Shown: positions 1 to 64,000 of the stretch, piece by piece
Numbering within the stretch: position 1 is the first letter of the stretch
How the letters are laid out: each line of letters opens with the position of its first letter
DNA from: Noviherbaspirillum sp. Root189
Lineage (GTDB): Bacteria; Pseudomonadota; Gammaproteobacteria; Burkholderiales; Burkholderiaceae_D
Length of the DNA: 64,000 nt
Assembly: GCF_001428545.1 (NCBI RefSeq)
Contig: NZ_LMHZ01000034.1
Span: forward strand, 120,174-184,173
Direction: 5' to 3'
The notes under the pieces: generated by a model
What the model was told of the DNA's origin: nothing
The model's database searches: none
Seen by the model: the letters and a program-made list of their open reading frames with translations, nothing else
Program-made: the position numbers and the translations under genes

Positions 1-377
1 TCGGACTGCTGATCCGCGCCGGTGTGCAGGATCGCGAAATGGTCGAAAGCCTCGGTTACCGGATCCGCCGCCTGTTCGTCGGTGTCTTCATCGCCGGCTC
101 GGCGTTGGCTGGCCTTGGCGGCGTGATGTGGGGCCTGTACCAGCAGAACGTGATTCCGCAGATGGGCGCGCAGGTCAACGTGCTGATCTTCATTGTCATT
201 ATCATCGGCGGCCTCGGTTCGACCGGCGGCTGCTTCCTCGGCGCGCTGCTGGTGGGATTGCTGGCGAACTACACCGGCTTTCTGGTGCCGAAAGTTGCGC
301 TCTTTTCCAACATTCTCCTGATGATCGCCATTTTGCTGTGGCGTCCTCAGGGCGTCTATCCGGTCACGAACAGGTGA
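1..377 (+). CDS. livH: Branched-chain amino acid ABC transporter permease LivH (C-terminal part)
   Basis: The 5' end lies off the left edge; the frame is open from base 3 to the TGA at 375-377, leaving about 124 codons of a protein usually near 290-300 aa. The fragment starts with a loop containing RAGVQDREMVESLGY, which resembles the cytoplasmic coupling loop of LivH-type permeases, followed by hydrophobic segments and the Gly-rich stretch IIIGGLGSTGG. LivH and LivM form the inner-membrane channel of high-affinity leucine/isoleucine/valine (or amide/urea-type) importers. livM follows 7 nt downstream, so the two are cotranscribed. The actual substrate cannot be told from this fragment because the binding protein and ATPases are not in the window. 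Confidence 0.9.
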   Translation, partial: GLLIRAGVQDREMVESLGYRIRRLFVGVFIAGSALAGLGGVMWGLYQQNVIPQMGAQVNVLIFIVIIIGGLGSTGGCFLGALLVGLLANYTGFLVPKVALFSNILLMIAILLWRPQGVYPVTNR

Positions 378-384
378 GCAACCG

Positions 385-1443
385 ATGATTACCCGCCTTC
401 TTTCCCATGATTTGCCGCGCAGCCGTGTACTGGCGGTGATCCTGACCGTGATCGTGCTCGGTCTGGCATTTGCGCCTTTCATTTTCCCGGGCGCAAAGTC
501 GCTCAATGTGGCCGCGAAGATCCTGATCTTCATTGTGCTGGTGGCCAGCTTTGATCTGCTGCTTGGCTATACCGGGATCGTTTCCTTCGCGCATACGATG
601 TTCTTCGGCATTGGCGCTTATGGCATCGCGATTGCCAGTACCCGCATGGGACCGGGCTGGACCAGCCTGCTGGCCGGAGCGCTCGGCGCGATGCTGCTGT
701 CGCTGCTGCTGTCGCTGATGATCGGCTTGTTTTCACTGCGGGTGCGGGCGATCTTTTACGCGATGATCACGCTGGCGGTGGCCTCGGCATTTCAGACCCT
801 GGCTTCGCAGCTGTCGGAAATCACCGGCGGTGAGGATGGCTTGAATTTCAAGCTGCCGGAAGTCCTGGCCCCGTCCTTCCATCTGAGCGACAACCCTTTC
901 CTCGGCGCCTCGCTCGATGGCAGGTTCATCACCTACTATCTCGTGTTTTTCAGCGCGGTCGTGCTGTTCCTGGCCATGCTGCGCATCGTCAATTCGCCAT
1001 TCGGTCGCGTGCTGCAGGCGATTCGCGAAAACGATTTCCGTGCAGAGGCGATCGGTTATCGCACCGTCGTCTACCGCACCTGGTCGAATGTGCTGGCCGC
1101 CGTGTTCGCCACGCTGGCCGGTTGCCTGCTGGCGATCTGGCTGCGCTACAACGGTCCGGACACCTCCTTGTCGTTCGAAATCATGATCGACATCCTGCTG
1201 ATCGTCGTGATCGGCGGCATGGGCACCATGTACGGGGCGATCTTCGGCGCCACGGTATTCCTGCTGGCGCAGAGCTACCTGCAGGACCTGATGGGCATGG
1301 CGGCAAACGCGACGCAATCGGTGCCGCTACTGTCGGCGCTGCTGTCGCCCGACCGCTGGCTGCTGTGGCTGGGCATCCTGTTCATCCTGTCCGTGTACTT
1401 CTTCCCGACCGGCATCGTCGGCAAACTGCGGGAGCGTCAATGA
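385..1443 (+). CDS. livM: Branched-chain amino acid ABC transporter permease LivM
   Basis: A 352-aa polytopic membrane protein of the LivM permease family, full length for the family. It has about eight to ten hydrophobic segments, the LivM-type stretch SFDLLLGYTGIVSFAHTMFFG (residues about 50-70), the coupling loop containing RAIRENDFRAEAIGY near residue 215, and IGGMGTMYG near residue 275. It pairs with LivH to form the translocation pore of a branched-chain amino acid (or related) importer. The start is 7 nt after the livH stop. Its TGA overlaps the ATG of the hydrolase that follows, so translation is probably coupled. No ATPase genes (livG, livF) follow; they may lie upstream. Confidence 0.92.
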   Translation: MITRLLSHDLPRSRVLAVILTVIVLGLAFAPFIFPGAKSLNVAAKILIFIVLVASFDLLLGYTGIVSFAHTMFFGIGAYGIAIASTRMGPGWTSLLAGALGAMLLSLLLSLMIGLFSLRVRAIFYAMITLAVASAFQTLASQLSEITGGEDGLNFKLPEVLAPSFHLSDNPFLGASLDGRFITYYLVFFSAVVLFLAMLRIVNSPFGRVLQAIRENDFRAEAIGYRTVVYRTWSNVLAAVFATLAGCLLAIWLRYNGPDTSLSFEIMIDILLIVVIGGMGTMYGAIFGATVFLLAQSYLQDLMGMAANATQSVPLLSALLSPDRWLLWLGILFILSVYFFPTGIVGKLRERQ

Positions 1444-2276
1444 CCCCATCGTCCCATTACACATTGTGCTGCCGGCGTGAAATCCATTACGTCGAATGGG
1501 GCACACGCGGCCAGCCGCCGATCATCATGTGGCACGGACTGGCGCGCACCGGCCGCGATTTCGATGACCTGGCAGAAGCGCTGTCGGATCGCTATCACAT
1601 CATTTGCCCGGATACGCTGGGGCGCGGATTTTCACAGTGGAGCCCCGATCCCGATAACGAGTACTGCCTTGCCTTCTATGCACGCATTGCGGCCGAACTG
1701 GTTGACCGGCTCGGCTTTTCGCAAGTACGCTGGGTCGGCACCTCGATGGGTGGCGCGATCGGTACGGTGGCAGCGGCAACCACGCTGAAAGGCCGTATCA
1801 GTCACCTTGTCCTCAACGATAACGGGCCGGCACTGGCGGCCGCAGCGATCGAGCGGATCAAGACGTATGCGGGCAATCCGCCGCAGTTCGACACCCTGAC
1901 CGAATTCGAAGAATTTTTGCGCACCGTGTACAGGCCCTACGGCTGGCAAAGCGATGCGCAATGGCGGCGCATGGCCGAGACTTCGGCGCGGCGTCTGCCG
2001 GACGGGAAAATCACGCCGCACTACGACCCCGCGATGGTGCGCCAATTCATCGCTCATCCATGGGACTACGACTTGTGGGACGCCTATGACACGCTCACCA
2101 TGCCAACCATGGTGATGCGCGGAATCGATTCCGACCTGCTGCTGCAGTGCACTGCCGAGGAAATGACACAACGTGGTCCACGTGCGCAACTGGAAGTGAT
2201 TCCCGGCTGCGGACATGCACCGGCCCTGAATGTCCCGGAACAGATCGGCCTGGTCAGGGACTTTCTGAAACGCTAG
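1440..2276 (+). CDS. Alpha/beta hydrolase fold protein
   Basis: A 278-aa protein of the alpha/beta hydrolase superfamily. The oxyanion-hole HG motif is at residues 32-33 (IIMWHGLAR) and the nucleophile elbow GTSMGG has its Ser at 102. An acid in VMRGIDSD and the His in PGCGHAPALN near the C-terminus complete a likely Ser-Asp-His triad. The ATG overlaps the livM stop as ATGA, so I start the gene there rather than at the longer open frame beginning at 1122, which would run inside livM. It has no signal peptide and is probably cytoplasmic. The substrate is unknown. Linkage to an amino-acid or amide importer hints at hydrolysis of an imported ester or amide, which is inference. The 3' end carries an 8-bp duplication around the stop (cgctagagcgctagag). 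Confidence 0.85.
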   Translation: MTPSSHYTLCCRREIHYVEWGTRGQPPIIMWHGLARTGRDFDDLAEALSDRYHIICPDTLGRGFSQWSPDPDNEYCLAFYARIAAELVDRLGFSQVRWVGTSMGGAIGTVAAATTLKGRISHLVLNDNGPALAAAAIERIKTYAGNPPQFDTLTEFEEFLRTVYRPYGWQSDAQWRRMAETSARRLPDGKITPHYDPAMVRQFIAHPWDYDLWDAYDTLTMPTMVMRGIDSDLLLQCTAEEMTQRGPRAQLEVIPGCGHAPALNVPEQIGLVRDFLKR

Positions 2277-2291
2277 AGCGCTAGAGCGGAT

Positions 2292-2654
2292 CTACTTCGC
2301 CAGCATCAGCGCCGCCAGCCCCAGTGCCGCGGGTACAGTCTGAATGAACAGGATGCGCCGCTGAACGGTAGCCGCTCCCCAGATGCCCGCCACCGCGACG
2401 CAAGCCAACCCGAATACCGCGAAGGCGTTGCCAGTGGCTGCATCGGGATGCAGGAAATATACCGCCAGCGCAGCCGCCAGAAAGCCGTTATAGCAACCTT
2501 GATTGGACATTGCCGGTGCCATCATCTCCACCTGCTGCTCCGAGAGCCTAAAGACCTTGCGCCCACGGCTGCGGAACAATACCGTTTCCAGCAAAAAGAT
2601 GTACACGTGAATGAGCAGCACGATACCGATGAGGACATTGGCGAGCAGAAGCAT
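2292..2654 (-). CDS. DUF1304-like small integral membrane protein
   Basis: A 120-aa membrane protein with four predicted hydrophobic segments, resembling the DUF1304 family. Typical features are the N-terminal helix followed by HVYIFLLETVLF and the central MSNQGCYNGFLAAAL stretch. I start at the internal ATG at 2654 because GGAGGG sits 8 nt upstream of it; the longer frame to 2705 lacks a ribosome site. The family's biochemical role is unknown to me. The gene stands alone, converging on the hydrolase gene, with a long spacer upstream. Confidence 0.8.
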   Translation of the reverse strand: MLLLANVLIGIVLLIHVYIFLLETVLFRSRGRKVFRLSEQQVEMMAPAMSNQGCYNGFLAAALAVYFLHPDAATGNAFAVFGLACVAVAGIWGAATVQRRILFIQTVPAALGLAALMLAK

Positions 2655-3062
2655 GGTGTTCCCTCCGTGGAAATTTACTTCAGGGTACAACATACTTAAC
2701 GGCATGGGAATGAACGGGCAATCGCCACCATCGTCCTCGCAGAAGAACGCCGTCCATCGCCTGCTGCGCCTGAACTTTTGCGCTGCAATGCGCTCTTCGG
2801 ATTAGGGATGCACCCTTTTGAATAGCGGTCGCGGCGGACCGCGTGCGTGGTTTCCGCAAACCCGGACCCAAGAGTGACGAGCTAATATCAATTCCGCCCC
2901 GTAACGTAACAAATGAAATCGACGGATTTTTTTAACTGACAAGGCGCGGGAGGCGTCAATAGCCTTGCTATTGATGACGAGCGCAACGCAGGCACCTGCA
3001 TAGGCAAGACTTCGACTGCGCGGCTCCGCCGCCAAAGCGCAGCACCTTGGCAAGGTCAAGAT
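2655..3062. other. Intergenic spacer with a truncated dispersed repeat
   Basis: About 400 bases between the DUF1304-like gene and the PAS-GGDEF-EAL gene, which are divergent. No convincing gene is visible. The right half (2882 to about 3000) is a degenerate copy of the repeat found intact at 7409-7575. The remaining sequence should hold the promoters of both flanking genes, but I cannot place them. Confidence 0.6.
2882..3000. repeat. Partial copy of hairpin-type dispersed repeat
   Basis: This stretch aligns by eye with 7409-7520: both begin with taata(t/c)caat, both contain gtaacaaatga / gtgacaaatga, then gatcgatgg-like, a T run, ctggcaaggcgc-like sequence, and the core gtcaatagc...gctattga. 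In this copy the core palindrome is CAATAGC (2957-2963) with GCTATTG (2967-2973). The right arm that closes the large hairpin in the other copy is not recognisable here, so this copy looks truncated or diverged. Confidence 0.7.
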
Positions 3063-5981
3063 ATGCCAGACGATCCGGAATGGCCGGCGGGCGCCGGTAA
3101 AATGCGGATGGCTATTCGCAACTTCGATTGGTCGACGACCATCCTCGGCCCGCTCGATGCGTGGCCGCAATGTCTGCGTACAACAGTGGACATCCTGCTT
3201 GGCATGCCCATGCCGGCATTGCTGCTATGGGGTAGCGACGGCATCATGCTCTACAACGATGCCTATGCCCGTATTGCCGGTGCCCAACATCCCTGGCTGC
3301 TAGGCCGCAAGGTCGAAGATGGCTGCTCGGAACGCGCCGATTTTCACACGCAAGTGATGCAAGTCATCCTGGCCGGAGAGCCGCTTCTCATCCGCGGCCA
3401 GGAATTTCTGCTTGAGCGCAATGGTGAAACGAAGAGTGCCTGGCTCAATCTCGATTTTTCTCCGGTGCTCAATGAACGGGGTGTTCCAACGGGGGCACTG
3501 GCCATTGTGACGGACACCACCGATCGCGTCAGAGTCGAGCAAGCCTTGCGCGCGAACGAAGCACGCCTGTCGGCAATTTTTGCCCGCGCGATGGTGGGCC
3601 TGTCGGAGATTTCGCCCCAAGGCAAATTCATTCGCATCAACGATGAGCTATGCCGCATGCTCGGCCGTCCGCGCGAGTTGCTGCTACAACTGGGCGTGCC
3701 GGATGTCACGCATCCGGAAGACGTGCCGAAAAGCCTGGCGGCGCTTGGCGCCTTGCTGGAGCATGGCATACCCGCGTCCATCGATAAACGCTATATGCGC
3801 CCCGACGGCAGCCTGGTGTGGGCCAACAGCAGCGTGACCCGGCTGGACGATGAATACGGCAAGCCGGTTTCCTTGCTGGTGGTAACGGTCGACCTTACCG
3901 CTCGCATGCAGGCCGAGCGAGCGCTGTCGGAAAGTGAAGCGCGCTTTCGCGCCCTTGCCGAAACCTGTCCGGCACTGATCTGGCATATCGATCCTTCGGG
4001 GACCATCAAATATGTCAATCCGCGTACCGTCGACCTGATGGATATTCCGCCGGAACAATTGTTCGGCACGTCATGGATCACTCTTCTTCACCCTGACGAC
4101 ACGGCGCCTTATCTGAAGGCCATCCGCCACGCGCAACTGGCACGAGCGCCGATGACGCACCGCGTGCGTGTGCGGCGTATCCATGATGGATGGCGCTGGC
4201 TGGAATCGCATGCGGCGCCATGGTTTCGTGAGGACGGCGAGTATGCTGGGCACGTCGGCATTTCGCTCGATGTGACCGATGAAGTGCGGGCGCTTGAGGA
4301 ACTGGCAATCAGCAATGAGCGCCTCAACTTTGCAATTGAAGGCTCGGGCGACGCGATCTGGGACTGGCACATTGTGTCCGACCAGATGCTGCATTCGGAC
4401 AAGTTGAACCAGGTGCTCGGTTTGTCGGAGCCGAAGCAGACGTTTTCCTATGGTGAATGGGAAAAACGCTTACACCCGGAAGATCTGCCACAAGTGCTAT
4501 CCGCGCTCAATGCGTGCCTGAAGGGCAGCACCGGATCATTCCAGAGCGAATACCGGATGCGCTCCGATTGCGGCGACTGGAAGTGGCTGCGTACGCGCGC
4601 CATCGTTGTCCAGAGGGATGCACGCCACAATCCGTTGCGCATGACCGGCACGGTGTCGGACATTACCGAAAAACGGCGGTCGGAAGAAATCATCTGGCGG
4701 CATGCCAACTTCGATACCCTGACCGGTCTTCCGAATCGCAGGTTGTTCCGCGACCGCCTGGACCATGATGTCAAGAAAGCGCATCGCACCCATCAACCGC
4801 TGGCACTGCTCTTTATTGATCTCGACCGTTTCAAGGAAGCCAACGATTTACTTGGCCATGACATCGGTGACCAGTTGCTGGCCGAAGCGGCGAAGCGCAT
4901 CAGCGGTTGCGTACGCGAATCGGATACCGTCGCCCGGTTGGGCGGCGACGAATTTACCGCCATACTGACCGAACTCGACGACCTCGCGCATGTGGAAATG
5001 CTGGCGCAAAAGATGATCGACACGCTGGCTTCGCCTTTCCATCTGGCCAGCGAAGTGGTGTATTTGTCTGCAAGCATTGGCATCACCATGTATCCGAACG
5101 ATGCAAGCAGCCCGGAAAACCTGATCCGCAACGCCGATCAGGCGATGTATGCCGCAAAGAATGGGGGACGCAATCAGTTCAGCTACTTTACGCGCTCGAT
5201 GCAGCAGGATGCGCATGCAAGGCTGCGACTGATCTCGGATTTGCGCAAGGCGCTCTCCAGTGACCAGCTCAAGGTGTATTACCAGCCGGTCGTCGATCTG
5301 GCAACCGGTGATATCACGAAAGCCGAGGCTCTGTTGCGCTGGCATCATCCTCGACTGGGGCTGATCGATCCGCCGCGATTCATTCCCTTTGCGGAAGAGT
5401 CCGGGCTGATCAGTGAAATCGGCGAATGGGTATTCCATGAAGCGGCTTCCTGGTCCAGGCATTGGGGACGCCGGTTTGGCATACCGTTCCAGATCAGCGT
5501 CAACAAGTCGCCGGTGCAATTCATGTCACGCAGTCATGAATGCAACTGGGTCCATTACCTGCAGCGGCTCGGCCTGCCCGGCAGCAGCATTTCCGTGGAA
5601 ATCACGGAAGGTACATTGCTCAACGCATCGGCAAGCGTGGCGGACAAGCTGCTGCAATACCGTGACGCCGGCATCCAGGTAGCGATTGACGATTTCGGCA
5701 CGGGTTATTCATCGATGGCGTATCTGCGCAAGTTTGATATCGACTACCTGAAAATCGACCAGTCATTCGTGCGCGATGTCGCTACCGATGCAGGCGATCG
5801 TGCAATTGTGCGCTCCATCATCGCCATGGCGCATGAGCTCGGCTTGAAGGTGATTGCCGAAGGCATCGAGACCGATGCACAGAAATTTTTGCTGATGGAA
5901 GCCGGCTGTGACTATGGCCAGGGCTTTCTGTTCTCGAAAGCCGTGCCGCCGGAGGAATTTGAAAAGGTACTCGGCGCATAA
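3063..5981 (+). CDS. Four-PAS sensor GGDEF-EAL protein (diguanylate cyclase/phosphodiesterase)
   Basis: A 972-aa soluble signalling protein without transmembrane segments. Four PAS-type domains occupy roughly residues 15-155, 160-285, 290-410 and 415-545, the later ones with PAC-like ends (VTVDLTAR, ISLDVTDE, VSDITEK). A GGDEF domain follows (RLGGDEF, GGDEF at 627-631) with an RxxD inhibitory-site motif (RESD) just upstream. The EAL domain has its motif at 755-757 and keeps DDFGTGYSS and KIDQSFV. Both active-site signatures look intact, so it could make and degrade c-di-GMP; which activity dominates cannot be read from sequence. The start is uncertain: ATG 3063 has only a weak AAGG upstream, and ATG 3102 is an alternative. 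The signal sensed is unknown. Confidence 0.9.
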   Translation: MPDDPEWPAGAGKMRMAIRNFDWSTTILGPLDAWPQCLRTTVDILLGMPMPALLLWGSDGIMLYNDAYARIAGAQHPWLLGRKVEDGCSERADFHTQVMQVILAGEPLLIRGQEFLLERNGETKSAWLNLDFSPVLNERGVPTGALAIVTDTTDRVRVEQALRANEARLSAIFARAMVGLSEISPQGKFIRINDELCRMLGRPRELLLQLGVPDVTHPEDVPKSLAALGALLEHGIPASIDKRYMRPDGSLVWANSSVTRLDDEYGKPVSLLVVTVDLTARMQAERALSESEARFRALAETCPALIWHIDPSGTIKYVNPRTVDLMDIPPEQLFGTSWITLLHPDDTAPYLKAIRHAQLARAPMTHRVRVRRIHDGWRWLESHAAPWFREDGEYAGHVGISLDVTDEVRALEELAISNERLNFAIEGSGDAIWDWHIVSDQMLHSDKLNQVLGLSEPKQTFSYGEWEKRLHPEDLPQVLSALNACLKGSTGSFQSEYRMRSDCGDWKWLRTRAIVVQRDARHNPLRMTGTVSDITEKRRSEEIIWRHANFDTLTGLPNRRLFRDRLDHDVKKAHRTHQPLALLFIDLDRFKEANDLLGHDIGDQLLAEAAKRISGCVRESDTVARLGGDEFTAILTELDDLAHVEMLAQKMIDTLASPFHLASEVVYLSASIGITMYPNDASSPENLIRNADQAMYAAKNGGRNQFSYFTRSMQQDAHARLRLISDLRKALSSDQLKVYYQPVVDLATGDITKAEALLRWHHPRLGLIDPPRFIPFAEESGLISEIGEWVFHEAASWSRHWGRRFGIPFQISVNKSPVQFMSRSHECNWVHYLQRLGLPGSSISVEITEGTLLNASASVADKLLQYRDAGIQVAIDDFGTGYSSMAYLRKFDIDYLKIDQSFVRDVATDAGDRAIVRSIIAMAHELGLKVIAEGIETDAQKFLLMEAGCDYGQGFLFSKAVPPEEFEKVLGA

Positions 5982-6031
5982 CATTCCACAACCATTCAAT
6001 GCACGGCGTTCCGCGGCACCCTCGTCGCGAT

Positions 6032-7204
6032 TCAGCTTTTCCTGACCGGCCTGCGCGTCAGCAAGGCGCGTGCTGCGCCGATCCCGCCCCTGGCTCCATG
6101 CAGCCTATCGATGGCTGCCTTGAGCGCGACGCCTAGCGGATCCTTGTCCCGTGCCCGCTGCAGCAACCAGCTGCGCACTTGCAAGGCATTACCCAGGAAA
6201 GCGTTATGCAACGCACGCCGGCCGTTGAATACCATGTACCTGCGCGAACGGTAGAGTGCGATGTGGTCGAGGTTGCGCTGCACACCCAGCAGCCGGTACT
6301 TGTATTCATATCGGCCCCACAGGAAGTGGTATTCCTTGCCGCCACGCGCAATGCATTCGCAGATGGTGAGATAACAGCATACGGTGCCGAGACCATAATC
6401 ATTGAATGCAGGGTCATGCGCGATCACCTTCAGGAAATAATTGTCTCCGATACGAAAATTGATCGTACCCGCGCAGACCCGCCCATCGATGGTGACCACG
6501 CTCACCATGCCGAACTTGCGCGTGAAGTTCAGGATCCGCTCAGCTTCGACATCATCGATATACGATGCGCGATGTTTGCCCGCCATCCGGGCGCGGTTCA
6601 TGGCGATGATCGCACGCACATGCTCTTCTCTTATCTCCTCACGGGTGTACACATCATGCCGCAGCGTCGGAAAATCACGGCGCAACTTGTTCTGGTAACG
6701 GTTGATATAGCTGCGTGTCGACTTGCCCAGCTTTGACCGATATGCCTCGGTAGATGGCGGTAATTCGAGCACGATATCTTCCGTGCAGCTGAAGTGCTGA
6801 CAAGGAAAGTCTACCCGTTTCAGTTCCGCTTCTACTGCATGGAAAAGGATGATGTTGACGCTGCTGAAAATGGTAAAGATGTAATTGGCGAACCGGGTGA
6901 CTTCCTGAGGGTCAAGCCGTATCTGCTCATTGAGTACGCGGACGGTATCCTTGTCCCGGCGCAGCAAAAGAATGGCTACCGGTTCATTCTTCCTGCGCGC
7001 GACATAGATACTGACACCGGACGACAGGTCGCCATAGGTACGGTGATGCGCCAGCGTGGAGTAGAGGTTCTGGTACAGTTTTTCCAGATCATCCTCCAGT
7101 GAATGAGGAATGGAGTTTTCAAATAGCGAAATCGAAATATCGTGTGAGGTCATGAGCGGGTACAAGACGCTTTGTAAGCGAAAATCAACAGAAACAACAT
7201 GCAC
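6032..7204 (-). CDS. GNAT/FemAB-like acyltransferase family protein
   Basis: An up to 390-aa protein that resembles the FemAB/CelD-like branch of the GNAT fold. The basic segment KLGKSTRSYINRYQNKLRR near residues 155-173 is typical of that family, and the C-terminal half has VCAGTINFRIGDNYFLKVIAHDPAFNDYGLGT followed by YHFLWGRYEYKYRLLG, matching a GNAT acceptor/acyl-CoA core. No signal peptide or membrane helix is seen, so it is probably cytoplasmic. Members of this group act on polysaccharides, peptidoglycan precursors or amino-acyl acceptors, but the substrate here is unknown and no biosynthetic neighbours are present. The start may be the internal ATG at 7153 (MTSHDISISLF); neither start has a clear ribosome site. 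Confidence 0.65.
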   Translation of the reverse strand: MHVVSVDFRLQSVLYPLMTSHDISISLFENSIPHSLEDDLEKLYQNLYSTLAHHRTYGDLSSGVSIYVARRKNEPVAILLLRRDKDTVRVLNEQIRLDPQEVTRFANYIFTIFSSVNIILFHAVEAELKRVDFPCQHFSCTEDIVLELPPSTEAYRSKLGKSTRSYINRYQNKLRRDFPTLRHDVYTREEIREEHVRAIIAMNRARMAGKHRASYIDDVEAERILNFTRKFGMVSVVTIDGRVCAGTINFRIGDNYFLKVIAHDPAFNDYGLGTVCCYLTICECIARGGKEYHFLWGRYEYKYRLLGVQRNLDHIALYRSRRYMVFNGRRALHNAFLGNALQVRSWLLQRARDKDPLGVALKAAIDRLHGARGGIGAARALLTRRPVRKS

Positions 7205-7408
7205 TGTCCGAGCCTGTTCTGAATATCATCATGTCCCGCATGTTCCCTGTTTTCCACCCTGCGTCTGCGTCTCTTTGTGTCCGCTCAAACTGCGCTGCTA
7301 AGTCCCTGCTTTTTCCATGCACGGATAGGCGAGCCGGGAAAAAATGACATAAGTGTTCGATCCTGACGTATCGACTAATGCAATGAGTTTGCCTTTTCTA
7401 CCGGGGCT

Positions 7409-7575
7409 AATACCAATCCCAATCTGACATGTGACAAATGAGATCGATGGTCTTTTTGACTGGCAAGGCGCAGGAAGAGTCAATAGCGGGCTATTGACGA
7501 CGAGTGCAACGCCAGCAGGCGGCTCGGCGCCCCCGGAAAAAGACACGATCTCATGGTGCGTGACGGGTTGGGATC
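7409..7575. repeat. MITE/REP-like hairpin element, full copy
   Basis: About 165 bases that fold as one long imperfect hairpin. The left arm (caatcccaatctgac, 7414-7428, and gagatcgatggtcttttt, 7440-7457) pairs with the right arm (aaaaagacacgatctcat, 7537-7554, and gtgacgggttgggat, 7560-7574). The centre carries a perfect palindrome, GTCAATAGC (7479-7487) with GCTATTGAC (7490-7498). There is no transposase or coding capacity. A second, partial copy lies at 2882-3000. This resembles non-autonomous mobile hairpin elements; the responsible transposase is not in the window. Confidence 0.7.
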
Positions 7576-7685
7576 AGCGATTTTTCGGTATCGACCGCGA
7601 GTACCGGTTTGCCCTCGGCATGCAACTGCAAGTAATAGCGCTCATCTTCCGCCTGGAGTTGGTTGTGATGAACGTCAACGTTGCA
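7551..7685 (-). pseudogene. Gene remnant adjoining the repeat
   Basis: A 45-codon open frame on the minus strand with coding-like composition, including AEDERYYLQLHAEGKPVLAV. It has no start codon: a TGA lies directly upstream (7686-7688). Its TGA stop (7551-7553) lies inside the repeat at 7409-7575. It reads like the tail of a longer gene disrupted when the element arrived. I do not recognise the family. Confidence 0.35.
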
Positions 7686-7963
7686 TCATCGTGGAAAACA
7701 CCGCTGCATTCCGGATGGAAACTTTGAAACCAATGGTTACAAGATCATGCACCGACGCTTAATTGTTATCAAGAACCTATCGGGGCATACCCTGCATCAT
7801 GGCACTACAAGTTTTCCAGCTTCTGTTCTGCAGGAAAGACTTTGACTTGCGAAGCACCGTGCCGCCGCAGCCTTGGCAAGCGGTCGGCCACCATTGATTT
7901 CCGATCTGGCGACAACCGTATCTGGCCAGACCGTAACACAGCACAACGAATGAAAGGCTTTCA

Positions 7964-8038
7964 ATGATTTCCTTATCCAAGGACATGCAACAGCATGGCG
8001 CCGCGATGGCGTTGACACTACAGGGAGCAAGCGTATGA
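7964..8038 (+). CDS. Possible 24-residue leader ORF upstream of repeat lipoprotein
   Basis: ATG at 7964 is preceded by AAAGG with 7-8 nt spacing (gaaaggctttcaatg). The frame codes for 24 residues starting MISLSKDMQQ and ends in a TGA (8036-8038) that overlaps the lipoprotein ATG (8035-8037) as ATGA. Such an overlap would allow translational coupling. The lipoprotein also has its own site (cagggagcaagcg), so the short ORF may be fortuitous. Confidence 0.35.
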   Translation: MISLSKDMQQHGAAMALTLQGASV

Positions 8039-9690
8039 AATTGACGCGTCTTGATATCAAGCCGATTTGCCTTGCACTGATTACTGCAGGCGTATTGAGC
8101 GCCTGCGGCGGCGGAGGTGGTGGTGACAGCGTTGCACCGAGTACGGGCACTGGCGGCACAGGCACTGGCGATACAGGTACTGGTGGTACGGGTACTGGTG
8201 GTACGGGTACTGGTGGTACGGGTACTGGCGGTACAGGCACTGGTGGTACAGGCACTGGTGGTACGGGTACTGGCGGTACAGGCACTGGTGGTACAGGCAC
8301 TGGCGGTACGGGTACTGGCGGTACAGGCACTGGTGGCACAGGTACCGGTGGTACAGGCACTGGCGGTACGGGTACCGGCGGTACAGGCACTGGCGGCACC
8401 GATGGTGCAACTTCGACCACCATGTCTTGCCCCGAAGGCGCTGGCTTTCAGTGCAGCGGAAGCACGGTGCTGGCAAGGGAAAACGGCATTATCCTGACCA
8501 ATTCCGGCGTTCAGGCATACGGCACGTCGACCAGCGATCTTGCCAATCCGATTGTGATCAAGACAGGCGCATTCGGCTTCGCATTACCAACCAGCGAGGC
8601 AGCCAACGGTGTCGCCGAAGTGCGGGTTGCAAAGGATCCGACAACGGGCAAGATTTCTTCGCGGGCGCTCATTCTGCGGAATCTGGGTTTGACATGGGAT
8701 AGCGTAAAGGATCGTCCGCCCATCCTTGAAACGTTTAATCCAACGGCGGGAATTACCAGACTGGACGAGGCCGGCCGTATTGTTGTTTCCGGTGCCCTGC
8801 CCAGCCCGTCGGACCTAAGCTATTACGACTTTGGCACAAAGGGCCCTTTGGGAACGCAAGCAAACTATGCCAACAACCGTTACTTCCCACGCAGTGCGCC
8901 GTCACGATGCGCTCCGGAAGTGCCGCCAGCCAACTGCGCCACCACCGAGACCGTTGAGCCAACGCGCACACCGACTGGTGACTGGCGCAGTGGCGGCATC
9001 CGGCCCGATTCGACTAGTTTTATTCGCGTACATGAAGATGGCGATGTTCACGCAGGCAACGGCCCGAACGGCACCATTCTGGAAGGTGGCAATGGCATCG
9101 GCGTTCCTTTCCCCGGTTCAAAGGGCTACCGGAGCTTCGATAACCTTAGTTTCCAATACACCAATCTAAGCACCTGGCTCACGCAGGATACGGTGTGGAT
9201 TGAGGAATGGGCAAAGCGTGGCAACGAACACAACAAGAACCGTCGCGGCGTAATTACCTATGGCGACGTGACGAACCCAGCTTCCGTCCCAACTACCGGC
9301 ACGGCGAGCTATGCGGGCTTCGCTTATGGTTACTATGCTGGTAACCGCACAGTAGATCCATCGGTGTTCCGCGGCAATGCCACTATGACTGTCAACTTCG
9401 CCACCCGCGCGGTCACGATTACCGTTCAGAACGCCACTACCGAGGACTCCGCAGGAGCGCCGGTGCCGGTCAACTTCACGACCACCACAACGATGGGCGC
9501 AGCCGGAAGCAACCTGACCAACTTCCTTTCCGGCGCGGTGAGCAGTGGCGCACTATCCGGACAGCTTGGCGGACGCTACTTCGGCCCGCTCGCTGGCAAT
9601 GCGCCAATCGAAATCGGTGGTACGTTCCAGATGTCCAACGCAGGCAGCGGCCAGACCGTCATCGGTGGATTCATGGGCCGCAAACAGTAA
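8035..9690 (+). CDS. Secreted lipoprotein with 17 TGTGG pentapeptide repeats
   Basis: A 551-aa predicted lipoprotein. The N-terminal signal ends in a lipobox (VLSAC), followed directly by a Gly run (CGGGGGG). Residues about 37-121 are 17 tandem pentapeptides TGTGG (the second reads TGTGD), then a Cys-containing segment (MSCPEGAGFQCSGS) and a folded-looking domain of about 420 aa. The C-terminal part has a repeated TGTASYAGFAYGYYAGN / TVNFATRAVTITVQN style typical of beta-rich outer-membrane-associated lipoproteins, ending in GGRYFGPLAGNAPIEIGGTFQMSN. That last part recalls C-terminal barrels of transferrin-binding-protein-B-like or haemoglobin-receptor lipoproteins, which is only an impression. 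The start has AGGGAG upstream. The repeat probably works as a flexible spacer between membrane anchor and domain. No operon partner; a perfect terminator follows. Confidence 0.8.
   Translation: MKLTRLDIKPICLALITAGVLSACGGGGGGDSVAPSTGTGGTGTGDTGTGGTGTGGTGTGGTGTGGTGTGGTGTGGTGTGGTGTGGTGTGGTGTGGTGTGGTGTGGTGTGGTGTGGTGTGGTDGATSTTMSCPEGAGFQCSGSTVLARENGIILTNSGVQAYGTSTSDLANPIVIKTGAFGFALPTSEAANGVAEVRVAKDPTTGKISSRALILRNLGLTWDSVKDRPPILETFNPTAGITRLDEAGRIVVSGALPSPSDLSYYDFGTKGPLGTQANYANNRYFPRSAPSRCAPEVPPANCATTETVEPTRTPTGDWRSGGIRPDSTSFIRVHEDGDVHAGNGPNGTILEGGNGIGVPFPGSKGYRSFDNLSFQYTNLSTWLTQDTVWIEEWAKRGNEHNKNRRGVITYGDVTNPASVPTTGTASYAGFAYGYYAGNRTVDPSVFRGNATMTVNFATRAVTITVQNATTEDSAGAPVPVNFTTTTTMGAAGSNLTNFLSGAVSSGALSGQLGGRYFGPLAGNAPIEIGGTFQMSNAGSGQTVIGGFMGRKQ
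8143..8397 (+). repeat. 15-bp coding minisatellite, 17 units
   Basis: Seventeen consecutive 15-bp units of the type acNggNacNggNggN, each encoding Thr-Gly-Thr-Gly-Gly (one unit ends in Asp). The units differ mostly at third codon positions, which means they are not freshly amplified throughout. The unit length is a multiple of three, so copy-number change would keep the frame. Confidence 0.95.
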
Positions 9691-9714
9691 ATCGAAAAAT
9701 TTACCGCAGGGCTA

Positions 9715-9747
9715 AGCCGCAAGGAAGTTCTTCCTTGCGGCTTTTTA
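9715..9747 (+). terminator. Rho-independent terminator after repeat lipoprotein
   Basis: A perfect 12-bp stem AGCCGCAAGGAA (9715-9726) / TTCCTTGCGGCT (9731-9742) with a GTTC loop, followed by a T-rich tract (ctttttatta). It lies 25 nt after the lipoprotein stop. Confidence 0.9.
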
Positions 9748-9851
9748 TTATTCCAATAAAATCTTTCCCAATGCCATTGAACGATTCCGGAATGGCGCAT
9801 GTAAGCGTGTAACATACGATTCCAATCAATCGCACTGATCGTGTTCACGCC

Positions 9852-10244
9852 GTGTCAAGCTCGCCAGCGTCCGCCGTATTCAATCCCGAAGAACTGATTT
9901 CCCTGATCGCCGCTGATCCTGCCTACAGGGAAATCGTCCTTACCCTTCTCACCACCATCGTCGAGAATGGCACGCAGCCATTGGACGAGTCGTGGCAGGC
10001 CTGGCGTGACGGCCGCACAGTGGATGCCGCCCGGCTGTTGCACAAGGTCCGCGGTTCGCTTGGTTCGTTTGGACTTAAACGCTTTTCCGCGATTGCGCTG
10101 GAACTGGAACTGACGCTGAGCCACGATCCTGCCACGGTTACCCAATTGTTCACCGACACCCGGGCGGAGTTGCAAGCCGCAATCGACGCTATCCGCAGCT
10201 GGCTCAAGGGGCAATCGCAGCCGACACCGGGGACGGAAGGCTAG
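9852..10244 (+). CDS. Hpt domain protein
   Basis: A 130-aa all-helical protein with the histidine-phosphotransfer signature. The phosphorylatable His is at residue 64 in RLLHKVRGSLGSFG. The start is a GTG at 9852; no ATG is available at this position. Hpt proteins relay phosphate between a hybrid sensor kinase and a response regulator. No kinase is adjacent, but a histidine kinase remnant lies about 2.7 kb downstream at 12951-13298, so its partner could be that lost kinase or a distant one. The Ser/Pro/Thr-rich ends look disordered. Confidence 0.8.
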   Translation: MSSSPASAVFNPEELISLIAADPAYREIVLTLLTTIVENGTQPLDESWQAWRDGRTVDAARLLHKVRGSLGSFGLKRFSAIALELELTLSHDPATVTQLFTDTRAELQAAIDAIRSWLKGQSQPTPGTEG

Positions 10245-10339
10245 GCCCCTACGCGCAACAGGCCCGGTAAAACCGGCAGGCCACATGTTTTTGTGCTTTG
10301 CGATAAACTCGATTCCCCTCCTTGTAACGAGAACTCGCC

Positions 10340-11560
10340 ATGCTGACCGCTAGCCGCCCGCCCCAACTGAAGACTGTGCTCATCGCCGCCGGCGCGGTAT
10401 TGACGCTTGCCATGGGGGTGCGCCACGGTTTCGGCTTCTGGCTGCAACCCATTTCGCAAGCCTACGGCTGGACACGCGAAACCTTTTCACTGGCGATGGC
10501 CTTGCAAAACCTGATGTGGGGCGCGTTCGCCCCGTTCGCCGGAATGGCCGCCGACCGTTTTGGCACGGCGCGCGTGGTGATCGTTGGCGCGCTCTGTTAT
10601 GCCGGCGGCCTGTTATGGATGGCCACGGTGGCGCAACCCACGCTTTTTGTGATCGGCTCGGGCGTACTGATCGGCGCCGCGCTTGCCTGTACCGCCTTCG
10701 GCGCGGTCAGCGGCATCATCGGCCGCACCGCACCTGAACACAGGCGCTCCTGGGCCTTCGGTATTTCATCGGCCGCCAGTTCCTTCGGCCAGTTTGTAAT
10801 GATGCCGGTCGAACAACAGATGATCTCCATTACCGGCTGGCAAACCGCGTTTTACCTGCTGGCCGCGCTGGTGGTGCTGGTCATGTTGCCGATGGCCTTC
10901 GGCCTGCGCGAAATGCCGGTGCAAAAAGCCAGCGGCAGTGAACAGAGCATCATGGAAGCCACACGCGAGGCATTCGCCTACCGTCCTTTCCTGCTGCTGG
11001 TCGCAGGCTATTTCGTGTGCGGCTTCCAGGTGGTGTTCATCGGCGTGCATATGCCTTCCTACCTGAAAGACAAGGGCATCATGGATCCGGGTGTGGCCGT
11101 CATGGCGTTGGCGCTGATCGGCCTGTTCAATATCTTCGGCTCTTACTACGCGGGCAAACTCGGCGGCATGCTGCCGAAACGCTATCTGCTGTCCTCCATC
11201 TACCTTACCCGCGCAGTGGTGATTTCCCTGTTCCTGCTGGCGCCGCTGACCAACTGGTCGGTCTATGTGTTCGCCTGCGCAATGGGCTTGCTGTGGCTGT
11301 CGACCGTGCCGCTCACCAATGGCGTGATCGCCGGCATCTTCGGCGTCAAATACCTGTCGATGCTATCCGGCTTCGTGTTCTTTTCCCACCAGGTCGGCAG
11401 TTTCCTGGGGGTGTGGCTGGGCGGTTTTCTGTTCACCCGCGACGGCAGCTACAATACCGTATGGGGCATCACGATTGCGCTCGGCGTCTTTGCCGCGCTG
11501 ATCAACCTGCCCATCAATGAAAAGGCGATTGTCCGACCGCCACAACCGGCGCTCGTCTGA
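10340..11560 (+). CDS. Major facilitator superfamily transporter
   Basis: A 406-aa protein with twelve predicted hydrophobic segments and the MFS loop 2-3 signature MAADRFGTARVV. The N-terminal MGVRHGFGFWLQPI and YGWTRETFSLAMALQNLMWG stretches resemble the monocarboxylate/oxalate-formate-type MFS clade common in Burkholderiales. It would act in the inner membrane on an organic anion; the substrate is unknown. The gene is followed closely by a small membrane protein and an aminotransferase on the same strand (31 nt from stop to the chosen downstream start), so the three may be cotranscribed. Confidence 0.85.
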   Translation: MLTASRPPQLKTVLIAAGAVLTLAMGVRHGFGFWLQPISQAYGWTRETFSLAMALQNLMWGAFAPFAGMAADRFGTARVVIVGALCYAGGLLWMATVAQPTLFVIGSGVLIGAALACTAFGAVSGIIGRTAPEHRRSWAFGISSAASSFGQFVMMPVEQQMISITGWQTAFYLLAALVVLVMLPMAFGLREMPVQKASGSEQSIMEATREAFAYRPFLLLVAGYFVCGFQVVFIGVHMPSYLKDKGIMDPGVAVMALALIGLFNIFGSYYAGKLGGMLPKRYLLSSIYLTRAVVISLFLLAPLTNWSVYVFACAMGLLWLSTVPLTNGVIAGIFGVKYLSMLSGFVFFSHQVGSFLGVWLGGFLFTRDGSYNTVWGITIALGVFAALINLPINEKAIVRPPQPALV

Positions 11561-11591
11561 GGCCAGCATCCGTGAATCCGTGAGGGCGCCT

Positions 11592-11771
11592 GTGAGCAAT
11601 AGCGTTAACAGCACGCAAAACAGTAATAGCAGCAACAGCACCATGCGCAAGCGTGTCGTCCGGCTGCTCCTCGGCGCCATCGGTGCCGCCGTGCTGGCGC
11701 TTGCGTTTATCGCTTACCTGCGTCCTTCCTTTGTTGTCGACCTTGCCAACCGTATCGTCTTATGCTTTTGA
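11592..11771 (+). CDS. Small single-helix membrane protein
   Basis: A predicted 59-aa protein with a Ser/Asn-rich N-terminus, a basic segment (MRKRVVRLL), one hydrophobic helix (LLLGAIGAAVLALAFIAYL) and the tail FVVDLANRIVLCF. I chose the GTG at 11592 because GAGGG lies 5 nt upstream; other possible starts are GTG 11580 and ATG 11643. Its TGA overlaps the aminotransferase ATG region by 10 nt. The C-terminal LANRIVLCF style recurs, as far as I remember, in small unannotated Burkholderiales proteins. Function unknown. Confidence 0.5.
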   Translation: MSNSVNSTQNSNSSNSTMRKRVVRLLLGAIGAAVLALAFIAYLRPSFVVDLANRIVLCF

Positions 11772-12967
11772 ATCGCACTACTCCACCCGCTGCGCGATCC
11801 GCCGTGCAGGCCCTGGGCGCATCGCGCATCCGTGAAGTCGCCAACGCCGGCATCGGCCTGTCCGATGTGCTGCCGTTCTGGTTCGGCGAACCGGACCAGG
11901 AAACGCCGGCGTTCATTCGCGAAGCGGCAAAGGCATCGCTGGACGCAGGCGATACTTTTTATACGCATAACTTTGGTATCCCGCCGCTGCGCGAGGCGAT
12001 TGCAGCGTATGTGTCGCGGCTGCACAAGCCGACCGATATGAGTCGCGTCGCCGTTACCTCCTCCGGCGTATCGGCATTGATGCTGTTGTCACAGCTGATT
12101 ATCCAGCCGGGCGACCGCGTGGTGGCGGTGACGCCGTTGTGGCCGAACCTGGTCGAAATTCCGAAAATCCTCGGTGCGGAAGTGGTCAAGGTACCGCTGC
12201 GCTTTGGTCAGACCTGGGAACTGGATGTCCAGCAATTGCTGGATGCGCTGACGCCTGGCACGCGCGCGGTGCTGATCAACTCGCCGAACAATCCGACCGG
12301 CTGGGTCATCACCCGCGAGCAGCAGGAAATCCTCCTCGCGCATTGCCGGCAGCATGGCATCTGGATCCTGTCCGATGACGTGTATGAGCGACTGGTCTAC
12401 GATAGCCCACCGGGCGAATCAGGCGAACCGGGTACCCGTTCCTGCGCACCGTCCTTCCTGGACCTGGCTGACGAGCAGGACCGGCTGGTATCGGCCAACA
12501 GTTTTTCAAAATCCTGGCTGATGACCGGCTGGCGACTTGGCTGGGTCGTTGCACCGCAAGCCTTGATGGCCGATCTGGGCAAGCTGATTGAATACAACAC
12601 TTCCTGTGCACCGGGTTTCGTGCAACGCGGCGGCATTGTCGCGGTGGAACGCGGCGACGAAATCATCGCGCATACCATCGAGCGCTATCGCGCGGCGCGC
12701 GATTTCCTGTACACCCGGCTCAATGCAATGCCGGGCATTATCGCGCCCAAGTCCAAAGGCGCGATGTACCTGTTTTTCCGGGTCGAGGGCGTCGACGATA
12801 CGCTGGCGTTGTGCAAACGTCTGGTGACTGAGGCGCGGGTAGGACTGGCGCCGGGCAGCGCTTTTGGACCGGAAGGCGAAGGCTATATCCGCTGGTGCTT
12901 CGCCAGCTCGCTTGACCGGCTGGAAGAAGGCTGCCAGCGACTTGAACAATTCATGGCAAGGCAGTAA
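11762..12967 (+). CDS. Class I/II pyridoxal-phosphate aminotransferase
   Basis: A 401-aa PLP enzyme of the aspartate-aminotransferase fold (type I). NSPNNPTG at residues 173-180, the Asp/Tyr pair in LSDDVYERLVY and the Schiff-base Lys at 250 in NSFSKSWLMTGWRLGW are all in place, as is the C-terminal Arg in YIRWCFASS. It transfers an amino group between an amino acid and a 2-oxo acid in the cytoplasm; the specificity is not evident. It overlaps the small membrane protein by 10 nt, suggesting coupling. Its 3' end overlaps by 17 nt the end of the convergent kinase remnant. Confidence 0.88.
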   Translation: MLLNRTTPPAARSAVQALGASRIREVANAGIGLSDVLPFWFGEPDQETPAFIREAAKASLDAGDTFYTHNFGIPPLREAIAAYVSRLHKPTDMSRVAVTSSGVSALMLLSQLIIQPGDRVVAVTPLWPNLVEIPKILGAEVVKVPLRFGQTWELDVQQLLDALTPGTRAVLINSPNNPTGWVITREQQEILLAHCRQHGIWILSDDVYERLVYDSPPGESGEPGTRSCAPSFLDLADEQDRLVSANSFSKSWLMTGWRLGWVVAPQALMADLGKLIEYNTSCAPGFVQRGGIVAVERGDEIIAHTIERYRAARDFLYTRLNAMPGIIAPKSKGAMYLFFRVEGVDDTLALCKRLVTEARVGLAPGSAFGPEGEGYIRWCFASSLDRLEEGCQRLEQFMARQ

Positions 12968-13298
12968 TACTAGGCAGCGTGAAATAAAACCGCGTGCCCT
13001 CACCGGCCTCGCTCTCCGCCCAGATTCTTCCTTTGTGCTGTTCGATAATGGCTTTGGCAACCGACAAACCCAGTCCCGTACCCAGTCGCCTAGTCAACTC
13101 GGCTTGCCAGAAACGGTCAAAGATCTTTTCCAGGTTTTGCGGGGGAATACCTTCACCGGTATCCGAAACGCAAAAGGTCACACTCTTGTCACCTCCTTCA
13201 ACCGACACCGTGACCTTGCCGCCGGCGGCGGTAAATTTGAGTGCATTGCTAATCAGGTTGTCGAGCACCTGGAAGATCCGGCTCTTTTCTTTATATGT
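12951..13298 (-). pseudogene. Truncated histidine kinase (HATPase domain remnant)
   Basis: About 110 codons covering only the C-terminal HATPase_c domain of a sensor kinase. The N box (VLDNLISNALKFT), G1 box (VSDTGEGIP), F box (IFDRFWQ) and G2 box (GTGLGLSVAKAI) are all present, ending FYFTLPS. The homologous frame continues upstream of GTG 13268 for nine codons (ending KSRIFQ) and then meets TAA at 13299-13301. The sensor, dimerisation/phosphoacceptor and linker parts are missing. A stand-alone ATPase domain is unlikely to work as a kinase, so I call it a remnant. Confidence 0.75.
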
Positions 13299-13423
13299 TT
13301 ATCCGGTGCAGGATGCCGGTGAACAGGGCTTTGATGATAACAAGGGAACAAGAAAACGAGAGCGCTTGGGCGGTCTATTCCCACACTGACTGTGCCAAGT
13401 GTTTAGTGTTTTACAATAGCCGC

Positions 13424-13639
13424 ATGGACATTACTCTTCCCGAACTCGAACAAGCGATCAACTATTGGCGCTCGCTGCGCCCCTCCAGCGGCGAGGAACG
13501 CGCCTTGTCGCCTGAAGTCAATGCGCTGGCCACCGTGTATGCGCTCATGATTTTCAACAAGGCCAGATCGTTACCCTTGTCCGATCTGGACCAGAACGCG
13601 CGCCAGTTACTCGAGCAATGGCGGACCGGCACCAAGTGA
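13424..13639 (+). CDS. DUF3717-type small protein
   Basis: A 71-aa protein beginning MDITLPELEQAINYWR, the start I associate with the DUF3717 family of Burkholderiales. The sequence has two helical stretches and a conserved-looking VYALMIFNKARSLPLSDL segment. Its function is unknown. The ATG at 13424 is preferred over the longer frame from 13295, which would begin inside the kinase remnant's region. It stands alone, in the gap left by the broken kinase gene. Confidence 0.75.
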   Translation: MDITLPELEQAINYWRSLRPSSGEERALSPEVNALATVYALMIFNKARSLPLSDLDQNARQLLEQWRTGTK

Positions 13640-13800
13640 ATACGCGTTTTCCCTGATGCAATGTATGCCAGTATCGTCGCCGGCATGTCACATGTCCTTG
13701 CGCAGGATGCGGTGTGTGTATCGGATGGCGGCCGTGTCACGGCGGTGCCGAAACCGCTGCAGTCGGTCGTGCCTGAAATCCTGCCTTTAAAAAAGCGAAA

Positions 13801-15300
13801 TCAGGCCGCAAGATGCCGTGCCTGGCGCTGCGGCGCAGCATCGGCCTTGACTGCCTTGGCATCCGCTTTCGGCTTTGCCTTGTGTGCCTGTCCCGCATAG
13901 TCGCTATCCACCAGGGTCGATGCCTCATCGCCAGCCATGCCGCGGCTGCCCAGCCATTGCACGACCAGCGCGGCGAGTTTGTCGAGTGCGATACGGTGAG
14001 TTGCGTCGGTATGCGCATACAGCCAGTCCGACAACGCCATGAAATTGGCAAACGGTGCATTGCCGAGAACCACGGGCAGCGTATTGGCAAAGCGCCCCGA
14101 GTTGGCGACCAAATCCCAGTAGCGTGCAAAGCGCACCAGACGCTGCATGGTGGCGAAATCAATACGGTCGGTCGCGAGGATGGTGTAAGGCGGATACGGA
14201 TCGAACACCATGCCATAGGCCTGGGTATGCCGGATGATAGGCGTGCCGCGCAGGCGCTTGAGGATGCCGAATTGGATTTCGTGCGGCGCCAACGTCACCA
14301 GCTGATCAAAGCCGCGCGCAAAACTGTCGAGGTCTTCCCCTGGCAAGCCGGCGATCAGATCCACATGCAGGTGCGCATGCGAGTGTTCACGCAGCCAGCG
14401 AATGTTGGCGGCGGACTTGTCATTGTTTTGCTTGCGGCTGATGATGCCCTGGACTTCCGGATTGAAGCTCTGTATTCCGATTTCGAACTGCAGCGTCCCC
14501 GGAGGAAATTGCTGGATCGCTTCCTTCAATGCATCCGGCAAATGATCGGGCACGACCTCGAAATGCGCGAACACCGGATCATCAGGATGCGCAGCAAGCT
14601 TGTCGAGGAAGAACTGCATGATCCTCAGGCTGGCCTTGATATTCAGGTTGAAAGTGCGATCAACGAATTTGAACAGCCGCGCACCGCGTGCATGCAGCGA
14701 TTCGAGTTCGGCAAGAAAGGCATCGAGGTCGAATGGCCACGCGGTCTTGTCGAGCGAGGACAGGCAGAATTCACATTTGAACGGACAGCCGCGAGAAGCC
14801 TCAACATACAGCGTGCGATGGGCAATGTCCTGATCGGTATAGGCGGCATACGGCAGCTTGATGTCCTCCAGTGGCGGCTGCACGCCGGCATGGACTTTCA
14901 TCAGCGGTTTCGGGCCATGCAAGATTTTCCGGCACAGCGCAGGGAAGGTCACATCGCCCCAGCCAGTCACCAGGTAGTCGGCCAGTTGCACGATGTGCTG
15001 CTCCTGGGATTCATACGACACCTCCGGTCCACCGAGCACGATCGTGACCTGCGGCGCCACGCGCTTGAGCAGCGCGACCACGCGCGTGGTTTCCTCGACA
15101 TTCCAGATATACACTCCGAAGCCGATAATGCGTGGCTGGTGGGCAAGCAAGCGTTCGACGACGTCGGTGGTTTTTGCGCCGATGACGAATTCCTGCAATT
15201 GTGTGGTTTCACGCAAATCGCCCATATTGGCAAGCAGGTAACGCAGCCCGAGGGAGGCGTGCGTATAGCGGGCGTTGAGGGTGGACAGCAGGATGGTCAT
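13801..15300 (-). CDS. B12-binding domain radical SAM protein
   Basis: A 499-aa enzyme. Residues 1-140 form a cobalamin-binding-like Rossmann domain (MTILLSTLNARYTHASLG at the start, VLGGPEVSYES near 88-98). A radical SAM core follows with the CxxxCxxC cluster motif at Cys172/176/179 (RGCPFKCEFC). The C-terminal ~180 residues resemble DUF4080. Radical SAM enzymes of this type cleave S-adenosylmethionine to a radical; the substrate of this group is unknown. The gene is monocistronic, with REP-like repeats upstream. The rest of the C-terminus is Lys/Ala rich (AKPKADAKAVKADAAPQ), possibly a disordered tail. Confidence 0.88.
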   Translation of the reverse strand: MTILLSTLNARYTHASLGLRYLLANMGDLRETTQLQEFVIGAKTTDVVERLLAHQPRIIGFGVYIWNVEETTRVVALLKRVAPQVTIVLGGPEVSYESQEQHIVQLADYLVTGWGDVTFPALCRKILHGPKPLMKVHAGVQPPLEDIKLPYAAYTDQDIAHRTLYVEASRGCPFKCEFCLSSLDKTAWPFDLDAFLAELESLHARGARLFKFVDRTFNLNIKASLRIMQFFLDKLAAHPDDPVFAHFEVVPDHLPDALKEAIQQFPPGTLQFEIGIQSFNPEVQGIISRKQNNDKSAANIRWLREHSHAHLHVDLIAGLPGEDLDSFARGFDQLVTLAPHEIQFGILKRLRGTPIIRHTQAYGMVFDPYPPYTILATDRIDFATMQRLVRFARYWDLVANSGRFANTLPVVLGNAPFANFMALSDWLYAHTDATHRIALDKLAALVVQWLGSRGMAGDEASTLVDSDYAGQAHKAKPKADAKAVKADAAPQRQARHLAA

Positions 15301-15416
15301 GGGGAAACGGCGGGTGAGCGAGGGGGTATTTTACGCCGGTCCGGAGAGGGGTGATTGGATTGGGTGGTGGTGCTGGTGGAATGACAAGTGTTGGGGGATT
15401 TGAATTTGTGCGGTTG

Positions 15417-15459
15417 AACCCATCCCCACCCTAACCCTCCCCTTGAAGGGGAGGGAACG
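15417..15459. repeat. REP-like unit, first inverted copy
   Basis: acccatccccaccctaaccc leads into a perfect palindrome CCCTCCCCTTgAAGGGGAGGG (15435-15455). The whole unit recurs in reverse orientation at 15573-15617, so the pair could form a large stem with about 110 bases between. Confidence 0.85.
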
Positions 15460-15572
15460 TTCTTGATGCTGGAAGGTAATGCGGATGGATTACCGCCAGC
15501 AGAAAGCACCGTTCGGGCAAAGCCACGGCAGCGCAGCGGCGATCAGCAATGCGATGCGCAGCGAGCGAGCCG

Positions 15573-15617
15573 AAGTTCCTTCCCCTTCAAGGGGAGGGCC
15601 AGGGTGGGGATGGGTTT
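15573..15617. repeat. REP-like unit, second inverted copy
   Basis: The reverse-complement counterpart of 15417-15459: aagttccttccccttcaagg... followed by ggagggccagggtggggatg. Differences are few (for example ggcc for taac). Confidence 0.85.
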
Positions 15618-15647
15618 AATCCCCCTGTGCAGACGCCAAAAGAGCGC

Positions 15648-15719
15648 GGGCCAAAACGGATAAAGAAGCGAAACCTGTCTGAGCCGCAGGCGAGTTTGTT
15701 TCGCTTCCCGTTTTGGCCC
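15648..15719. repeat. Second type of REP-like palindrome
   Basis: The outer arms GGGCCAAAACGG (15648-15659) and CCGTTTTGGCCC (15708-15719) and inner arms GAAGCGAAAC (15665-15674) and GTTTCGCTTC (15698-15707) are perfect complements, with a five-base bulge on the left. The loop contains gagccgcaggcgag. The sequence type differs from the two G/C-run palindromes next to it. Confidence 0.8.
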
Positions 15720-15802
15720 CGGGGCCAGTCCCGGCAAGCTCGATCGAAGAACTAACAGTACTGAATCACCGAAGAAAAAACGAAAGAAAGAAAGCCCAAC
15801 CC

Positions 15803-17485
15803 CTACCCCTGCTTCTCCATCTCCATCTCCTTCTCCTGCAAACTCCTCCACATCACCTTCCCCGTAGCCGACTTCGGCAACGCCTCCACAAACTCCACCA
15901 CCTTCGGCACCTTATAAGCCGCCATCTTCTCCTGCGCCCACTTGGTGATATCCTCCCCTGTCACATCAACCCCGGCCCGCTTGACGATCACCGCCTTCAC
16001 CGTCTCCCCGCGATACGCATCTCGCGCCGCGATAATGCAGCACTCCTGCACCGCCGGATGCTGATACATCATCGACTCCACCTCCGCCGGCCACACCTTG
16101 AAGCCACTCGCGTTAATCATCCGCTTGAGCCGGTCGGTAAAGAAGAAATATCCCTCCTCGTCCATATACCCCAGATCACCCGAACGGAAGAACCGCTTCC
16201 CATCCAGCTCGGCAAACGCTTCCGCCGTTTTCTTCGGATCGTTCCAGTACCCCTGAAACACCTGCGGCCCATGAATCCAGATCTCACCATTCTCGCCCTG
16301 CGGCACTTCCTTCAGCGTCACCGGATCGACAACACGCGAATCCACATTCAGGTAAGGCACGCCCAGGCACTGCTGCTTCATATGATTGGGCGGATTCACA
16401 TGCGAAGCCGCCATCGTCTCCGACAGTCCATAGCCTTCCATGTACTTCTGACCGGTGAGGTCAAGCAGCTTCTGCGCAATCGCCGCTGGCATCGCCGCAC
16501 CGCCGCCCGACACCCGCTGCAAACGCGAGATGTCGTATTCGGCCAGACGCGGATTCGACAGGAAGTCGATCATCATGGTCGGGATGAGCGTCCAGGTCGT
16601 CACCTTGTAGCGCGTGATCAGCTGACCGGCCGCGTCCCGATCCCAGCGCGGCAGCACCACAATCGCACCACCGGTGTAAATCATGGCATTCATCACCGAC
16701 TGCATGCCGGTCACATGGAAGAACGGCAGCACCGCCAGCGTGACATGATCAGGCGCCATCGGCCCCGACCAGGTGGGACTCGCCACCGCATTGAACATCA
16801 CCGAGCCGTGCGTATGCACACAACCCTTGGGCTTGCCGGTCGTGCCCGAGGTATAGGGCATGCATGCGAGATCATCCGGCCCGGCTTCATGCGGGCGCGG
16901 GGCATGGCGTGCGGCGAGCGCTTCTTTCCACGGCACGACACCCGATGCGGCGGGCACGCCGTAAGGCGCACGCACGAAGTCCGGCACGTTGAGGTCGGTC
17001 GGCGAAATCAGGTAATCGGAATAAGCGGCAACAATCACCTGCGACAGGCTGCTCTTGCCGACCAGCGGTGCAATACGCGAAAAAATTTCCTGCGACACCA
17101 GCGCCGTCGTCGCACCGCTGTCATCGACATAATGCTGCAGCTCATCGGTCATCAGCATGGGATTGACCGGCACCACCATCGCATCCGCGCGCATGATTGC
17201 GTAATACGCGATGATGAACTGCGGGCTGTTCTGCATGTTCAGCAGCACGCGATCGCCGCGCTTGATGCCGCAGACCTGCTGCAGGTAACCGGCAAGCGCC
17301 AGCACTTCATCATGCACTTGCGCATAACTGAGCACCGTGTCGTAGAAAATGATGGCCGGCTTGTCGGGATAGCGCATCGCGGCAACCTGCAGGTTCACAT
17401 AGACACTGGTCGCCGGTGTCGTGATTGCATGGGGCAGGCCCGTTGGCCAATGCGCGTAGTGAGGGGCATAGTGAGGGGCGTTCAT
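15803..17485 (-). CDS. AMP-dependent acyl-CoA synthetase (long-chain fatty-acid-CoA ligase type)
   Basis: A 560-aa adenylate-forming enzyme. The P-loop-like motif YTSGTTGKPKG lies near residue 205, YGLSE near 350, GDLGYMDEEGYFFFTDRLKRMI near 450, and the C-terminal catalytic Lys is in PKSATGKVMWR. It activates a carboxylic acid to its CoA thioester via an acyl-AMP; the annotation as long-chain ligase is by overall similarity only. The start at 17485 (MNAPHYAPHYAHW) is preferred because CGGAGACA precedes it; the longer frame to 17572 lacks a site. The tandem APHY is a small in-frame duplication. It is divergent from the glutathione transferase gene. Confidence 0.88.
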   Translation of the reverse strand: MNAPHYAPHYAHWPTGLPHAITTPATSVYVNLQVAAMRYPDKPAIIFYDTVLSYAQVHDEVLALAGYLQQVCGIKRGDRVLLNMQNSPQFIIAYYAIMRADAMVVPVNPMLMTDELQHYVDDSGATTALVSQEIFSRIAPLVGKSSLSQVIVAAYSDYLISPTDLNVPDFVRAPYGVPAASGVVPWKEALAARHAPRPHEAGPDDLACMPYTSGTTGKPKGCVHTHGSVMFNAVASPTWSGPMAPDHVTLAVLPFFHVTGMQSVMNAMIYTGGAIVVLPRWDRDAAGQLITRYKVTTWTLIPTMMIDFLSNPRLAEYDISRLQRVSGGGAAMPAAIAQKLLDLTGQKYMEGYGLSETMAASHVNPPNHMKQQCLGVPYLNVDSRVVDPVTLKEVPQGENGEIWIHGPQVFQGYWNDPKKTAEAFAELDGKRFFRSGDLGYMDEEGYFFFTDRLKRMINASGFKVWPAEVESMMYQHPAVQECCIIAARDAYRGETVKAVIVKRAGVDVTGEDITKWAQEKMAAYKVPKVVEFVEALPKSATGKVMWRSLQEKEMEMEKQG

Positions 17486-17673
17486 TGTCTCCGTCTCGTT
17501 TTTATAATGGAAATTCATTATAGGGTGCACGGCCTCCGTTTGCATACGTGGGATGCGCGAGGCCAGCAGCACGATTCTGCACTCTGGGCTACCATCAGGA
17601 CTGTCAACGAGTTCACAATTTGATATGCATTAAACCCGACTCGTCCGCGCATCATTCCTTAAGGAGCAATTGC

Positions 17674-18285
17674 ATGAAACTGTACTTTTCCCCCGGTGCC
17701 TGTTCGCTGTCGCCCCATATCGTGCTGCAGGAACTCGGCATGCAATACGACACCGAAAAGGTCAATCTTGCAGACAAGAAAACCGCGAGCGGCGGTGACT
17801 ACCGGCAGATTAACCCCAAGGGCTATGTGCCTGCGCTGCAACTCGATAATGGCGAAGTGCTGACCGAAGGACCGGCGATCGTGCAATACCTTGCCGACCA
17901 GATGCCGGAAAAACAGCTGGTCCCCAAAGCAGGCACGATGGAGCGCTATCGTCTGATGGAGTGGCTGAACTTTATCTCGACGGAAGTACACAAAGCGTTT
18001 TCGCCCTTGTTCAAGCCAACCACGCCGGACGAGACGAAGAAGACCGCGCTGGACACGCTGGCGACACGCATGGAATGGCTGGACAAGCAATTGCAGGGTC
18101 GCGATTACCTGACCGGCGCGCAATTCACGGTCGCCGACGCGTATCTGTTTACCGTGTTGAACTGGGCAGGCCATGTGAAGCTAGACCTCGCCCGCTGGCC
18201 CGCCGTGCACGCCTTCTTCGCGCGCGTCGGCGCACGTCCCGCCGTTCAGGCCGCGATGGTCGCGGAAGGTCTGCGCAAGGCTTGA
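17674..18285 (+). CDS. gst: Beta-class glutathione S-transferase
   Basis: A 203-aa cytosolic transferase of the Beta class (GstA-like). The N-terminal thioredoxin-fold domain begins MKLYFSPGACSLSPHIVLQE with the Cys10 typical of this class, then VPALQLDNGEVLTEGPAI, where the cis-Pro and glutathione-binding Glu-Gly-Pro lie. The C-terminal helical domain has FTVADAYLFTVL. AAGGAG precedes the ATG. It conjugates glutathione to electrophiles or works as a thiol oxidoreductase. A close paralogue lies at 51239. It is followed by a patatin gene about 95 nt downstream, possibly cotranscribed. Confidence 0.92.
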   Translation: MKLYFSPGACSLSPHIVLQELGMQYDTEKVNLADKKTASGGDYRQINPKGYVPALQLDNGEVLTEGPAIVQYLADQMPEKQLVPKAGTMERYRLMEWLNFISTEVHKAFSPLFKPTTPDETKKTALDTLATRMEWLDKQLQGRDYLTGAQFTVADAYLFTVLNWAGHVKLDLARWPAVHAFFARVGARPAVQAAMVAEGLRKA

Positions 18286-18379
18286 GCAAAACATGGCTTG
18301 CGCAAAGTCTGAGCGGGCCTGAGCCAGCCACTTGCTGCGCACCGGTGTGGTGCGCAGCCATATCAGTAAGGAAAGCCAT

Positions 18380-19549
18380 ATGGCGACAACGATTGCCACT
18401 ATCGGCGCCAGGCCACGCGTTGTGCTGGTGCTGCAAGGCGGCGGCGCGCTCGGCGCTTACCAGGCCGGCGTTTACCAGGCCTTGCATGAGCACGGCCTGA
18501 CACCGGACTGGGTCGTCGGAACCTCGATCGGCGCAATCAATGCGGCACTGATTGCGGGTAATGAGCGCGCAAATCGCCTCACGCGCGTGCGGCAGTTCTG
18601 GAACGAAGTGGCGCAAAACGACTTGCTCGATATGCGCAGCGTGCCGGATTCGGTACGCCAGTTCAACATCATGCTGACCACCTGGAATGCGATGACGCAT
18701 GGCGTTCCGGGATTCTTTCTGCCGCGCTGGGGTAATCCCTTTGCCTTTGGCTGGCAGGTGCCGCCGGAGACCGCCAGCTTCTTCGATACCGGTCCCCTGC
18801 AAAACACACTGGCCCGCCTGATCGACCTGGAATACCTCAACAGTCCGGATGGCATCCGCCTGACTGTCAGCGCCATCCGTGTCAGCTGCGGCCTGCTCGA
18901 CAACTTCGACACATCGCAGCAGCGGGTTGGCATCCCGCACATCATGGCCAGCGGCGCGTTGCCGCCGGGCTTTCCGCCGGTGCGCATCGATGACGAACTG
19001 TACTGGGATGGCGGCTTGTATTCCAATACCCCGCTGGAGACCGTGCTCGCCGATGAGCCGCGCGTCGATACCGTGTGTTTCATGGTCGATCTGTGGAGTG
19101 CGGAAGGGCCGGAGCCGAAGACATTGGAACAAGTGCAGACGCGGCAAAAGGATGTGATGTTCGCATCGCGTTCACAGCGCCATATCGACGCTTACCTGCG
19201 CGAACACACATTGCGGCGCACTGTCCGCATGCTGCGCGCCAAGCTGCCGGACGCCGCACTCAGCGCGGCCGAACAGCAGGAGATCGATGCGATCGGCGAC
19301 GAGTCGACTATCCACATCGTGCGGCTCGCCTATGCGGGCCGCGACTGGCAGATGGCATCCAAGGACATCAATTTTTCGCGCGGCTCGGTTGAATGGCGCT
19401 GGGACCAGGGTTATCAGGACGCCATGCGTGCCATCGAACACGGTGCCTGGCGTATCCGCGCGCCCGAAGGCGCCGGCGTGCTGGTGCATGAAGTCGGACC
19501 GTCGGGGATTTGCGAGCGGAAGGAGCCAACGGCAAGATCGCGTGGTTGA
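18380..19549 (+). CDS. Patatin-like phospholipase (DUF3734-type C-terminus)
   Basis: A 389-aa protein with a patatin domain. The oxyanion-hole run LQGGGALGAYQAG is at residues 18-30, the nucleophile GTSIGA has its Ser at 49, and the catalytic Asp lies in DGG at 210-212. The C-terminal ~150 residues, containing RQKDVMFASRSQRHIDAYLREH and SKDINFSR, match the region described as DUF3734 in this patatin group. Expected activity is lipid acyl hydrolysis by a Ser-Asp dyad; the natural lipid is unknown. ATG 18380 is chosen over 18332 because AAGGAAAG precedes it. Converges on a LysR gene with 45 nt between stops. Confidence 0.9.
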   Translation: MATTIATIGARPRVVLVLQGGGALGAYQAGVYQALHEHGLTPDWVVGTSIGAINAALIAGNERANRLTRVRQFWNEVAQNDLLDMRSVPDSVRQFNIMLTTWNAMTHGVPGFFLPRWGNPFAFGWQVPPETASFFDTGPLQNTLARLIDLEYLNSPDGIRLTVSAIRVSCGLLDNFDTSQQRVGIPHIMASGALPPGFPPVRIDDELYWDGGLYSNTPLETVLADEPRVDTVCFMVDLWSAEGPEPKTLEQVQTRQKDVMFASRSQRHIDAYLREHTLRRTVRMLRAKLPDAALSAAEQQEIDAIGDESTIHIVRLAYAGRDWQMASKDINFSRGSVEWRWDQGYQDAMRAIEHGAWRIRAPEGAGVLVHEVGPSGICERKEPTARSRG

Positions 19550-19594
19550 AGACTGCGTGATGGTTGCGTGATGGTTGCGAAAAATACACGCGGC

Positions 19595-20509
19595 TTACGC
19601 CGGCAGATCGCGTTCCCATTCCGGGTTCTCGCCGAATCGCTCCAGCAGGAAATCAACAAAGGTACGCACTTTGGCCGACAAGTGACGCCGACTCGGATAG
19701 ACCGCATAAATCGGCAGCGACGCCATGTCATAGTCGGACAGTAGCGGCACCAGCGTTTTGCTGCGCAACGCGTCAGCGACGATGAAGGAAGGCTGCACGA
19801 TGATCCCCATGCCGGCAATTGCCGCTTCGCGCAACAGGTCACCGTTGTTCGCGTTGACCGTACCTTTGACCTTCGCGATATGCGTCTTGCCCTTGCGGCT
19901 GAAGTGCCATTCGCCACGCGTGGCCTGATAGCTGTAGATCAGGCAGGTATGGCTCGCTAGGTCTTCCGGCACACGCGGCGTACCCTGTTTCTTCAGGTAG
20001 GAAGGCGAGGCGCAGACCATGCTGCGTGCCGATGCGAATTGCCGCGCCACCAGCGCGGAATCGCGTATGCGGCTGATGCGGATTGCCAGATCGAATCCTT
20101 CATCCACCAAGTCAACCATGCGGTCGGACAAGGTGATGTCGAGCGCGACGTCGGGATAGCGCTGACCGTACTCGCCCAACACCCGGCCAAGGTGATTGAC
20201 GGCAAACGACACCGGTGCGCTGATACGCAGGGTACCCGCGGGTTTGGCGGCACTGCTGCCGGCCGCCAGTGTCGCTTCTTCCAGGTCTTGCAGTAGCTGC
20301 CTGCAACGTTCGAGATAATCGGTACCGGCTTCGGTCAGGCTCAGGCGGCGTGTGGTCCGATTGAACAAGCGCGCATTCAGATAAGCCTCAAGGTCGCCGA
20401 TGTGGCGGGTAACCGAGGGATTCGACATGTCGAGCGCACGCGCCGCGCCGGACAGGCTGCCGATTTCCGCGACCTTGGCAAATACCTTCATCGATTGAAA
20501 CAAATCCAT
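19595..20509 (-). CDS. LysR-family transcriptional regulator (divergent to DoxX)
   Basis: A 304-aa LysR regulator: an N-terminal winged helix-turn-helix (VFAKVAEIGSLSGAARALDMSNPSVTRHI) and a periplasmic-binding-like effector domain. The start at 20509 has a near-perfect AGGAGG 4 nt upstream (on its strand), so the longer frame is rejected. It is divergent from doxX and dioxygenase genes, which is the usual arrangement for a LysR regulator and its targets. A candidate operator sits at 20570-20589. The effector is unknown. Confidence 0.92.
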   Translation of the reverse strand: MDLFQSMKVFAKVAEIGSLSGAARALDMSNPSVTRHIGDLEAYLNARLFNRTTRRLSLTEAGTDYLERCRQLLQDLEEATLAAGSSAAKPAGTLRISAPVSFAVNHLGRVLGEYGQRYPDVALDITLSDRMVDLVDEGFDLAIRISRIRDSALVARQFASARSMVCASPSYLKKQGTPRVPEDLASHTCLIYSYQATRGEWHFSRKGKTHIAKVKGTVNANNGDLLREAAIAGMGIIVQPSFIVADALRSKTLVPLLSDYDMASLPIYAVYPSRRHLSAKVRTFVDFLLERFGENPEWERDLPA

Positions 20510-20569
20510 TTCGCCTCCTGATTTCCCTATATTTTCACATACCGGAATAATTATTTTCTCATTGTCGTA

Positions 20570-20589
20570 TTTTTCAGGAAAATGAAAAA
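20570..20589. promoter_or_regulatory. Candidate LysR operator between lysR and doxX
   Basis: The inverted repeat TTTTTCA (20570-20576) / TGAAAAA (20583-20589) has a 6-nt spacer and lies in the 154-bp divergent intergenic region, about 60 bp upstream of the lysR start. The palindromic T-rich/A-rich form fits a LysR binding site, but this is inference. Confidence 0.4.
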
Positions 20590-20663
20590 GCCTACAGTAC
20601 GTCCATCGATGCAGCGACCACAACACGACATCGCAAAAATTCTCCCTATTCGAAAGGACGATC

Positions 20664-21098
20664 ATGAACAGTCAGCAACAATCCCTCTCGCTCTACGCGG
20701 CCAGCTTTCTCCGCATCACTTTGGGCATCGCCCTGTTGGCCCACGGCCTGCTGAAGGTTTTTGTCTTCACAATGCCTGGCACCGTCGGCTTTTTTGCCAG
20801 CCAGGGTTTTCCTGGGTGGATGGCTTACCCGGTTACCGCCATCGAATTGCTCGCCGGTGCCGCAATGATCGTCGGCTTCCATTCACGCATAGCGGCGGCG
20901 GTGTCGCTGCCGGTACTGTTGGGCGCACTATCGGTGCATATCGGTAACGGCTGGCTCTTCACAGCAAAGAACGGCGGCTGGGAATATCCGGCTTTTCTGG
21001 TAGCAAGCGCCGTCGTGGTGGCATTGCTGGGCGATGGCGCACTTGCCCTTTCGAACATCGGACGCCGGCAAGCGTCTCACCGATTACAGACTGCCTGA
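20664..21098 (+). CDS. DoxX family membrane protein
   Basis: A 144-aa protein with four predicted transmembrane helices and the DoxX-family features: LRITLGIALLAHGLLKVF at the start, GFPGWMAYPVTAIELLAG in the middle and HIGNGWLFTAKNGGWEYPAFL near the end. DoxX-like proteins are membrane subunits or partners of redox systems handling quinones and sulfur compounds; the precise role here is unknown. AAAGGA precedes the ATG. The dioxygenase gene follows 73 nt later. A clear paralogue is at 50783 in a similar setting. Confidence 0.88.
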   Translation: MNSQQQSLSLYAASFLRITLGIALLAHGLLKVFVFTMPGTVGFFASQGFPGWMAYPVTAIELLAGAAMIVGFHSRIAAAVSLPVLLGALSVHIGNGWLFTAKNGGWEYPAFLVASAVVVALLGDGALALSNIGRRQASHRLQTA

Positions 21099-21171
21099 TA
21101 GATCGTCATTTCACATGCCGGCCCGCCTTTTCAGCGTGGCCGGGCGGCAAAATGTCAACGGAAGGAAGATC

Positions 21172-21966
21172 ATGGCCAATACCTCTCACATTCGCATGCC
21201 GGCCGTCTTTTTCGGCCATGGCAGCCCGATGAACGCAGTCGACGATAATGTTTACACCAGGGCATGGGAACAAATCGGGCTCAATATGCCGCGACCACAA
21301 GCCATCGTCGCGGTTTCCGCGCATTGGACCACCAGAGGCACTGCGGTGACCGCGATGGAATATCCGCCGACCATCCATGATTTCGGTGGCTTTCCGCAGG
21401 AATTGTTTGACATCCGGTATCCCGCGCCCGGCGACCCGGCGCTGGCGCGGCGGATACAGTCCTTGCTATCGCCCGTGTCGGTTCATCTTGATACGGAATG
21501 GGGGCTGGATCACGGGACATGGTCGGTACTGGTCAAAGCGTTTCCGAAAGCCGACATACCGGTCCTTCAGCTCAGCATCGATGCCACGCAGCCGAATGCA
21601 TTCCATCTCGAACTCGGGCGTCGCCTCTCGGTGCTGCGCGACGAAGGCATATTGCTGATGGCAAGCGGCGACGTGGTGCACAATCTGCGAACCATGCGGC
21701 GCGGAACGACGCAAGGCTACGACTGGGCCGAACGTTTCAATACGCAGGTACGTGATGCATTGATGCGGGGCGACAACGACAAACTGGTCGATTACACCGC
21801 ATGGGGAGACGATGCCGCCTTATCCGTTCCTACACCGGAACATTTCCTGCCGCTCCTTTACATTGCCGGCGCGCGGCGCGATGATGAAGACGTCAGCATT
21901 GCCGTCGATGGCATGGACCTCGGATCGGTCAGCATGTTGACAGCCGTCGTTGGGGCAAGGGCCTGA
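21172..21966 (+). CDS. Class III extradiol dioxygenase (4,5-DOPA-dioxygenase-like)
   Basis: A 264-aa protein of the LigB/YgiD-type extradiol ring-cleavage family. Metal-ligand residues are visible: the His in VFFGHGSPMNAV near the start, His in VSAHWTTRG around residue 49 and His in DVVHNLR around residue 169, with GLDHGTWSVL in between. Such enzymes cleave catechols such as L-DOPA next to the diol using Zn or Fe; the actual substrate is not clear. GGAAGGAAG precedes the ATG; the longer frame from 21034 overlaps doxX and is rejected. It is in the divergent LysR/DoxX module, suggesting induction by an aromatic or quinone. Confidence 0.88.
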   Translation: MANTSHIRMPAVFFGHGSPMNAVDDNVYTRAWEQIGLNMPRPQAIVAVSAHWTTRGTAVTAMEYPPTIHDFGGFPQELFDIRYPAPGDPALARRIQSLLSPVSVHLDTEWGLDHGTWSVLVKAFPKADIPVLQLSIDATQPNAFHLELGRRLSVLRDEGILLMASGDVVHNLRTMRRGTTQGYDWAERFNTQVRDALMRGDNDKLVDYTAWGDDAALSVPTPEHFLPLLYIAGARRDDEDVSIAVDGMDLGSVSMLTAVVGARA

Positions 21967-22275
21967 ACTCCCTGTGCTGCATTGCATCTAATGATTGCGC
22001 CGGGCGCGGGTCATCGCCTCTCCGTGCGGCAAACGTCCCGTCTTGCTTTTCCGGTGACTGCACGGAGTGCGGCGATATAAGGTAGGCAGCAAGTGGCAGC
22101 GGCCAGCCCGTAGCATTGACGGATGCAAAGTTTCACTCACCTTCCGCAACTACATGATCAGCACATTGTATTGCCCGAATAGCGTTGCGTTTCCTGTTCC
22201 CGCACGACGCATCCAACACACCACACTGACCACGCATGCCAATCACCGGGTGTTGTTTGCAATGGGGATGACTGC
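21967..22275. other. Intergenic region, no feature seen
   Basis: About 310 bases between the dioxygenase and the response regulator gene. The open frame at 22067-22279 has no ribosome site, overlaps the next start and looks like chance. I see no hairpin with a T run. Confidence 0.5.
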
Positions 22276-24555
22276 ATGAATGCCCCGGAACCAGACGTTA
22301 CCTCTCCCCATACCATTCTCATGGTCGACGACACGCCGGCCAACCTGGCCTTGCTCGCGCACGTACTGGAAGAGCGTGGCGACCGCGTGCTGGTTGCGCA
22401 AGATGGCGACGAAGCGCTGCGCCGCGTGCAGTTCGTGCTGCCGGACCTGATCCTGCTCGATGTGATGATGCCGGGCATCGATGGTTTTACCACCTGCCGT
22501 CGACTGAAGGAAAACGAAGACTTGCGCGATGTCCCCGTCATCTTCATGACTGCCCTGTCGGAATGCGCGGACAAACTCGCCGGATTTACTGCAGGCGGCG
22601 TTGACTACGTCACCAAGCCCTTCCAGCTCGATGAAGTACTGGCACGCATCAATACTCATCTCGCTTTACGCACCGCACAGCGCAAGCTTGCCGAACAAAA
22701 CGATATGCTGCAGCGTGAAGTCGCATTGCGACAGGAAATTGAAACCTATCTGCAACATGCCTACGATTTGCTTGAAGAAAGGGTCGCGTTACGCACCGGG
22801 GAACTGGCACGTGCCAACGCACAACTGATCGCTGAAATCGAAGAACGAAGGCGCATCGAAATGACCCTGCGCCGCAACGAAGTCCGCATGCGGCGCCTGG
22901 TCGAAGCCAACATCATCGGCGTCTATTTCTGGGAAGCGGACGGCAGGATCGCCGAAGCCAATGACGCATTTTTGCGCCTGCTCGGCTATACCCAGGAAGA
23001 GGTACAAGCTGGAAAGGTGCAATGGGATCACCTGTCCGCACCCGGGTACCAGGCAGAAACCGAACGCGGGCTGGCCGAACTGCGTGCGACGGGACGATTC
23101 TCGCCCTATGAAAAAGAATACTTGCGCAAGGATGGCACACGGGTGCCGGTCCTGATCGGCGGCGCTGTCATCAGCCGCCGCCGGGAAACAGGTGTGGCCT
23201 TTGTGCTCGACCTGAGTGAACGCAAGCGTGCCGAAGAACGTATCCGCTACATGGCGGATCATGATGCGCTAACAGGTTTGCCGAATCGTGCATTGCTGCG
23301 TGATCGCCTGCAGCAGGCACTCGCGCATGGTGGGCGCACAGAGACCCAGGTCGCGGTGATGTTCATCGACCTCGACTACTTCAAGCATATCAACGATTCA
23401 CTTGGCCACGAAGTCGGCGACTGCCTGCTGCGCGATGTCGCCGAGCGCCTGCTGCATTGCGTACGTGAAGGCGACAGCGTGGCACGCCTGGGCGGCGATG
23501 AATTCGTGCTGGCCCTGCCGCTGATCGGCGACAGCAGTGATGCGGCGATGATCGCGCAAAAAGTGCTCGATGCCCTCGACGCGCCGTTTCACTGCGGCGA
23601 CCATGAATTGCACGTTTCCGGCAGTATCGGCATCAGCCTGTTTCCGAACGATGGCACGGATGTCGAGACCTTGATGCGTACCGCAGACACGGCGATGTAT
23701 TACGCCAAAGAAAAAGGCCGGGCCAACTACCAGTTCTTTACACAAAGCTTGAACAAGGCCGCACAACGCCGCCATCAGCTAACCAATGCCCTGCGCCATG
23801 CCTTGGCGCGCGAAGAGTTCACCCTGTTTTACCAGCCGCAGGTTGATCTGGAAACGGGCACCATTTTTTCTGCCGAAGCCTTGCTGCGCTGGAAGCGCAA
23901 TGGCGATACACCGGTTGCCTGCAACGAATTCATCACCATCGCTGAAGAAACCGGACTGATCTTGCCGATTGGCGAATGGGTCTTGCGGCAAGCTTGCGAG
24001 CAGCTCAAGCGCTGGCACGAAAGCGGTTACACCGATCTGGTCATGGCAGTGAACCTGTCGCCACGCCAGTTCTTCCAGCCGAATTTTCAGGACATGATCA
24101 TCGGGGTGCTGAACGACACAGGAATTCCGGCCGACCGGCTTGACCTGGAAATTACGGAAAGCATCCTGATGCAGCGCACCGAAGACAACGTCGCGACCTT
24201 GAAGCGCTTGTCCGGCATGGGTATCAAGCTGTCGATCGACGATTTTGGCACTGGGTATTCCAGCCTCGCTTACCTGCAGCGCTTTCCGGTCGATGCGCTC
24301 AAGATTGACCGCTCCTTTGTCAGCGGCATCGGCCAGGATTCGAATGACACCGCACTGGTCACTGCCATCATTTCCATGGCAAACAGCCTGCGGCTGAAGG
24401 TGCTGGCGGAGGGGGTCGAAACCCTGGAACAGGTCGATTTCCTGCAGAGCCACGGCTGTCCGTCGGCACAGGGCTATTACTACAGCAAACCCGTATCGGC
24501 TGAAGCCTTCACCGAACTGCTGCACCAGCAAAGCCGGCGCGTGATTGTCGCCTGA
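22276..24555 (+). CDS. Response regulator with PAS, GGDEF and EAL domains
   Basis: A 759-aa cytoplasmic regulator. The REC domain (residues 13-130) has the acidic pair at MVDD, phosphoacceptor Asp62 in ILLDVMMPG and the conserved Lys in TKPFQ. A coiled-coil stretch (about 135-195) leads to a PAS domain (about 200-315), a GGDEF domain (RLGGDEF, motif at 406-410, RxxD I-site REGD upstream), and an EAL domain (motif at 534-536, with DDFGTGYSS and KIDRSFV). Both catalytic signatures look intact. It should change c-di-GMP in response to phosphorylation by an unlinked kinase. No kinase gene is adjacent. Converges on cysE with 13 nt between stops. Confidence 0.92.
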   Translation: MNAPEPDVTSPHTILMVDDTPANLALLAHVLEERGDRVLVAQDGDEALRRVQFVLPDLILLDVMMPGIDGFTTCRRLKENEDLRDVPVIFMTALSECADKLAGFTAGGVDYVTKPFQLDEVLARINTHLALRTAQRKLAEQNDMLQREVALRQEIETYLQHAYDLLEERVALRTGELARANAQLIAEIEERRRIEMTLRRNEVRMRRLVEANIIGVYFWEADGRIAEANDAFLRLLGYTQEEVQAGKVQWDHLSAPGYQAETERGLAELRATGRFSPYEKEYLRKDGTRVPVLIGGAVISRRRETGVAFVLDLSERKRAEERIRYMADHDALTGLPNRALLRDRLQQALAHGGRTETQVAVMFIDLDYFKHINDSLGHEVGDCLLRDVAERLLHCVREGDSVARLGGDEFVLALPLIGDSSDAAMIAQKVLDALDAPFHCGDHELHVSGSIGISLFPNDGTDVETLMRTADTAMYYAKEKGRANYQFFTQSLNKAAQRRHQLTNALRHALAREEFTLFYQPQVDLETGTIFSAEALLRWKRNGDTPVACNEFITIAEETGLILPIGEWVLRQACEQLKRWHESGYTDLVMAVNLSPRQFFQPNFQDMIIGVLNDTGIPADRLDLEITESILMQRTEDNVATLKRLSGMGIKLSIDDFGTGYSSLAYLQRFPVDALKIDRSFVSGIGQDSNDTALVTAIISMANSLRLKVLAEGVETLEQVDFLQSHGCPSAQGYYYSKPVSAEAFTELLHQQSRRVIVA

Positions 24556-24568
24556 GCAGACTAACCAC

Positions 24569-25420
24569 TCAAATTGTCTGGTCCATTTCCACCGAAGGAC
24601 ACGCCTGGTCGAGATGATGGCGAACCACGCGCGCCGGCACGCCGGCCACCGTGCAATGCGGCGGCACCGGGCGCAGGACGACGCTGCCCGCAGCCACCTT
24701 GCTCATCGTACCGACTTCGATATTGCCCAGTATCTTTGCACCCGCACCAATCATCACGCCACTGCGGATCTTGGGGTGACGGTCGCCATGCTCCTTGCCG
24801 GTGCCGCCCAGTGTGACGTTCTGCAGAATGGAGACATTGTCTTCGATGAGCGTCGTTTCGCCGATCACGATCCCGGTACCATGGTCGAACATGACTCCGC
24901 AACCGATACGCGCAGCGGGATGGATATCGACGGCGAATACCAGCGATGCCTGATTAGCAAGCGCTTGCGCCAGCGCCTGCCTGTGCTGCAGCCACAGCGC
25001 GTGCGCGATGCGGTAAGTCTGCAAGGCCTGGAAACCTTTCAGGTTCAGCAGCACGTGCAGATAATCACCGCAGGCGGGGTCGCGGGTTCTTACCGCGAAC
25101 AGGTCCGCTGCAATGCGTGCCGTCACGTTATCGTCGATAAGGTCGGAAAACAGCGCATGCAAGGCTTGCTCGTCCATATCGGCGCTGGCCAGCCGCCGCG
25201 CCAGTACGGCGGCCATGGCGCCGGCCAGCCCGGTGTGGGCCAGCACCAGCGCCTGCAGCCGTGGCTGCAGGACCGCTTCGTGCTGCGCTACCTCTACCGC
25301 AGCGGCATGGATGTCCTGCCAGATCACGGCCGCTGGTGGTGCATCGGGCGTTTTTTCTTCAGCTTTCCCGAATGGAAACGGTACTACGGCGGTGGCTGTT
25401 CTACTTTGTAAGCTGTTCAT
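24569..25420 (-). CDS. cysE: Serine O-acetyltransferase
   Basis: A 283-aa protein, the first enzyme of cysteine synthesis from serine: acetyl-CoA + L-serine to O-acetylserine. The C-terminal left-handed beta-helix contains the CysE hallmark DIHPAARIGCGVMFDHGTGIVIGET, then LGGTGKEHGDRHPKIRSGVMIGAGAKILGNIEVG; the N-terminal helical domain is present (DPACGDYLHVLLNLKGFQALQTYRIAH). The C-terminus (DQTI) ends in Ile, as in CysE proteins that bind CysK. The start at 25420 has AAAGGA upstream. The leader is unusual: two short Cys-Cys ORFs and a terminator-like hairpin lie at 25430-25601. It stands apart from other cys genes. Confidence 0.93.
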   Translation of the reverse strand: MNSLQSRTATAVVPFPFGKAEEKTPDAPPAAVIWQDIHAAAVEVAQHEAVLQPRLQALVLAHTGLAGAMAAVLARRLASADMDEQALHALFSDLIDDNVTARIAADLFAVRTRDPACGDYLHVLLNLKGFQALQTYRIAHALWLQHRQALAQALANQASLVFAVDIHPAARIGCGVMFDHGTGIVIGETTLIEDNVSILQNVTLGGTGKEHGDRHPKIRSGVMIGAGAKILGNIEVGTMSKVAAGSVVLRPVPPHCTVAGVPARVVRHHLDQACPSVEMDQTI

Positions 25421-25429
25421 CGGATTCCT

Positions 25430-25498
25430 TTACGTTTTTCTTCCTGTCATCACAGTGGAAAAACAACATGGCCGCAGGTCTTTCAACGCTGCGGCCAT
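25430..25498 (-). CDS. Putative cysE leader peptide 2 (Cys-Cys, 22 aa)
   Basis: ATG at 25498 opens a 22-codon frame starting MAAALKDLRPCCF and ending TGRKT at TAA 25430-25432, 9 nt before the cysE ATG. The tandem Cys codons (TGT TGT, 25468-25463) fall at the T-rich tract of a perfect hairpin, the start codon in its 5' arm. No Shine-Dalgarno sequence precedes the ATG, although the frame is open further upstream without a stop for about 20 codons. Translation is therefore unproven. Confidence 0.45.
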   Translation of the reverse strand: MAAALKDLRPCCFSTVMTGRKT

Positions 25499-25499
25499 G
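25459..25499 (-). promoter_or_regulatory. Candidate transcription attenuator of cysE
   Basis: On the minus strand a perfect 11-bp stem CATGGCCGCAG (25499-25489) / CTGCGGCCATG (25477-25467) with an 11-nt loop is followed by TTGTTTTT (25466-25459). It lies about 40-80 nt upstream of cysE in the same orientation. No minus-strand gene lies directly upstream that would need termination, so it is better read as an attenuator than as a plain terminator. Confidence 0.6.
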
Positions 25500-25529
25500 G
25501 TTAGTCGACAAAAAACGTGCGCGTGCGCG

Positions 25530-25601
25530 TCAGCGAGTCGCCTTCCCAGGCCGACTGCGACAACAACCCGGCATGCGGGTGAAAACACTTTGCTTGTCCA
25601 T
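25530..25601 (-). CDS. Putative cysE leader peptide 1 (Cys-Cys, 23 aa)
   Basis: ATG at 25601 opens a 23-codon frame beginning MDKQSVFTRMPGCCRSR, with TGT TGT at codons 13-14 (25565-25560) and TGA at 25530-25532. The frame could start further up at 25649 (MSHRIIHK). No Shine-Dalgarno is visible at either start. It lies wholly upstream of the second leader frame and the hairpin. Confidence 0.4.
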   Translation of the reverse strand: MDKQSVFTRMPGCCRSRPGKATR

Positions 25602-25776
25602 TTGTCGAATCAAAAAGTAAATAAGCTTATGTATTATTCGATGGGACATTAAAGCATATTTCAGTTTTTTGCGTGCGTCGTGCATGCGCACTTGGGTGAC
25701 CGCGCAAGTCAAGTTAAGTCAAGGTATGCATCTTGCAAGTGCATACCACTTTGTTCTTTGCAATTTGTTGGTAACT

Positions 25777-26247
25777 ATGGAGACACAACGCATAGGTTTG
25801 ATTTCAGATACCCATGGGCTGCTGCGACCGGAGGCGCGCTTTGCGCTGAACGGTGTGAGCCGCATCATCCATGCCGGAGACATCTGCAACGCAAAGGTGC
25901 TGGAGCAACTGGAAGAGATCGCACCGGTGATCGCGGTGCGCGGCAACAATGACCGGGGTGACTGGGCCATGGCGCTGCGCGAGAAGGAAGTAATCGAGGT
26001 GGACGGCGTGAAGATCTATGTCGTGCACGACCTGCATGACCTCGATATCGATCCGGCGGCGGCGGGCATCAAGGTCATCATCTCCGGCCATTCGCACAAG
26101 CCATCGGTAAAAAAGGAAAAAGGCGTGCTCTACGTCAATCCGGGCAGCGCCGGTCCACGTCGCTTTCGCTTGCCGATTTCACTGGCGTTTCTTGAAGTAA
26201 CTAACGGAATACCGAAAGCCGAGCTGCAGACCTTAGAAGTGGACTAA
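25777..26247 (+). CDS. YfcE/MJ0936-type metallophosphoesterase
   Basis: A 156-aa calcineurin-like phosphoesterase. Metal-binding motifs are in order: ISDTHG near residue 9, HAGDIC, GNNDRGD and the paired His in SGHSHKP near residue 110. This small size is normal for the YfcE family of phosphodiesterases, which hydrolyse model phosphodiesters and possibly cyclic nucleotides. The native substrate is not known. I start at ATG 25777 (METQRIG); the longer frame from 25669 would extend into the shared region with the cysE leader and lacks family similarity. It is divergent from cysE. Confidence 0.88.
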   Translation: METQRIGLISDTHGLLRPEARFALNGVSRIIHAGDICNAKVLEQLEEIAPVIAVRGNNDRGDWAMALREKEVIEVDGVKIYVVHDLHDLDIDPAAAGIKVIISGHSHKPSVKKEKGVLYVNPGSAGPRRFRLPISLAFLEVTNGIPKAELQTLEVD

Positions 26248-26308
26248 GAGCCCCCATCAAAATGACGATCGAGACACGCCGATGATCGGGGTTCCTGACA
26301 ATCAGGGC

Positions 26309-27952
26309 TCAATACATCAGTTCACCGGCATGCCCGCCGCCGCGCACATCGGTATTGCCCATGATGCTCAGCGCGACCGCTTCCGCCACCTTGATGCCGT
26401 CGACGCCTGCGGACAAAATGCCGCCGGCATAACCTGCGCCTTCGCCCGCAGGGAAAAGGCCGACCGTGTTCATGCTCTGGAAATTTTCCTGGCGCTTGAT
26501 GCGTATCGGCGACGAGGTGCGCGTTTCTACACCCGTCAAGACCGCGTCGCGCATGGCGTATCCCCTGATCTGGCGGTCGAACGCCGGCAGTGCTTCGCGC
26601 ATTGCTTCGATCGCATAGTCGGGCAGCGAAGGACCGAGATCGGTCAGCGTCACACCCGGCTTGTACGAAGGCTGCACCGTGCCGAATTCAGTGGATGGCT
26701 TGCCGGCGATAAAATCGCCGATCAGCTGGCCCGGCGCATTGTAATTGCGTCCGCCCAGCACGTAGGCGCGTGACTCCAGCTCACGCTGGAAATCGATGCC
26801 GGCCAGCGGGTGGCCCGGATAATCGTCCGGCGTGATGCCGACCACGATGCCGCTGTTGGCATTACGCTCGTTGCGTGAATACTGGCTCATGCCATTGGTG
26901 ACGACGCGTTCCGGCTCCGAAGTGGCGGCAACGACGGTGCCGCCTGGGCACATGCAGAAGCTATAGACCGAACGGCCATTGCGCGCATGGTGTACCAGTT
27001 TGTAATCGGCAGCGCCCAGCAAGGGGTGGCCGGCAAATTTGCCGAAGCGCGCGCGGTCAATCAGCGATTGCGGATGCTCGGCACGGAAGCCGATCGAGAA
27101 GGGCTTGGCTTCGATATAGACGCCGCGCTCATACAGCATCTGGAAGGTGTCACGCGCGCTGTGGCCAACCGCCAGCACCACGTGTTCGGTTGCGATACGT
27201 TCGCCGCTTTCGAGTACCACGCCGCGCACCTGGCCCTTGTCGATCTCGATGTCGGTGACCTTGGCTTCGAAGCGAAATTCGCCGCCCAGCGATTCAATCG
27301 TCTCGCGCATGGCCTCGACCATTTTGACCAGGCGGAAGGTGCCGATATGCGGCTTGCTGACGAACAGAATTTCTTCAGGCGCATGCGCCGCCACGAATTC
27401 GGTCAGCACCTTGCGGCCATAATGCTTGGGGTCTTTAATCTGGCTGTGCAGCTTGCCATCGGAAAACGTCCCCGCGCCGCCCTCACCGAATTGCACATTC
27501 GACTCGGGATGCAACTCGCGCTTGCGCCACAAGCCCCAGGTGTCCTTGGTACGTTCGCGGACGACCTTGCCGCGTTCGAGAATGATCGGGCGAAAGCCCA
27601 TTTGCGCGAGGATCAGCGCCGCGAAGATGCCACAGGGACCGAAGCCGATCACCACCGGTCGCAACAGCAGCGCAGCGGGTGCCCTGGCGACGTATTTGTA
27701 ACCGGTGTCGGGGCTGACCGTGATATTGGGAGTGCCCTGCAATCGTGCCAGTACGACGGATTCGTCGCGCACATTGACGTCGATGGTGTAGACCAGGTTG
27801 ATCGCGCTGCGTTTGCGGGCATCGTAGCCGCGCCGGAACACGGTATAGCCGAGCATTTGGTCTGCGGGAATCTGCAGCCGCGAAAGGATGGCCGCCTGAA
27901 GGTCGGCTTCGGGATGGTCGAGCGGAAGTTGTACGTTGGTCAGTCGCAGCAT
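26309..27952 (-). CDS. FAD-dependent dehydrogenase (COG2509-like)
   Basis: A 547-aa flavoprotein of the group of uncharacterised NAD(P)/FAD-dependent oxidoreductases. It has a short N-terminal alpha/beta domain (residues 1-95, LPLDHPEADLQAAIL), then the dinucleotide fold VVIGFGPCGIFAALILAQMG, an EGGAGTFSDGKL motif, a second binding region (VLAVGHSARDTFQML) and the C-terminal GLFPAGEGAGYAGGI that contacts FAD. These proteins are thought to act on tRNA- or isoprenoid-like substrates, but this is not established. The gene is alone, with no operon partner visible. Confidence 0.85.
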   Translation of the reverse strand: MLRLTNVQLPLDHPEADLQAAILSRLQIPADQMLGYTVFRRGYDARKRSAINLVYTIDVNVRDESVVLARLQGTPNITVSPDTGYKYVARAPAALLLRPVVIGFGPCGIFAALILAQMGFRPIILERGKVVRERTKDTWGLWRKRELHPESNVQFGEGGAGTFSDGKLHSQIKDPKHYGRKVLTEFVAAHAPEEILFVSKPHIGTFRLVKMVEAMRETIESLGGEFRFEAKVTDIEIDKGQVRGVVLESGERIATEHVVLAVGHSARDTFQMLYERGVYIEAKPFSIGFRAEHPQSLIDRARFGKFAGHPLLGAADYKLVHHARNGRSVYSFCMCPGGTVVAATSEPERVVTNGMSQYSRNERNANSGIVVGITPDDYPGHPLAGIDFQRELESRAYVLGGRNYNAPGQLIGDFIAGKPSTEFGTVQPSYKPGVTLTDLGPSLPDYAIEAMREALPAFDRQIRGYAMRDAVLTGVETRTSSPIRIKRQENFQSMNTVGLFPAGEGAGYAGGILSAGVDGIKVAEAVALSIMGNTDVRGGGHAGELMY

Positions 27953-28156
27953 GCGGGCAATCCGGAAAAATTCTGTGGGGACGGACTGTCGCGGCGTGTT
28001 GGCAGAGTGACAGCGATCCGGGCCAACGCCGGAGGGCGAGCATTGGCAGGCCGGTATTTTACTCTACTGGGGTGATGGTGCGAAAAGGCCGGTCAGCGTT
28101 CGCTTGCATCGCGTAAGGCATATTGCCGCGACGAGCGTCCGCTGGCCGGTCGCCTC

Positions 28157-28606
28157 TTAGGTGCTGCGATACTGGTCGCGCAGGCTCTTTACCTGGTCAT
28201 GGTTCTGCAGCACGCCCTGGTACTGGCGTTCAACCATGGTCCGTACTTCCACCGGCAAGTTCTTTTCAAGTGCGCGGCGATAGCTGGAGACGGCGACATC
28301 TTCGCCACGCTCGCACTCCTGCAGCACGGCCTTGTCGTCCTTACCCGTGATCATCGACTTGATGTCGACCCAGCGGCGATGCAGTGCACCGCCCAGGCCA
28401 CCGCTGGTTTCCGGGTCGCCGCCATACGAGCGCACCGCATTCTGCAGTTCGGTGGCCGCAGCGGCGCAGGCTTGCGCACGATTGGCAAAGAAGGCCTTGA
28501 GCGTCGGATCCTTGGCATCGTCGGCGCAAGCACGAAAACCGTCTTCGCCATCCTTGCTGGTTTCGATCAGGTCGTTCAGCGTCGTGATTACATCATCGTT
28601 ATCCAT
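28157..28606 (-). CDS. PA2169 family four-helix-bundle stress protein
   Basis: A 149-aa protein with ferritin-like/DUF2383-type helices, beginning MDNDDVITTLNDLIETSKDGEDGFRACAD and containing FFANRAQACAAAATELQ and GGLGGALHRRWVDIKSMITGKDDKAVLQECERGED. This matches the PA2169 family, which is seen near stress and biofilm genes; its molecular function is unknown to me. AAAGGAAACGAC precedes ATG 28606, so the longer frame to 28696 is rejected. A DUF4142 gene, another helical stress-type protein, lies just upstream on the same strand. Confidence 0.85.
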   Translation of the reverse strand: MDNDDVITTLNDLIETSKDGEDGFRACADDAKDPTLKAFFANRAQACAAAATELQNAVRSYGGDPETSGGLGGALHRRWVDIKSMITGKDDKAVLQECERGEDVAVSSYRRALEKNLPVEVRTMVERQYQGVLQNHDQVKSLRDQYRST

Positions 28607-28817
28607 GTCGTTTCCTTTATAAAACTTACCGGCGATTTCTTTCGCCAGGCGGCAGCAATTTGATGAGGTGCGCGAAGTACGGTCAGGACGGAGCACCGCC
28701 GTATGTCGTAAGTATGTCCGGTGACATGGGGAGCATTCCGGTCACCACCGCAAGGCAATGCGCCGCGTGGGACGGCACATTGCTTACGTCGTACAACAGG
28801 TCACACTGACTGTGTAT

Positions 28818-29519
28818 TTACTTGTCGCTGGAAGCACGGCCGCTGCCGGAAGCGCTCGAGCCCTTGGCAGAGGACGAACCGCTGCTGGAAGACTTCTTGC
28901 CGGTTTGATCCTGTGCCATCGTCAGGTGGTTGTCGACGATCGGGGCAGTTTTCGCTGCCATCGTTTTCAGATCCGGATCCTTGGCATTCTTTTGCGCCTT
29001 GGAAAGCAGCTGATGCGTGTTCTTGTGATCGCGCACGCCAACCTGGTTCATGTACATCTTGTCGAACTTGTCGCCCTCGAGAGCGCTCAGCGCCTTTGCC
29101 GCGGCCTTGTGTTTCATGTCAGTCTCGGTTGGGAGGGTCACGCCTTTTTGTTGCGCCAGCTGCTCCAGTTCTTTTTGCGATTGGGTATGATCATCAATCA
29201 TCTTCTGCGCAAAGGTCTTGACCTGATCGTTCTGGGATTTCTCCAGCGCCAGCTTGCCTGTTTCAATTTCCGCCAGATTCGCTTCTGCCAGATCGCGCAT
29301 CATTTTCTGGTCAGCCTTGGCGACTGAACTGTTACTGCCTTTGCTTGCACCCGACGAACCGGTACCGGACGATCCGGACATGGCGCCGGACTGGGTGTTG
29401 CCCCCTGCCGTGCCGCTGCCGGTCGTACCGGTGCTTTGTGCATACACAGAGGCACTACCGAACATCATTGCCAGTGCGGCAACTCCGAGCATGCGATTGA
29501 GGTTTTTGCGTTGTTGCAT
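28818..29519 (-). CDS. DUF4142 periplasmic protein
   Basis: A 233-aa exported protein. The signal peptide is evident (MQQRKNLNRMLGVAALAMMFGSASVYA). A Ser/Gly/Thr-rich linker (residues about 28-65) leads to a DUF4142 four-helix domain (KADQKMMRDLAEANLAEIETGKLAL ... QMIDDHTQSQKELEQLA ... HKNTHQLL), then another Ser/Gly-rich disordered tail. DUF4142 is ferritin-like in fold and is found in many stress-induced periplasmic proteins; the function is not known. The start is followed by a conventional signal peptide; AAGGAG lies nearby upstream (ctgAAGGAGattcc). Confidence 0.88.
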   Translation of the reverse strand: MQQRKNLNRMLGVAALAMMFGSASVYAQSTGTTGSGTAGGNTQSGAMSGSSGTGSSGASKGSNSSVAKADQKMMRDLAEANLAEIETGKLALEKSQNDQVKTFAQKMIDDHTQSQKELEQLAQQKGVTLPTETDMKHKAAAKALSALEGDKFDKMYMNQVGVRDHKNTHQLLSKAQKNAKDPDLKTMAAKTAPIVDNHLTMAQDQTGKKSSSSGSSSAKGSSASGSGRASSDK

Positions 29520-29653
29520 CTGGAATCTCCTTCAGGAACATGATGGCAATAGCCATCGGAATACATCATTTGATGTATTCCGATGTTAGGCAATGTATGT
29601 GCCAATAGCCTGCATGTCCCTTCCTGGCTGGGCTGCCATAGAAGGAGGTGATC

Positions 29654-29761
29654 GTGCATGCAATGCACGTCTGGAAGACTCTACAGAGGGGCGGAAAAAA
29701 TTACAGATTTACAAGCACGGGATCCGAACAGTATTCGTGGTCACGTTGTTTGTTTGCTTGA
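29654..29761 (+). CDS. Possible 35-residue small ORF with perfect Shine-Dalgarno
   Basis: The sequence AAGGAGGTGATC (29642-29653) is a full complement of the 16S rRNA 3' end. It directly precedes GTG 29654, with GGAGG 5 nt from the start. The frame codes for 35 residues (start VHAMHVWKTLQ, end SRCLFA) and stops at 29759-29761. The peptide has no recognisable family. The palindrome GTGCATGCAATGCAC (29654-29668) overlaps its start. It may be a real small gene or the ribosome-site match may be chance. Confidence 0.35.
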   Translation: MHAMHVWKTLQRGGKNYRFTSTGSEQYSWSRCLFA

Positions 29762-29818
29762 ACAACACGTGGCCGGTCTAGCGAACTCGAATGCGTTTAT
29801 GGCGCAACAAACCGAATG

Positions 29819-29850
29819 ACAAAAAAATGCCAAGGCTTTCGCCCTGGCAT
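29819..29850 (-). terminator. Rho-independent terminator of the prkA-yeaH-spoVR operon
   Basis: On the minus strand the hairpin ATGCCAGGGCGAAAGCCT followed by TGGCAT has a GAAA tetraloop, one mismatch, and a run of seven T. It lies about 155 nt past the spoVR stop, with other hairpins in between. Confidence 0.8.
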
Positions 29851-30004
29851 CAAGTCTTGCCGGTTTCCCGGCAAGCGCCCATGAAAAGAGACATGGCGAT
29901 AATGACCGCATTGCATGCGAAGCAAAACAATGCGGCAGGGTCGCAATGGGCGCCACAGCGTCTTTGACGCTCCCCGTTCCTGTGGCGTCCGGCGCACCCC
30001 TCCC

Positions 30005-31585
30005 CTAGCTACCGCGCTGCCTCTTTTCGCATTTGCATTCCGTCGTTTCTACTACCTTGCCATCCGGATCGACAGTTTCCAGGATGACGTCAAATCCCCA
30101 TAGACGCGCGACGTGCTTGAGCACCTCACCGGTCTGGTTCGAAAGTGGCCTGCGCAGATACTGGTTATGACGCAGCGTCAGTGCGCGATGACCATGCGTG
30201 TCGACTGACCACACCTGTATGTTGGGTTCACGGTTGCCCAGGTTGTACTGCCCGGCAAGCTGTTCGCGCAGGTAGCGATAACCGGCATCGTCATGGATTG
30301 CCGAAATCGCCAATTTGTCTTTCTTGTCGTCGTCCAGCACCGCGAAGAAATGGAAATCGCGGATGACTTTCGGCGACAGGTATTGCGCGATGAAGCTTTC
30401 ATCCTTGAAGTTGCGCATCGCGAAGTCGAGCGTTTTCTTCCAGTCGCTGCCGGCAATATCGGGAAACCACTGGCGATCTTCGTCAGTCGGGTTTTCGCAG
30501 ATGCGGCGAATGTCCTGCATCATCGCAAAGCCCAGCGCATACGGATTGATGCCGTTGAAATACTTGCTGGTCACCGGCGGTTGATACACAACGTTGGTAT
30601 GGCTCTGCAAAAACTCCATCATGAAGCCGTTACCGACCACGCCCTCGTCGTACAACTGGTTGAGGATGGTGTAGTGCCAGAACGTGGCCCAGCCTTCATT
30701 CATTACCTGCGTCTGGCGTTGCGGGTAGAAGTACTGAGAAATCTTGCGCACGATACGAACGACCTCGCGCTGCCATGGTTCCAGCAGCGGTGCCGACTTT
30801 TCGATGAAGTACAACAGATTTTCCTGCGGCTCCGCAGGGAAACGTGACGGACCGGTTTCCTGTACCACCTCGGCCTTGCGTGGAATCGTGCGCCACAAGT
30901 CATTGACCTGGGATTGCAGGTAACGCTCGCGGTCTTCCTGACGCTCGCGCTCCTCCGCCATTGACAGCTTGGCGGGACGCTTGTAACGGTCCACGCCATA
31001 GTTCTGGAGCGCATGGCAGGAGTCGATCAGCAACTCCACCGCGTCGATGCCATAGCGCCGCTCGCAGTCGGCGATATAGTTCTTGGCGAACACCATGTAG
31101 TCAATGATCGCTTCGGCGTCGGTCCAGGTGCGGAACAGGTAATTGTTCTTGAAGAAGGAGTTGTGGCCGTACGAAGCATGCGCGATCACCAGCGCCTGCA
31201 TGGTCAGGCTGTTCTCTTCCATCAAGTAGGCGATGCATGGGTTCGAATTGATCACGATCTCATACGCCAGGCCCATCTGACCGCGCTTGTAACTCTTTTC
31301 CGTGGACAGGAACTGCTTGCCATAGGACCAGTGTGCATAGGACACCGGCATGCCGACCGACGCATACGCATCCATCATTTGCTCGGCGGTGATGACTTCG
31401 AGTTGGTTCGGATAGGTATCGAGTCCGAAGCCTTCCGCGACGCGGCGGATTTCTTCGTGAACGGATTCGATCAGCTCGAAGGTCCACTCCGACTGCTCGG
31501 GCAGGCGGAACGGCTTGCCGGCCTTTTTGCGTCCGGGTTTGGCAGCCGTTTTCCTTGCGGGTTTCTTGATCGCGGTTGTCGTCAT
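30005..31585 (-). CDS. SpoVR family protein (YcgB-like)
   Basis: A 526-aa protein of the SpoVR/YcgB family, full length. The basic N-terminus (KKPARKTAAKPGRKKAGK) is unusual for the family and looks like a disordered extension of about 24 residues. The rest shows the family's DTYPNQLEVITAEQMMDAYASVGMP and NPYALGFAMMQDIRRICENP stretches. The ATG overlaps the yeaH stop as ATGA, so translation is coupled. In many proteobacteria the PrkA-YeaH-SpoVR trio is induced in stationary phase or nitrogen stress; the molecular function of SpoVR is unknown. This is the last gene of the operon. Confidence 0.93.
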   Translation of the reverse strand: MTTTAIKKPARKTAAKPGRKKAGKPFRLPEQSEWTFELIESVHEEIRRVAEGFGLDTYPNQLEVITAEQMMDAYASVGMPVSYAHWSYGKQFLSTEKSYKRGQMGLAYEIVINSNPCIAYLMEENSLTMQALVIAHASYGHNSFFKNNYLFRTWTDAEAIIDYMVFAKNYIADCERRYGIDAVELLIDSCHALQNYGVDRYKRPAKLSMAEERERQEDRERYLQSQVNDLWRTIPRKAEVVQETGPSRFPAEPQENLLYFIEKSAPLLEPWQREVVRIVRKISQYFYPQRQTQVMNEGWATFWHYTILNQLYDEGVVGNGFMMEFLQSHTNVVYQPPVTSKYFNGINPYALGFAMMQDIRRICENPTDEDRQWFPDIAGSDWKKTLDFAMRNFKDESFIAQYLSPKVIRDFHFFAVLDDDKKDKLAISAIHDDAGYRYLREQLAGQYNLGNREPNIQVWSVDTHGHRALTLRHNQYLRRPLSNQTGEVLKHVARLWGFDVILETVDPDGKVVETTECKCEKRQRGS

Positions 31586-32847
31586 TTCGGTTGTTTCTTG
31601 AACAGTTCACGGAACACCGGATAGATATCGGCCGGTGACTCGATTTTCTGCATCGCGAAGTGCGGACAATGGTCGGGGACCTGTGTGTATTCGTGCCACA
31701 GGTTCTGCGGTTCGCCATCGGTGATCTCGACATACGCGTAGTACTGGACCATCGGCATGATCTTGTTGATCAGCAGTTCGCGGCAGGTCACGGAATCGTT
31801 ATCCCAGTTGTCGCCGTCCGACGCCTGCGCCACATACACATTCCAGTCGCTGCTGGCATAGCGTTCCTGGATGACCTTGTCGAGCAGGACCAGTGCGGAA
31901 GACACCACGGTGCCGCCCGATTCGCGCGAGTTGAAGAACTCGTCCTCGGTCACTTCGGTCGCCTGCGTATGGTGGCGGATGAAGACCACTTCGATCTTTT
32001 CATACGCGCGCTCAAGGAACAGGTAGAGCAGGATGAAGAAGCGCTTTGCCGCATCCTTCTTGGCCTGGTCCATCGAACCCGACACGTCCATCACGCAAAA
32101 CATCACGGCCTGGCTGGACGGCTTCGGTACCTTGATACGGTTGCTGTAACGCAGGTCAATCGGATCGAGGAAAGGAATCGCATGCAAGCGGGTGCGCAGT
32201 TGATGAATTTCCTTGCGCAACGCCAGGATGCGATGATCGTCCTCGAACGTCGTCTGCATCAACTGGGCGAGTTCCTCCTCTGCTTCCCTGAGGCGCTTGC
32301 GCGACTTTCCGCCGACTGCGATACGGCGGCCGAGCGCACCGCGCAGCGAACGCAATACGTGGATGTTCGACGGCGTGCCGGACACGGTGTAACCGGCACG
32401 TTGCTGCTTGAACTCGGTAATCGACTTCAGTTGGGTCTTGACCAGGTTAGGCAGTTCGAGGTCTTCGAAGAAGTAGTTCATGAACTCTTCGCGGGTCAGC
32501 TCGAACGCGAAATCGTCTTCGGTGATTTCCTCGCTGTTGCCTCCCTTGCCCTTGCCGGAACCAGCACCGCCTTTCGGCCGCTGGATCTGGTCGCCTTTTT
32601 GATATTCCTTGTTGCCGGGACGAACGACTTCCCATACGCCGCCATGCGCATGGCCGAACGTCGGTTCATTGATGTCCTTGACGGGAATGGATACTTTTTC
32701 GCCCTTCTCGATATCCTTGATCGAGCGGCCTTTGATTGCGCGCGCAACGGCGTCCTTGATCTGGCCCTTGTAACGCCGTAAGAAGCGTTCGCGATTGCCA
32801 GCGGACTTGTTTTTACCCTGCAAGCGCCGGTCGATGAGGTGAGCCAA
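31582..32847 (-). CDS. yeaH: YeaH/YhbH family protein (DUF444)
   Basis: A 421-aa DUF444 protein. The N-terminal KGRSIKDIEKGEKVSIPVKDINEPTF is typical, a Gly-rich linker follows (GGAGSGKGKGGNSEE), and the C-terminal half is von Willebrand A-like with a MIDAS-type DVSGSMDQAKK motif. The start is TTG 32847: AGGAGG sits 6 nt upstream and no ATG fits. yeaH normally pairs with prkA; YeaH is thought to act with the kinase. It lies between prkA (131 nt upstream, containing a hairpin) and spoVR (4-nt overlap). Confidence 0.92.
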   Translation of the reverse strand: MAHLIDRRLQGKNKSAGNRERFLRRYKGQIKDAVARAIKGRSIKDIEKGEKVSIPVKDINEPTFGHAHGGVWEVVRPGNKEYQKGDQIQRPKGGAGSGKGKGGNSEEITEDDFAFELTREEFMNYFFEDLELPNLVKTQLKSITEFKQQRAGYTVSGTPSNIHVLRSLRGALGRRIAVGGKSRKRLREAEEELAQLMQTTFEDDHRILALRKEIHQLRTRLHAIPFLDPIDLRYSNRIKVPKPSSQAVMFCVMDVSGSMDQAKKDAAKRFFILLYLFLERAYEKIEVVFIRHHTQATEVTEDEFFNSRESGGTVVSSALVLLDKVIQERYASSDWNVYVAQASDGDNWDNDSVTCRELLINKIMPMVQYYAYVEITDGEPQNLWHEYTQVPDHCPHFAMQKIESPADIYPVFRELFKKQPK

Positions 32848-32930
32848 ATTGCCTCCTGAAACAGTATGGGCGTTTGTTATTGCTCTTTTCCTTGATAGAA
32901 GAAAGAGCTTCCCGCTTCATCCTGCAGGCC

Positions 32931-32953
32931 CCTTCCCCCTGCAAGGGGGAAGG
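32931..32953. repeat. REP-like hairpin between prkA and yeaH
   Basis: CCTTCCCCCT (32931-32940) and AGGGGGAAGG (32944-32953) are perfect complements with a GCA loop. A second small hairpin CCCGC...GCGGG follows at 32956-32970. Neither has a T run in the direction of transcription, so they are not obvious terminators; they may affect mRNA stability. Confidence 0.75.
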
Positions 32954-32978
32954 AGCCCGCGCGGAGCGGGACGTTACA

Positions 32979-34901
32979 TCACGACGACTTGCGTACGCGC
33001 AGGTACCACTCGCAAAGCAAACGAACCTGCTTCGCGGTGTAACCCTTCGCGACCATGCGGCCGACGAACTCCTGATGCTTGTTCGCATCGTCGGCGCTGG
33101 CCTTGGCGTTGAAGGAGATCACCGGCAGCAGTTCCTCGGTGTTCGAGAACATCTTCTTCTCGATCACGGTACGCAGCTTTTCATAGCTGGTCCATGCCGG
33201 GTTCTTGCCGCTGTTCTGCGCACGGGCACGCAACACGAAGTTGACGATTTCGTTACGGAAGTCCTTCGGATTGGAAATCCCCGCCGGCTTCTCGATCTTC
33301 TCCAGTTCGCTGTTGAGCGAATCACGGTCGAAGCTCTCGCCGGTGTCCGGATCACGGAATTCCTGGTCCTGGATCCAGAAGTCGGCGAACGTCACATAAC
33401 GGTCGAAGATGTTCTGGCCATACTCGGAATAGCTTTCCAGGTAAGCGGTCTGAATTTCCTTGCCGATGAACTCGACGTAACGTTGCGCCAGGTATTCCTT
33501 GATGTAGGACATGTAGCGCTGTTCGAGTTCGGGCGCGAACTGCTCGCGCTCGATCTGCTGTTCCAGCACGTACAGCAGGTGCACCGGATTGGCAGCGACT
33601 TCGGTGTTGTCGAAGTTGAAGACCTTGGACAGGATCTTGTACGCGAAACGTGTGGAGAGACCGTTCATGCCTTCGTCGACGCCGGCGTAATCCGTATACT
33701 CCTGGCGCGACTTCGCCTTTGGATCGGTGTCCTTCAAGTTCTCGCCGTCATACACCTGCATCTTGCTGAAGATGCTGGAATTTTCCGGGTCCTTGACACG
33801 TGACAGCACCGCGAACTGCGCCATCATCTTCAGGGTGCCGGGCGCGCAGGGCGCTTTCGACAGCGAGGAATTCTGGATCAGCTTGTCGTAAATCTTGACC
33901 TCTTCCGACACGCGCAGGCAGTACGGCACCTTGACGATGTAGATACGATCGAGGAACGCTTCGTTGTTCTTGTTGTTGCGGAATGCCTTCCACTCGGATT
34001 CGTTCGAGTGCGCCAGCACCACGCCGTCGAACGGGATCGCGCCGAAGCCTTCGGTACCCTTGTAGTTGCCTTCCTGCGTTGCGGTCAGCAACGGGTGCAA
34101 TACCTTGATCGGGGCCTTGAACATTTCGACGAATTCCATCAAACCCTGGTTCGACAGGCACAGGCCGCCGGAGTAGCTGTACGCATCCGGATCATCCTGC
34201 GAGTAGTCTTCAAGCTTGCGGATATCGACCTTGCCGACCAGCGAAGAGATGTCCTGGTTGTTTTCATCGCCCGGTTCGGTCTTGGAAATCGCGACCTGTT
34301 TCAGGATCGACGGATAACGCTTGACCACGCGGAACTGATTGATGTCGCCGTTGAACTCGTGCAGGCGCTTGACGGCCCACGGGCTGGGGATGGTCTTCAG
34401 GTAGCGGCGCGGGATACCGTAGTCCTCTTCGAGGATTTCGCCGTCTTCGAGTTCGTTGAACAGGCCGAGCGGCGATTCATTCACGGGCGAACCCTTGATC
34501 GCGTAAAACGGAACTTGTTCCATCAGCGCCTTGAGCTTTTCAGCGATCGACGATTTGCCGCCGCCGACGGGGCCGAGCAGGTAAAGTACCTGCTTGCGCT
34601 CTTCGAGACCTTGAGCAGCATGACGGAAGTAGGACACTACCTGCTCGATCACCTCTTCCGTACCGTAGAACTCACGGAAGGCCGGATAGATCTTGATAAC
34701 CTTGTTGGCGAAGATACGCGAGAGACGCGAATCATGGCGCGTGTCGATCATCTCAGGTTCGCCGATTGCCTCGAGCATGCGCTCGGCAGCAGTGGCATAA
34801 GCGAGTCGATCGCGCTTGCACAGTTCCAGATATTCCTGCAGGGAGTATTCCTCTTCCCGAGTCCGCTCATACCGTGCTGCGTAGTTGTCAAAGATTTTCA
34901 T
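32979..34901 (-). CDS. prkA: PrkA serine protein kinase
   Basis: A 640-aa protein, the usual PrkA (YeaG) length. The AAA-like N-terminal domain has the P-loop GPVGGGKSSIAEKL near residue 112, followed by the C-terminal kinase-like domain. The start at 34901 (MKIFDNYAARYERTREEEYSL) matches the family's first residues and has AAAGGACG upstream; the longer frame to 34976 is rejected. PrkA is the first gene of the prkA-yeaH-spoVR operon, induced by starvation or stationary phase in enteric bacteria. Its natural substrates are poorly known. The promoter should be in the AT-rich region just upstream (34902-35100). Confidence 0.95.
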   Translation of the reverse strand: MKIFDNYAARYERTREEEYSLQEYLELCKRDRLAYATAAERMLEAIGEPEMIDTRHDSRLSRIFANKVIKIYPAFREFYGTEEVIEQVVSYFRHAAQGLEERKQVLYLLGPVGGGKSSIAEKLKALMEQVPFYAIKGSPVNESPLGLFNELEDGEILEEDYGIPRRYLKTIPSPWAVKRLHEFNGDINQFRVVKRYPSILKQVAISKTEPGDENNQDISSLVGKVDIRKLEDYSQDDPDAYSYSGGLCLSNQGLMEFVEMFKAPIKVLHPLLTATQEGNYKGTEGFGAIPFDGVVLAHSNESEWKAFRNNKNNEAFLDRIYIVKVPYCLRVSEEVKIYDKLIQNSSLSKAPCAPGTLKMMAQFAVLSRVKDPENSSIFSKMQVYDGENLKDTDPKAKSRQEYTDYAGVDEGMNGLSTRFAYKILSKVFNFDNTEVAANPVHLLYVLEQQIEREQFAPELEQRYMSYIKEYLAQRYVEFIGKEIQTAYLESYSEYGQNIFDRYVTFADFWIQDQEFRDPDTGESFDRDSLNSELEKIEKPAGISNPKDFRNEIVNFVLRARAQNSGKNPAWTSYEKLRTVIEKKMFSNTEELLPVISFNAKASADDANKHQEFVGRMVAKGYTAKQVRLLCEWYLRVRKSS

Positions 34902-35429
34902 GGGGGCGTCCTTTGATGTAATTGCCGGTCGTTTGTGGGTCGGATTCAAGACTGAATTTCCACTCCGCAATTTCATACTACGCCCGATTTTCTCTGGTCG
35001 CTAGGAAATTTTCGCGTTTTTTTTGTAAGCGGAAAATGTTGAAAATTAGGCTTTCCAAATGCTCTTTTCAAAGCGCTATTTATGACGTATTTTTTTAGTT
35101 TTACGATTCGATTGCGTAAAACTTTTTAGCGTCATCGCTGTCATCGCAAGCTTGTTTATAGACGGGATAACAAGAACGCTGCTGTGAAAATGCGACAAGG
35201 GCAGGCATACAACATCCATCCTTATGCATACGGCTCTGAGGCGATTGAGTGAGCCCAAATTCAATCTGCTGAATTGAACATGAACAGCATCGCAATTCAG
35301 CAGATCGCCATGCGGTGCGTGCATCCCGCAACGATGAATTCAAAGTCACCACATGAGTGAAAAGTTATTTTCTGCATTTGATGCAGACATGCAGGCTCAA
35401 GCGTATAGTCATGTTACTGACAGCACAAA
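34902..35429. other. Long intergenic region upstream of prkA
   Basis: About 530 bases between prkA and the asmA-like gene stop. The part near 34980-35110 is markedly A/T-rich compared with the surroundings and probably holds the prkA promoter; I cannot fit a sigma-54 site with confidence. No gene is convincing. The distal half contains two inverted repeats (35264-35305; 35371-35387). Confidence 0.6.
35264..35305. repeat. Perfect 13-bp inverted repeat
   Basis: ATCTGCTGAATTG (35264-35276) and CAATTCAGCAGAT (35293-35305) are exact complements with a 16-nt loop. A smaller palindrome TCTGCATttgATGCAGA is at 35371-35387. Neither is followed by a T run. Confidence 0.85.
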
Positions 35430-37868
35430 TTACTTGCCGAGTAAGCCCTTCAATCGATCCTTCAGCTGATCGCGTGCCTTTGCTTTTTCTTCGCCGAGCG
35501 ACTGCTGTGCCCTGGCCTTGATGTCGTCCTTGCTCCCGCCGATTTTTTCTTCGAGTTTTTGCTTCGCCAGCTCGCTTGCCATGCCGGCAAAATCGACACG
35601 CCATCCAATGGCACTGAAAGGTCCGGAGAGTCGCACCGGTACAGTGAGTCCCTTGAGTGCCTGTAACTCGGGACCGCCCTGCCCCTGCAGGGTCGATACC
35701 ACGGTGGTGCGGGCGACATAGTCGAGCCGGTCTTCACCTATATTGATGTCGCCTGAGCCACTGACACGGACCAGCGGCGACTTGATGGTCAGGTCTTCGT
35801 TATGGGCGATGCCGTTGGCAATGCGAAAGCTTCCCGACAACTCGCTGAAGTCGGTCTTCTCGTCAGTCGATGCGGTACCACCCTGCGCACTTTCACCGCC
35901 GCGCAGTTCGCCAATCTTGGCTTTTGCACTGCGTATTGTTTGTGCAATGTTCACCCCCCGTATCGCGCCATCGCGCAGCTCCAGTCTTGCCGTGCCGGCC
36001 AGCTGCTTCTTGAGTTGACTGACAAGCTTGCCTCTGCTGGTGACATCGAGGTGCACGTTACCGCGTCCTTCGATTGGATTCTTATCGATCGCATCCTTGA
36101 GCAGCGGACCGACTTGAACCCCTGACAAGGTTTGTTGCAGTGCGAATCGATTGGGGCTCGCCGATACAACGCTCAGCGAGCCGGCGACGCTGCCGCCGTA
36201 TAGATTGGCATTGATCGGATTGATGTCGAGCTTGCCGGCACCGGCCCGCAAGTCGACGCGCACATTGGTGCTACGGATGTTAGCCACCTTCAGGGCACCG
36301 ATGCGCAGATTGCCACTGGCCCGCAGCTTCGTTAACGCGGACAGATCGAGTGGTTGTTCGGCTGGGGCTGGTGGAGCTGAGGTTGGAACTGGAGACGCGG
36401 CCCCTGTCGGCTTGGCGGTCGCCGGTTTGCTGCGATAGCGATCGACGTCGATCTGGTCGATGCCGACCTGGAAAGTATAGGCGGCCGGAGAAAACTCGCT
36501 CATGCCCAAACGCAGGTCGAAGCGGCTCTGGTCGAGGTTGCCGGCCAGGGTGGCGGTCGCACTTTTCTTGCCGAGGTCGAGTGTCGCATCGCCATTGGCC
36601 TTCAGTTGCAATGCCCCACCGCCCGGATTGGGCAGATTGAGGTCCGCGACCAGTTTGGAAATACTGACTATCTGCGTCTTGAAATTCGCCGACAGCGGTG
36701 CCGAGATGTTACCGCTGATCGCGGTCGACTCCTGCTTGCCTGACAGGTTGACGGTGAGACCAGGGGACGCAAACAGCAGCTTGTCGATATCTCCCGTCAG
36801 CGGTCCCGTCAGGCGGGCCCGCGCATCGAGCTTGTCATCCTTGACGGTGCTGTCGATAACGAACGCCGGTATACGAAAAGCCTGCGGCGTGCCTTCGAAT
36901 GATGGCAATTCGATCTGTGCCGTTGTGGTGCGGGTGCCGGCGTTCAGCCTGGCATTGCCGGTCAGTTTGGCAGCCTTGATCTGCGCGTCGGTAATGGCCA
37001 GCTGCGGAATGTCGACCTGCGCATCGATCGCTTCGCCGGCGCGCTTGCCGGTAGCACTCAAGCGGAGTCGGTCCAGCGCAAAGCGCCCCGTTGCCAGCCA
37101 CAATTCCGCATTACCGGACAGCGCGAGCGACAGATCGCTGAAATCCGCCAACCTGCCCTTGAAAGTCGTATCCATGCTGGTGACGGTGTAATGCTGCTGT
37201 GACCAGCGCGGTGTGTAGCCGGCCCGGATGCTCAGCTTGCCATTGATGTCGGGATTCTTTGCACTGATATCGGCGGAGAACTGCAGTTTGCCCGATGCGC
37301 CCTCGGCAATCTTGCCGGTGGTCAGATCGGCATTGCCAAGTTCCATGGTCCGCGCTTTCTGACGATCGTCGATGGCAATCCGTGCATTGCTCAGACGGAT
37401 GCCGTCGATGTCGAGCCGCACAGCGCTCCGTTCTTCCGGCTGCGCCGGTGTCGTGCTCGTTTCTTCAGCCTTGGGCAGCAAATCGTCAATACTGGTGCTG
37501 CCATCCTTGAAACGGGTCACTTTTGCCTGCAAGCCGTCGACGCGGATCTGGTCGACAACGAATTGCCGCGACAGCAAAGGCAACAAGGCGAGGGAAAGCG
37601 TAGCGCGGTCGACCGCGGCAAATTCAGTCGTACCCTGCCGCTCGGACAGGGTGACGCGCCCCAGGTCGGCGCCCAGTTTGGGAAAGAAGCTGAGTCGGAT
37701 GGTGCCGGGAATCGCCAGCTTGCGCTGGGTTTTTTCCTGCACCATGCGGACCAGGTCCGGCTTGTAATCGTTCGGGTCGAAAAACGCGGCGATCACCACG
37801 ATGCCGGCGACCAGCAGAAGCAGCAATGTCGCAACGGCAATAAGAACAATTTTGACGGGCTTACGCAT
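35430..37868 (-). CDS. AsmA family inner-membrane/periplasmic protein
   Basis: An 812-aa AsmA-like protein. One N-terminal transmembrane helix (IVLIAVATLLLLLVAGIVVIAAFF) anchors a long periplasmic part. The start after the helix has DPNDYKPDLVRMVQEKTQRKLAI, typical of AsmA. The C-terminal AsmA_2-type domain includes LDLSALTKLRASGNLRIGALKVANI and GSFRIANGIAHNEDLTIKSP. Such proteins belong to the TamB/AsmA bridge-like group implicated in phospholipid transport to the outer membrane. ATG 37868 is preferred over an upstream TTG at 37886; AGGA is about 9 nt upstream. Its tail is Lys/Gln-rich (KAKARDQLKDRLKG). Confidence 0.9.
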   Translation of the reverse strand: MRKPVKIVLIAVATLLLLLVAGIVVIAAFFDPNDYKPDLVRMVQEKTQRKLAIPGTIRLSFFPKLGADLGRVTLSERQGTTEFAAVDRATLSLALLPLLSRQFVVDQIRVDGLQAKVTRFKDGSTSIDDLLPKAEETSTTPAQPEERSAVRLDIDGIRLSNARIAIDDRQKARTMELGNADLTTGKIAEGASGKLQFSADISAKNPDINGKLSIRAGYTPRWSQQHYTVTSMDTTFKGRLADFSDLSLALSGNAELWLATGRFALDRLRLSATGKRAGEAIDAQVDIPQLAITDAQIKAAKLTGNARLNAGTRTTTAQIELPSFEGTPQAFRIPAFVIDSTVKDDKLDARARLTGPLTGDIDKLLFASPGLTVNLSGKQESTAISGNISAPLSANFKTQIVSISKLVADLNLPNPGGGALQLKANGDATLDLGKKSATATLAGNLDQSRFDLRLGMSEFSPAAYTFQVGIDQIDVDRYRSKPATAKPTGAASPVPTSAPPAPAEQPLDLSALTKLRASGNLRIGALKVANIRSTNVRVDLRAGAGKLDINPINANLYGGSVAGSLSVVSASPNRFALQQTLSGVQVGPLLKDAIDKNPIEGRGNVHLDVTSRGKLVSQLKKQLAGTARLELRDGAIRGVNIAQTIRSAKAKIGELRGGESAQGGTASTDEKTDFSELSGSFRIANGIAHNEDLTIKSPLVRVSGSGDINIGEDRLDYVARTTVVSTLQGQGGPELQALKGLTVPVRLSGPFSAIGWRVDFAGMASELAKQKLEEKIGGSKDDIKARAQQSLGEEKAKARDQLKDRLKGLLGK

Positions 37869-37898
37869 GGCATGGCATTCCTGCAAGAATGACCGGCG

Positions 37899-39842
37899 TC
37901 AGCTGCCACCCCGCCGGTAGGCCTTCAATGCAAAACGGGCAGGATCCAACGCATCGGCCAATTGTTGTTCAATCGGCAGCGGTTCGCCTTCCAGCGCGGC
38001 GGCAAGCAGTTCCGCGCCGAACGGTGCCCAGATCAACCCGCGTGACGCATAGCCGAGCAAGCCATATGCGCCCGGCAACCGTGGCACATCGCGCAAGCGG
38101 CTGCCGGTAATCGGTGCCGACGAATCCGGCAAAGCGCCAATCAAGGGCAGGCGGTCCGGCGATACGCTGCGAAAGCCAACCCGGCCTTCAACCGGCGCAC
38201 TCTCCATCGCCCCCGCCAACGCACCGCTCATCACCTGCGGCAGGACCTGGGCCAGCCGCAGCAGGTTTTCGTCATGACTGCTGCGACGCAAGGTTCTGTC
38301 ATCATCAAAGTCATACGACGCACCGACGGGACACAATCCCTCTACTGGCGGCGTCACATAACCTTCGCCACATACCACCAGCGGCGGCACCGGCAAGGCC
38401 GAAGCCGGCAAATGCGTCACCTGGCCACGGATCGCCTGCAACGGCAGTTCTTGTGTTTGAGGCAACAGCGCGGCGTTGGTTCCTGCCGCCAGGATCAGCA
38501 CCGGTGCGCGGGCAATCTCGTTGCCGTCCGCATCGCGTGCCACCCACTCGCCATCGATTCGTTCCAGCGCCGCAACCTGTTGCCCGAAGTACCGCTGCAG
38601 TTGTGTGCCACAGGCATCCAGCAAGGCTTCGCACAAACTCGCCGGCCTTACCCAGCCGCCTTGCGGGAACAACCAGCCGCCATGCGATGACGGATTGCCG
38701 GTTTTCCTTTCCACCCAGTCCGGCCCCACCCAGCGCACATAGTCTTCCGGAAAACCGCTGTCTGCCAGCGTATCGCGTTGCAACTGCGCATGCCCGGCAT
38801 CATCAGCCAGTTGCAGCACGCCGCAAGTATCTGCGGCGAACGCCTTGCCGGCGCCACCGAGCCGCTGCCAGAGTTGCAGCGTAAACAAGTAAGCGGACCG
38901 TGCCAGCCGGGATGCCAGGTTGTCGTCTCGTGACAGCAAGGGCATGACGATGCCTGCAAGATTGCCGGATGCTTCCTGCGCGGGTTTTGCATGCCGTTCG
39001 ATCAGCGCAATCTGCCAGCCGCGCACCGCAAGCCGTTCACACGCGGCGCTGCCGGCGATCCCGGCACCGATCACGATGGCACGTCGTTCGCCTGCATCAA
39101 CATTGAACCTGGCCTTCACGTGGGGCGGCTGTGTCCAGCGCGGTGCAAAGCGCGCAGCCAGCATCTCCGGTTTGCGACCAAAGCCGGGCACTCTTTCGCA
39201 GACAAAACCGGCCTGGGTCAACGCCGCGCGTACCGAACTGGCGATGCTGTACGTCGTCAGCGTCGCGTCGGGCGCGGCCAGGCGGTTCAGGCGGGTGAGA
39301 ATCGGCGGTGTCCACATTTCAGGATTCCGGCTCGGTGCAAAACCGTCGAGGTAAAACGCATCGGCGGCGGCATGGATCTCCGGCAGGCATTCGGCGATAT
39401 CGCCCAACACCAGGGTTAGCACGACACGTCCTTCATCGAGCAGCAGGCGATGAAAGCCCGCTACCAGAGGCGGCCACCGGTTGTGCAGCGCTTGCGCATA
39501 CTCCGCCAGTTCCGGCCACTGGCGATGCAGGCTTTCCAGGTCGGCGCGGCTGAACGGGTGCTTCTCGATGGCGATGTAGTGCAGCTGTTGCGCGCGCTCG
39601 GGATCGGCACGCCACGCCTGCCAGGTGGCGAGAAAATTGAGGCCGAGGCCAAAGCCGGTTTCGAGGATCACGAAACGCCGGCAGCCACGCCAGCGTTCCG
39701 GCAAGCGATTGCCGCCAATGAAGACATGGCGTGCCTGCGCCAGTCCACCGTCCGCGGAATGGTAGACGTCGCCGTAGATTTCCGAATAGGGAATGCCGTC
39801 CAGATAGGCAAGGACGGCGGGAACGAGTCGGTGACCGGACAT
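37899..39842 (-). CDS. mnmC: Bifunctional tRNA (mnm5s2U34) methyltransferase/oxidoreductase MnmC
   Basis: A 647-aa fusion enzyme for the wobble-uridine modification mnm5s2U. The N-terminal methyltransferase (MnmC2, residues about 1-235) has FVILETGFGLGLNFLATWQ as its SAM-binding motif and DAFYLDGFAPSRNPEMW. The C-terminal FAD oxidoreductase (MnmC1, residues about 250-640) starts with AIVIGAGIAGSAACERLAVRGW and ends in GLLGYASRGLIWAPFGAELLA. It converts cmnm5s2U to nm5s2U to mnm5s2U at position 34. The length is normal for a fused MnmC. It lies in the same orientation as asmA, 30 nt upstream, possibly cotranscribed. The start has no clear ribosome site. Confidence 0.95.
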   Translation of the reverse strand: MSGHRLVPAVLAYLDGIPYSEIYGDVYHSADGGLAQARHVFIGGNRLPERWRGCRRFVILETGFGLGLNFLATWQAWRADPERAQQLHYIAIEKHPFSRADLESLHRQWPELAEYAQALHNRWPPLVAGFHRLLLDEGRVVLTLVLGDIAECLPEIHAAADAFYLDGFAPSRNPEMWTPPILTRLNRLAAPDATLTTYSIASSVRAALTQAGFVCERVPGFGRKPEMLAARFAPRWTQPPHVKARFNVDAGERRAIVIGAGIAGSAACERLAVRGWQIALIERHAKPAQEASGNLAGIVMPLLSRDDNLASRLARSAYLFTLQLWQRLGGAGKAFAADTCGVLQLADDAGHAQLQRDTLADSGFPEDYVRWVGPDWVERKTGNPSSHGGWLFPQGGWVRPASLCEALLDACGTQLQRYFGQQVAALERIDGEWVARDADGNEIARAPVLILAAGTNAALLPQTQELPLQAIRGQVTHLPASALPVPPLVVCGEGYVTPPVEGLCPVGASYDFDDDRTLRRSSHDENLLRLAQVLPQVMSGALAGAMESAPVEGRVGFRSVSPDRLPLIGALPDSSAPITGSRLRDVPRLPGAYGLLGYASRGLIWAPFGAELLAAALEGEPLPIEQQLADALDPARFALKAYRRGGS

Positions 39843-39990
39843 GGTAAACAGGGAGGTAAAGGACTTCCATTTTAGCCGCGCATGCGACGCCGCTCAAAAA
39901 ACCGTGTTTGCCGCATGCACAACGGTCGATCATTGATTACACTTCGTGCTCGCGCTCCCGAATTCCATGTCCGACACACCCTGAACCCAC

Positions 39991-40527
39991 ATGAAACGCT
40001 CAAGCACTTCCGCTTCCACTTCTGATTCCACTGCGGCTCCCGCAACGACCGCCACACCAGCCGCTAAACCTTTTTATGTCGTGCGTCACTCGAAGATCCA
40101 CGGAAACGGCGTCTTCGCCACCCGCAAGATCCCGCAGGGGACCTGCATTATCGAATACCAGGGCGAACGCATTACCTGGAAGGAGGCGGTGCGGCGTGAA
40201 AACCTGAAGGCACCTGACGACTTCCATACCTTCTTCTTCAGCCTGGACAGCGGAAAGATCATCGACGGCGGCGATAACGGCAATGACGCCCGCTGGATCA
40301 ACCATTCCTGTGAACCGAATTGCGAAGCGCAGGAAGAAGACGGCAAGGTATTCATCTACGCCCTGCGCGATATCACACGGGGTGAAGAGCTGTACTACGA
40401 TTATGGGCTGATCATGGAAGAACGTCACACGCCGGCACTCAAGCGTGCCTATCGTTGCCTGTGCGGCACGCCGAGCTGCCGTGGCACCTTGCTGGCGCCG
40501 AAACGGAAGAAGAAGCAGGCGGCGTAA
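39991..40527 (+). CDS. SET domain protein
   Basis: A 178-aa protein. After a Ser/Thr/Ala-rich N-terminus, the SET domain begins FYVVRHSKIHGNGVFATRKIPQGTCIIEYQGERI and has the SAM-binding WINHSCEPNCEAQ and the catalytic-tyrosine region GEELYYDYGL. A post-SET Cys cluster follows (CLCGTPSCRG). Bacterial SET proteins of this type methylate lysines of unknown proteins; the target here is unknown. It is divergent from mnmC with about 150 nt between. An imperfect GC-rich hairpin at about 40554-40598 may serve as terminator for both it and siaD. Confidence 0.9.
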   Translation: MKRSSTSASTSDSTAAPATTATPAAKPFYVVRHSKIHGNGVFATRKIPQGTCIIEYQGERITWKEAVRRENLKAPDDFHTFFFSLDSGKIIDGGDNGNDARWINHSCEPNCEAQEEDGKVFIYALRDITRGEELYYDYGLIMEERHTPALKRAYRCLCGTPSCRGTLLAPKRKKKQAA

Positions 40528-40632
40528 ATGCGATGATTCCCCGGTGTCGGAACAGAGAGGGCGGTGCGCCAGACGCGCCACGCTCCCTCCGTTTTATCGC
40601 CGTTTTCTCGCTGCCTGATTGACGGCGATCTT

Positions 40633-41424
40633 TCAGGGAGCGACTTCGTAGCGATTGCGGCCGCCGCGCTTGGCGTCGAACAAGGCGGCATCGGCGCGCT
40701 TGATGGTATCGGACACGCTTTCGCCGTTGCGGCGCTCGGCAATGCCGAAGCTTGCAGATAATTCCAGGGAAATATCACCGGCCACCAGGTTCAGTCCGGC
40801 AATCGCGTTGCGTACACGCTCGACCACCGCCGCCGCTTCCGTTGCACCAATCTCGGGCATGATCACCATGAATTCTTCCCCACCCCAGCGCCCGCAGATA
40901 TCGTAATCACGGATGCCTGACTCGATCGCCCTGGCAATCTCGATCAGCGCCTTGTCGCCGGCTTCGTGGCCGTGGGCATCATTGACCGCCTTGAAGCGGT
41001 CGACATCGAGCAAGGCCAGCGTCATCGGCCGCTCCATGCGCTCGGCGCGCCCCACCTCGATTTTGACTCTTTCCATCAGCATGCGCCGGTTACCGATGCC
41101 GGTGAGCGCGTCGCGGGTAGAGGCTTCCTTGAGCGCTTCGTTGAGGTCGCGCATCATGGACTGGTAGCGGTCGGAAATGCGCGCAATCTTTTCCAGCTGG
41201 CGCAACTGCTTGTGATACCGGTCGGTCACCGACAGCTTTTCGGCGATGCTTACGCTCTGATAGCGATCCGAGATGCGGGTGATGCGATCGATCTGGCGCA
41301 ACAGACCACGAAACTCTGCATACAGTTCATCCAGCGCGAAGCGCAGTGGATTGTCTTGGTATTCAGGATCCGCAAGCAGCGTCTCGACGCGCAGCTCGAT
41401 ATGATCTTCGTCGCGCACGTTCAT
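40633..41424 (-). CDS. siaD: Diguanylate cyclase SiaD
   Basis: A 263-aa soluble cyclase. The N-terminal 100 residues are helical, with a repeated motif RITRISDRYQSVS / KIARISDRYQSMM that is likely the regulatory segment bound by SiaC. The GGDEF domain follows with GGEEF at 181-185 and an I-site RDYD just upstream. The ATG overlaps the siaC stop by 4 nt. In Pseudomonas aeruginosa SiaD makes c-di-GMP for aggregation and biofilm formation, and SiaC is required for its activity. Gene order siaA-B-C-D is conserved here. Product and context together make the name reliable. Confidence 0.9.
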   Translation of the reverse strand: MNVRDEDHIELRVETLLADPEYQDNPLRFALDELYAEFRGLLRQIDRITRISDRYQSVSIAEKLSVTDRYHKQLRQLEKIARISDRYQSMMRDLNEALKEASTRDALTGIGNRRMLMERVKIEVGRAERMERPMTLALLDVDRFKAVNDAHGHEAGDKALIEIARAIESGIRDYDICGRWGGEEFMVIMPEIGATEAAAVVERVRNAIAGLNLVAGDISLELSASFGIAERRNGESVSDTIKRADAALFDAKRGGRNRYEVAP

Positions 41425-41810
41425 CCCACCTGGCTAGTGATATGGAAAGGGAAACTGCAGTCTTCCTTGAATTCTTCGGCCAGCTCCGCCACCCTTTCAT
41501 TCTGTTCGTCATAAAACCAGTTGACGGCGACGTCGCGTCCGGACTGGTGCGCATCTTCCAGCAGGTCGAAAATGTCCATCATGGCCTTGACGCTACTGGT
41601 GTTAAGGTACAGCAGCGTCAGGTTCAGCGTCAGTTTGTGCTGGTTGTGCTCAGGTTCGGCGAAGTATTGCTCGATCCAGGTCATGACCGGTGAAAACAGC
41701 TCAAACGAATTTTCCGGGTAAGAGTCGCCTCGCATCTCGACCGTGCCGAGCGTGGCATCGGCAATGATGGCGGGCGTCGACGGGGTGCCGGCAATGTTCA
41801 GGTTATCCAT
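41421..41810 (-). CDS. siaC: SiaC regulatory protein (DUF1987)
   Basis: A 129-aa protein of the SiaC family: a short fold with RGDSYPENSFELFSPVMTWIEQYF and LTLNLTLLYLNTSSVKAMMDIFDLLE. In the P. aeruginosa protein a Thr in a YLNTSS context is phosphorylated; here the corresponding residue is Thr71. Unphosphorylated SiaC binds and activates SiaD. AAGGA precedes the ATG. siaB is 21 nt upstream and siaD overlaps its end, so all three are cotranslated. Confidence 0.9.
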   Translation of the reverse strand: MDNLNIAGTPSTPAIIADATLGTVEMRGDSYPENSFELFSPVMTWIEQYFAEPEHNQHKLTLNLTLLYLNTSSVKAMMDIFDLLEDAHQSGRDVAVNWFYDEQNERVAELAEEFKEDCSFPFHITSQVG

Positions 41811-41831
41811 TTATCGATCCTTCCAGTTCGG

Positions 41832-42371
41832 TTACATCACGACGCGGATACTGAAAAACGCGCGTCCGTCGTCCAGCGTTTTCAGCGAGCAAGCCAGCGG
41901 TTCACTGGCTTTACGTGCCAGGTCGATCAGGCCCAGGCCGGCGCCGCTGCAACTGCCTTCTTCGCGCGGTTTGCGCAATTGTTCTTTGTATTGTGCCTTC
42001 AATGCCGCCTTGTCGAGTGCTGCCAGTGCCGCCACGCGTTCAGTCAGGTCGGCGCCATCGTCGCAATCGACGACATTTCCCGCGGACACGACGTAACGGC
42101 CTTCCGGGTCGCGTGCGATGACCACGGTGGCCGCCGCGTCGGAATCCGCCCAGCCCTTGCGAAATGCATAGTGGCGAATGTTCTGCGTCATCTCGATATA
42201 GGCACCGAACACATCCATCGACGACGACGCGGTGGCATGCTCGCGCTCCATGTAATTGCGCAGCGCATGGCCGATTTCTTCAATCAGGCTTTTGGTGAGC
42301 GGACCGTTAAAGCACAGCATGATGCGCTGCTGGTTATACGTCTGCTGTAGTGCGAAAAGATCAATCAGCAT
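41832..42371 (-). CDS. siaB: SiaB family protein kinase
   Basis: A 179-aa protein resembling the SiaB family of GHKL-like Ser/Thr kinases: NGPLTKSLIEEIGHALRNYME, an MTQNIRHYAF motif (Asn-containing N box) and SCSGAGLGLIDLARKAS (Gly-rich ATP lid). It would phosphorylate SiaC and so prevent SiaD activation. GGGGA precedes the ATG. It lies 149 nt after siaA; the gap has no obvious terminator. Confidence 0.88.
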   Translation of the reverse strand: MLIDLFALQQTYNQQRIMLCFNGPLTKSLIEEIGHALRNYMEREHATASSSMDVFGAYIEMTQNIRHYAFRKGWADSDAAATVVIARDPEGRYVVSAGNVVDCDDGADLTERVAALAALDKAALKAQYKEQLRKPREEGSCSGAGLGLIDLARKASEPLACSLKTLDDGRAFFSIRVVM

Positions 42372-42520
42372 GGTTTCCCCAATAAGAACCGGATGCCGGG
42401 ATTGCTTCCGGATGATGACGTCGCTGCGTGTGCGATTTCGTATGCATTTGATGTTGATAATACTTTTGGTTTTCAGCGTGTTTCAGAATGCGCTGGACAG
42501 CCTGTGGTATCCGTTTTCTG

Positions 42521-44521
42521 TCATGGCGATGAACCGAATCGGAAGCAGAGCATCGTAATGTCGTCGCGCTGTGCGTGGCTTCCCTGATATGCCGCCAGGG
42601 TAGATGCAAATGCCTCTCCCTGTTGCGACAAAGGAAGGTTGGCATGCCGGCGCAGCATGTCGATGAAGCGCGCATTGCCAAAACCGAAGCCCTTATCACC
42701 GCCGGCCTGGTCAAGGAAACCATCCGTGGTCAGGTAAAAAGTACGTGATGGCAGCAGTTCGAGCGTCTCGTTCGTGTAGTCGCCGGGGTGACGATCTCCC
42801 AGCGAACGGCGGCCACCCTTGCGTGTCTCGACCGCCTGGCCATCGCTCCAGTAAAGTGCGATCTTCGCGCCGGCAAAGGTCAGCCGCTGCGCGCCGTATT
42901 CAATATAGACCAGGCCGGCATCCATCATGGTCGCGATATCCCGTTGCCTGTTTTCGGTATGCAGCATGGTGCGCATGACATGGTCGGTGCACGCGAGGAT
43001 CCCGGCAGGATTGGCAGCGCCCGCTTCGTCAATTGCCTGGTCGATCGCGGCCCGTGCCAGCATGGTCATGAACGCCCCAGGCACGCCGTGGCCCGCGCAA
43101 TCGACGACACCAAGCAGGCAGCCGCCCTCGACCGCGCGATAAACATAAAAGTCGCCGCCGACCACATCGCGCGGCCGCCACAGGACAAAGTGGTTGTCGC
43201 CGAGGGCGCCGGCGAGTTGGCGATCCGGCAGGATCGCGCGCTGGATCAGGCTGGCATACGAAATCGAATCGCTGATTTTCTTGTGTGCGACGCTCATTTC
43301 ACGGTTCGCATCGACCAGTTCGCGGGTGCGTTCGCGCACGGTGTCTTCCAGTTCGCCGGTATGGCGGCGCACCTTGCCGGCCATCGCGGCGAAAGCGGCG
43401 GTCAGTTCGCCGATCTCATCATTGCTCGCCGGGGGGAGCGCGAGGGAATAATTACCCGCGGCCATTTCCCGTGCGGACTGCGTCAGTTTGACCAGCGGCT
43501 TGAGCACCAGGCGGTTCAGGGCAAACACAAAACCCATCATCGCCACGGCAAGCAGGATGACTACCGCGGCGGCCATCAATTTGAGTACATTGGTATCGAG
43601 CACATCGGCGGCGGCGAGGTCGACCGCGGTCAGCACATGCCAACTGAGTTCCGGGATATAGGCGACTGCGATCAGTTGTTTTTTGCCGTGCAGGCTGGCT
43701 TCAAAGATTTCGGCACTGCCCGGCTGCCTGACCGCGGCATCCAGTGCGGCGCGTGCCGTTTCCGCATCACCTGCTTCAGGCAGCAATCCGAACAGTGATT
43801 TGTCGGCGGCGGCACTGGTGGTGCCGGAATTGAAGGCAATGTGGCGGCTGTCCGGATGGGCCTGGATCGCGCCGTTGACGTCGACGATCAGCGGCGTGAC
43901 GCCGCGCTCGGTCGTGCCGATGAAGTCACGGACGAAGGTCGACAGGTCAAGACCGGTACCGCACAGACCGATCTTGCGCTCTCCGTCAAGCACCAGCGCG
44001 TTGAACCAGATTTTGGTAAGCCCGAGCTTGGGATCAGGATCGACATTGATATTGAATGGCGCCCCGAATTTCATCGTGTTGAAGAACCAGGCATCGCTGG
44101 GATCGCTGGACTGGGCGGTATACCGCGGCATGGTGGCATTAGGCGATGCCCGGTCACTGAAATAGTAATGACTGGACAGGTTTGAAGCGATGAAATACGA
44201 CTTGTCGGCAAAATCTGCGCGGAAGCTTTCCGCTTCTCGCAGAGCCCGGCTCTTTTTTTCAGGATTGTTTTCGTCCAGCAGCCACAGCCGAATTGCTTCC
44301 GAGCGCGCCAGGCGCAGCGACAGGGCAAGCTCGCGCGTGACTGGTGCCAGAATGCGCTCGCGATTGAGCAAGGTGAAATTACGGGTGAATGCCGTGCCGA
44401 GATGGGAGCGGACCGATTCATACACCTGCCAACCGGCGATGCCGGCCAACAGCAGGACGAGAACGCAAGTGGCGAACAGCGCCAGCACGGATTTGCCGCG
44501 AAGCCCCAGCGCAGATCCCAT
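42521..44521 (-). CDS. siaA: SiaA-type PP2C phosphatase with sensor and HAMP domain
   Basis: A 666-aa membrane protein. Two transmembrane helices (near residues 15-35 and 310-332) flank a large periplasmic Cache-like sensor (residues 40-305, with ATMPRYTAQSSDPSDAWFFNTM and FNINVDPDPKLGLTKIWFNA). A HAMP domain (about 335-385) and a SpoIIE/PP2C-type phosphatase (about 430-666, RPRDVVGGDFYVYRAVEGG, GVVDCAGHGVPGAFMTML, RDDITMLCFR) complete it. In the known SiaABCD system it dephosphorylates SiaC when its sensor is triggered. ATG 44521 follows GGGAG by 6 nt; a TTG 15 nt upstream is the only longer option. The ligand of the sensor is unknown. Confidence 0.92.
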   Translation of the reverse strand: MGSALGLRGKSVLALFATCVLVLLLAGIAGWQVYESVRSHLGTAFTRNFTLLNRERILAPVTRELALSLRLARSEAIRLWLLDENNPEKKSRALREAESFRADFADKSYFIASNLSSHYYFSDRASPNATMPRYTAQSSDPSDAWFFNTMKFGAPFNINVDPDPKLGLTKIWFNALVLDGERKIGLCGTGLDLSTFVRDFIGTTERGVTPLIVDVNGAIQAHPDSRHIAFNSGTTSAAADKSLFGLLPEAGDAETARAALDAAVRQPGSAEIFEASLHGKKQLIAVAYIPELSWHVLTAVDLAAADVLDTNVLKLMAAAVVILLAVAMMGFVFALNRLVLKPLVKLTQSAREMAAGNYSLALPPASNDEIGELTAAFAAMAGKVRRHTGELEDTVRERTRELVDANREMSVAHKKISDSISYASLIQRAILPDRQLAGALGDNHFVLWRPRDVVGGDFYVYRAVEGGCLLGVVDCAGHGVPGAFMTMLARAAIDQAIDEAGAANPAGILACTDHVMRTMLHTENRQRDIATMMDAGLVYIEYGAQRLTFAGAKIALYWSDGQAVETRKGGRRSLGDRHPGDYTNETLELLPSRTFYLTTDGFLDQAGGDKGFGFGNARFIDMLRRHANLPLSQQGEAFASTLAAYQGSHAQRDDITMLCFRFGSSP

Positions 44522-44708
44522 GCTTTCTCCCGTCAAAATAATGAATACGGGAAATTCTGACAGTCATTTTGCCGTCCTGCAATGTCAATCCGGCAAATCG
44601 GAGCGACACGTTACCTGAATTGAGCCAAAATTGTCATTATGCTATTGGTGCGGCGCAGAATGTGTATAAGACACATCAGCACAGAGCTGCCTTTTCCCAA
44701 GCGGCATC

Positions 44709-45038
44709 TCAAAGATTGCCGAGCACGCCGAGTTGCCAGCCAAAGAAAATTGCCAGCGCAATCACAATAGTCAGCAACTGCCGGCGCGTTCCCGCGCAGA
44801 TGAGGACGGCGGCAATTGCGGCCACCAGTTGCGGATTGCGCCAGGTGAATTCCAGGTCCTCGCCATGCGGAGCCAGTACCATGGGGACGATGATGGCGGT
44901 CAGAACCGTCACCGGCACAAAGCCAAGCGCCTGCTGTAGCCATGCCGGAAAGACGACCCGTCCGCCAAGTGCGAAGATGGTGGCCTTGATGGCCACGGTG
45001 ATTGCCGCCATGCCGAGGATCATCCAGGTGGCATTCAT
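44709..45038 (-). CDS. azlD: AzlD family branched-chain amino acid exporter subunit
   Basis: A 109-aa protein with three to four hydrophobic segments, beginning MNATWMILGMAAITVAIKATIFALGG and containing VLTAIIVPMVLAP, matching AzlD (BrnE). It pairs with AzlC for export of branched-chain amino acids or analogues. GGAGG lies just upstream and its ATG overlaps the azlC stop. Confidence 0.9.
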   Translation of the reverse strand: MNATWMILGMAAITVAIKATIFALGGRVVFPAWLQQALGFVPVTVLTAIIVPMVLAPHGEDLEFTWRNPQLVAAIAAVLICAGTRRQLLTIVIALAIFFGWQLGVLGNL

Positions 45039-45769
45039 GCAGCCTCCTTGCCGTCGCAGGCGTTTACCGAGCGCGCCTGCCAGCGCAGCAGCGCCATGCC
45101 GACCGCAACGCCAATCAGCACCGCCGACATCAATCCCAGCTTATAGGGCAAATGCCGCAGAATGAAAGCGAAGCCGCCTGCCGCCACTGCCGCCGAAAAG
45201 TGCGGGAGACGGGTCAGTTGCGGCACGACGATGGCAATGAACGTTGCCACCATGGCGAAGTCCAGGCCGAGCGTCTGGAGTTGAGGAAATACCGCGCCAA
45301 ACAGTAAGCCGACTGCGGTCCACACTTGCCAGTTGACATACATCGACAGGCAGGAACCGAGAAAATACCAATGCCCGAGCGGGGCGTTCGGATGCTGTCG
45401 GTAATATCCGTTCATCACGGCAAATGTCTCATCCGTCAGAAAAAAACCAAGCGCCCAGCGCCAGCGTGCCGGCAAGTGCGCAACATACGGAAGCAGCGTG
45501 GCCGCATACAGCATATGGCGCAGGTTGACGATAAAGGTGGTCAGCCAGATGACCAGCATGCCGGTATGGCTGGCCGCCAAGCCGGCCGCGATGAACTGGC
45601 TGGAACCGGCATAGACGCTGAGGGACATCAGCTGGCCTTGCCAGGCAGCCAGCGGTCCGGCCGTGACGAGCGTGCCGAAGATGATGCCGAACGGCGCGGC
45701 ACCGACGAGCATCGGAAGCGTGTCACGGGCGCCGGCGGCGAAACTGGTCAGACGGGTGGGATGCGACAT
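45035..45769 (-). CDS. azlC: AzlC family branched-chain amino acid exporter subunit
   Basis: A 244-aa membrane protein of the AzlC (BrnF) family: five to six hydrophobic segments with GAAPFGIIFGTLVTAGPL, SLSVYAGSSQFIAAGL and TDETFAVMNGYY, typical motifs of the family. With AzlD it forms a branched-chain amino acid efflux pair. AAAGGA precedes the ATG. Its stop overlaps the azlD ATG (4 nt). Confidence 0.92.
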   Translation of the reverse strand: MSHPTRLTSFAAGARDTLPMLVGAAPFGIIFGTLVTAGPLAAWQGQLMSLSVYAGSSQFIAAGLAASHTGMLVIWLTTFIVNLRHMLYAATLLPYVAHLPARWRWALGFFLTDETFAVMNGYYRQHPNAPLGHWYFLGSCLSMYVNWQVWTAVGLLFGAVFPQLQTLGLDFAMVATFIAIVVPQLTRLPHFSAAVAAGGFAFILRHLPYKLGLMSAVLIGVAVGMALLRWQARSVNACDGKEAA

Positions 45770-45815
45770 CAGAAATCCTTTCAGCCCGGCATGATAGTAC
45801 GGCCCTGGCTGTGAT

Positions 45816-45872
45816 GCTTGTACATTCTTGCGACTAGCGACTAGTGACTAGTGACTAGTCACTAGTACAAGC
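45816..45872. repeat. Tandem 7-bp repeat with five CTAG sites inside inverted arms
   Basis: Five heptamers GACTAGC, GACTAGT, GACTAGT, GACTAGT, CACTAGT occupy 45832-45866. The block is framed by GCTTGTAC (45816-45823) and GTACAAGC (45865-45872), exact complements. It lies between azlC and the PNPOx-like gene; that gene's TAG stop is inside the last unit. Confidence 0.9.
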
Positions 45873-46506
45873 TGGTACCTATACGGCCAGGCAACTCGCG
45901 GTCGTATGCCTGGCCGTCGATGCGCGCGGCGGTAACCGCTTCGAGGATCCTGCCTGGACTGGGCACGGCATCCGGTTTGACGTGGCGATCCGGATTCCAC
46001 AGGTCGGCACGCACAATCGCGCGTGAGCACTGGAAAAACACGGTATCGACATCAATCACCAGTGCCAGCTTCGGTACTTTGCCATCAACCGCATGCCGCG
46101 CCAGCAGGACCGGATCGGCATTGATGCGCGCCCGTCCATTGACACGCAAGGTATGCCCGATGCCGGGGATCAGGAACAATAAGGCGACGTGCGGATTGGT
46201 GATCAGGTTGCGCAGACTGTCGATACGATTGTTGCCACGGCGTTCGGGCAGCACCAGGGTCCTTTCATCGAGCACCTCGATAAAACCCGGCGCATCGCCG
46301 CGCGGCGAACAATCCACGCCGTCGGGTCCGGACGTTGCGAGCGCAACAAAGGGCGACGCCTCGATCAGCGCACGGTAATTGGCGTCGATGTAATCAATTT
46401 CCTTGGCACGCGAAGCCTCGCCCACGCTATCGAACAGCGGCTGCAGGGCCTGGATGTCGACGATGTCAAAGCGGCTGTCCGGTTGCCGCAAGGATGGTGT
46501 GGTCAT
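45862..46506 (-). CDS. Pyridoxamine 5'-phosphate oxidase-like flavoprotein
   Basis: A 214-aa protein of the PNPOx/FMN-binding split-barrel fold: NYRALIEASPFVALATSGPDGVDCSPRGDAPGF, LVLPERRGNNRIDSLRNL and TLRVNGRARI. The first two are typical of the PNPOx-like family, including the MSMEG_1061-type group. It is probably an FMN-dependent enzyme of unknown substrate, not the vitamin B6 enzyme. AGGAG precedes ATG 46506; the longer frame to 46680 overlaps the LysR gene and is rejected. The LysR gene lies 100 nt upstream in the same orientation, so they may be cotranscribed. Confidence 0.85.
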   Translation of the reverse strand: MTTPSLRQPDSRFDIVDIQALQPLFDSVGEASRAKEIDYIDANYRALIEASPFVALATSGPDGVDCSPRGDAPGFIEVLDERTLVLPERRGNNRIDSLRNLITNPHVALLFLIPGIGHTLRVNGRARINADPVLLARHAVDGKVPKLALVIDVDTVFFQCSRAIVRADLWNPDRHVKPDAVPSPGRILEAVTAARIDGQAYDRELPGRIGTSLY

Positions 46507-46606
46507 GGGTGCTCCTTTTGCATGGGTCAATTGTTGCACTGCGTACCTGCGCAGCATGCTTGTAGAACCTAACGATGGAACTTGCGAACTTGCTTGGGCG
46601 ACGCGC

Positions 46607-47518
46607 CTACGCGGCGAGTCCCAGTGTACGTACCTCGTGCCGCATGAAAGCCGCGGCTTCGGCATGCAGCCATTGCGCAAATGCGGCGAGATGCGGCGGC
46701 ATGCCGCGGCCTTCGGCGTTCACCAGGTAATACGCAAACGGCGCAGGCGCAATCAATTCGAACACCGGCACCAGTCTGCCGGCGGCGATATCGGCCGATA
46801 CCAGCGCACTGCGGCCGATGGCAATACCCTGCCCTGCGATCGCCGCTCCCAGCATCAGGTTACTGTCGCTGTAGGTCGCGCCATGCACAAACTCTGCGAA
46901 ATCGATGCCGGCGTGCTTGCACCATGCCTGCCATTCCATGTGACAGTCGTCGGTCAATATGCGATAGCGTTTGAGGCTGTTGATGCTCCGCGGCAGACGG
47001 CCTTGGTTAAAATCGGGGCTGCACACGGGGAACAGCCATTCTTCCATCAGTTTTTCCGCCTTGCATCCCTTCCATGTTCCGCGACCATAGCGTATCGCAA
47101 TGTCGGCCTCCGCCCGCACCAGATCCTTGAGGTCGGCAGATGCCTGGATATGCACGGCGACGTCGGGTTGCAGTTTCTGGAATCTGCCCAGGCGCGGCAG
47201 CAGCCAGCGGTTGGCGATAGACTGCAGTGTGGTGATGGTGATCGACGGCGAACGGTTAAGCACGCCGATCTCATTGACCGCATCGCCAAGCTGCTGCAGT
47301 GCCGGCTGGATTCGCTTGAGCAATAGCGCACCTTCCCGGGTCAGCAGCATCTGCCGTCCCTGCCGGCAAAATAAAGGAACGCCAAGCGCATTTTCGAGCG
47401 CACGCATCTGCTGGCTCACCGCGCTATGGGTGACATGGAGTTCGCCGGCGGCTTGTGAATAGTTGAGGTGGCGGGCGGCAGCTTCAAACACATGCAAGGC
47501 TTGGAGGGGTGGGCGCAT
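46607..47518 (-). CDS. LysR-family regulator, GcvA-like
   Basis: A 303-aa LysR regulator of the GcvA type: FEAAARHLNYSQAAGELHVTHSAVSQQMRALENALG is the helix-turn-helix, followed by an effector domain with a QGIAIGRSALV motif common in GcvA-like regulators. It is divergent from an EamA transporter gene across about 195 bp, which includes a strong candidate operator (47526-47542) right next to its own start. This suggests autoregulation and control of the transporter. The effector is unknown. Confidence 0.9.
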   Translation of the reverse strand: MRPPLQALHVFEAAARHLNYSQAAGELHVTHSAVSQQMRALENALGVPLFCRQGRQMLLTREGALLLKRIQPALQQLGDAVNEIGVLNRSPSITITTLQSIANRWLLPRLGRFQKLQPDVAVHIQASADLKDLVRAEADIAIRYGRGTWKGCKAEKLMEEWLFPVCSPDFNQGRLPRSINSLKRYRILTDDCHMEWQAWCKHAGIDFAEFVHGATYSDSNLMLGAAIAGQGIAIGRSALVSADIAAGRLVPVFELIAPAPFAYYLVNAEGRGMPPHLAAFAQWLHAEAAAFMRHEVRTLGLAA

Positions 47519-47525
47519 TGCTTGT

Positions 47526-47542
47526 TGTTAGTTTTTCTAACA
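47526..47542. promoter_or_regulatory. Candidate LysR operator
   Basis: TGTTAGTTTTTCTAACA is a perfect 6-bp inverted repeat with a 5-nt spacer, containing the T-N11-A LysR signature (TTAGTTTTTCTAA). It ends 8 nt upstream of the LysR ATG in the lysR/EamA divergent region. Confidence 0.55.
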
Positions 47543-47713
47543 GTTGATGTCAATAAATGTCGTTAGCGATCCGGCACTGCGGGCTCTACAATTGTCGTAC
47601 TTTACTGCATTTCCGATCAATGTTGTAAGGCCAGCGAAAGCAGGTAAGGCAGGCCGTTCACAACCGGTCCCCATTCGATTTATCCAACCCATTATTCCGG
47701 AAAGCCCATCCCG

Positions 47714-48604
47714 ATGTCCACTGCAAACATGTTGAGGCTGCTCCTCTTAGGCGCGATCTGGGGAACCAGCTTCATGCTGATGCGCATCGCGTCGCCGGTG
47801 CTCGGTCCCTTGCTGACCACGTTCATCCGTGCCCTGCTCGGCGGCGTGGCGTTATATGCGTTTGCACGGTCGCGCGGCATCGATTTCGGCTGGCGAAAAA
47901 ATGCGCGCACCTACCTGATCATCGGCTTGTTCAATACCGCCATTCCGTTTGCGTTGTTTGCCTGGTCGGCGTTACACATCCCGTCCGCATATATGGCGAC
48001 CATGAATTCGCTGGCGCCTATCTTTACCGGCGTCTTCGGCTTCCTGCTGCTGTCCGAAAAGATGACGCCGTCACGGATGGCGGCCTGCTTCCTCGGCCTG
48101 TTCGGTGTTGCCGTGCTGGTGCGCGTCGGCCCGACCGAAGTGACGCTCAGCACGGTACTCGGTGTACTCGCCGGCATGGGCGCCGCCGTCTGCTATGGCT
48201 ATGCCGCTACCTATACCCGCATGAAGGCGTCCGGCCTGCCATCGCTGGCGACCGCAACCGGTAGCCAGGCGACCTCATCGCTGGTCCTGCTGCCATTTGC
48301 TTTGCCGGGCATGCCGCACGCAGCCGTCAGCATGACCTGGACCGTGGCGATATCCGTCATCTTTCTGGGAGTGATCTGTACGGGGCTAGCCTATGCCCTG
48401 TTCTTTCACCTGATCGCTACCGAGGGTGCGAGCAAGGCGATCACCGTGACCTTCCTGGTGCCGGCGACCGCGTCGATCTGGGCATGGCTGTTCCTGGGCG
48501 AACCGGTGACCATGGGCACGGTCGCGGGCATTGCTATCGTGTTGTGCGCAACGGCATTGGCATTAGGCGTGTTCAGCAAATGGCGCAGCCTGCTGCGCGC
48601 ATGA
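47714..48604 (+). CDS. EamA (DMT superfamily) transporter
   Basis: A 296-aa membrane protein with ten predicted helices in two EamA repeats, starting LLLLGAIWGTSFMLMRIASPVLGPLLTTFIRALLGG, with MATMNSLAPIFTGVFGFLLLSE in repeat one and FLVPATASIWAWLFLGEPVTMG in repeat two. It is a drug/metabolite exporter of unknown substrate. It is divergent from a GcvA-like regulator, which probably controls it. The start has only a weak site (GGAAAGCCC). Confidence 0.9.
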   Translation: MSTANMLRLLLLGAIWGTSFMLMRIASPVLGPLLTTFIRALLGGVALYAFARSRGIDFGWRKNARTYLIIGLFNTAIPFALFAWSALHIPSAYMATMNSLAPIFTGVFGFLLLSEKMTPSRMAACFLGLFGVAVLVRVGPTEVTLSTVLGVLAGMGAAVCYGYAATYTRMKASGLPSLATATGSQATSSLVLLPFALPGMPHAAVSMTWTVAISVIFLGVICTGLAYALFFHLIATEGASKAITVTFLVPATASIWAWLFLGEPVTMGTVAGIAIVLCATALALGVFSKWRSLLRA

Positions 48605-49099
48605 GCAATCAGGCACCACCACCTGCGATAGCCGCCCTGCTTATGTTGTCATTCTGGCGGAATTAAAACAGCGCAGAAAAGATCCGGAAAGGCTGAAAAA
48701 GCTAAAGGCAGTCAATATGGCAAAGCGAATGGCTTCGCCGCGAAAAAGGGAGTGGAGACTGTTGGTCTCCACCCCAAAACCCCAGGAGACACTGAGGAGA
48801 GACTGCATTGGCTGTACGTACCCAGGGAGGAAAACGTACAACGTATGCTGATTGCCCTTGTGTGACGGGATCCGCCGTCACGCACTGCAATGTAGCAGTC
48901 CTCAGGCCGGATAAAATCTTGAAAGTTGGCCGGTCTTTCTAAGAAGATTCAGTGTCGCTTTTGCATGCCGGAAAGCGCCTTACACACGATGGAGCCCGTC
49001 CTGCAAGGGGCGCAGGCCGGTCGGCGACACATCACTCGGCTAAAACGGCGCACTGAAAATTGGGACCCGGACGCAAAAATATGACCGCAGACGCGGTCG
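48605..49099. other. Intergenic region with candidate small RNA
   Basis: About 500 bases. The middle holds the hairpin series at 48743-48900 (see the ncRNA entry). Elsewhere I see no gene; short open frames here have no ribosome site. Confidence 0.6.
48743..48900 (-). ncRNA. Candidate trans-acting small RNA with C-rich loop
   Basis: Read on the minus strand, this stretch shows consecutive hairpins: a short stem ACTGC/GCAGT (within 48883-48899), GTGACGG (48881-48875)/CCGTCAC (48868-48862), TGTACGT (48840-48834)/ACGTACA (48819-48813) with a loop containing TTTCCTCCCTGG, and a final perfect stem GTGGAGAC (48772-48765)/GTCTCCAC (48759-48752) followed by tccc and five T (48747-48743). The CCTCC in the loop is complementary to Shine-Dalgarno sequences. 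No matching protein is seen. The promoter is not identified, so the 5' end is approximate. Confidence 0.4.
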
Positions 49100-49702
49100 T
49101 CAGCGATTGCCTTCAGCGGCCGGCGGTGTGCCCGGCCCCTGTCCGACACCCGGCATCGGCAGGGGATCCTGCAGCGCCTTTTTCCGGGCTTCCGCTTCTG
49201 CTTCCATGGTGAAGACCGAGGAGCACGCGGCCTTGAGTTCCTGTTCGAACATCGGTGCAAACAGGGTTTTCTTTTTGGACTTGCTCAGACGTGCGGACGG
49301 AGGCAGCAGGTAGTCGCCGCTCGGCGCTTCCTGCCTGAGCCATTGCAAGCTGGCGCCGGTCTTTTTGATTTCGGCGCGAACACGTATCGGCGCGCGACCA
49401 CTGATCGCAATCACGTTCGCCACATCCTCCGTGATTTCACCGTTGATCGATGGCGCGGCGCCTTCATCGGTACGCTCCGCCCCGGCGGTCGAAAAGGAAT
49501 GCGCACCGCACAAGCGCTTGCCCTGCTGATGCAGTTCCAGCACAAAACTGGAACACTGCCCGAAGTCCCGCTGTACGCCCGGAGGACAGATGGCTCCTAC
49601 CCAGGCGCCGCTGAAATCGGCGCTGTCGGCAGCCGCAATCGGACTCTGCACAGCAAGCGCCAACATTGTTAACAGCGTCAACGGCGTCAACGAACGGGTC
49701 AT
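49100..49702 (-). CDS. Exported protein of unknown function
   Basis: A 200-aa protein with a signal peptide (MTRSLTPLTLLTMLALAVQSPIAAA, cleavage about residue 25). The mature part starts DSADFSGAWVGAICPPGVQRDFGQCSSFVLELHQQGKRLCGAHSFS, with several Cys residues suggesting disulfides in the periplasm, and ends in a Pro/Gly-rich tail. The FSGAWVGAICPPG opening is seen in small secreted Burkholderiales proteins. I do not recognise a family. It stands alone between unrelated genes. Confidence 0.7.
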   Translation of the reverse strand: MTRSLTPLTLLTMLALAVQSPIAAADSADFSGAWVGAICPPGVQRDFGQCSSFVLELHQQGKRLCGAHSFSTAGAERTDEGAAPSINGEITEDVANVIAISGRAPIRVRAEIKKTGASLQWLRQEAPSGDYLLPPSARLSKSKKKTLFAPMFEQELKAACSSVFTMEAEAEARKKALQDPLPMPGVGQGPGTPPAAEGNR

Positions 49703-49817
49703 GGCGAAACTCTCAGGAAAATGGGCGTGATCACAGGTTTACCAGAATCAGCGCATGCCTTGCTTGAAGTTGCGCAACGCCGGCCGGAATGCCGTTCTGC
49801 GCACATCAAACCATCCG

Positions 49818-50708
49818 TTACAAAGACAGATTGGCCTTCAGATACTCGAATAGCAACTTGACCCGGTGCAGATGACGCACATCCGGATGGGCCAGCATCC
49901 AGAGATCGGTTTCGAGTTCAGCGAGCGGACCATCGACCATGCCGACCTGCGGGTTGTCTTTCAGCAGGAATAACGGCGCGACACCCGCGCCCATTCCCCA
50001 GACTACGCTACCGGCCACTGACAGCACGCTATTGCATCGGAAGCGCGGTACGACGCGCGGCAATCGCTGCCGCCGCCATTTCTGCGATGGGTGTTCCGCC
50101 AGCGACTCGTCCAGCGCTATCCATTCCATCTGTTCCAGCGTCGGCGCCTGTTCGAAGCGCTGCAGGTAAGTTTTGGCGGCAAACACCGCCGACTGCAGCG
50201 TGCCCAGCTTGCTCCCGACCAGATAGTCGGGCGGCTTGCGGGTGGCACGAATAGCGACATCGGCATCGCGCTGGCTGAGGTTGGCGATGGCATTGCTGGT
50301 AATGAGTTCCAGATCGATTTTCGGATAGGCGCTGGTGAACCCGGGCAGCACCGGCAACAGCAATCCGTTGAGGATGGTGTCGGTGGTCGTGATGCGCAAC
50401 ACCCCGGAAGGCTCGCTGCCGCTCTTGAAGGCCGCCACACGCGCTTCCTGCAATTGCGATTCGATGCGTTCGGCATAGCCGGCAAGTTCACGCCCGAGTT
50501 CGGTCGGCAGATAGCCTTGCCGACCGCGTTCGAACAGCAACTCGCCAAGATCCTTTTCCAGCCGCTTGATGGAGCGGAAGACGGTCGATGTGTCGACCTT
50601 CATGCGTTCCGCCGCGCCGCCAAGCGTGCGGCCACGTATCAGCGCGAGCAGCAATTCCAGATCTGTTAGTGACAGATTCGATTGCATTTTTGCATAGGGA
50701 GATTTCAT
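49818..50708 (-). CDS. LysR-family regulator (divergent to second DoxX)
   Basis: A 296-aa LysR regulator: LELLLALIRGRTLGGAAERMKVDTSTVFRSIKRLEKDLG forms the helix-turn-helix; the effector domain has VLRITTTDTILNGLLLPVLPGF. It is divergent, 74 bp away, from doxX and two glutathione transferase genes, its likely targets. This repeats the arrangement at 19595-21966 although the two regulators are not close in sequence. The start could also be the ATG at 50687; neither has a clear ribosome site. Confidence 0.9.
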   Translation of the reverse strand: MKSPYAKMQSNLSLTDLELLLALIRGRTLGGAAERMKVDTSTVFRSIKRLEKDLGELLFERGRQGYLPTELGRELAGYAERIESQLQEARVAAFKSGSEPSGVLRITTTDTILNGLLLPVLPGFTSAYPKIDLELITSNAIANLSQRDADVAIRATRKPPDYLVGSKLGTLQSAVFAAKTYLQRFEQAPTLEQMEWIALDESLAEHPSQKWRRQRLPRVVPRFRCNSVLSVAGSVVWGMGAGVAPLFLLKDNPQVGMVDGPLAELETDLWMLAHPDVRHLHRVKLLFEYLKANLSL

Positions 50709-50782
50709 GGATGCCTATTTTCATTGGATTGGCGCAAACGTACATTAGCACCACACCAACCCGATTTGAAAGGAGTTTCACC

Positions 50783-51208
50783 ATGATCGATCAAACGCTG
50801 TCGCCCTACGCTGCAGCCCTGCTGCGCGTGTCGCTCGGCACGATGTGGATCACGCATGCATTGCTCAAGCTGCTGGTATTCACCCTCACCGGATTCGAAG
50901 CTTTCCTCGCCAGCCACGGTATGCCGACCTTTATCGCCGGCCCCGTGGTAGTGCTGGAAATTGTCGGCGGCGCGCTGATCCTGCTCGGCTATCACGGTCG
51001 TGTCGTGTCCTTGCTGTTGCTGCCGGTTCTTGCCGGTGCCACGGCGGTACATATCGGCAACGGCTGGGTATTCAGCAATGCCAATGGCGGCTGGGAATAT
51101 CCGTTGTTCCTGATCGCCATGTCGGTGGTGCACGCGCTGCTGGGTGACGGCGCATTTGCATTGAAGTCCGCCAACCCTGCCCTGCCCGTTCGTTTGAAAA
51201 CCGCCTGA
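50783..51208 (+). CDS. DoxX family membrane protein (paralogue)
   Basis: A 141-aa four-helix membrane protein paralogous to the one at 20664: LLRVSLGTMWITHALLKLLVFTLTGFEAFLASHGMP and HIGNGWVFSNANGGWEYPLFLIAM align with the other copy. Expected role is a membrane redox partner, perhaps for quinone- or thiol-linked detoxification; this is inference. AAAGGAG precedes the ATG. The glutathione transferase gene follows 30 nt later and a second one after it, so this is likely a three-gene operon. Confidence 0.88.
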   Translation: MIDQTLSPYAAALLRVSLGTMWITHALLKLLVFTLTGFEAFLASHGMPTFIAGPVVVLEIVGGALILLGYHGRVVSLLLLPVLAGATAVHIGNGWVFSNANGGWEYPLFLIAMSVVHALLGDGAFALKSANPALPVRLKTA

Positions 51209-51238
51209 TTGATTTAACCCACCCTGAAAGGAAGCACC

Positions 51239-51856
51239 ATGAAACTCTATTACAACCCGGGCGTCTGCTCGCTGGCACCACATATCGCACTGCGTGAAGC
51301 GGGTTTGGCGTTCACTCTGGAAAAGGTCGACCCGGCCACCGGGCGTACCGAGCACGGCGCGGATTTCCTGAGCATCAATCCCAATGCCTACGTACCTGCG
51401 CTGGAAATCTCGCCCGGCCTCATCCTGACGGAAGGACCGGCCATCATGCAATACATCGCCGACCAGGCACCGGCCGCCAAACTGGCGCCCGCCTACGGCA
51501 CGATGGAGCGCTACCAGCTGCAGTCCTGGCTGAACTTCATTACCTCCGAAATCCACAAGGCGTTTTCACCCTTGTTCAAACCCGGCATGCCGGCGGAAGC
51601 GAAGACCGCGTTCAAGGAGCAACTGGCGACACGCTTTGACCATGTCGAGCGGCGCCTGTCGAAACACGACTATCTGCTCGATAGCGGCTTTTCCGTAGCG
51701 GATGCCTATCTGTTCGTTACCACCGGATGGTCCGGCTTCGTCGGCATAGACCTGCAACGCTGGCCGGCAATCGTGGCCTTCCGCAACCGTATCGAGGCCA
51801 GGCCGTCGGTACAGGCGGCGATGATGGCTGAAGGCTTGTTGAAGGCGGCTGCATAA
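51239..51856 (+). CDS. gst: Beta-class glutathione S-transferase (paralogue)
   Basis: A 205-aa Beta-class transferase paralogous to that at 17674; it starts MKLYYNPGVCSLAPHIALRE (Cys10 present) and has ILTEGPAIMQYIADQ and a matching HKAFSPLFKP segment. It should conjugate glutathione or exchange thiols. GAAAGGAAG precedes the ATG. It is second in the doxX-gst-gst operon controlled, by position, by the divergent LysR. This pairing supports a role in defence against electrophiles. Confidence 0.92.
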   Translation: MKLYYNPGVCSLAPHIALREAGLAFTLEKVDPATGRTEHGADFLSINPNAYVPALEISPGLILTEGPAIMQYIADQAPAAKLAPAYGTMERYQLQSWLNFITSEIHKAFSPLFKPGMPAEAKTAFKEQLATRFDHVERRLSKHDYLLDSGFSVADAYLFVTTGWSGFVGIDLQRWPAIVAFRNRIEARPSVQAAMMAEGLLKAAA

Positions 51857-51951
51857 CAGTCGTCGTATCGGCGGTCGGTGCTGTGGCCCGGTATGGCGCC
51901 ACAACGGCATCGACCTGTCTCATCGGATTCTTTTCAAGAAGGCAATACAAC

Positions 51952-52623
51952 ATGAACACCCAGACACCCATCCTTGTCAGCCACAAGCTCTGCCCCTATG
52001 TGCAGCGGGCAGTGATCGCGCTAAAGGAAAAGCAGGCGCCTTATGAACGCATCGATATCGATCTTGCGGCAAAGCCTGCATGGTTTCTCGCCTTGTCACC
52101 GCTGGGGAAAACACCGGTGCTGCGCGTCGGCAGCGAGGCGATCTTCGAATCCGCTGTCATCTGCGAATACCTTGACGATACGACGGCTCCGATGCTGCAT
52201 CCATCCGATGCCTTGCAGCGCGCCAGACACCGTGCATGGATTGAGTTCGCCTCGGCGACGCTCAACACGATCTGGAGCTTCTATACGTCAAAGGACGTGC
52301 GCGGCTACCAGAGCAGCGCCAGCGCGTTGGCGGAACATTTCAGGCAGATTGAGAACGTGCTCGGCGACGGCCCCTATTTTGCTGGTGCCGCATTCAGCCT
52401 GGTCGATGCGGCATTCGGTCCGGTGTTTCGTTATTTCGACGTCTTCGACCGCGTCAGTGGCATAGACTTTTTCACTGCAACACCAAAGGTCCGTGCATGG
52501 CGGCAGGCGCTTGCCGCGCGCCCTTCGGTGCGTGAGGCCGTGTCGGACGATTACCCCGTCCTGCTCAGGGACTTCGTGATCCGGCAGGGCGGCATCATCG
52601 GCGAACGCCTGCAAGCTGAGTAA
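51952..52623 (+). CDS. Glutathione S-transferase family protein
   Basis: A 223-aa transferase of a different subgroup from its neighbour. The start is ILVSHKLCPYVQRAVIALKEKQAPYERIDIDL: CPYVQR resembles the active-site Cys of Omega/stringent-starvation-like (SspA-type) or dehydroascorbate-reductase-like enzymes. ALSPLGKTPVLRVGSEAIFESAVICEYL is the glutathione-binding part, FSLVDAAFGPVFRY is in the C-terminal domain. It is third in the doxX operon; about 95 nt from gst. The Cys active site suggests thiol reduction or glutathionyl-conjugate reduction rather than conjugation. Confidence 0.88.
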   Translation: MNTQTPILVSHKLCPYVQRAVIALKEKQAPYERIDIDLAAKPAWFLALSPLGKTPVLRVGSEAIFESAVICEYLDDTTAPMLHPSDALQRARHRAWIEFASATLNTIWSFYTSKDVRGYQSSASALAEHFRQIENVLGDGPYFAGAAFSLVDAAFGPVFRYFDVFDRVSGIDFFTATPKVRAWRQALAARPSVREAVSDDYPVLLRDFVIRQGGIIGERLQAE

Positions 52624-52630
52624 TGCTGCG

Positions 52631-53248
52631 TTACTTGTGGTCCGCTTTGCAGTCCGGATGCCTGAAGCAGGTCAGCGCATGGTCGTTCACCATGCCGGTC
52701 GCCTGCATGTAAGCGTAGATGATGGTGGAGCCGACGAACTTGAACCCGCGCTTGGCCAGATCCTTCGAGATGCGATCGGACAAGGGCGTTTTGGCAGGCG
52801 TATCGCCCTTGCCGGCCCAGTGATTGACGATCGGCTTGCCATCGACATAGCGCCACAAAAATGGCGCAAGGCCGCCCACTTCGTCGCGCAGCCGCAGATA
52901 AGCCTGCGCGTTGGTAATCGTCGCCGCGACTTTCAGGCGATTGCGAATGATGCCGGGATTGGCAAGCAGTTCGGCTACCTTGGCATCGTCGTAACGTGCA
53001 ATCTTTTCCGCATCCCATTGATCGAAGGCAGCCCGGTAATTGTCGCGCTTGTTGAGCACCGTTTCCCAGCTTAATCCGGCTTGCGCACCTTCAAGGTTGA
53101 GCATCTCGAACAGGCGCAATTCATCATGACACGGCCTGCCCCACTCGTCGTCATGATAGGCAAGATAGCGCGGATTGGCGGGATTGGCCCAGAAGCAGCG
53201 GGTAACCCTGGTGTCGGCAGTGTCGGTGGTGGCGATGGTGGTGGTCAC
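52631..53248 (-). CDS. tag: DNA-3-methyladenine glycosylase I
   Basis: A 205-aa enzyme of the Tag family that excises 3-methyladenine from alkylated DNA. Hallmarks are RCFWANPANPRYLAYHDDEWGRP at the N-terminus, FEMLNLEGAQAGLSWETVLNKRDNYRAAF, FVGSTIIYAYMQATGMVNDHALTCFRH near the end; conserved His and Cys residues of a zinc site are present. The start is GTG 53248; no ATG fits in this frame. It is the third gene of a minus-strand row with nnrD and a histidine phosphatase. Converges with the glutathione transferase gene with 7 nt between. Confidence 0.93.
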   Translation of the reverse strand: MTTTIATTDTADTRVTRCFWANPANPRYLAYHDDEWGRPCHDELRLFEMLNLEGAQAGLSWETVLNKRDNYRAAFDQWDAEKIARYDDAKVAELLANPGIIRNRLKVAATITNAQAYLRLRDEVGGLAPFLWRYVDGKPIVNHWAGKGDTPAKTPLSDRISKDLAKRGFKFVGSTIIYAYMQATGMVNDHALTCFRHPDCKADHK

Positions 53249-53280
53249 GGAGGTCGGTCATGATGGAAGACCTCCGGATT

Positions 53281-54228
53281 TTACTCGTGTGGCCGCAATG
53301 CGTGCATCAGCGCCGGCACTTCCGACGACAGCTCGCCTGCAAGGTAGCCGAGCGGTCCATGGCGCTGCGCCAGTCGTTCGCCGGCGCGCGCATGCAAGGC
53401 GACGCCCCAGACGCAGGCCTGTTCCAGCGGCGCTCCGCGCGCTGCAAGGCCGGCGATGATGCCTGCCAGCGTATCGCCGGAGCCGGAAGTCGCCAGGCCG
53501 ACGTTGCCGCCGTCGTGCTGCCAGATCCTGCCATCGGGTGCTGCTAAAAAGGTCGTTGCCCCCTTGAGGGCGACAAAGGCATTCCAGCGCCGTGCCGACT
53601 GGCGCGCAATCTCGACCGGATTATCGACAACGGCTTGCTTGTCGACTGCCGCCAGGTGCGCCATTTCGCCGGCATGCGGGGTGAGCAACACCGGCGAATG
53701 GAAACTCGACACATACTTTTGCTGCGCGTGGTGACTGGCATCGACGGCCTGCAACTGGCGGCGCACCACGTTCATGGCGCCGGCATCCAGCACAACCTGG
53801 GTATCCGACAATCGTGGCAGCAGCGAAAGGATGAGGGCGCAGGTCGCGGGTTCATCCTGCATGCCGGGGCCGACCAGTACTGATCCGCAACGCGGCGCAA
53901 TGCCATTGAGCGTCTCGGCCGCCGTGGCCGCGATGCCGCCCGCACTGGTTTCCGGCAAGGCGATGACGCGTGACTCCGGAATCGCAAGCGCGACCAGCGG
54001 CGCAATGCTGCTGCCGGTTGCAATGGTGAGCTTGCCCGCACCGGCACGCAGCGCCGCAGTTGCGGCCAGGATCACCGCACCCGGCATCTCGCGCGATCCC
54101 GCGATGACAAGCACCCGCCCGCGTTCTTCCTTGTCGCCTTCGACTGAAGGCATGGGAAGCGGCCAGCCGCGCAGAAAGTCGTCATCGACGCACACGATGT
54201 CGCCGACCTGGTTTTGCTGATCGTTCAT
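53281..54228 (-). CDS. nnrD: ADP/ATP-dependent NAD(P)H-hydrate dehydratase
   Basis: A 315-aa enzyme repairing hydrated NAD(P)H using ADP or ATP. The ribokinase-like fold has GRVLVIAGSREMPGAVILAATAALRAGAGKLTIAT near the N-terminus, SVLVGPGM, LLTPHAGEMAHL and the substrate/ATP motif GNVGLATSGSGDTLAGIIAGL. The usual N-terminal epimerase part (NnrE) is missing, so it is a stand-alone dehydratase; the epimerase may be elsewhere. GGGAG precedes ATG 54228; the longer frame to 54297 overlaps the upstream gene and is rejected. It lies 10 nt after the histidine phosphatase gene. Confidence 0.92.
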   Translation of the reverse strand: MNDQQNQVGDIVCVDDDFLRGWPLPMPSVEGDKEERGRVLVIAGSREMPGAVILAATAALRAGAGKLTIATGSSIAPLVALAIPESRVIALPETSAGGIAATAAETLNGIAPRCGSVLVGPGMQDEPATCALILSLLPRLSDTQVVLDAGAMNVVRRQLQAVDASHHAQQKYVSSFHSPVLLTPHAGEMAHLAAVDKQAVVDNPVEIARQSARRWNAFVALKGATTFLAAPDGRIWQHDGGNVGLATSGSGDTLAGIIAGLAARGAPLEQACVWGVALHARAGERLAQRHGPLGYLAGELSSEVPALMHALRPHE

Positions 54229-54238
54229 GCGTGCTCCC

Positions 54239-55009
54239 TCAGGACTTCGGCGCCGCGGGCACGTCAGGCTCGCTGGTGATCGGTGCGCCGGCTTCACGCA
54301 GCGGGGCGACGAAGCTGATCAGCTGCGGTACCAGCTTGCCATTCTTGCCGCGCGTCGGATCGAATTCATAGGAGGTCACCGAGCAGTTCGGCACATCGGC
54401 TACCCGATCGATTTCAAGGATCTGGCGCTCGTCCATGCGTTCCAGCAGATAACGAAAGCAGTTGACGATCACCTGGTGGCCGACAATCAGCACACGTTCC
54501 TTGCGATATTCACGCGAGATCATGTCGAGTACGCTGCGCAGACGGAGTATGACGTCGCACCAGCTTTCGCCGCCGGGTGGACGGAAATAGAATTTACCGA
54601 CATGGGTGCGCTGCTCATGCAGCTCGGGATACTTCTGGATGATGCCGAACTTGGTCAGCCGGTCCAGGATGCCGAATTCCTTTTCGCGCAGGCGCTCATC
54701 AGCAACGAAGGTAATGTCATCACGATCGATCCCCGCTGCGCGTACCGCGATCTCGGCGGTACTGCGCGCACGCGCATAGGACGAGCACAACACGACATTG
54801 GGCCGCTGCTCCGCCGGCATTTCCCCGAACCAGTGCCCCAGGGCATCGGCCTGCTGCTCACCCAGGCGTGACAGCGGCACATCGATATCGCGTTCGGCGA
54901 TGTCGATCAGTGGCAGGCCGGCTTCCTCCGCCGCATCGCGTGCGACGTTGCCGGCACTCTGGCCGTGCCGTACTATCCATATCGTTTGCGGCCATTTTTG
55001 TTCAGGCAT
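54239..55009 (-). CDS. Histidine phosphatase superfamily protein (phosphoglycerate mutase-like)
   Basis: A 256-aa protein. The catalytic motif WIVRHGQSAGN places His14-like residue in RHG, with later conserved Arg in SSYARARSTAEI and His in VLIVGHQVIVNCF. The acid is likely in REKEFGILD. The family spans phosphatases and mutases; the substrate is unknown. AAAGGA precedes the ATG. It is first in the gene row with nnrD (10 nt) and tag (32 nt). Confidence 0.88.
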   Translation of the reverse strand: MPEQKWPQTIWIVRHGQSAGNVARDAAEEAGLPLIDIAERDIDVPLSRLGEQQADALGHWFGEMPAEQRPNVVLCSSYARARSTAEIAVRAAGIDRDDITFVADERLREKEFGILDRLTKFGIIQKYPELHEQRTHVGKFYFRPPGGESWCDVILRLRSVLDMISREYRKERVLIVGHQVIVNCFRYLLERMDERQILEIDRVADVPNCSVTSYEFDPTRGKNGKLVPQLISFVAPLREAGAPITSEPDVPAAPKS

Positions 55010-55123
55010 GTTGCATTCCTTTCTGTGAAATGAATGACAACACCGCAGACCTGAAGTTTCCCCTGACTGTTCGCCTCCTGCACTGTACCGGCAACAAGCG
55101 ATGCCATGCTGATCGATGCAGAC

Positions 55124-55375
55124 TTATTTGACGTTGTATCTGATACGTATCCAGCGCGCCAGCACAATGATCAGCGCGATACCGGCCAGATCGGCCAGCG
55201 CCGCCGGTCTTGTTATTTCGAAACCGGCGAGACCCTTGAGACCGGTAACGATCATCCATGCACTGAGCGCCGACAAGACCGTACCTGTGGCAGAACCGGA
55301 ATAATTCTTTGCAAACACGCTCAACAAATTAGTCTTTTTGCTGGGCGATGCGAACTCCTTGCCTTGCTCATCCAT
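55124..55375 (-). CDS. Small membrane protein of unknown function
   Basis: An 83-aa protein with one or two hydrophobic segments (VLSALSAWMIVTGLKGLAG and ADLAGIALIIVLARWI) after a polar N-terminus (MDEQGKEFASPSKKTN). GGGGAGC precedes the ATG, which supports a real gene. It has no recognised family. It is separated from the histidine phosphatase by about 115 bp. Confidence 0.6.
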   Translation of the reverse strand: MDEQGKEFASPSKKTNLLSVFAKNYSGSATGTVLSALSAWMIVTGLKGLAGFEITRPAALADLAGIALIIVLARWIRIRYNVK

Positions 55376-55490
55376 TTGATGCTCCCCATCATGATTTCCT
55401 GTAAGCAGCTCATGATAGGTTGAAGCACGAAAAATATGGTGAGCAAATTGTTCAGTTTCCGCACCATTTTTGTAAAGTGGCCGCCGTGAT

Positions 55491-55514
55491 ACTTAATAGT
55501 TAACTTAATAGTTA
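55491..55514. repeat. 12-bp tandem duplication
   Basis: ACTTAATAGTTA occurs twice in direct succession (55491-55502, 55503-55514), A/T-rich in a G/C-rich context, between the small membrane protein and the yegD-like gene. It also has dyad symmetry (TTAA...TTAA). Confidence 0.8.
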
Positions 55515-55547
55515 ATAGGCAGGGTGCAGGCATTGCAGCGCATATGC

Positions 55548-56798
55548 TTAGCCGAACTTCCTCACTGCATCGAGCGCAAGCCCGGCGCCGATGCTGCCGA
55601 ACAGATCACCTTCGACACGCCGCGCAGCCGGAAGAAGCGCAGAAATTTTCTGACGCAATAACTGCACGCCGCTCGACCCGCCTGTGAAGAAAATCGTATC
55701 GATATCCTTGGCCTGTACGCCGGCATCGCGCAGCAAACCGCCGACAGTGCTGGCCACACTGTCGACCAGGTGCGTGATGGCGTGATCGAAGCTGGGGCGA
55801 TCGATCAGCAACTGCAACGCGGCATCCAGCCGATCCAGTGCCAGCTCGGTACGTTCGACACTGGACAAGGCGATCTTTCCTTCTTCCATCTTCAATGCCA
55901 GCCAATGGCCGTCGCGTTGCTCGATCAGTTTCAGCAGGCGTGCCAGTTTGTCGCGTTCACACGCATCCCGGTAGACGTCTTGCAATTCGCGCCAGACCTT
56001 TTGCGTATAGGCGAAATTGATTGTGTGCCAGGTCGCGAGATTGAAGTAATAGCTGGACGGTACTTCAGTGTTGTTAAGCAGTCGTGTGCCGAGTCCAAGC
56101 AGCGGCATCGCACAGGACAGGTTGAGATATTTGTCGAAGTCGGTGCCGCCGACATGCACACCGGCCGTGGCCAGAATGTCATCACGCCGCTCGGTTTTGC
56201 GGGCACTTTCCGGCGATAGACGCACTAGCGAAAAGTCGGAAGTGCCGCCGCCGATATCGACGATCAGTACCAGTTCTTCACCCGCAATACCGGACTCATA
56301 ATCGAAGGCAGCGGCGATCGGCTCGTACTGGAAAGCAATGTCAGTAAAGCCGACACTGCGGGCGATGTCGAGCAAGGTGTTTTCGGCCAGCTTGTCCGCG
56401 GTCGCATCCTCATCGACAAAGTGTACCGGCCGTCCAAACACCGCCTGGCTGAAGCTGCGATCGGCCGAGTGCTCGGCACGCCGTTTCAGTTCGCGCAGGA
56501 ATTGTGCAAGCAGTTCGCGAAACGACAAGGCCCGTCCCTGCACTTCGGTCTGCCCATCGATCAGGCTGGTGCCCAGCAGACTCTTGAGGGAACGCATGAG
56601 GCGGCCTTCATGGCCGGCAAGATAATCGGTCAGCGCCGCGCGCCCGAAGCTGACCAGATTGTCATCGGCGTTAAAAAACACCACCGAGGGAAGCGTCGGC
56701 TTGTTGTCTTCCAGTGTCAGCAGCGCGGACTGACCGGGACGGTGGAAACCGACGGTGGAATTGGATGTGCCGAAATCGACACCGCAGGCATTGCTCAT
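55548..56798 (-). CDS. yegD: Hsp70-family chaperone-like protein, YegD type
   Basis: A 416-aa protein with only the actin/Hsp70 nucleotide-binding domain: GVDFGTSNSTVGF at the start, EPIAAAFDYESGIAGEELVLIVDIGGGTSDFSLVRL and FFTGGSSGVQLLRQKI. It lacks the DnaK substrate-binding domain, which is normal for the YegD subgroup. The cellular role is unknown. It is upstream (in transcription) of nothing obvious; the secreted hydrolase is divergent-adjacent only in the sense of a shared strand, 44 nt away, and could be cotranscribed. Confidence 0.88.
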   Translation of the reverse strand: MSNACGVDFGTSNSTVGFHRPGQSALLTLEDNKPTLPSVVFFNADDNLVSFGRAALTDYLAGHEGRLMRSLKSLLGTSLIDGQTEVQGRALSFRELLAQFLRELKRRAEHSADRSFSQAVFGRPVHFVDEDATADKLAENTLLDIARSVGFTDIAFQYEPIAAAFDYESGIAGEELVLIVDIGGGTSDFSLVRLSPESARKTERRDDILATAGVHVGGTDFDKYLNLSCAMPLLGLGTRLLNNTEVPSSYYFNLATWHTINFAYTQKVWRELQDVYRDACERDKLARLLKLIEQRDGHWLALKMEEGKIALSSVERTELALDRLDAALQLLIDRPSFDHAITHLVDSVASTVGGLLRDAGVQAKDIDTIFFTGGSSGVQLLRQKISALLPAARRVEGDLFGSIGAGLALDAVRKFG

Positions 56799-56842
56799 GG
56801 TCGGCTTTGATTCATAAAAAGGCCGACCATGATACGCGTGAA

Positions 56843-58318
56843 TCAGGGACCTGTAACAGCAGCGGTAGTCGGGGCAGTCGCGGTAGTTGAGGTAGTTGAG
56901 GTAGTTGAGGTAGTTGAGGTAGTTGAGGTAGTTGAGGTAGTTGAGGTAGTTGAGGTAGTTGAGGTAGTTGCGGCAGTTGCGGCAGTTGGTGCAGCGGAAA
57001 CTGCCGGCTCCGCAACCGGCAATGACACCGATGCAGTTGCGACAGGCGTGGTTGCTGCCGGTACAGCGACTGGTGCAACAGCTGGTACAACTGCTGGTGC
57101 CGCAGCCAGGGCCGTACCATTCGGGTTGATCGCCGGATCATCAGACCACACCACCTGGTTGTCGACCGCATACAGGCGGCAGGGGACGCTACTGTTTTTC
57201 TGGCAATCGTCCATTGCCTGCTGCACCGGATCGTCGCCATCTTCCGCCCAGCTCCATGCACCGGTCGGCGACACCGCGAACGCGCGTGGCGTCGACTTGC
57301 TCAGGAAGACGCGATACTGCTCACGCGCATTGCCGCGCAGGTAAGGAATGGCGTCGATGTTGTCGATCGCCGCGTACTGTACCTTCGGCACCTTGACTTC
57401 ATCGTTGATCGCATAGACTGGATCGGTCGGCATGCCGAGTTCCTTCAGGAATTTCTCGGTTTCCGGCCACCAGATCTTTACGCCATCACGGCTGCCGCTC
57501 ATGCCATGCGCATCGCGCTTGAACGCGCCATAGGCAACCAGTTTCGCATGGCCGCCGGCCTGTACATAGGCGTGATACATGCGCGATGCCAGGTCCGGGC
57601 CGAAGTGGTGATCGTTCTGACCATAGAACCATAAACTCGGCAAGGTCGTCCTGGCGCCATACGTCGCAAACGCCTGCACCAGCGAGTCTTGCCAGTGGCA
57701 ATCGCCGCCGTGCATCTTCAGGCCACCCGCGAAATTGATCAGGCCTTTGACTCCTGCTGTCTCACGGGTACCGAAAGCGAGCGCCGTCAGGCCACCATAC
57801 GATTGCCCTGCGACGATAATGCGATCTTTGTCGGCCCAAGCCTGCGTGCGCAGGTACTCCAGCATGCTTTGCAAGTCATCGGCCTGCATTTGGCCATGCG
57901 CGGTCATGTTGCAACCCGGATCGACATACTCACCAGTCGACCTGGAAAAGCCTTTACGCATCGGAATGACCACCGCATAACCGCGCTTGACGAATTCGCG
58001 GCTAATGACGATGAAGCGATCGCGATTCTGGTTGCGTGGATTACCGAGCGCCTTGCCATGGTTCATGATCACCAGCGGAAAAGGACCGTTACCTGCCGGC
58101 TTGAAAACAGTGGTCTCGAGTTCGACGCTACCTGTGCCGGAACCTGCGGGCACCATGACAATTTGTTCATTGAGCGCGGCATCGAGCGTCACTGCGCGAG
58201 CCGGCGGAGAGAAGGAGAAACTGCTAGCGAAAGCGACTGCCGCGAAGGCGATGGAGCAAACGGCAGAAAACATCCTGCCTTTCCTTGCGTCGCGCTTCTG
58301 TAAGAGTAAGTGTGACAT
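56843..58318 (-). CDS. Exported dienelactone-hydrolase-like alpha/beta hydrolase with TTS repeat tail
   Basis: A 491-aa protein. A signal peptide is seen (basic start, FSAVCSIAFAAVAFASSFSF, cleavage near ARA-VTLDA). The hydrolase domain (residues about 50-400) has LVIMNHGKALGNP, a nucleophile motif AGQSYGGLTALAFG, an acid in FYGQNDHHFGPD and a His in KRDAHGMSGS. The C-terminal ~75 residues are Ala/Pro/Thr/Val-rich and contain nine perfect TTS triplets. It may hydrolyse an ester or polymer outside the cytoplasm; the substrate is unknown. A tail of this kind resembles a linker or surface-exposed region rather than a catalytic part. Confidence 0.82.
   Translation of the reverse strand: MSHLLLQKRDARKGRMFSAVCSIAFAAVAFASSFSFSPPARAVTLDAALNEQIVMVPAGSGTGSVELETTVFKPAGNGPFPLVIMNHGKALGNPRNQNRDRFIVISREFVKRGYAVVIPMRKGFSRSTGEYVDPGCNMTAHGQMQADDLQSMLEYLRTQAWADKDRIIVAGQSYGGLTALAFGTRETAGVKGLINFAGGLKMHGGDCHWQDSLVQAFATYGARTTLPSLWFYGQNDHHFGPDLASRMYHAYVQAGGHAKLVAYGAFKRDAHGMSGSRDGVKIWWPETEKFLKELGMPTDPVYAINDEVKVPKVQYAAIDNIDAIPYLRGNAREQYRVFLSKSTPRAFAVSPTGAWSWAEDGDDPVQQAMDDCQKNSSVPCRLYAVDNQVVWSDDPAINPNGTALAAAPAVVPAVAPVAVPAATTPVATASVSLPVAEPAVSAAPTAATAATTSTTSTTSTTSTTSTTSTTSTTSTTSTTATAPTTAAVTGP
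56883..56963 (-). repeat. 9-bp coding minisatellite (nine perfect units)
   Basis: Nine identical GTAGTTGAG units on the plus strand, encoding Thr-Thr-Ser on the minus strand, followed by degenerate units. Identical units suggest recent expansion by slippage; change by whole units keeps the reading frame. Confidence 0.97.
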
Positions 58319-58677
58319 ATACCCGATCCACGTCGAACTGCAAAATCTCGGCTCGTCGTGCGAACCACCGAATTGCGCCTCGCCTTCTCTTGACGTGACG
58401 CAATATTGCCCATTCTAAAGAGCAGCTTTCCGGTGTTCAATATTCGTTTATGCAACTCTGAAACATTTATTTACGAATGCTTGTTTGGGTAGCAAGCATT
58501 CGCTGCATAAACTTGCGAAAGGGATAAGCGGAAGAAGAGAAAAACAATGGTGGAGGGAGATACGCACACATACTGTGTGGAAAGGAAGATGTAACAAAGT
58601 GTTTTTGCTGGTCGGGCGCAACCTTTTATCGCGTCTCAATGTCAATAGCAGACACCTGTTCTTATAAGGATGTCACC
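58319..58677. other. Intergenic region with a nested palindrome
   Basis: About 360 bases between the divergent secreted hydrolase and a small gene. The nested inverted repeat at 58446-58512 is the main feature. No gene is convincing. Confidence 0.6.
58446..58512. repeat. Nested inverted repeat
   Basis: The outer arms GTTTATGCA (58446-58454) and TGCATAAAC (58504-58512) and inner arms CGAATGCTTG (58474-58483) and CAAGCATTCG (58493-58502) are exact complements. The left spacer is 19 nt and the right is 1 nt. No T run follows. Confidence 0.85.
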
Positions 58678-58929
58678 ATGAAAGTTGATGTGTACAAACG
58701 CCCTGAATCGGAAGGCAAATTTTCCTATCTCGCCGTTCCGGAGGGTCGCCCGATTCCCGAGGAAGCGACCAACATTGACTGGGAAACCGCCGACAACAAT
58801 GTCGACCTTGACCATGACAATCAACCCCTGCATGGCATATCCGCTGAAGATGCATTCCAGCAGATCAGCGCCAAAGGCTACGCAATTTCCAGCGTCAGCA
58901 ACAAGATAAGGATTGGCCCGAACGTTTGA
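58678..58929 (+). CDS. Small Burkholderiales-type protein (perhaps DUF6139)
   Basis: An 83-aa acidic protein beginning MKVDVYKRPESEGKFSYLAV, with EGRPIPEEATNIDWE and DAFQQISAKGYAISSV. I associate this sequence style with DUF6139, seen mainly in Betaproteobacteria, but am unsure of the number. Its function is unknown. AAGGA is 9 nt upstream of the ATG, and the preceding in-frame ATG at 58639 lacks a site. An imperfect hairpin (58931-58966) follows. Confidence 0.7.
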   Translation: MKVDVYKRPESEGKFSYLAVPEGRPIPEEATNIDWETADNNVDLDHDNQPLHGISAEDAFQQISAKGYAISSVSNKIRIGPNV

Positions 58930-59021
58930 TATACGGTCCGACCCATAACGGGTCAGAACCGGTATAAGCCACCTGCCTGCTATTTTTATCGCCGGTCCAT
59001 TTGCGCGACTGGCAATTTCCT

Positions 59022-59840
59022 TCAGAGCAAACCGTCGTGGTCCGCGCCAGCGGTCCATCCCTCGACCGGATCGATCTGAAGCGGTAAACCAAAATGCGGT
59101 CGCTGTGCCGCCCAAGCCGCCGCGACAGCGCACAGCACCGCATCCAGCCAATCCGCCGTCCCATCTTCCAGCAATTGCGCGCGCATGGTTCTTTTGATGC
59201 GCAGTGTGATGCCCATCGGATGTCTGCCCTTTTCCAGTGCCTCCAGGATGGCCGCTCGCGCAGCGCGCCGCTCCGGCGTCTGCTTCGCCCGTTCATCGCT
59301 CTTATAGGAAGCGCGTGTCACCAGGCGTGCAACCAGCCCCGGATAGCCTTCCAGCGCAATCCGCTGCGGATCTCCCTGATGCAGCCCGACCACCGTCACG
59401 CCAGCATCGAGCAGGCGGCGCGTGCCTTCATGAAACATATAGGCGACCGGCGGATTCACCCATTTCATTGATGGACTTGAACCGGCCGGCCCGTCGGTGA
59501 CGCGATGTGCGAATTTATTGCCCACCGGGCGCGCATCGCAGAAAGCCTTGAAGGTGGCGCGCAGTTCTGCACGGTCGATGGTTGCGCAATGCCGGACCAG
59601 TTCAGCCCATCGTAGCGGCCAGCCGAGATGTTCAACCAGTTCCCGCGACAGGCCGAATGGAAAGTCGAAAGCGCCGATCCAGTGGCCGGGTTGCGCCAGC
59701 CAGGCTTCGTATGAAGCCCAGTCCGGATGAAGGATGATGCGGTCGATCCGCAGCACGTTCCCGTCACCTTCGCCATGGGCTACCGTGATGGGCTTTGCGC
59801 GCCGCGGCGCTGAAGTGAAGTCAATTCCGACGATGTGCAT
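59022..59840 (-). CDS. DUF429 domain protein
   Basis: A 272-aa protein with an RNase-H-like DUF429 start (MHIVGIDFTSAPRRAKPITVAHG) and later WIGAFDFPFGLSRELVEHLGW and LEGYPGLVARLV. The C-terminal part has DWLDAVLCAVAAAWA, typical of the family. The function of DUF429 is not established; the fold suggests nuclease-like or nucleotide-phosphoryl chemistry. The start at 59840 matches the beginning of the domain; the frame extends upstream to 59918 but that part is not family-like. Confidence 0.82.
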   Translation of the reverse strand: MHIVGIDFTSAPRRAKPITVAHGEGDGNVLRIDRIILHPDWASYEAWLAQPGHWIGAFDFPFGLSRELVEHLGWPLRWAELVRHCATIDRAELRATFKAFCDARPVGNKFAHRVTDGPAGSSPSMKWVNPPVAYMFHEGTRRLLDAGVTVVGLHQGDPQRIALEGYPGLVARLVTRASYKSDERAKQTPERRAARAAILEALEKGRHPMGITLRIKRTMRAQLLEDGTADWLDAVLCAVAAAWAAQRPHFGLPLQIDPVEGWTAGADHDGLL

Positions 59841-60032
59841 GACATGGAGTGTATCCAATCTGCAGCTTGTTTGATTTATTGCGGAATTATCAGATGGAAA
59901 ATGGGTTCCAATGAACAAAGCGTCTGGTTAATCTGGTTAAGCCAGTGATCAATGAATCATGGCGTGTCGATACGACGGCCCGTTAATAAATTCGATAACA
60001 ACAAGAGAGTGTTGGATGTGGAGGGACCTGCA

Positions 60033-61445
60033 ATGTCATGGAATGTGCCGGCATGTCTCGCCAGGTTAGCAGTTGTACTGCTGCTCGCCCTTGCCAGCGG
60101 CTGTGCGAGCTTGCCGGATGTTCGCTACCTGAGCAACCGTGACCTTATCAAAAAATCCGATCCGACGATCGTCACCACCAAAGGCACGCTGTCAGACGGC
60201 AAGACACAGAATCTGCTGGATGGTATTGCCGCGAAGGCAGGCGACACCGATATTCTCTCCAAGCATATTGCCGTCGAACAGGCAATCAGCGGGCAGCCGC
60301 TGGTCGCCGGCAACAAGGTCACGCTGCTTGATGACGGACCCGCGACAATCCGGGCGATGACTGCGGCGATAAAGAGTGCACGCAATCATATCAATCTCGA
60401 AACTTATATCTTTGAAGCCGACGAGATTGGCCGGAGTCTCGCGGACTTGCTGATCGCGAAACAGGCAGCCGGTGTACGCGTCAATCTGATCTACGACAGC
60501 GTCGGCGCATTGGATACGCCGCGCGAATTTTTCGAGCGTATGCGCAGCGCCGGCATCAACGTGCTGGAGTTTAATCCGGTCAATCCGCTCAACGCCAAGG
60601 GCAACTGGGACATCAACCAGCGCGATCATCGCAAGCTGCTGGTAGTCGATGGCCGTATCGCCTTTACCGGCGGAGTCAACATCAGCAAGGTGTATGGCAA
60701 GAGCTCCTTCCTCGCGAGCCGCCGTAGTCAACCACAACCGAAGAATGCCAAGGAAGCGGCATGGCGTGATACGCATATGCAGATTGAAGGCCCCGTCGTC
60801 GCCGAATTCCAGAAACTCTTCCTCGGCACATGGCAGCGCCAGACCGGCAAGACCTTACCCGAGGCCCAGTATTTTCCGGTGTTGAAAGCGGTTGGAAATT
60901 CACTGGTGCGCGCCATTGGCAGCACCCCTGATAATGACGACTTTGGCGTCTATAAAACCTATATTTCGGCGCTCACCCATGCCGACAAATTCGCGCATAT
61001 CACCACTGCCTATTTCGTGCCCGACCAGCAAATAGTGCAAGCGATGGTCGATGCGGCGAAACGTGGCGTCGACGTACGCATCATCTTCCCCAGCTTTACC
61101 GACGTCGGCATGATCCTGTACGCAGGACGCTCCTATTACGATGAATTGCTGGCCGCAGGCATCAAGGTGTATGAGCGCAAGGATGCGATGCTGCACGCCA
61201 AAACTGCCGTGGTCGACGGTGTCTGGTCAACCATAGGTTCCACCAATCTCGATATCCGCAGCTTTCTGCATAACGACGAACTCAATGCGGTCGTCCTGAG
61301 CGCCGAATTTGCCGACCGCATGGAAAATCTCTTCCAGCGTGACCTGCGGGAATCCGATGAAGTGACGGCTGAAGCATGGAGCAAGCGCGGATTCCGTGAA
61401 CGCGTGCGTGAATGGACGGTGCGCATCTTTCAGTACTGGCTGTAA
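60033..61445 (+). CDS. Phospholipase D family lipoprotein (cardiolipin synthase ClsC-like)
   Basis: A 470-aa protein with two HKD motifs: HRKLLVVDGRIAFTGG with His199, and HAKTAVVDGVWSTIGSTN with His388. A signal sequence ending in a lipobox (LALASGCAS) suggests a lipoprotein anchored facing the periplasm. Similar proteins make cardiolipin from phosphatidyl lipids (ClsC-type), but other phosphatidyl transfer reactions are possible. GGAGGG lies 7 nt before ATG 60033, so the longer frame to 59952 is not used. It is a single gene. Confidence 0.85.
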   Translation: MSWNVPACLARLAVVLLLALASGCASLPDVRYLSNRDLIKKSDPTIVTTKGTLSDGKTQNLLDGIAAKAGDTDILSKHIAVEQAISGQPLVAGNKVTLLDDGPATIRAMTAAIKSARNHINLETYIFEADEIGRSLADLLIAKQAAGVRVNLIYDSVGALDTPREFFERMRSAGINVLEFNPVNPLNAKGNWDINQRDHRKLLVVDGRIAFTGGVNISKVYGKSSFLASRRSQPQPKNAKEAAWRDTHMQIEGPVVAEFQKLFLGTWQRQTGKTLPEAQYFPVLKAVGNSLVRAIGSTPDNDDFGVYKTYISALTHADKFAHITTAYFVPDQQIVQAMVDAAKRGVDVRIIFPSFTDVGMILYAGRSYYDELLAAGIKVYERKDAMLHAKTAVVDGVWSTIGSTNLDIRSFLHNDELNAVVLSAEFADRMENLFQRDLRESDEVTAEAWSKRGFRERVREWTVRIFQYWL

Positions 61446-61776
61446 AGCGTCCTTCCCTCCAAGTCAACTTAACGTCAGCCGAAGCGGTTGACGCTTGTCG
61501 TTAATACTCCCAGTGCAATTTTCCATGGATTCCTTGCGGCGACATTGTTCGCCGGACTTCCTGCTCTACCTCTGCGTCTGTTCTTTCACCTCAAAGAAAA
61601 ATCGGTGAGAATTTTCTCCAGGTCACCGAACAGGATTAGCGCAATAAGGTTTCAGCTCAGCATTGATTTATACAAATAATTGCATCGCTTTTAGTTCGTA
61701 AATCTCAGTGTTGAACCAAATTGTCGATGCCGTATCCATATTGACAACAGAAACACTTCGAAAAGGTTAATAAGTA
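61446..61776. other. Intergenic region, no gene seen
   Basis: About 330 bases, relatively A/T-rich in its second half, upstream of a lipoprotein gene. It should hold that gene's promoter. AAAGG is 9-10 nt upstream of the ATG at 61777. The short open frame at 61488-61679 has no usable site. Confidence 0.5.
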
Positions 61777-63204
61777 ATGAACGCTTTGATCAATCAGACA
61801 GCGCGCGGCAGGCTTTGGCGCGGACTGTCTGTCATGTTGTGCGGCACCTTAATAGCCGGCTGCGGCGGGGGAGGTAGTGAGGGTGGTGGCAGTACAGCTG
61901 CCAATGCAAATAATGCCGAAACATCCGTCATGCAAGTCGGTGCAGCGCCCGTATCGGTCGCCGCGCCAGCCTCGGTAGTTCAGACACTGGCCGTGCCGCA
62001 GGCATTGGCGCAAACGCCATTCGACGAACCACGCAACCTGTTGGTACCGCCCGGCTTTGGAATCCGGGTATGGGCACGTGTGCCAAAAGCACGTTTCATG
62101 GCCGTCGCGCCGAACGGCGACGTCCTGGTTTCCGTACCAAGCGCCGGCAAGATCGTATTGCTGCGCAACCGCCCGAACGACACGCCGCAACAGTTCGATT
62201 TCGCCGGCGACATGCACAATCCGCATGACATGGTATTCCATCAGATCGGTGATATTACTTACCTATACGTGGCAGAATCGAACCGCATTACGCGCTCGGT
62301 TTACAGCGCTGGCGATATCACAACCGCGGCACGCGAAATCATCATTGACAACCTGCCGGACAATTCGACACCGGAACTGCGAGGCAGTTACGGGCATGAG
62401 CTGAAGAATATCGCATTGTCGCCAGATCACAGGTTGTTCGTATCGATCGCCTCGACCTGCAATGCCTGCATCGAGGACACAAACAGCGACCCGGTACGCG
62501 GTGCAATCTACGAATATTCGGCCGATGGCAAGAATCCGCGACTGTTTTCCCGCGGTCTGCGCAATGCGGAAGGCCTGGCCTTTTTGCCTGGCACCACGAC
62601 ACTCTGGGTGACAGTGAATAACCGTGATGAAGTGCGTGTCCCTACCGATGCAGACGTTGACGGTGATGGCCAGAGCGATCGCGGCAAGTTGGTCCCTTCC
62701 TTTGTGGATGAGAATCCGCCGGAGTTGTTTACCTCGCTGCGCGACGGGGGTAACTACGGCTGGCCTTATTGCAACTCGGTTCCGAATGCGAGTATGAGTA
62801 CACTCGACGTGATGCCGGACTATGAACTGAATCGCGACAACAGCTTCTTTAATTGCGCCGTTGCCGATCGCGTGGCAAAGGGCTTGCGCGCGCATTCGGC
62901 CCCATTGGGATTCAGTTTCCTGCACGCGAGTAACATGCCAATCGCCTATCGTTCCGGTGCGGCGATCGCGCAGCACGGCTGCTGGAATTGCACCAGCCTG
63001 CGCGCCGGCTACAAGGTATCGTATTTCCCATTCGATGCCATCGGCAATGCCGGCGCTGAAATCGACTTGGTCACTGGCTTCGTCACCAATCCCGATGAGC
63101 GTACCTTCTGGGGCCGACCGGTCGATGTGGTACCGGATATCAACGGTAACCTGCTGATCTCGGACGATTACGCCGATGCAATTTATCAGCTCTATCCGCT
63201 GTAA
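61777..63204 (+). CDS. Sorbosone dehydrogenase-like PQQ beta-propeller lipoprotein
   Basis: A 475-aa lipoprotein: the signal ends in LIAGCGGGG (lipobox), followed by a Gly/Ser/Ala-rich linker. The mature part resembles the glucose/sorbosone dehydrogenase beta-propeller family: LLVPPGFGIRVWARVPKARFMAVAPNGDVLVSVPSAGKI, GHELKNIALSPDHRLFVSI, FSRGLRNAEGLAF, DGGNYGWPYCN and WGRPVDVVPDINGNLLISDDY. Some members use PQQ; binding residues cannot be confirmed here. It is predicted to be anchored in the outer membrane or inner membrane facing the periplasm. The CHRD lipoprotein gene is convergent 87 nt away. Confidence 0.82.
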   Translation: MNALINQTARGRLWRGLSVMLCGTLIAGCGGGGSEGGGSTAANANNAETSVMQVGAAPVSVAAPASVVQTLAVPQALAQTPFDEPRNLLVPPGFGIRVWARVPKARFMAVAPNGDVLVSVPSAGKIVLLRNRPNDTPQQFDFAGDMHNPHDMVFHQIGDITYLYVAESNRITRSVYSAGDITTAAREIIIDNLPDNSTPELRGSYGHELKNIALSPDHRLFVSIASTCNACIEDTNSDPVRGAIYEYSADGKNPRLFSRGLRNAEGLAFLPGTTTLWVTVNNRDEVRVPTDADVDGDGQSDRGKLVPSFVDENPPELFTSLRDGGNYGWPYCNSVPNASMSTLDVMPDYELNRDNSFFNCAVADRVAKGLRAHSAPLGFSFLHASNMPIAYRSGAAIAQHGCWNCTSLRAGYKVSYFPFDAIGNAGAEIDLVTGFVTNPDERTFWGRPVDVVPDINGNLLISDDYADAIYQLYPL

Positions 63205-63218
63205 TCGCCACCTATCCA

Positions 63219-63241
63219 GCCGGCCCGCCACTCGGGCCGGC
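63219..63241 (+). terminator. GC-rich hairpin after the propeller lipoprotein
   Basis: GCCGGCCCG (63219-63227) and CGGGCCGGC (63233-63241) are perfect complements with a 5-nt loop, 14 nt after the stop. The T run is weak (cccttcccg), so it may be a weak or Rho-assisted terminator. Confidence 0.5.
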
Positions 63242-63291
63242 CCTTCCCGCGTCCTGATGGTGCAGAAGCCCAACGCGGCATCATGAAACCG

Positions 63292-63867
63292 TTAGAAGCC
63301 GACCGTCAGGCCCACACCCGTAAAGTGCCCGTCAAACGAATCCTCGATGTCCCGCAATTGCTGTAACTGCTGCTCAGCCAGCGGCGACAGCTGGCGCGCC
63401 TGCTGCACGCGAAATATCTGGTCGGACGATGGGAAGACGTTGATCAGCTGGCCGCGAATTTCACCGTTCGGAGCAGCGGCGCTATGCACATCCATATAGA
63501 AATTGCCGGATCGTAGTGCACGCCACTGCGTGTCGTCCAGGACTGCGCTTGCCGTCCACAGCGTGGTCCCGGCCGTTCGGGCAAGCGCAAACTGCGCTGC
63601 ACCGACCGCGCCGAAGGGTGCTAGGTGAATATGAACTTCGGTTTCCGCGATACCGGTCGTGACGACACTGGCAATCATGATGCGGGTATCAAGATTCACG
63701 GTGACAATGCCAGTGCCGAAGGCACTGCTGGCAATCGCCGGTATTACTTCGCGGCCCGTCAATACGGTGTTGAACGCGGACAGCGGCGTATCATTGTGGC
63801 CACCGCAGGAAGCGAGCAGCAGGCACGTGCATACCGTGTAAAAAATACGCAGGCAGAAAGTCTTCAT
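63292..63867 (-). CDS. CHRD domain lipoprotein
   Basis: A 191-aa lipoprotein: lipobox LLLASC after residue 17-ish, then a CHRD-type domain (LTGREVIPAIASSAFGTGIVTVNLDT, TEVHIHLAPFGAVG, NFYMDVHSAAAPNGEIRGQLI). CHRD domains occur in secreted proteins and their function in bacteria is uncertain. The extra C-terminal segment (QQARQLSPLAEQQLQQLRDIEDSF...) is heme-protein-like or helical. AAGGAG precedes ATG 63867, so the longer frame to 63918 is rejected. Confidence 0.85.
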   Translation of the reverse strand: MKTFCLRIFYTVCTCLLLASCGGHNDTPLSAFNTVLTGREVIPAIASSAFGTGIVTVNLDTRIMIASVVTTGIAETEVHIHLAPFGAVGAAQFALARTAGTTLWTASAVLDDTQWRALRSGNFYMDVHSAAAPNGEIRGQLINVFPSSDQIFRVQQARQLSPLAEQQLQQLRDIEDSFDGHFTGVGLTVGF

Positions 63868-63931
63868 GTCGGTCTCCTTGCCTCGCCAGCAGGATTCCTT
63901 CCCTGCAAAGGCAGGCACTTTCGTTATATAT

Positions 63932-63955
63932 CACCATGGCACCATGGCACCATGG
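63932..63955. repeat. 8-bp tandem triplication at window end
   Basis: CACCATGG is repeated three times in direct succession (63932-63939, 63940-63947, 63948-63955), upstream of the CHRD gene on its non-coding side. It creates three NcoI-type palindromes but no gene. Confidence 0.9.
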
Positions 63956-64000
63956 GTGTTGCATAACGATATGCAGGGAACGTGCCTGATATTCAACCCG

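Follow-up and report, generated by a model that had tools for sequence, protein, structure and literature searches.

The accessory cysE gene described here is most likely preceded by a ribosome-mediated transcription attenuator, in which a short reading frame with a pair of Cys codons (ORF1) would sense the charging of tRNA-Cys. The gene is located in the window, the whole stretch of 64,000 nucleotides of Noviherbaspirillum sp. Root189 that was analysed. Comparison of the DNA across genomes establishes ORF1 with its Cys codons and the terminator, and it links them to cysE and, in a unit of like kind, to a divergent cysS. The CysE protein scored 230 bits against TIGR01172, above the cut-off, and the Pfam domains SATase_N (PF06426) and Hexapep (PF00132) were also above their cut-offs. 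A second cysE-like gene is located elsewhere in the same genome (G000:C23:22921-23439). The features of the leader and the gene are given below.

25656-25648, minus strand: extended -10 element TGCTTTAAT, 46 nt before ORF1, a consensus match only
25621-25630, no strand assigned: palindrome ATAAGCTTAT, a possible operator, seen by eye in the same place in genus-type leaders
25601-25530, minus strand: leader ORF1 of 23 codons, MDKQSVFTRMPGCCRSRPGKATR and stop; an ORF with Cys-Cys occurs in 13 distinct leaders and a 14th
25565-25560, minus strand: putative sensing Cys codons TGT TGT, codons 13-14 of ORF1; Cys-Cys in 13 of 13 leaders
25560-25545, minus strand: candidate antiterminator strand in ORF1 (UCGCAGUCGGCCUGGG), complementary to the 5' arm of the hairpin
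25532-25528, minus strand: stop codon plus CG (UGACG), able to form a weak protector stem with the Cys codons UGUUG
25499-25467, minus strand: intrinsic terminator hairpin with T tract at 25466-25459, in 13 of 13 leaders; its 5' arm doubles as the candidate antiterminator partner
25498-25430, minus strand: ORF2, MAAALKDLRPCCFSTVMTGRKT and stop, with TGT TGT at codons 11-12; Cys-Cys in 2 of 13 leaders
25420-24569, minus strand: cysE, serine O-acetyltransferase with an N-terminal SATase domain

The coordinates of ORF1 and the TGT TGT at its codons 13-14 had been given by an earlier sequence-only reading and were confirmed by direct reading of the DNA. The Cys-Cys pair was invariant among the 13 distinct cysE leaders, and the codons of the last pair differed by synonymous changes only (TGTTGT in eleven leaders, TGTTGC in L002 and TGCTGT in L013). 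Additional Cys codons were present in the leader ORFs of L010 (CCAQCC), L013 (CCRCCRC) and L244 (CCCRCRC). TGT made up 24 of the 26 Cys-pair codons versus 32 of 170 Cys codons in forty of the window's mechanical ORFs, each 200 aa or longer, an excess of which relatedness and RNA pairing may be a partial cause. Between the last Cys pair and the ORF1 stop lay 36 nt in 11 of 14 leaders, and 39, 51 and 48 nt (L244) in the others; the interval between stop and hairpin varied from 20 to 35 nt. Despite indels, the ATG of ORF1 was an invariant column in the 11-row alignment of genus-type leaders, where 30 to 42 nt separated it from the Cys codons. The C-terminus of the peptide was partly kept among leaders (CCRxRPxGLAD) and the N-terminus and length (21-36 aa) differed. 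A search of the own genome for a second copy of the leader DNA returned the leader itself only.

Within the genus, 11 of the 15 genomes searched carried cysE at 69% identity or more, G004, G007, G009 and G011 being without it, and all 11 had a short Cys-Cys ORF and a hairpin with T tract upstream of the gene. Outside the genus, the leader unit was located before cysE in three genomes: a Burkholderiales MAG from a different family (L010), Caldimonas mangrovi (L013) and one further member of the Caldimonas genus (L244, which stands outside the alignments and the 13-leader set). cysE was found at E 1e-60 in four of nine genomes of the Caldimonas genus, the two with weaker matches (L245, L246) being without the leader, and in one of ten genomes in the family of G351. 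A total of 109 cysE loci, 80 from one search and 29 from another (the 29 and the window's own being among 49 places), were examined over the 450 nt that precede the tblastn match; to count, a leader needed an ATG, a Cys-Cys pair and a hairpin followed by a T tract. The leader unit was present at ten loci (nine distinct leaders) and by this criterion absent from 99, including loci of Duganella, Janthinobacterium, Pasteurellaceae and Marinomonas. Seven loci whose upstream DNA was identical to that of others (L085, L087-L092) were counted once, and L142, which is the same record as L010, was counted apart only among these 109 loci.

A conserved short ORF with codons for the end-product amino acid before the gene, and an intrinsic terminator with T tract between the two in all 13 leaders, are features by which attenuators are recognised. 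In the window the terminator is formed by CATGGCCGCAG and CTGCGGCCATG, a perfect stem of 11 bp (25499-25489 with 25477-25467) with an 11-nt loop and the tail TTGTTTTT. The perfect 11-bp stem with its tail had been placed at 25499-25459 from the sequence alone; it is seen in the DNA, and a hairpin with T tract is present in 13 of 13 leaders. The hairpin was unlisted in a general terminator scan of the window, which takes loops of 3-8 nt only. In the alignment of the terminators 91.7% of cells were paired, both sides had changed in five of the twelve pairs among the 13 leaders, and the covariation score was reached by none of 500 shuffles. An extra palindrome followed by CGTTTTT was observed in L001 at 1296-1309 (GCGTCAG/CTGACGC); it overlaps the end of ORF1, ahead of the main terminator, and as it has no loop bases, its outer pairs alone could form a stem.

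Cys leaders were also found upstream of a further cysteine gene, cysS. When the 13 cysE leaders were made into a covariance model, it matched the region before this gene in two genomes outside the model, G134 (L176, E 1e-16) and G237 (L183, E 2e-5), where the cysteinyl-tRNA synthetase was over the TIGR00435 cut-off. The divergent cysS was found at E 1e-100 in 12 of the 300 genomes searched (Burkholderiales loci L194-L205), and 11 of these loci featured a leader ORF bearing two to four consecutive Cys codons (for example MSMTKSLSCCCAPICICCCAHRRVCSQ and MISQCCCRASHRVA), no farther than about 200 nt upstream. In nine of the 11 leaders a 7-13 bp hairpin was followed by a T-rich tail; no convincing terminator was seen in L195 and L196, and locus L201 had no leader. 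A census of cysS genes in eight of the twelve genomes placed the divergent cysS as a second copy in G134, G021 and G237 and as the only cysS over the cut-off in the other five (G223, G177, G097, G052 and G139). Save for L194 and L198, which were found by the cysE model, the cysS leaders look unlike the cysE leaders in sequence, and the Cys runs before this gene are for that reason largely independent support for sensing of cysteinyl-tRNA. For the housekeeping cysS the gene start was found in six of seven loci, with upstream Cys-Cys ORFs in L208 (own genome) and L212 and none in L206, L207, L209 and L210.

Searches with a profile of the leader peptide and with the covariance model were extended further. 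In the 15 genus genomes the 11 best profile matches (E 5e-13 to 9e-7) were the leaders used to build the profile, and so are not independent; the first match beyond them was at only 2e-4, and no downstream gene was recognised as a cysteine gene when 17 weaker loci were scanned by eye. Four of 399 Burkholderiales genomes (the own genome and three others) had profile matches at E 0.001, in a search that can miss leaders because at most 21 candidates were scored per genome; the loci in the three others (L171-L173) were in or beside unrelated ORFs. The covariance model matched 82 of the 399 genomes at E 0.1, many of the matches being to the hairpin only, and the cysE matches in G000 and G351 were leaders already in the model. 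Among the best 20 places of the model, the 19 outside the own genome comprised one cysE MAG (in the model), two cysS and 16 others, and at these 16 no Cys-pair leader was seen before a recognised cysteine gene. Across 369 genomes of the class eight had matches at E 1e-4, seven of them not the own genome, and none of the seven had a Cys leader before the hairpin. A tblastn search of one leader peptide against plasmids gave a single match at E 5. No Rfam covariance model reached its gathering score in the window, the region 25380-25700 having a chance-level match on the other strand (E 1.6), and an Rfam riboswitch or T-box was rejected as the identity of the leader.

Other leaders were encountered during these searches. 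Five of the seven class-wide matches outside the own genome precede an ORF like an EamA transporter. At L177, L178, L184, L189, L192, L237-L239, L241 and L242 terminator hairpins stand directly before an ORF like MS[VIL]PxAxxxVILIWSTTPLAIxWS; the ORF of L237 passes Pfam EamA, that of L239 is below the cut-off and the others were judged by eye. Several of the EamA-like loci have a visible small upstream ORF, none with a Cys pair, and these hairpins and small ORFs are possibly another leader attenuator. L182 has a leader similar to those of the EamA-type loci with a different downstream ORF. L179 and L191, from two Burkholderiales genomes, were seen by eye to have a small ORF ending RFVSGSM[AV][KT]G before a CCCGGAG/CTCCGGG terminator.

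The sequence-only reading had left the promoter without a location. A candidate is now provided by the extended -10 element 46 nt upstream of ORF1, as TGnTnnAAT was kept in all 11 genus-type leaders at 35-70 nt before the ORF1 ATG, and from the sequence the leader RNA is predicted to start near 25640, about 40 nt upstream of ORF1. The same reading had seen no Shine-Dalgarno motif for either ORF, which was borne out by a motif check for ORF1 and by eye for ORF2; across the cysE and cysS leaders no such motif was found before the leader ORFs except AGGA in L086. A leaderless start was scored as a -10-like box of 4/6 or better, 5-8 nt before the ATG. A hexamer of this kind (at least 4/6) was present 5-7 nt before the ATG in seven of the 11 cysS leaders and in L010 and L013, and in five of these nine leaders it was 18 nt behind TTGACC or TTGACG. 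Control positions passed in 0-7% and the genus-type leaders in one of 11. The ORF1 of the window failed the test and was rejected as a leaderless ORF. Several Cys leaders of relatives look leaderless by their sequence, like the polycysteine ORFs of mycobacteria, and the ORF1 of the window does not.

The palindrome ATAAGCTTAT is located downstream of the conserved -10 element, and relatives carry ATATCGATAT or similar in the same place. Among the genus-type leaders it was perfect in six of 11, imperfect in four and absent from L004. It could be an operator.

From these features we infer promoter use, translation of ORF1, an antiterminator switch and a response to cysteine, in a scheme that may work as follows. 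RNA polymerase would start about 40 nt upstream of ORF1, with a ribosome translating ORF1 behind it. When cysteine is sufficient the ribosome would reach the ORF1 stop and cover the segment behind the Cys codons, upon which the GGCCGCAG/CTGCGGCC hairpin would form and transcription would stop at the U tract, short of cysE. Under a shortage of cysteinyl-tRNA the ribosome would wait with the first Cys codon in the A site, leaving GUCGGCCUGGG just downstream free to pair with CCAUGGCCGC, which comprises the terminator's 5' arm and flank; the terminator could not then form and cysE would be transcribed. The leader would probably let the cell make more serine acetyltransferase when cysteine is short, because an ORF with Cys codons and a stop signal are conserved before a cysteine gene.

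The pairing partners for such a switch were assessed by complementarity, covariation and folding. The stretch that follows the Cys codons (in several leaders CGC..GCGGCC..GGGG) is able to pair with the terminator's 5' arm plus the flank upstream of it, and in the window the duplex was predicted at -18.2 kcal/mol, with a shuffle p of 0.086 for the window sequence alone. Against dinucleotide shuffles the complementarity was at p < 0.05 in seven of the 13 cysE leaders singly. In the nine cysS leaders with hairpins the Fisher p was 0.007, with two of the nine below 0.05 singly, and it was 0.016 when L195 and L196 were included. In L008 and L086 the ORF strand (CAGCC), the 5' arm (GGCTGC) and the 3' arm (GCAGCC) had changed together, which is one event in two similar leaders. 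Antiterminator covariation was not significant over the alignment, with 75.3% of cells paired and 234 of 500 shuffles as high (two rows being misaligned by one codon), and the pairing of own versus foreign strands was matched by 316 of 5000 permutations. The Cys codons and the stop paired in 98.4% of cells in 13 leaders, versus at most 63.1% when slid, and this pairing was also present in the RNAalifold structure; the stem was not above shuffles in any single leader. The pairing is informative only in part, since any stop codon pairs with UUG.

Folding was carried out with the ribosome footprint masked. Before the 3' arm is made, the 5' arm in the window was predicted to pair with ORF1 at 0.83 without a ribosome and 0.82 with the first Cys codon in the A site, falling to 0.28 when the second Cys codon occupied the A site and to 0.01 for a ribosome at the stop. 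Across the 13 leaders this pairing was at least 0.44 in nine with the first Cys codon in the A site, above 0.5 in four with the ribosome at the stop, and at least 0.66 in 11 without a ribosome. At equilibrium the terminator dominated in every ribosome state. The classical attenuation scheme is supported by this modelling for the window and not uniformly for the 13-leader set. An antiterminator made from the part of ORF1 that follows the Cys codons is plausible, with weak support from covariation and modelling, and fits better than a switch in ORF2; attenuation is, judging from the leaders compared, likely to be how the switch works.

The version put forward by the sequence-only reading was that a ribosome stalled on ORF2, a second sensing leader, covers the hairpin. 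ORF2 exists in the window as that reading described, by direct inspection, with TGT TGT at codons 11-12 and an end 9 nt before the cysE ATG at 25420, and L084 has a similar ORF2 with Cys-Cys. Conservation in relatives, which the same reading had named as a test, holds for the Cys pair of ORF1 and the hairpin across the 13 leaders; the Cys pair of ORF2 is confined to the window and L084, and its length, frame and end change from species to species. ORF2 was rejected as the sensor on these grounds, and a switch by covering of the hairpin is unlikely for the same reason. With its start inside the hairpin stem and no Shine-Dalgarno motif by eye, a sensing role for ORF2 is very improbable. It is, on the aligned leaders, a by-product without a role in the mechanism, owed to an ATGGCC within the hairpin and to a T tract that can read TGTTGT. 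The proposal of a cysteine-responsive leader-peptide attenuator before cysE gains support from the comparison and from the cysS parallels, with its sensor moved to ORF1. Chance association of a short ORF without Shine-Dalgarno motif and an ordinary hairpin in a GC-rich leader was considered as well. The Cys pair alone is not rare among the small ORFs of the window, because 55 of its 852 ATG ORFs of 10-40 aa contain Cys-Cys (nested starts counted apart), and the strong evidence in the DNA is the conservation of ORF1 together with the hairpin. A hairpin of at least 8 bp with a T tract up to 90 nt downstream accompanied five of the 852, and both features were combined in three small ORFs, all nested starts of ORF1. 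Conservation in three genome groups and Cys leaders before a second cysteine gene leave coincidence scarcely tenable, and it is excluded in practice.

ORF1 might instead encode a small Cys-Cys peptide with a metal- or redox-related function, the hairpin being merely its terminator. The partly conserved C-terminus would suit such a peptide, but the residues kept after Cys-Cys fall on the very RNA segment that is able to pair with the hairpin, leaders differ in N-terminus and length, the ORF accompanies cysE in 11 of 11 genomes within the genus, and similar Cys ORFs precede cysS, so that this explanation is improbable. A further alternative keeps the response to cysteine and changes the switch, for example with stalled or terminating ribosomes acting on Rho or on cysE translation and the hairpin a constitutive partial terminator. 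It would agree with the antiterminator covariation, which is not significant, with folding states that do not separate across the whole leader set, and with mycobacterial Cys leaders, which are described without conserved terminator hairpins in the available text of PMC1262725. The terminator with T tract in every leader, the complementarity of the segment behind the Cys codons above shuffles and the 36-nt spacing from Cys codons to stop in 11 of 14 leaders, which suggests a structural switch, speak against it, and we regard it as rather unlikely.

If the attenuator is real, cysE and cysteine biosynthesis in Betaproteobacteria join the genes proposed to be under leader-peptide attenuation. The formation of O-acetylserine is classically controlled by feedback inhibition and the pathway is also under CysB, so an input from tRNA charging to this step would be a distinct layer of control. 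The chances seem evenly balanced that Burkholderiales have a small regulon responding to cysteinyl-tRNA charging through Cys-run leader ORFs, often leaderless, with terminators, which in some genomes would govern a second, starvation-inducible serine acetyltransferase and in others a divergent cysS (second or only copy), and which would have evolved apart from the cases in Rhodobacterales and mycobacteria. The cysE leader suggests a repeated origin of poly-Cys leaders, and the apparently leaderless Cys leaders before cysS would make simple reporters.

In the trp, his and leu attenuators of Proteobacteria, a short ORF with many codons for the regulatory amino acid is combined with RNA pairings that exclude each other and with an intrinsic terminator. 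The cysE leader resembles them in its short ORF with codons for the amino acid, its candidate exclusive pairings and its intrinsic terminator, and differs in that cysteine is the amino acid and that the ORF itself holds the candidate antiterminator strand, directly after the sensing codons. Canestrari et al. reportedly described leaderless polycysteine short ORFs in mycobacteria in 2020. The -10-like box 5-7 nt before the ATG in seven of 11 cysS leaders, L010 and L013 makes these similar to the mycobacterial leaderless ORFs, unlike the ORF of the window's genus, where one of 11 passes the -10 test. Short ORFs with runs of Cys codons before cysteine genes are shared with the leaders of actinobacterial cys operons, for which the portion of PMC1262725 that was available reports no conserved terminator hairpin in Mycobacterium; experimental work on the mycobacterial polycysteine leaders is cited in the available parts of PMC9094748 and PMC13236596.

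A Cys leader before a betaproteobacterial cysE had been thought new, and no published Cys leader before cysE or in Betaproteobacteria was found in a literature search that took in few subscription papers; the available text of PMC2965389 makes no mention of a cysteine leader. A Cys-Cys leader before cysS of Rhodobacterales had been published in 2021 as the uORFC-8-2 motif and is the closest published case (PMC8632094, available part). According to that text, its uORF has two tandem Cys codons, usually at positions 14-15, its first stem holds the Cys codons, its U run is consistent with an intrinsic terminator and a response to cysteinyl-tRNA is proposed, in all of which the present leader is similar. 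The present leader falls outside uORFC-8-2, as its gene is cysE, and the two are likened by features and not by sequence relation: uORFC-8-2 belongs to Alphaproteobacteria and cysS with mostly UGC codons (PMC8632094), whereas the leader here belongs to Burkholderiales and cysE with mostly UGU. The cysE leader is most likely a known kind of attenuator that is new in its target gene and lineage and is part of a wider set of Burkholderiales Cys leaders.
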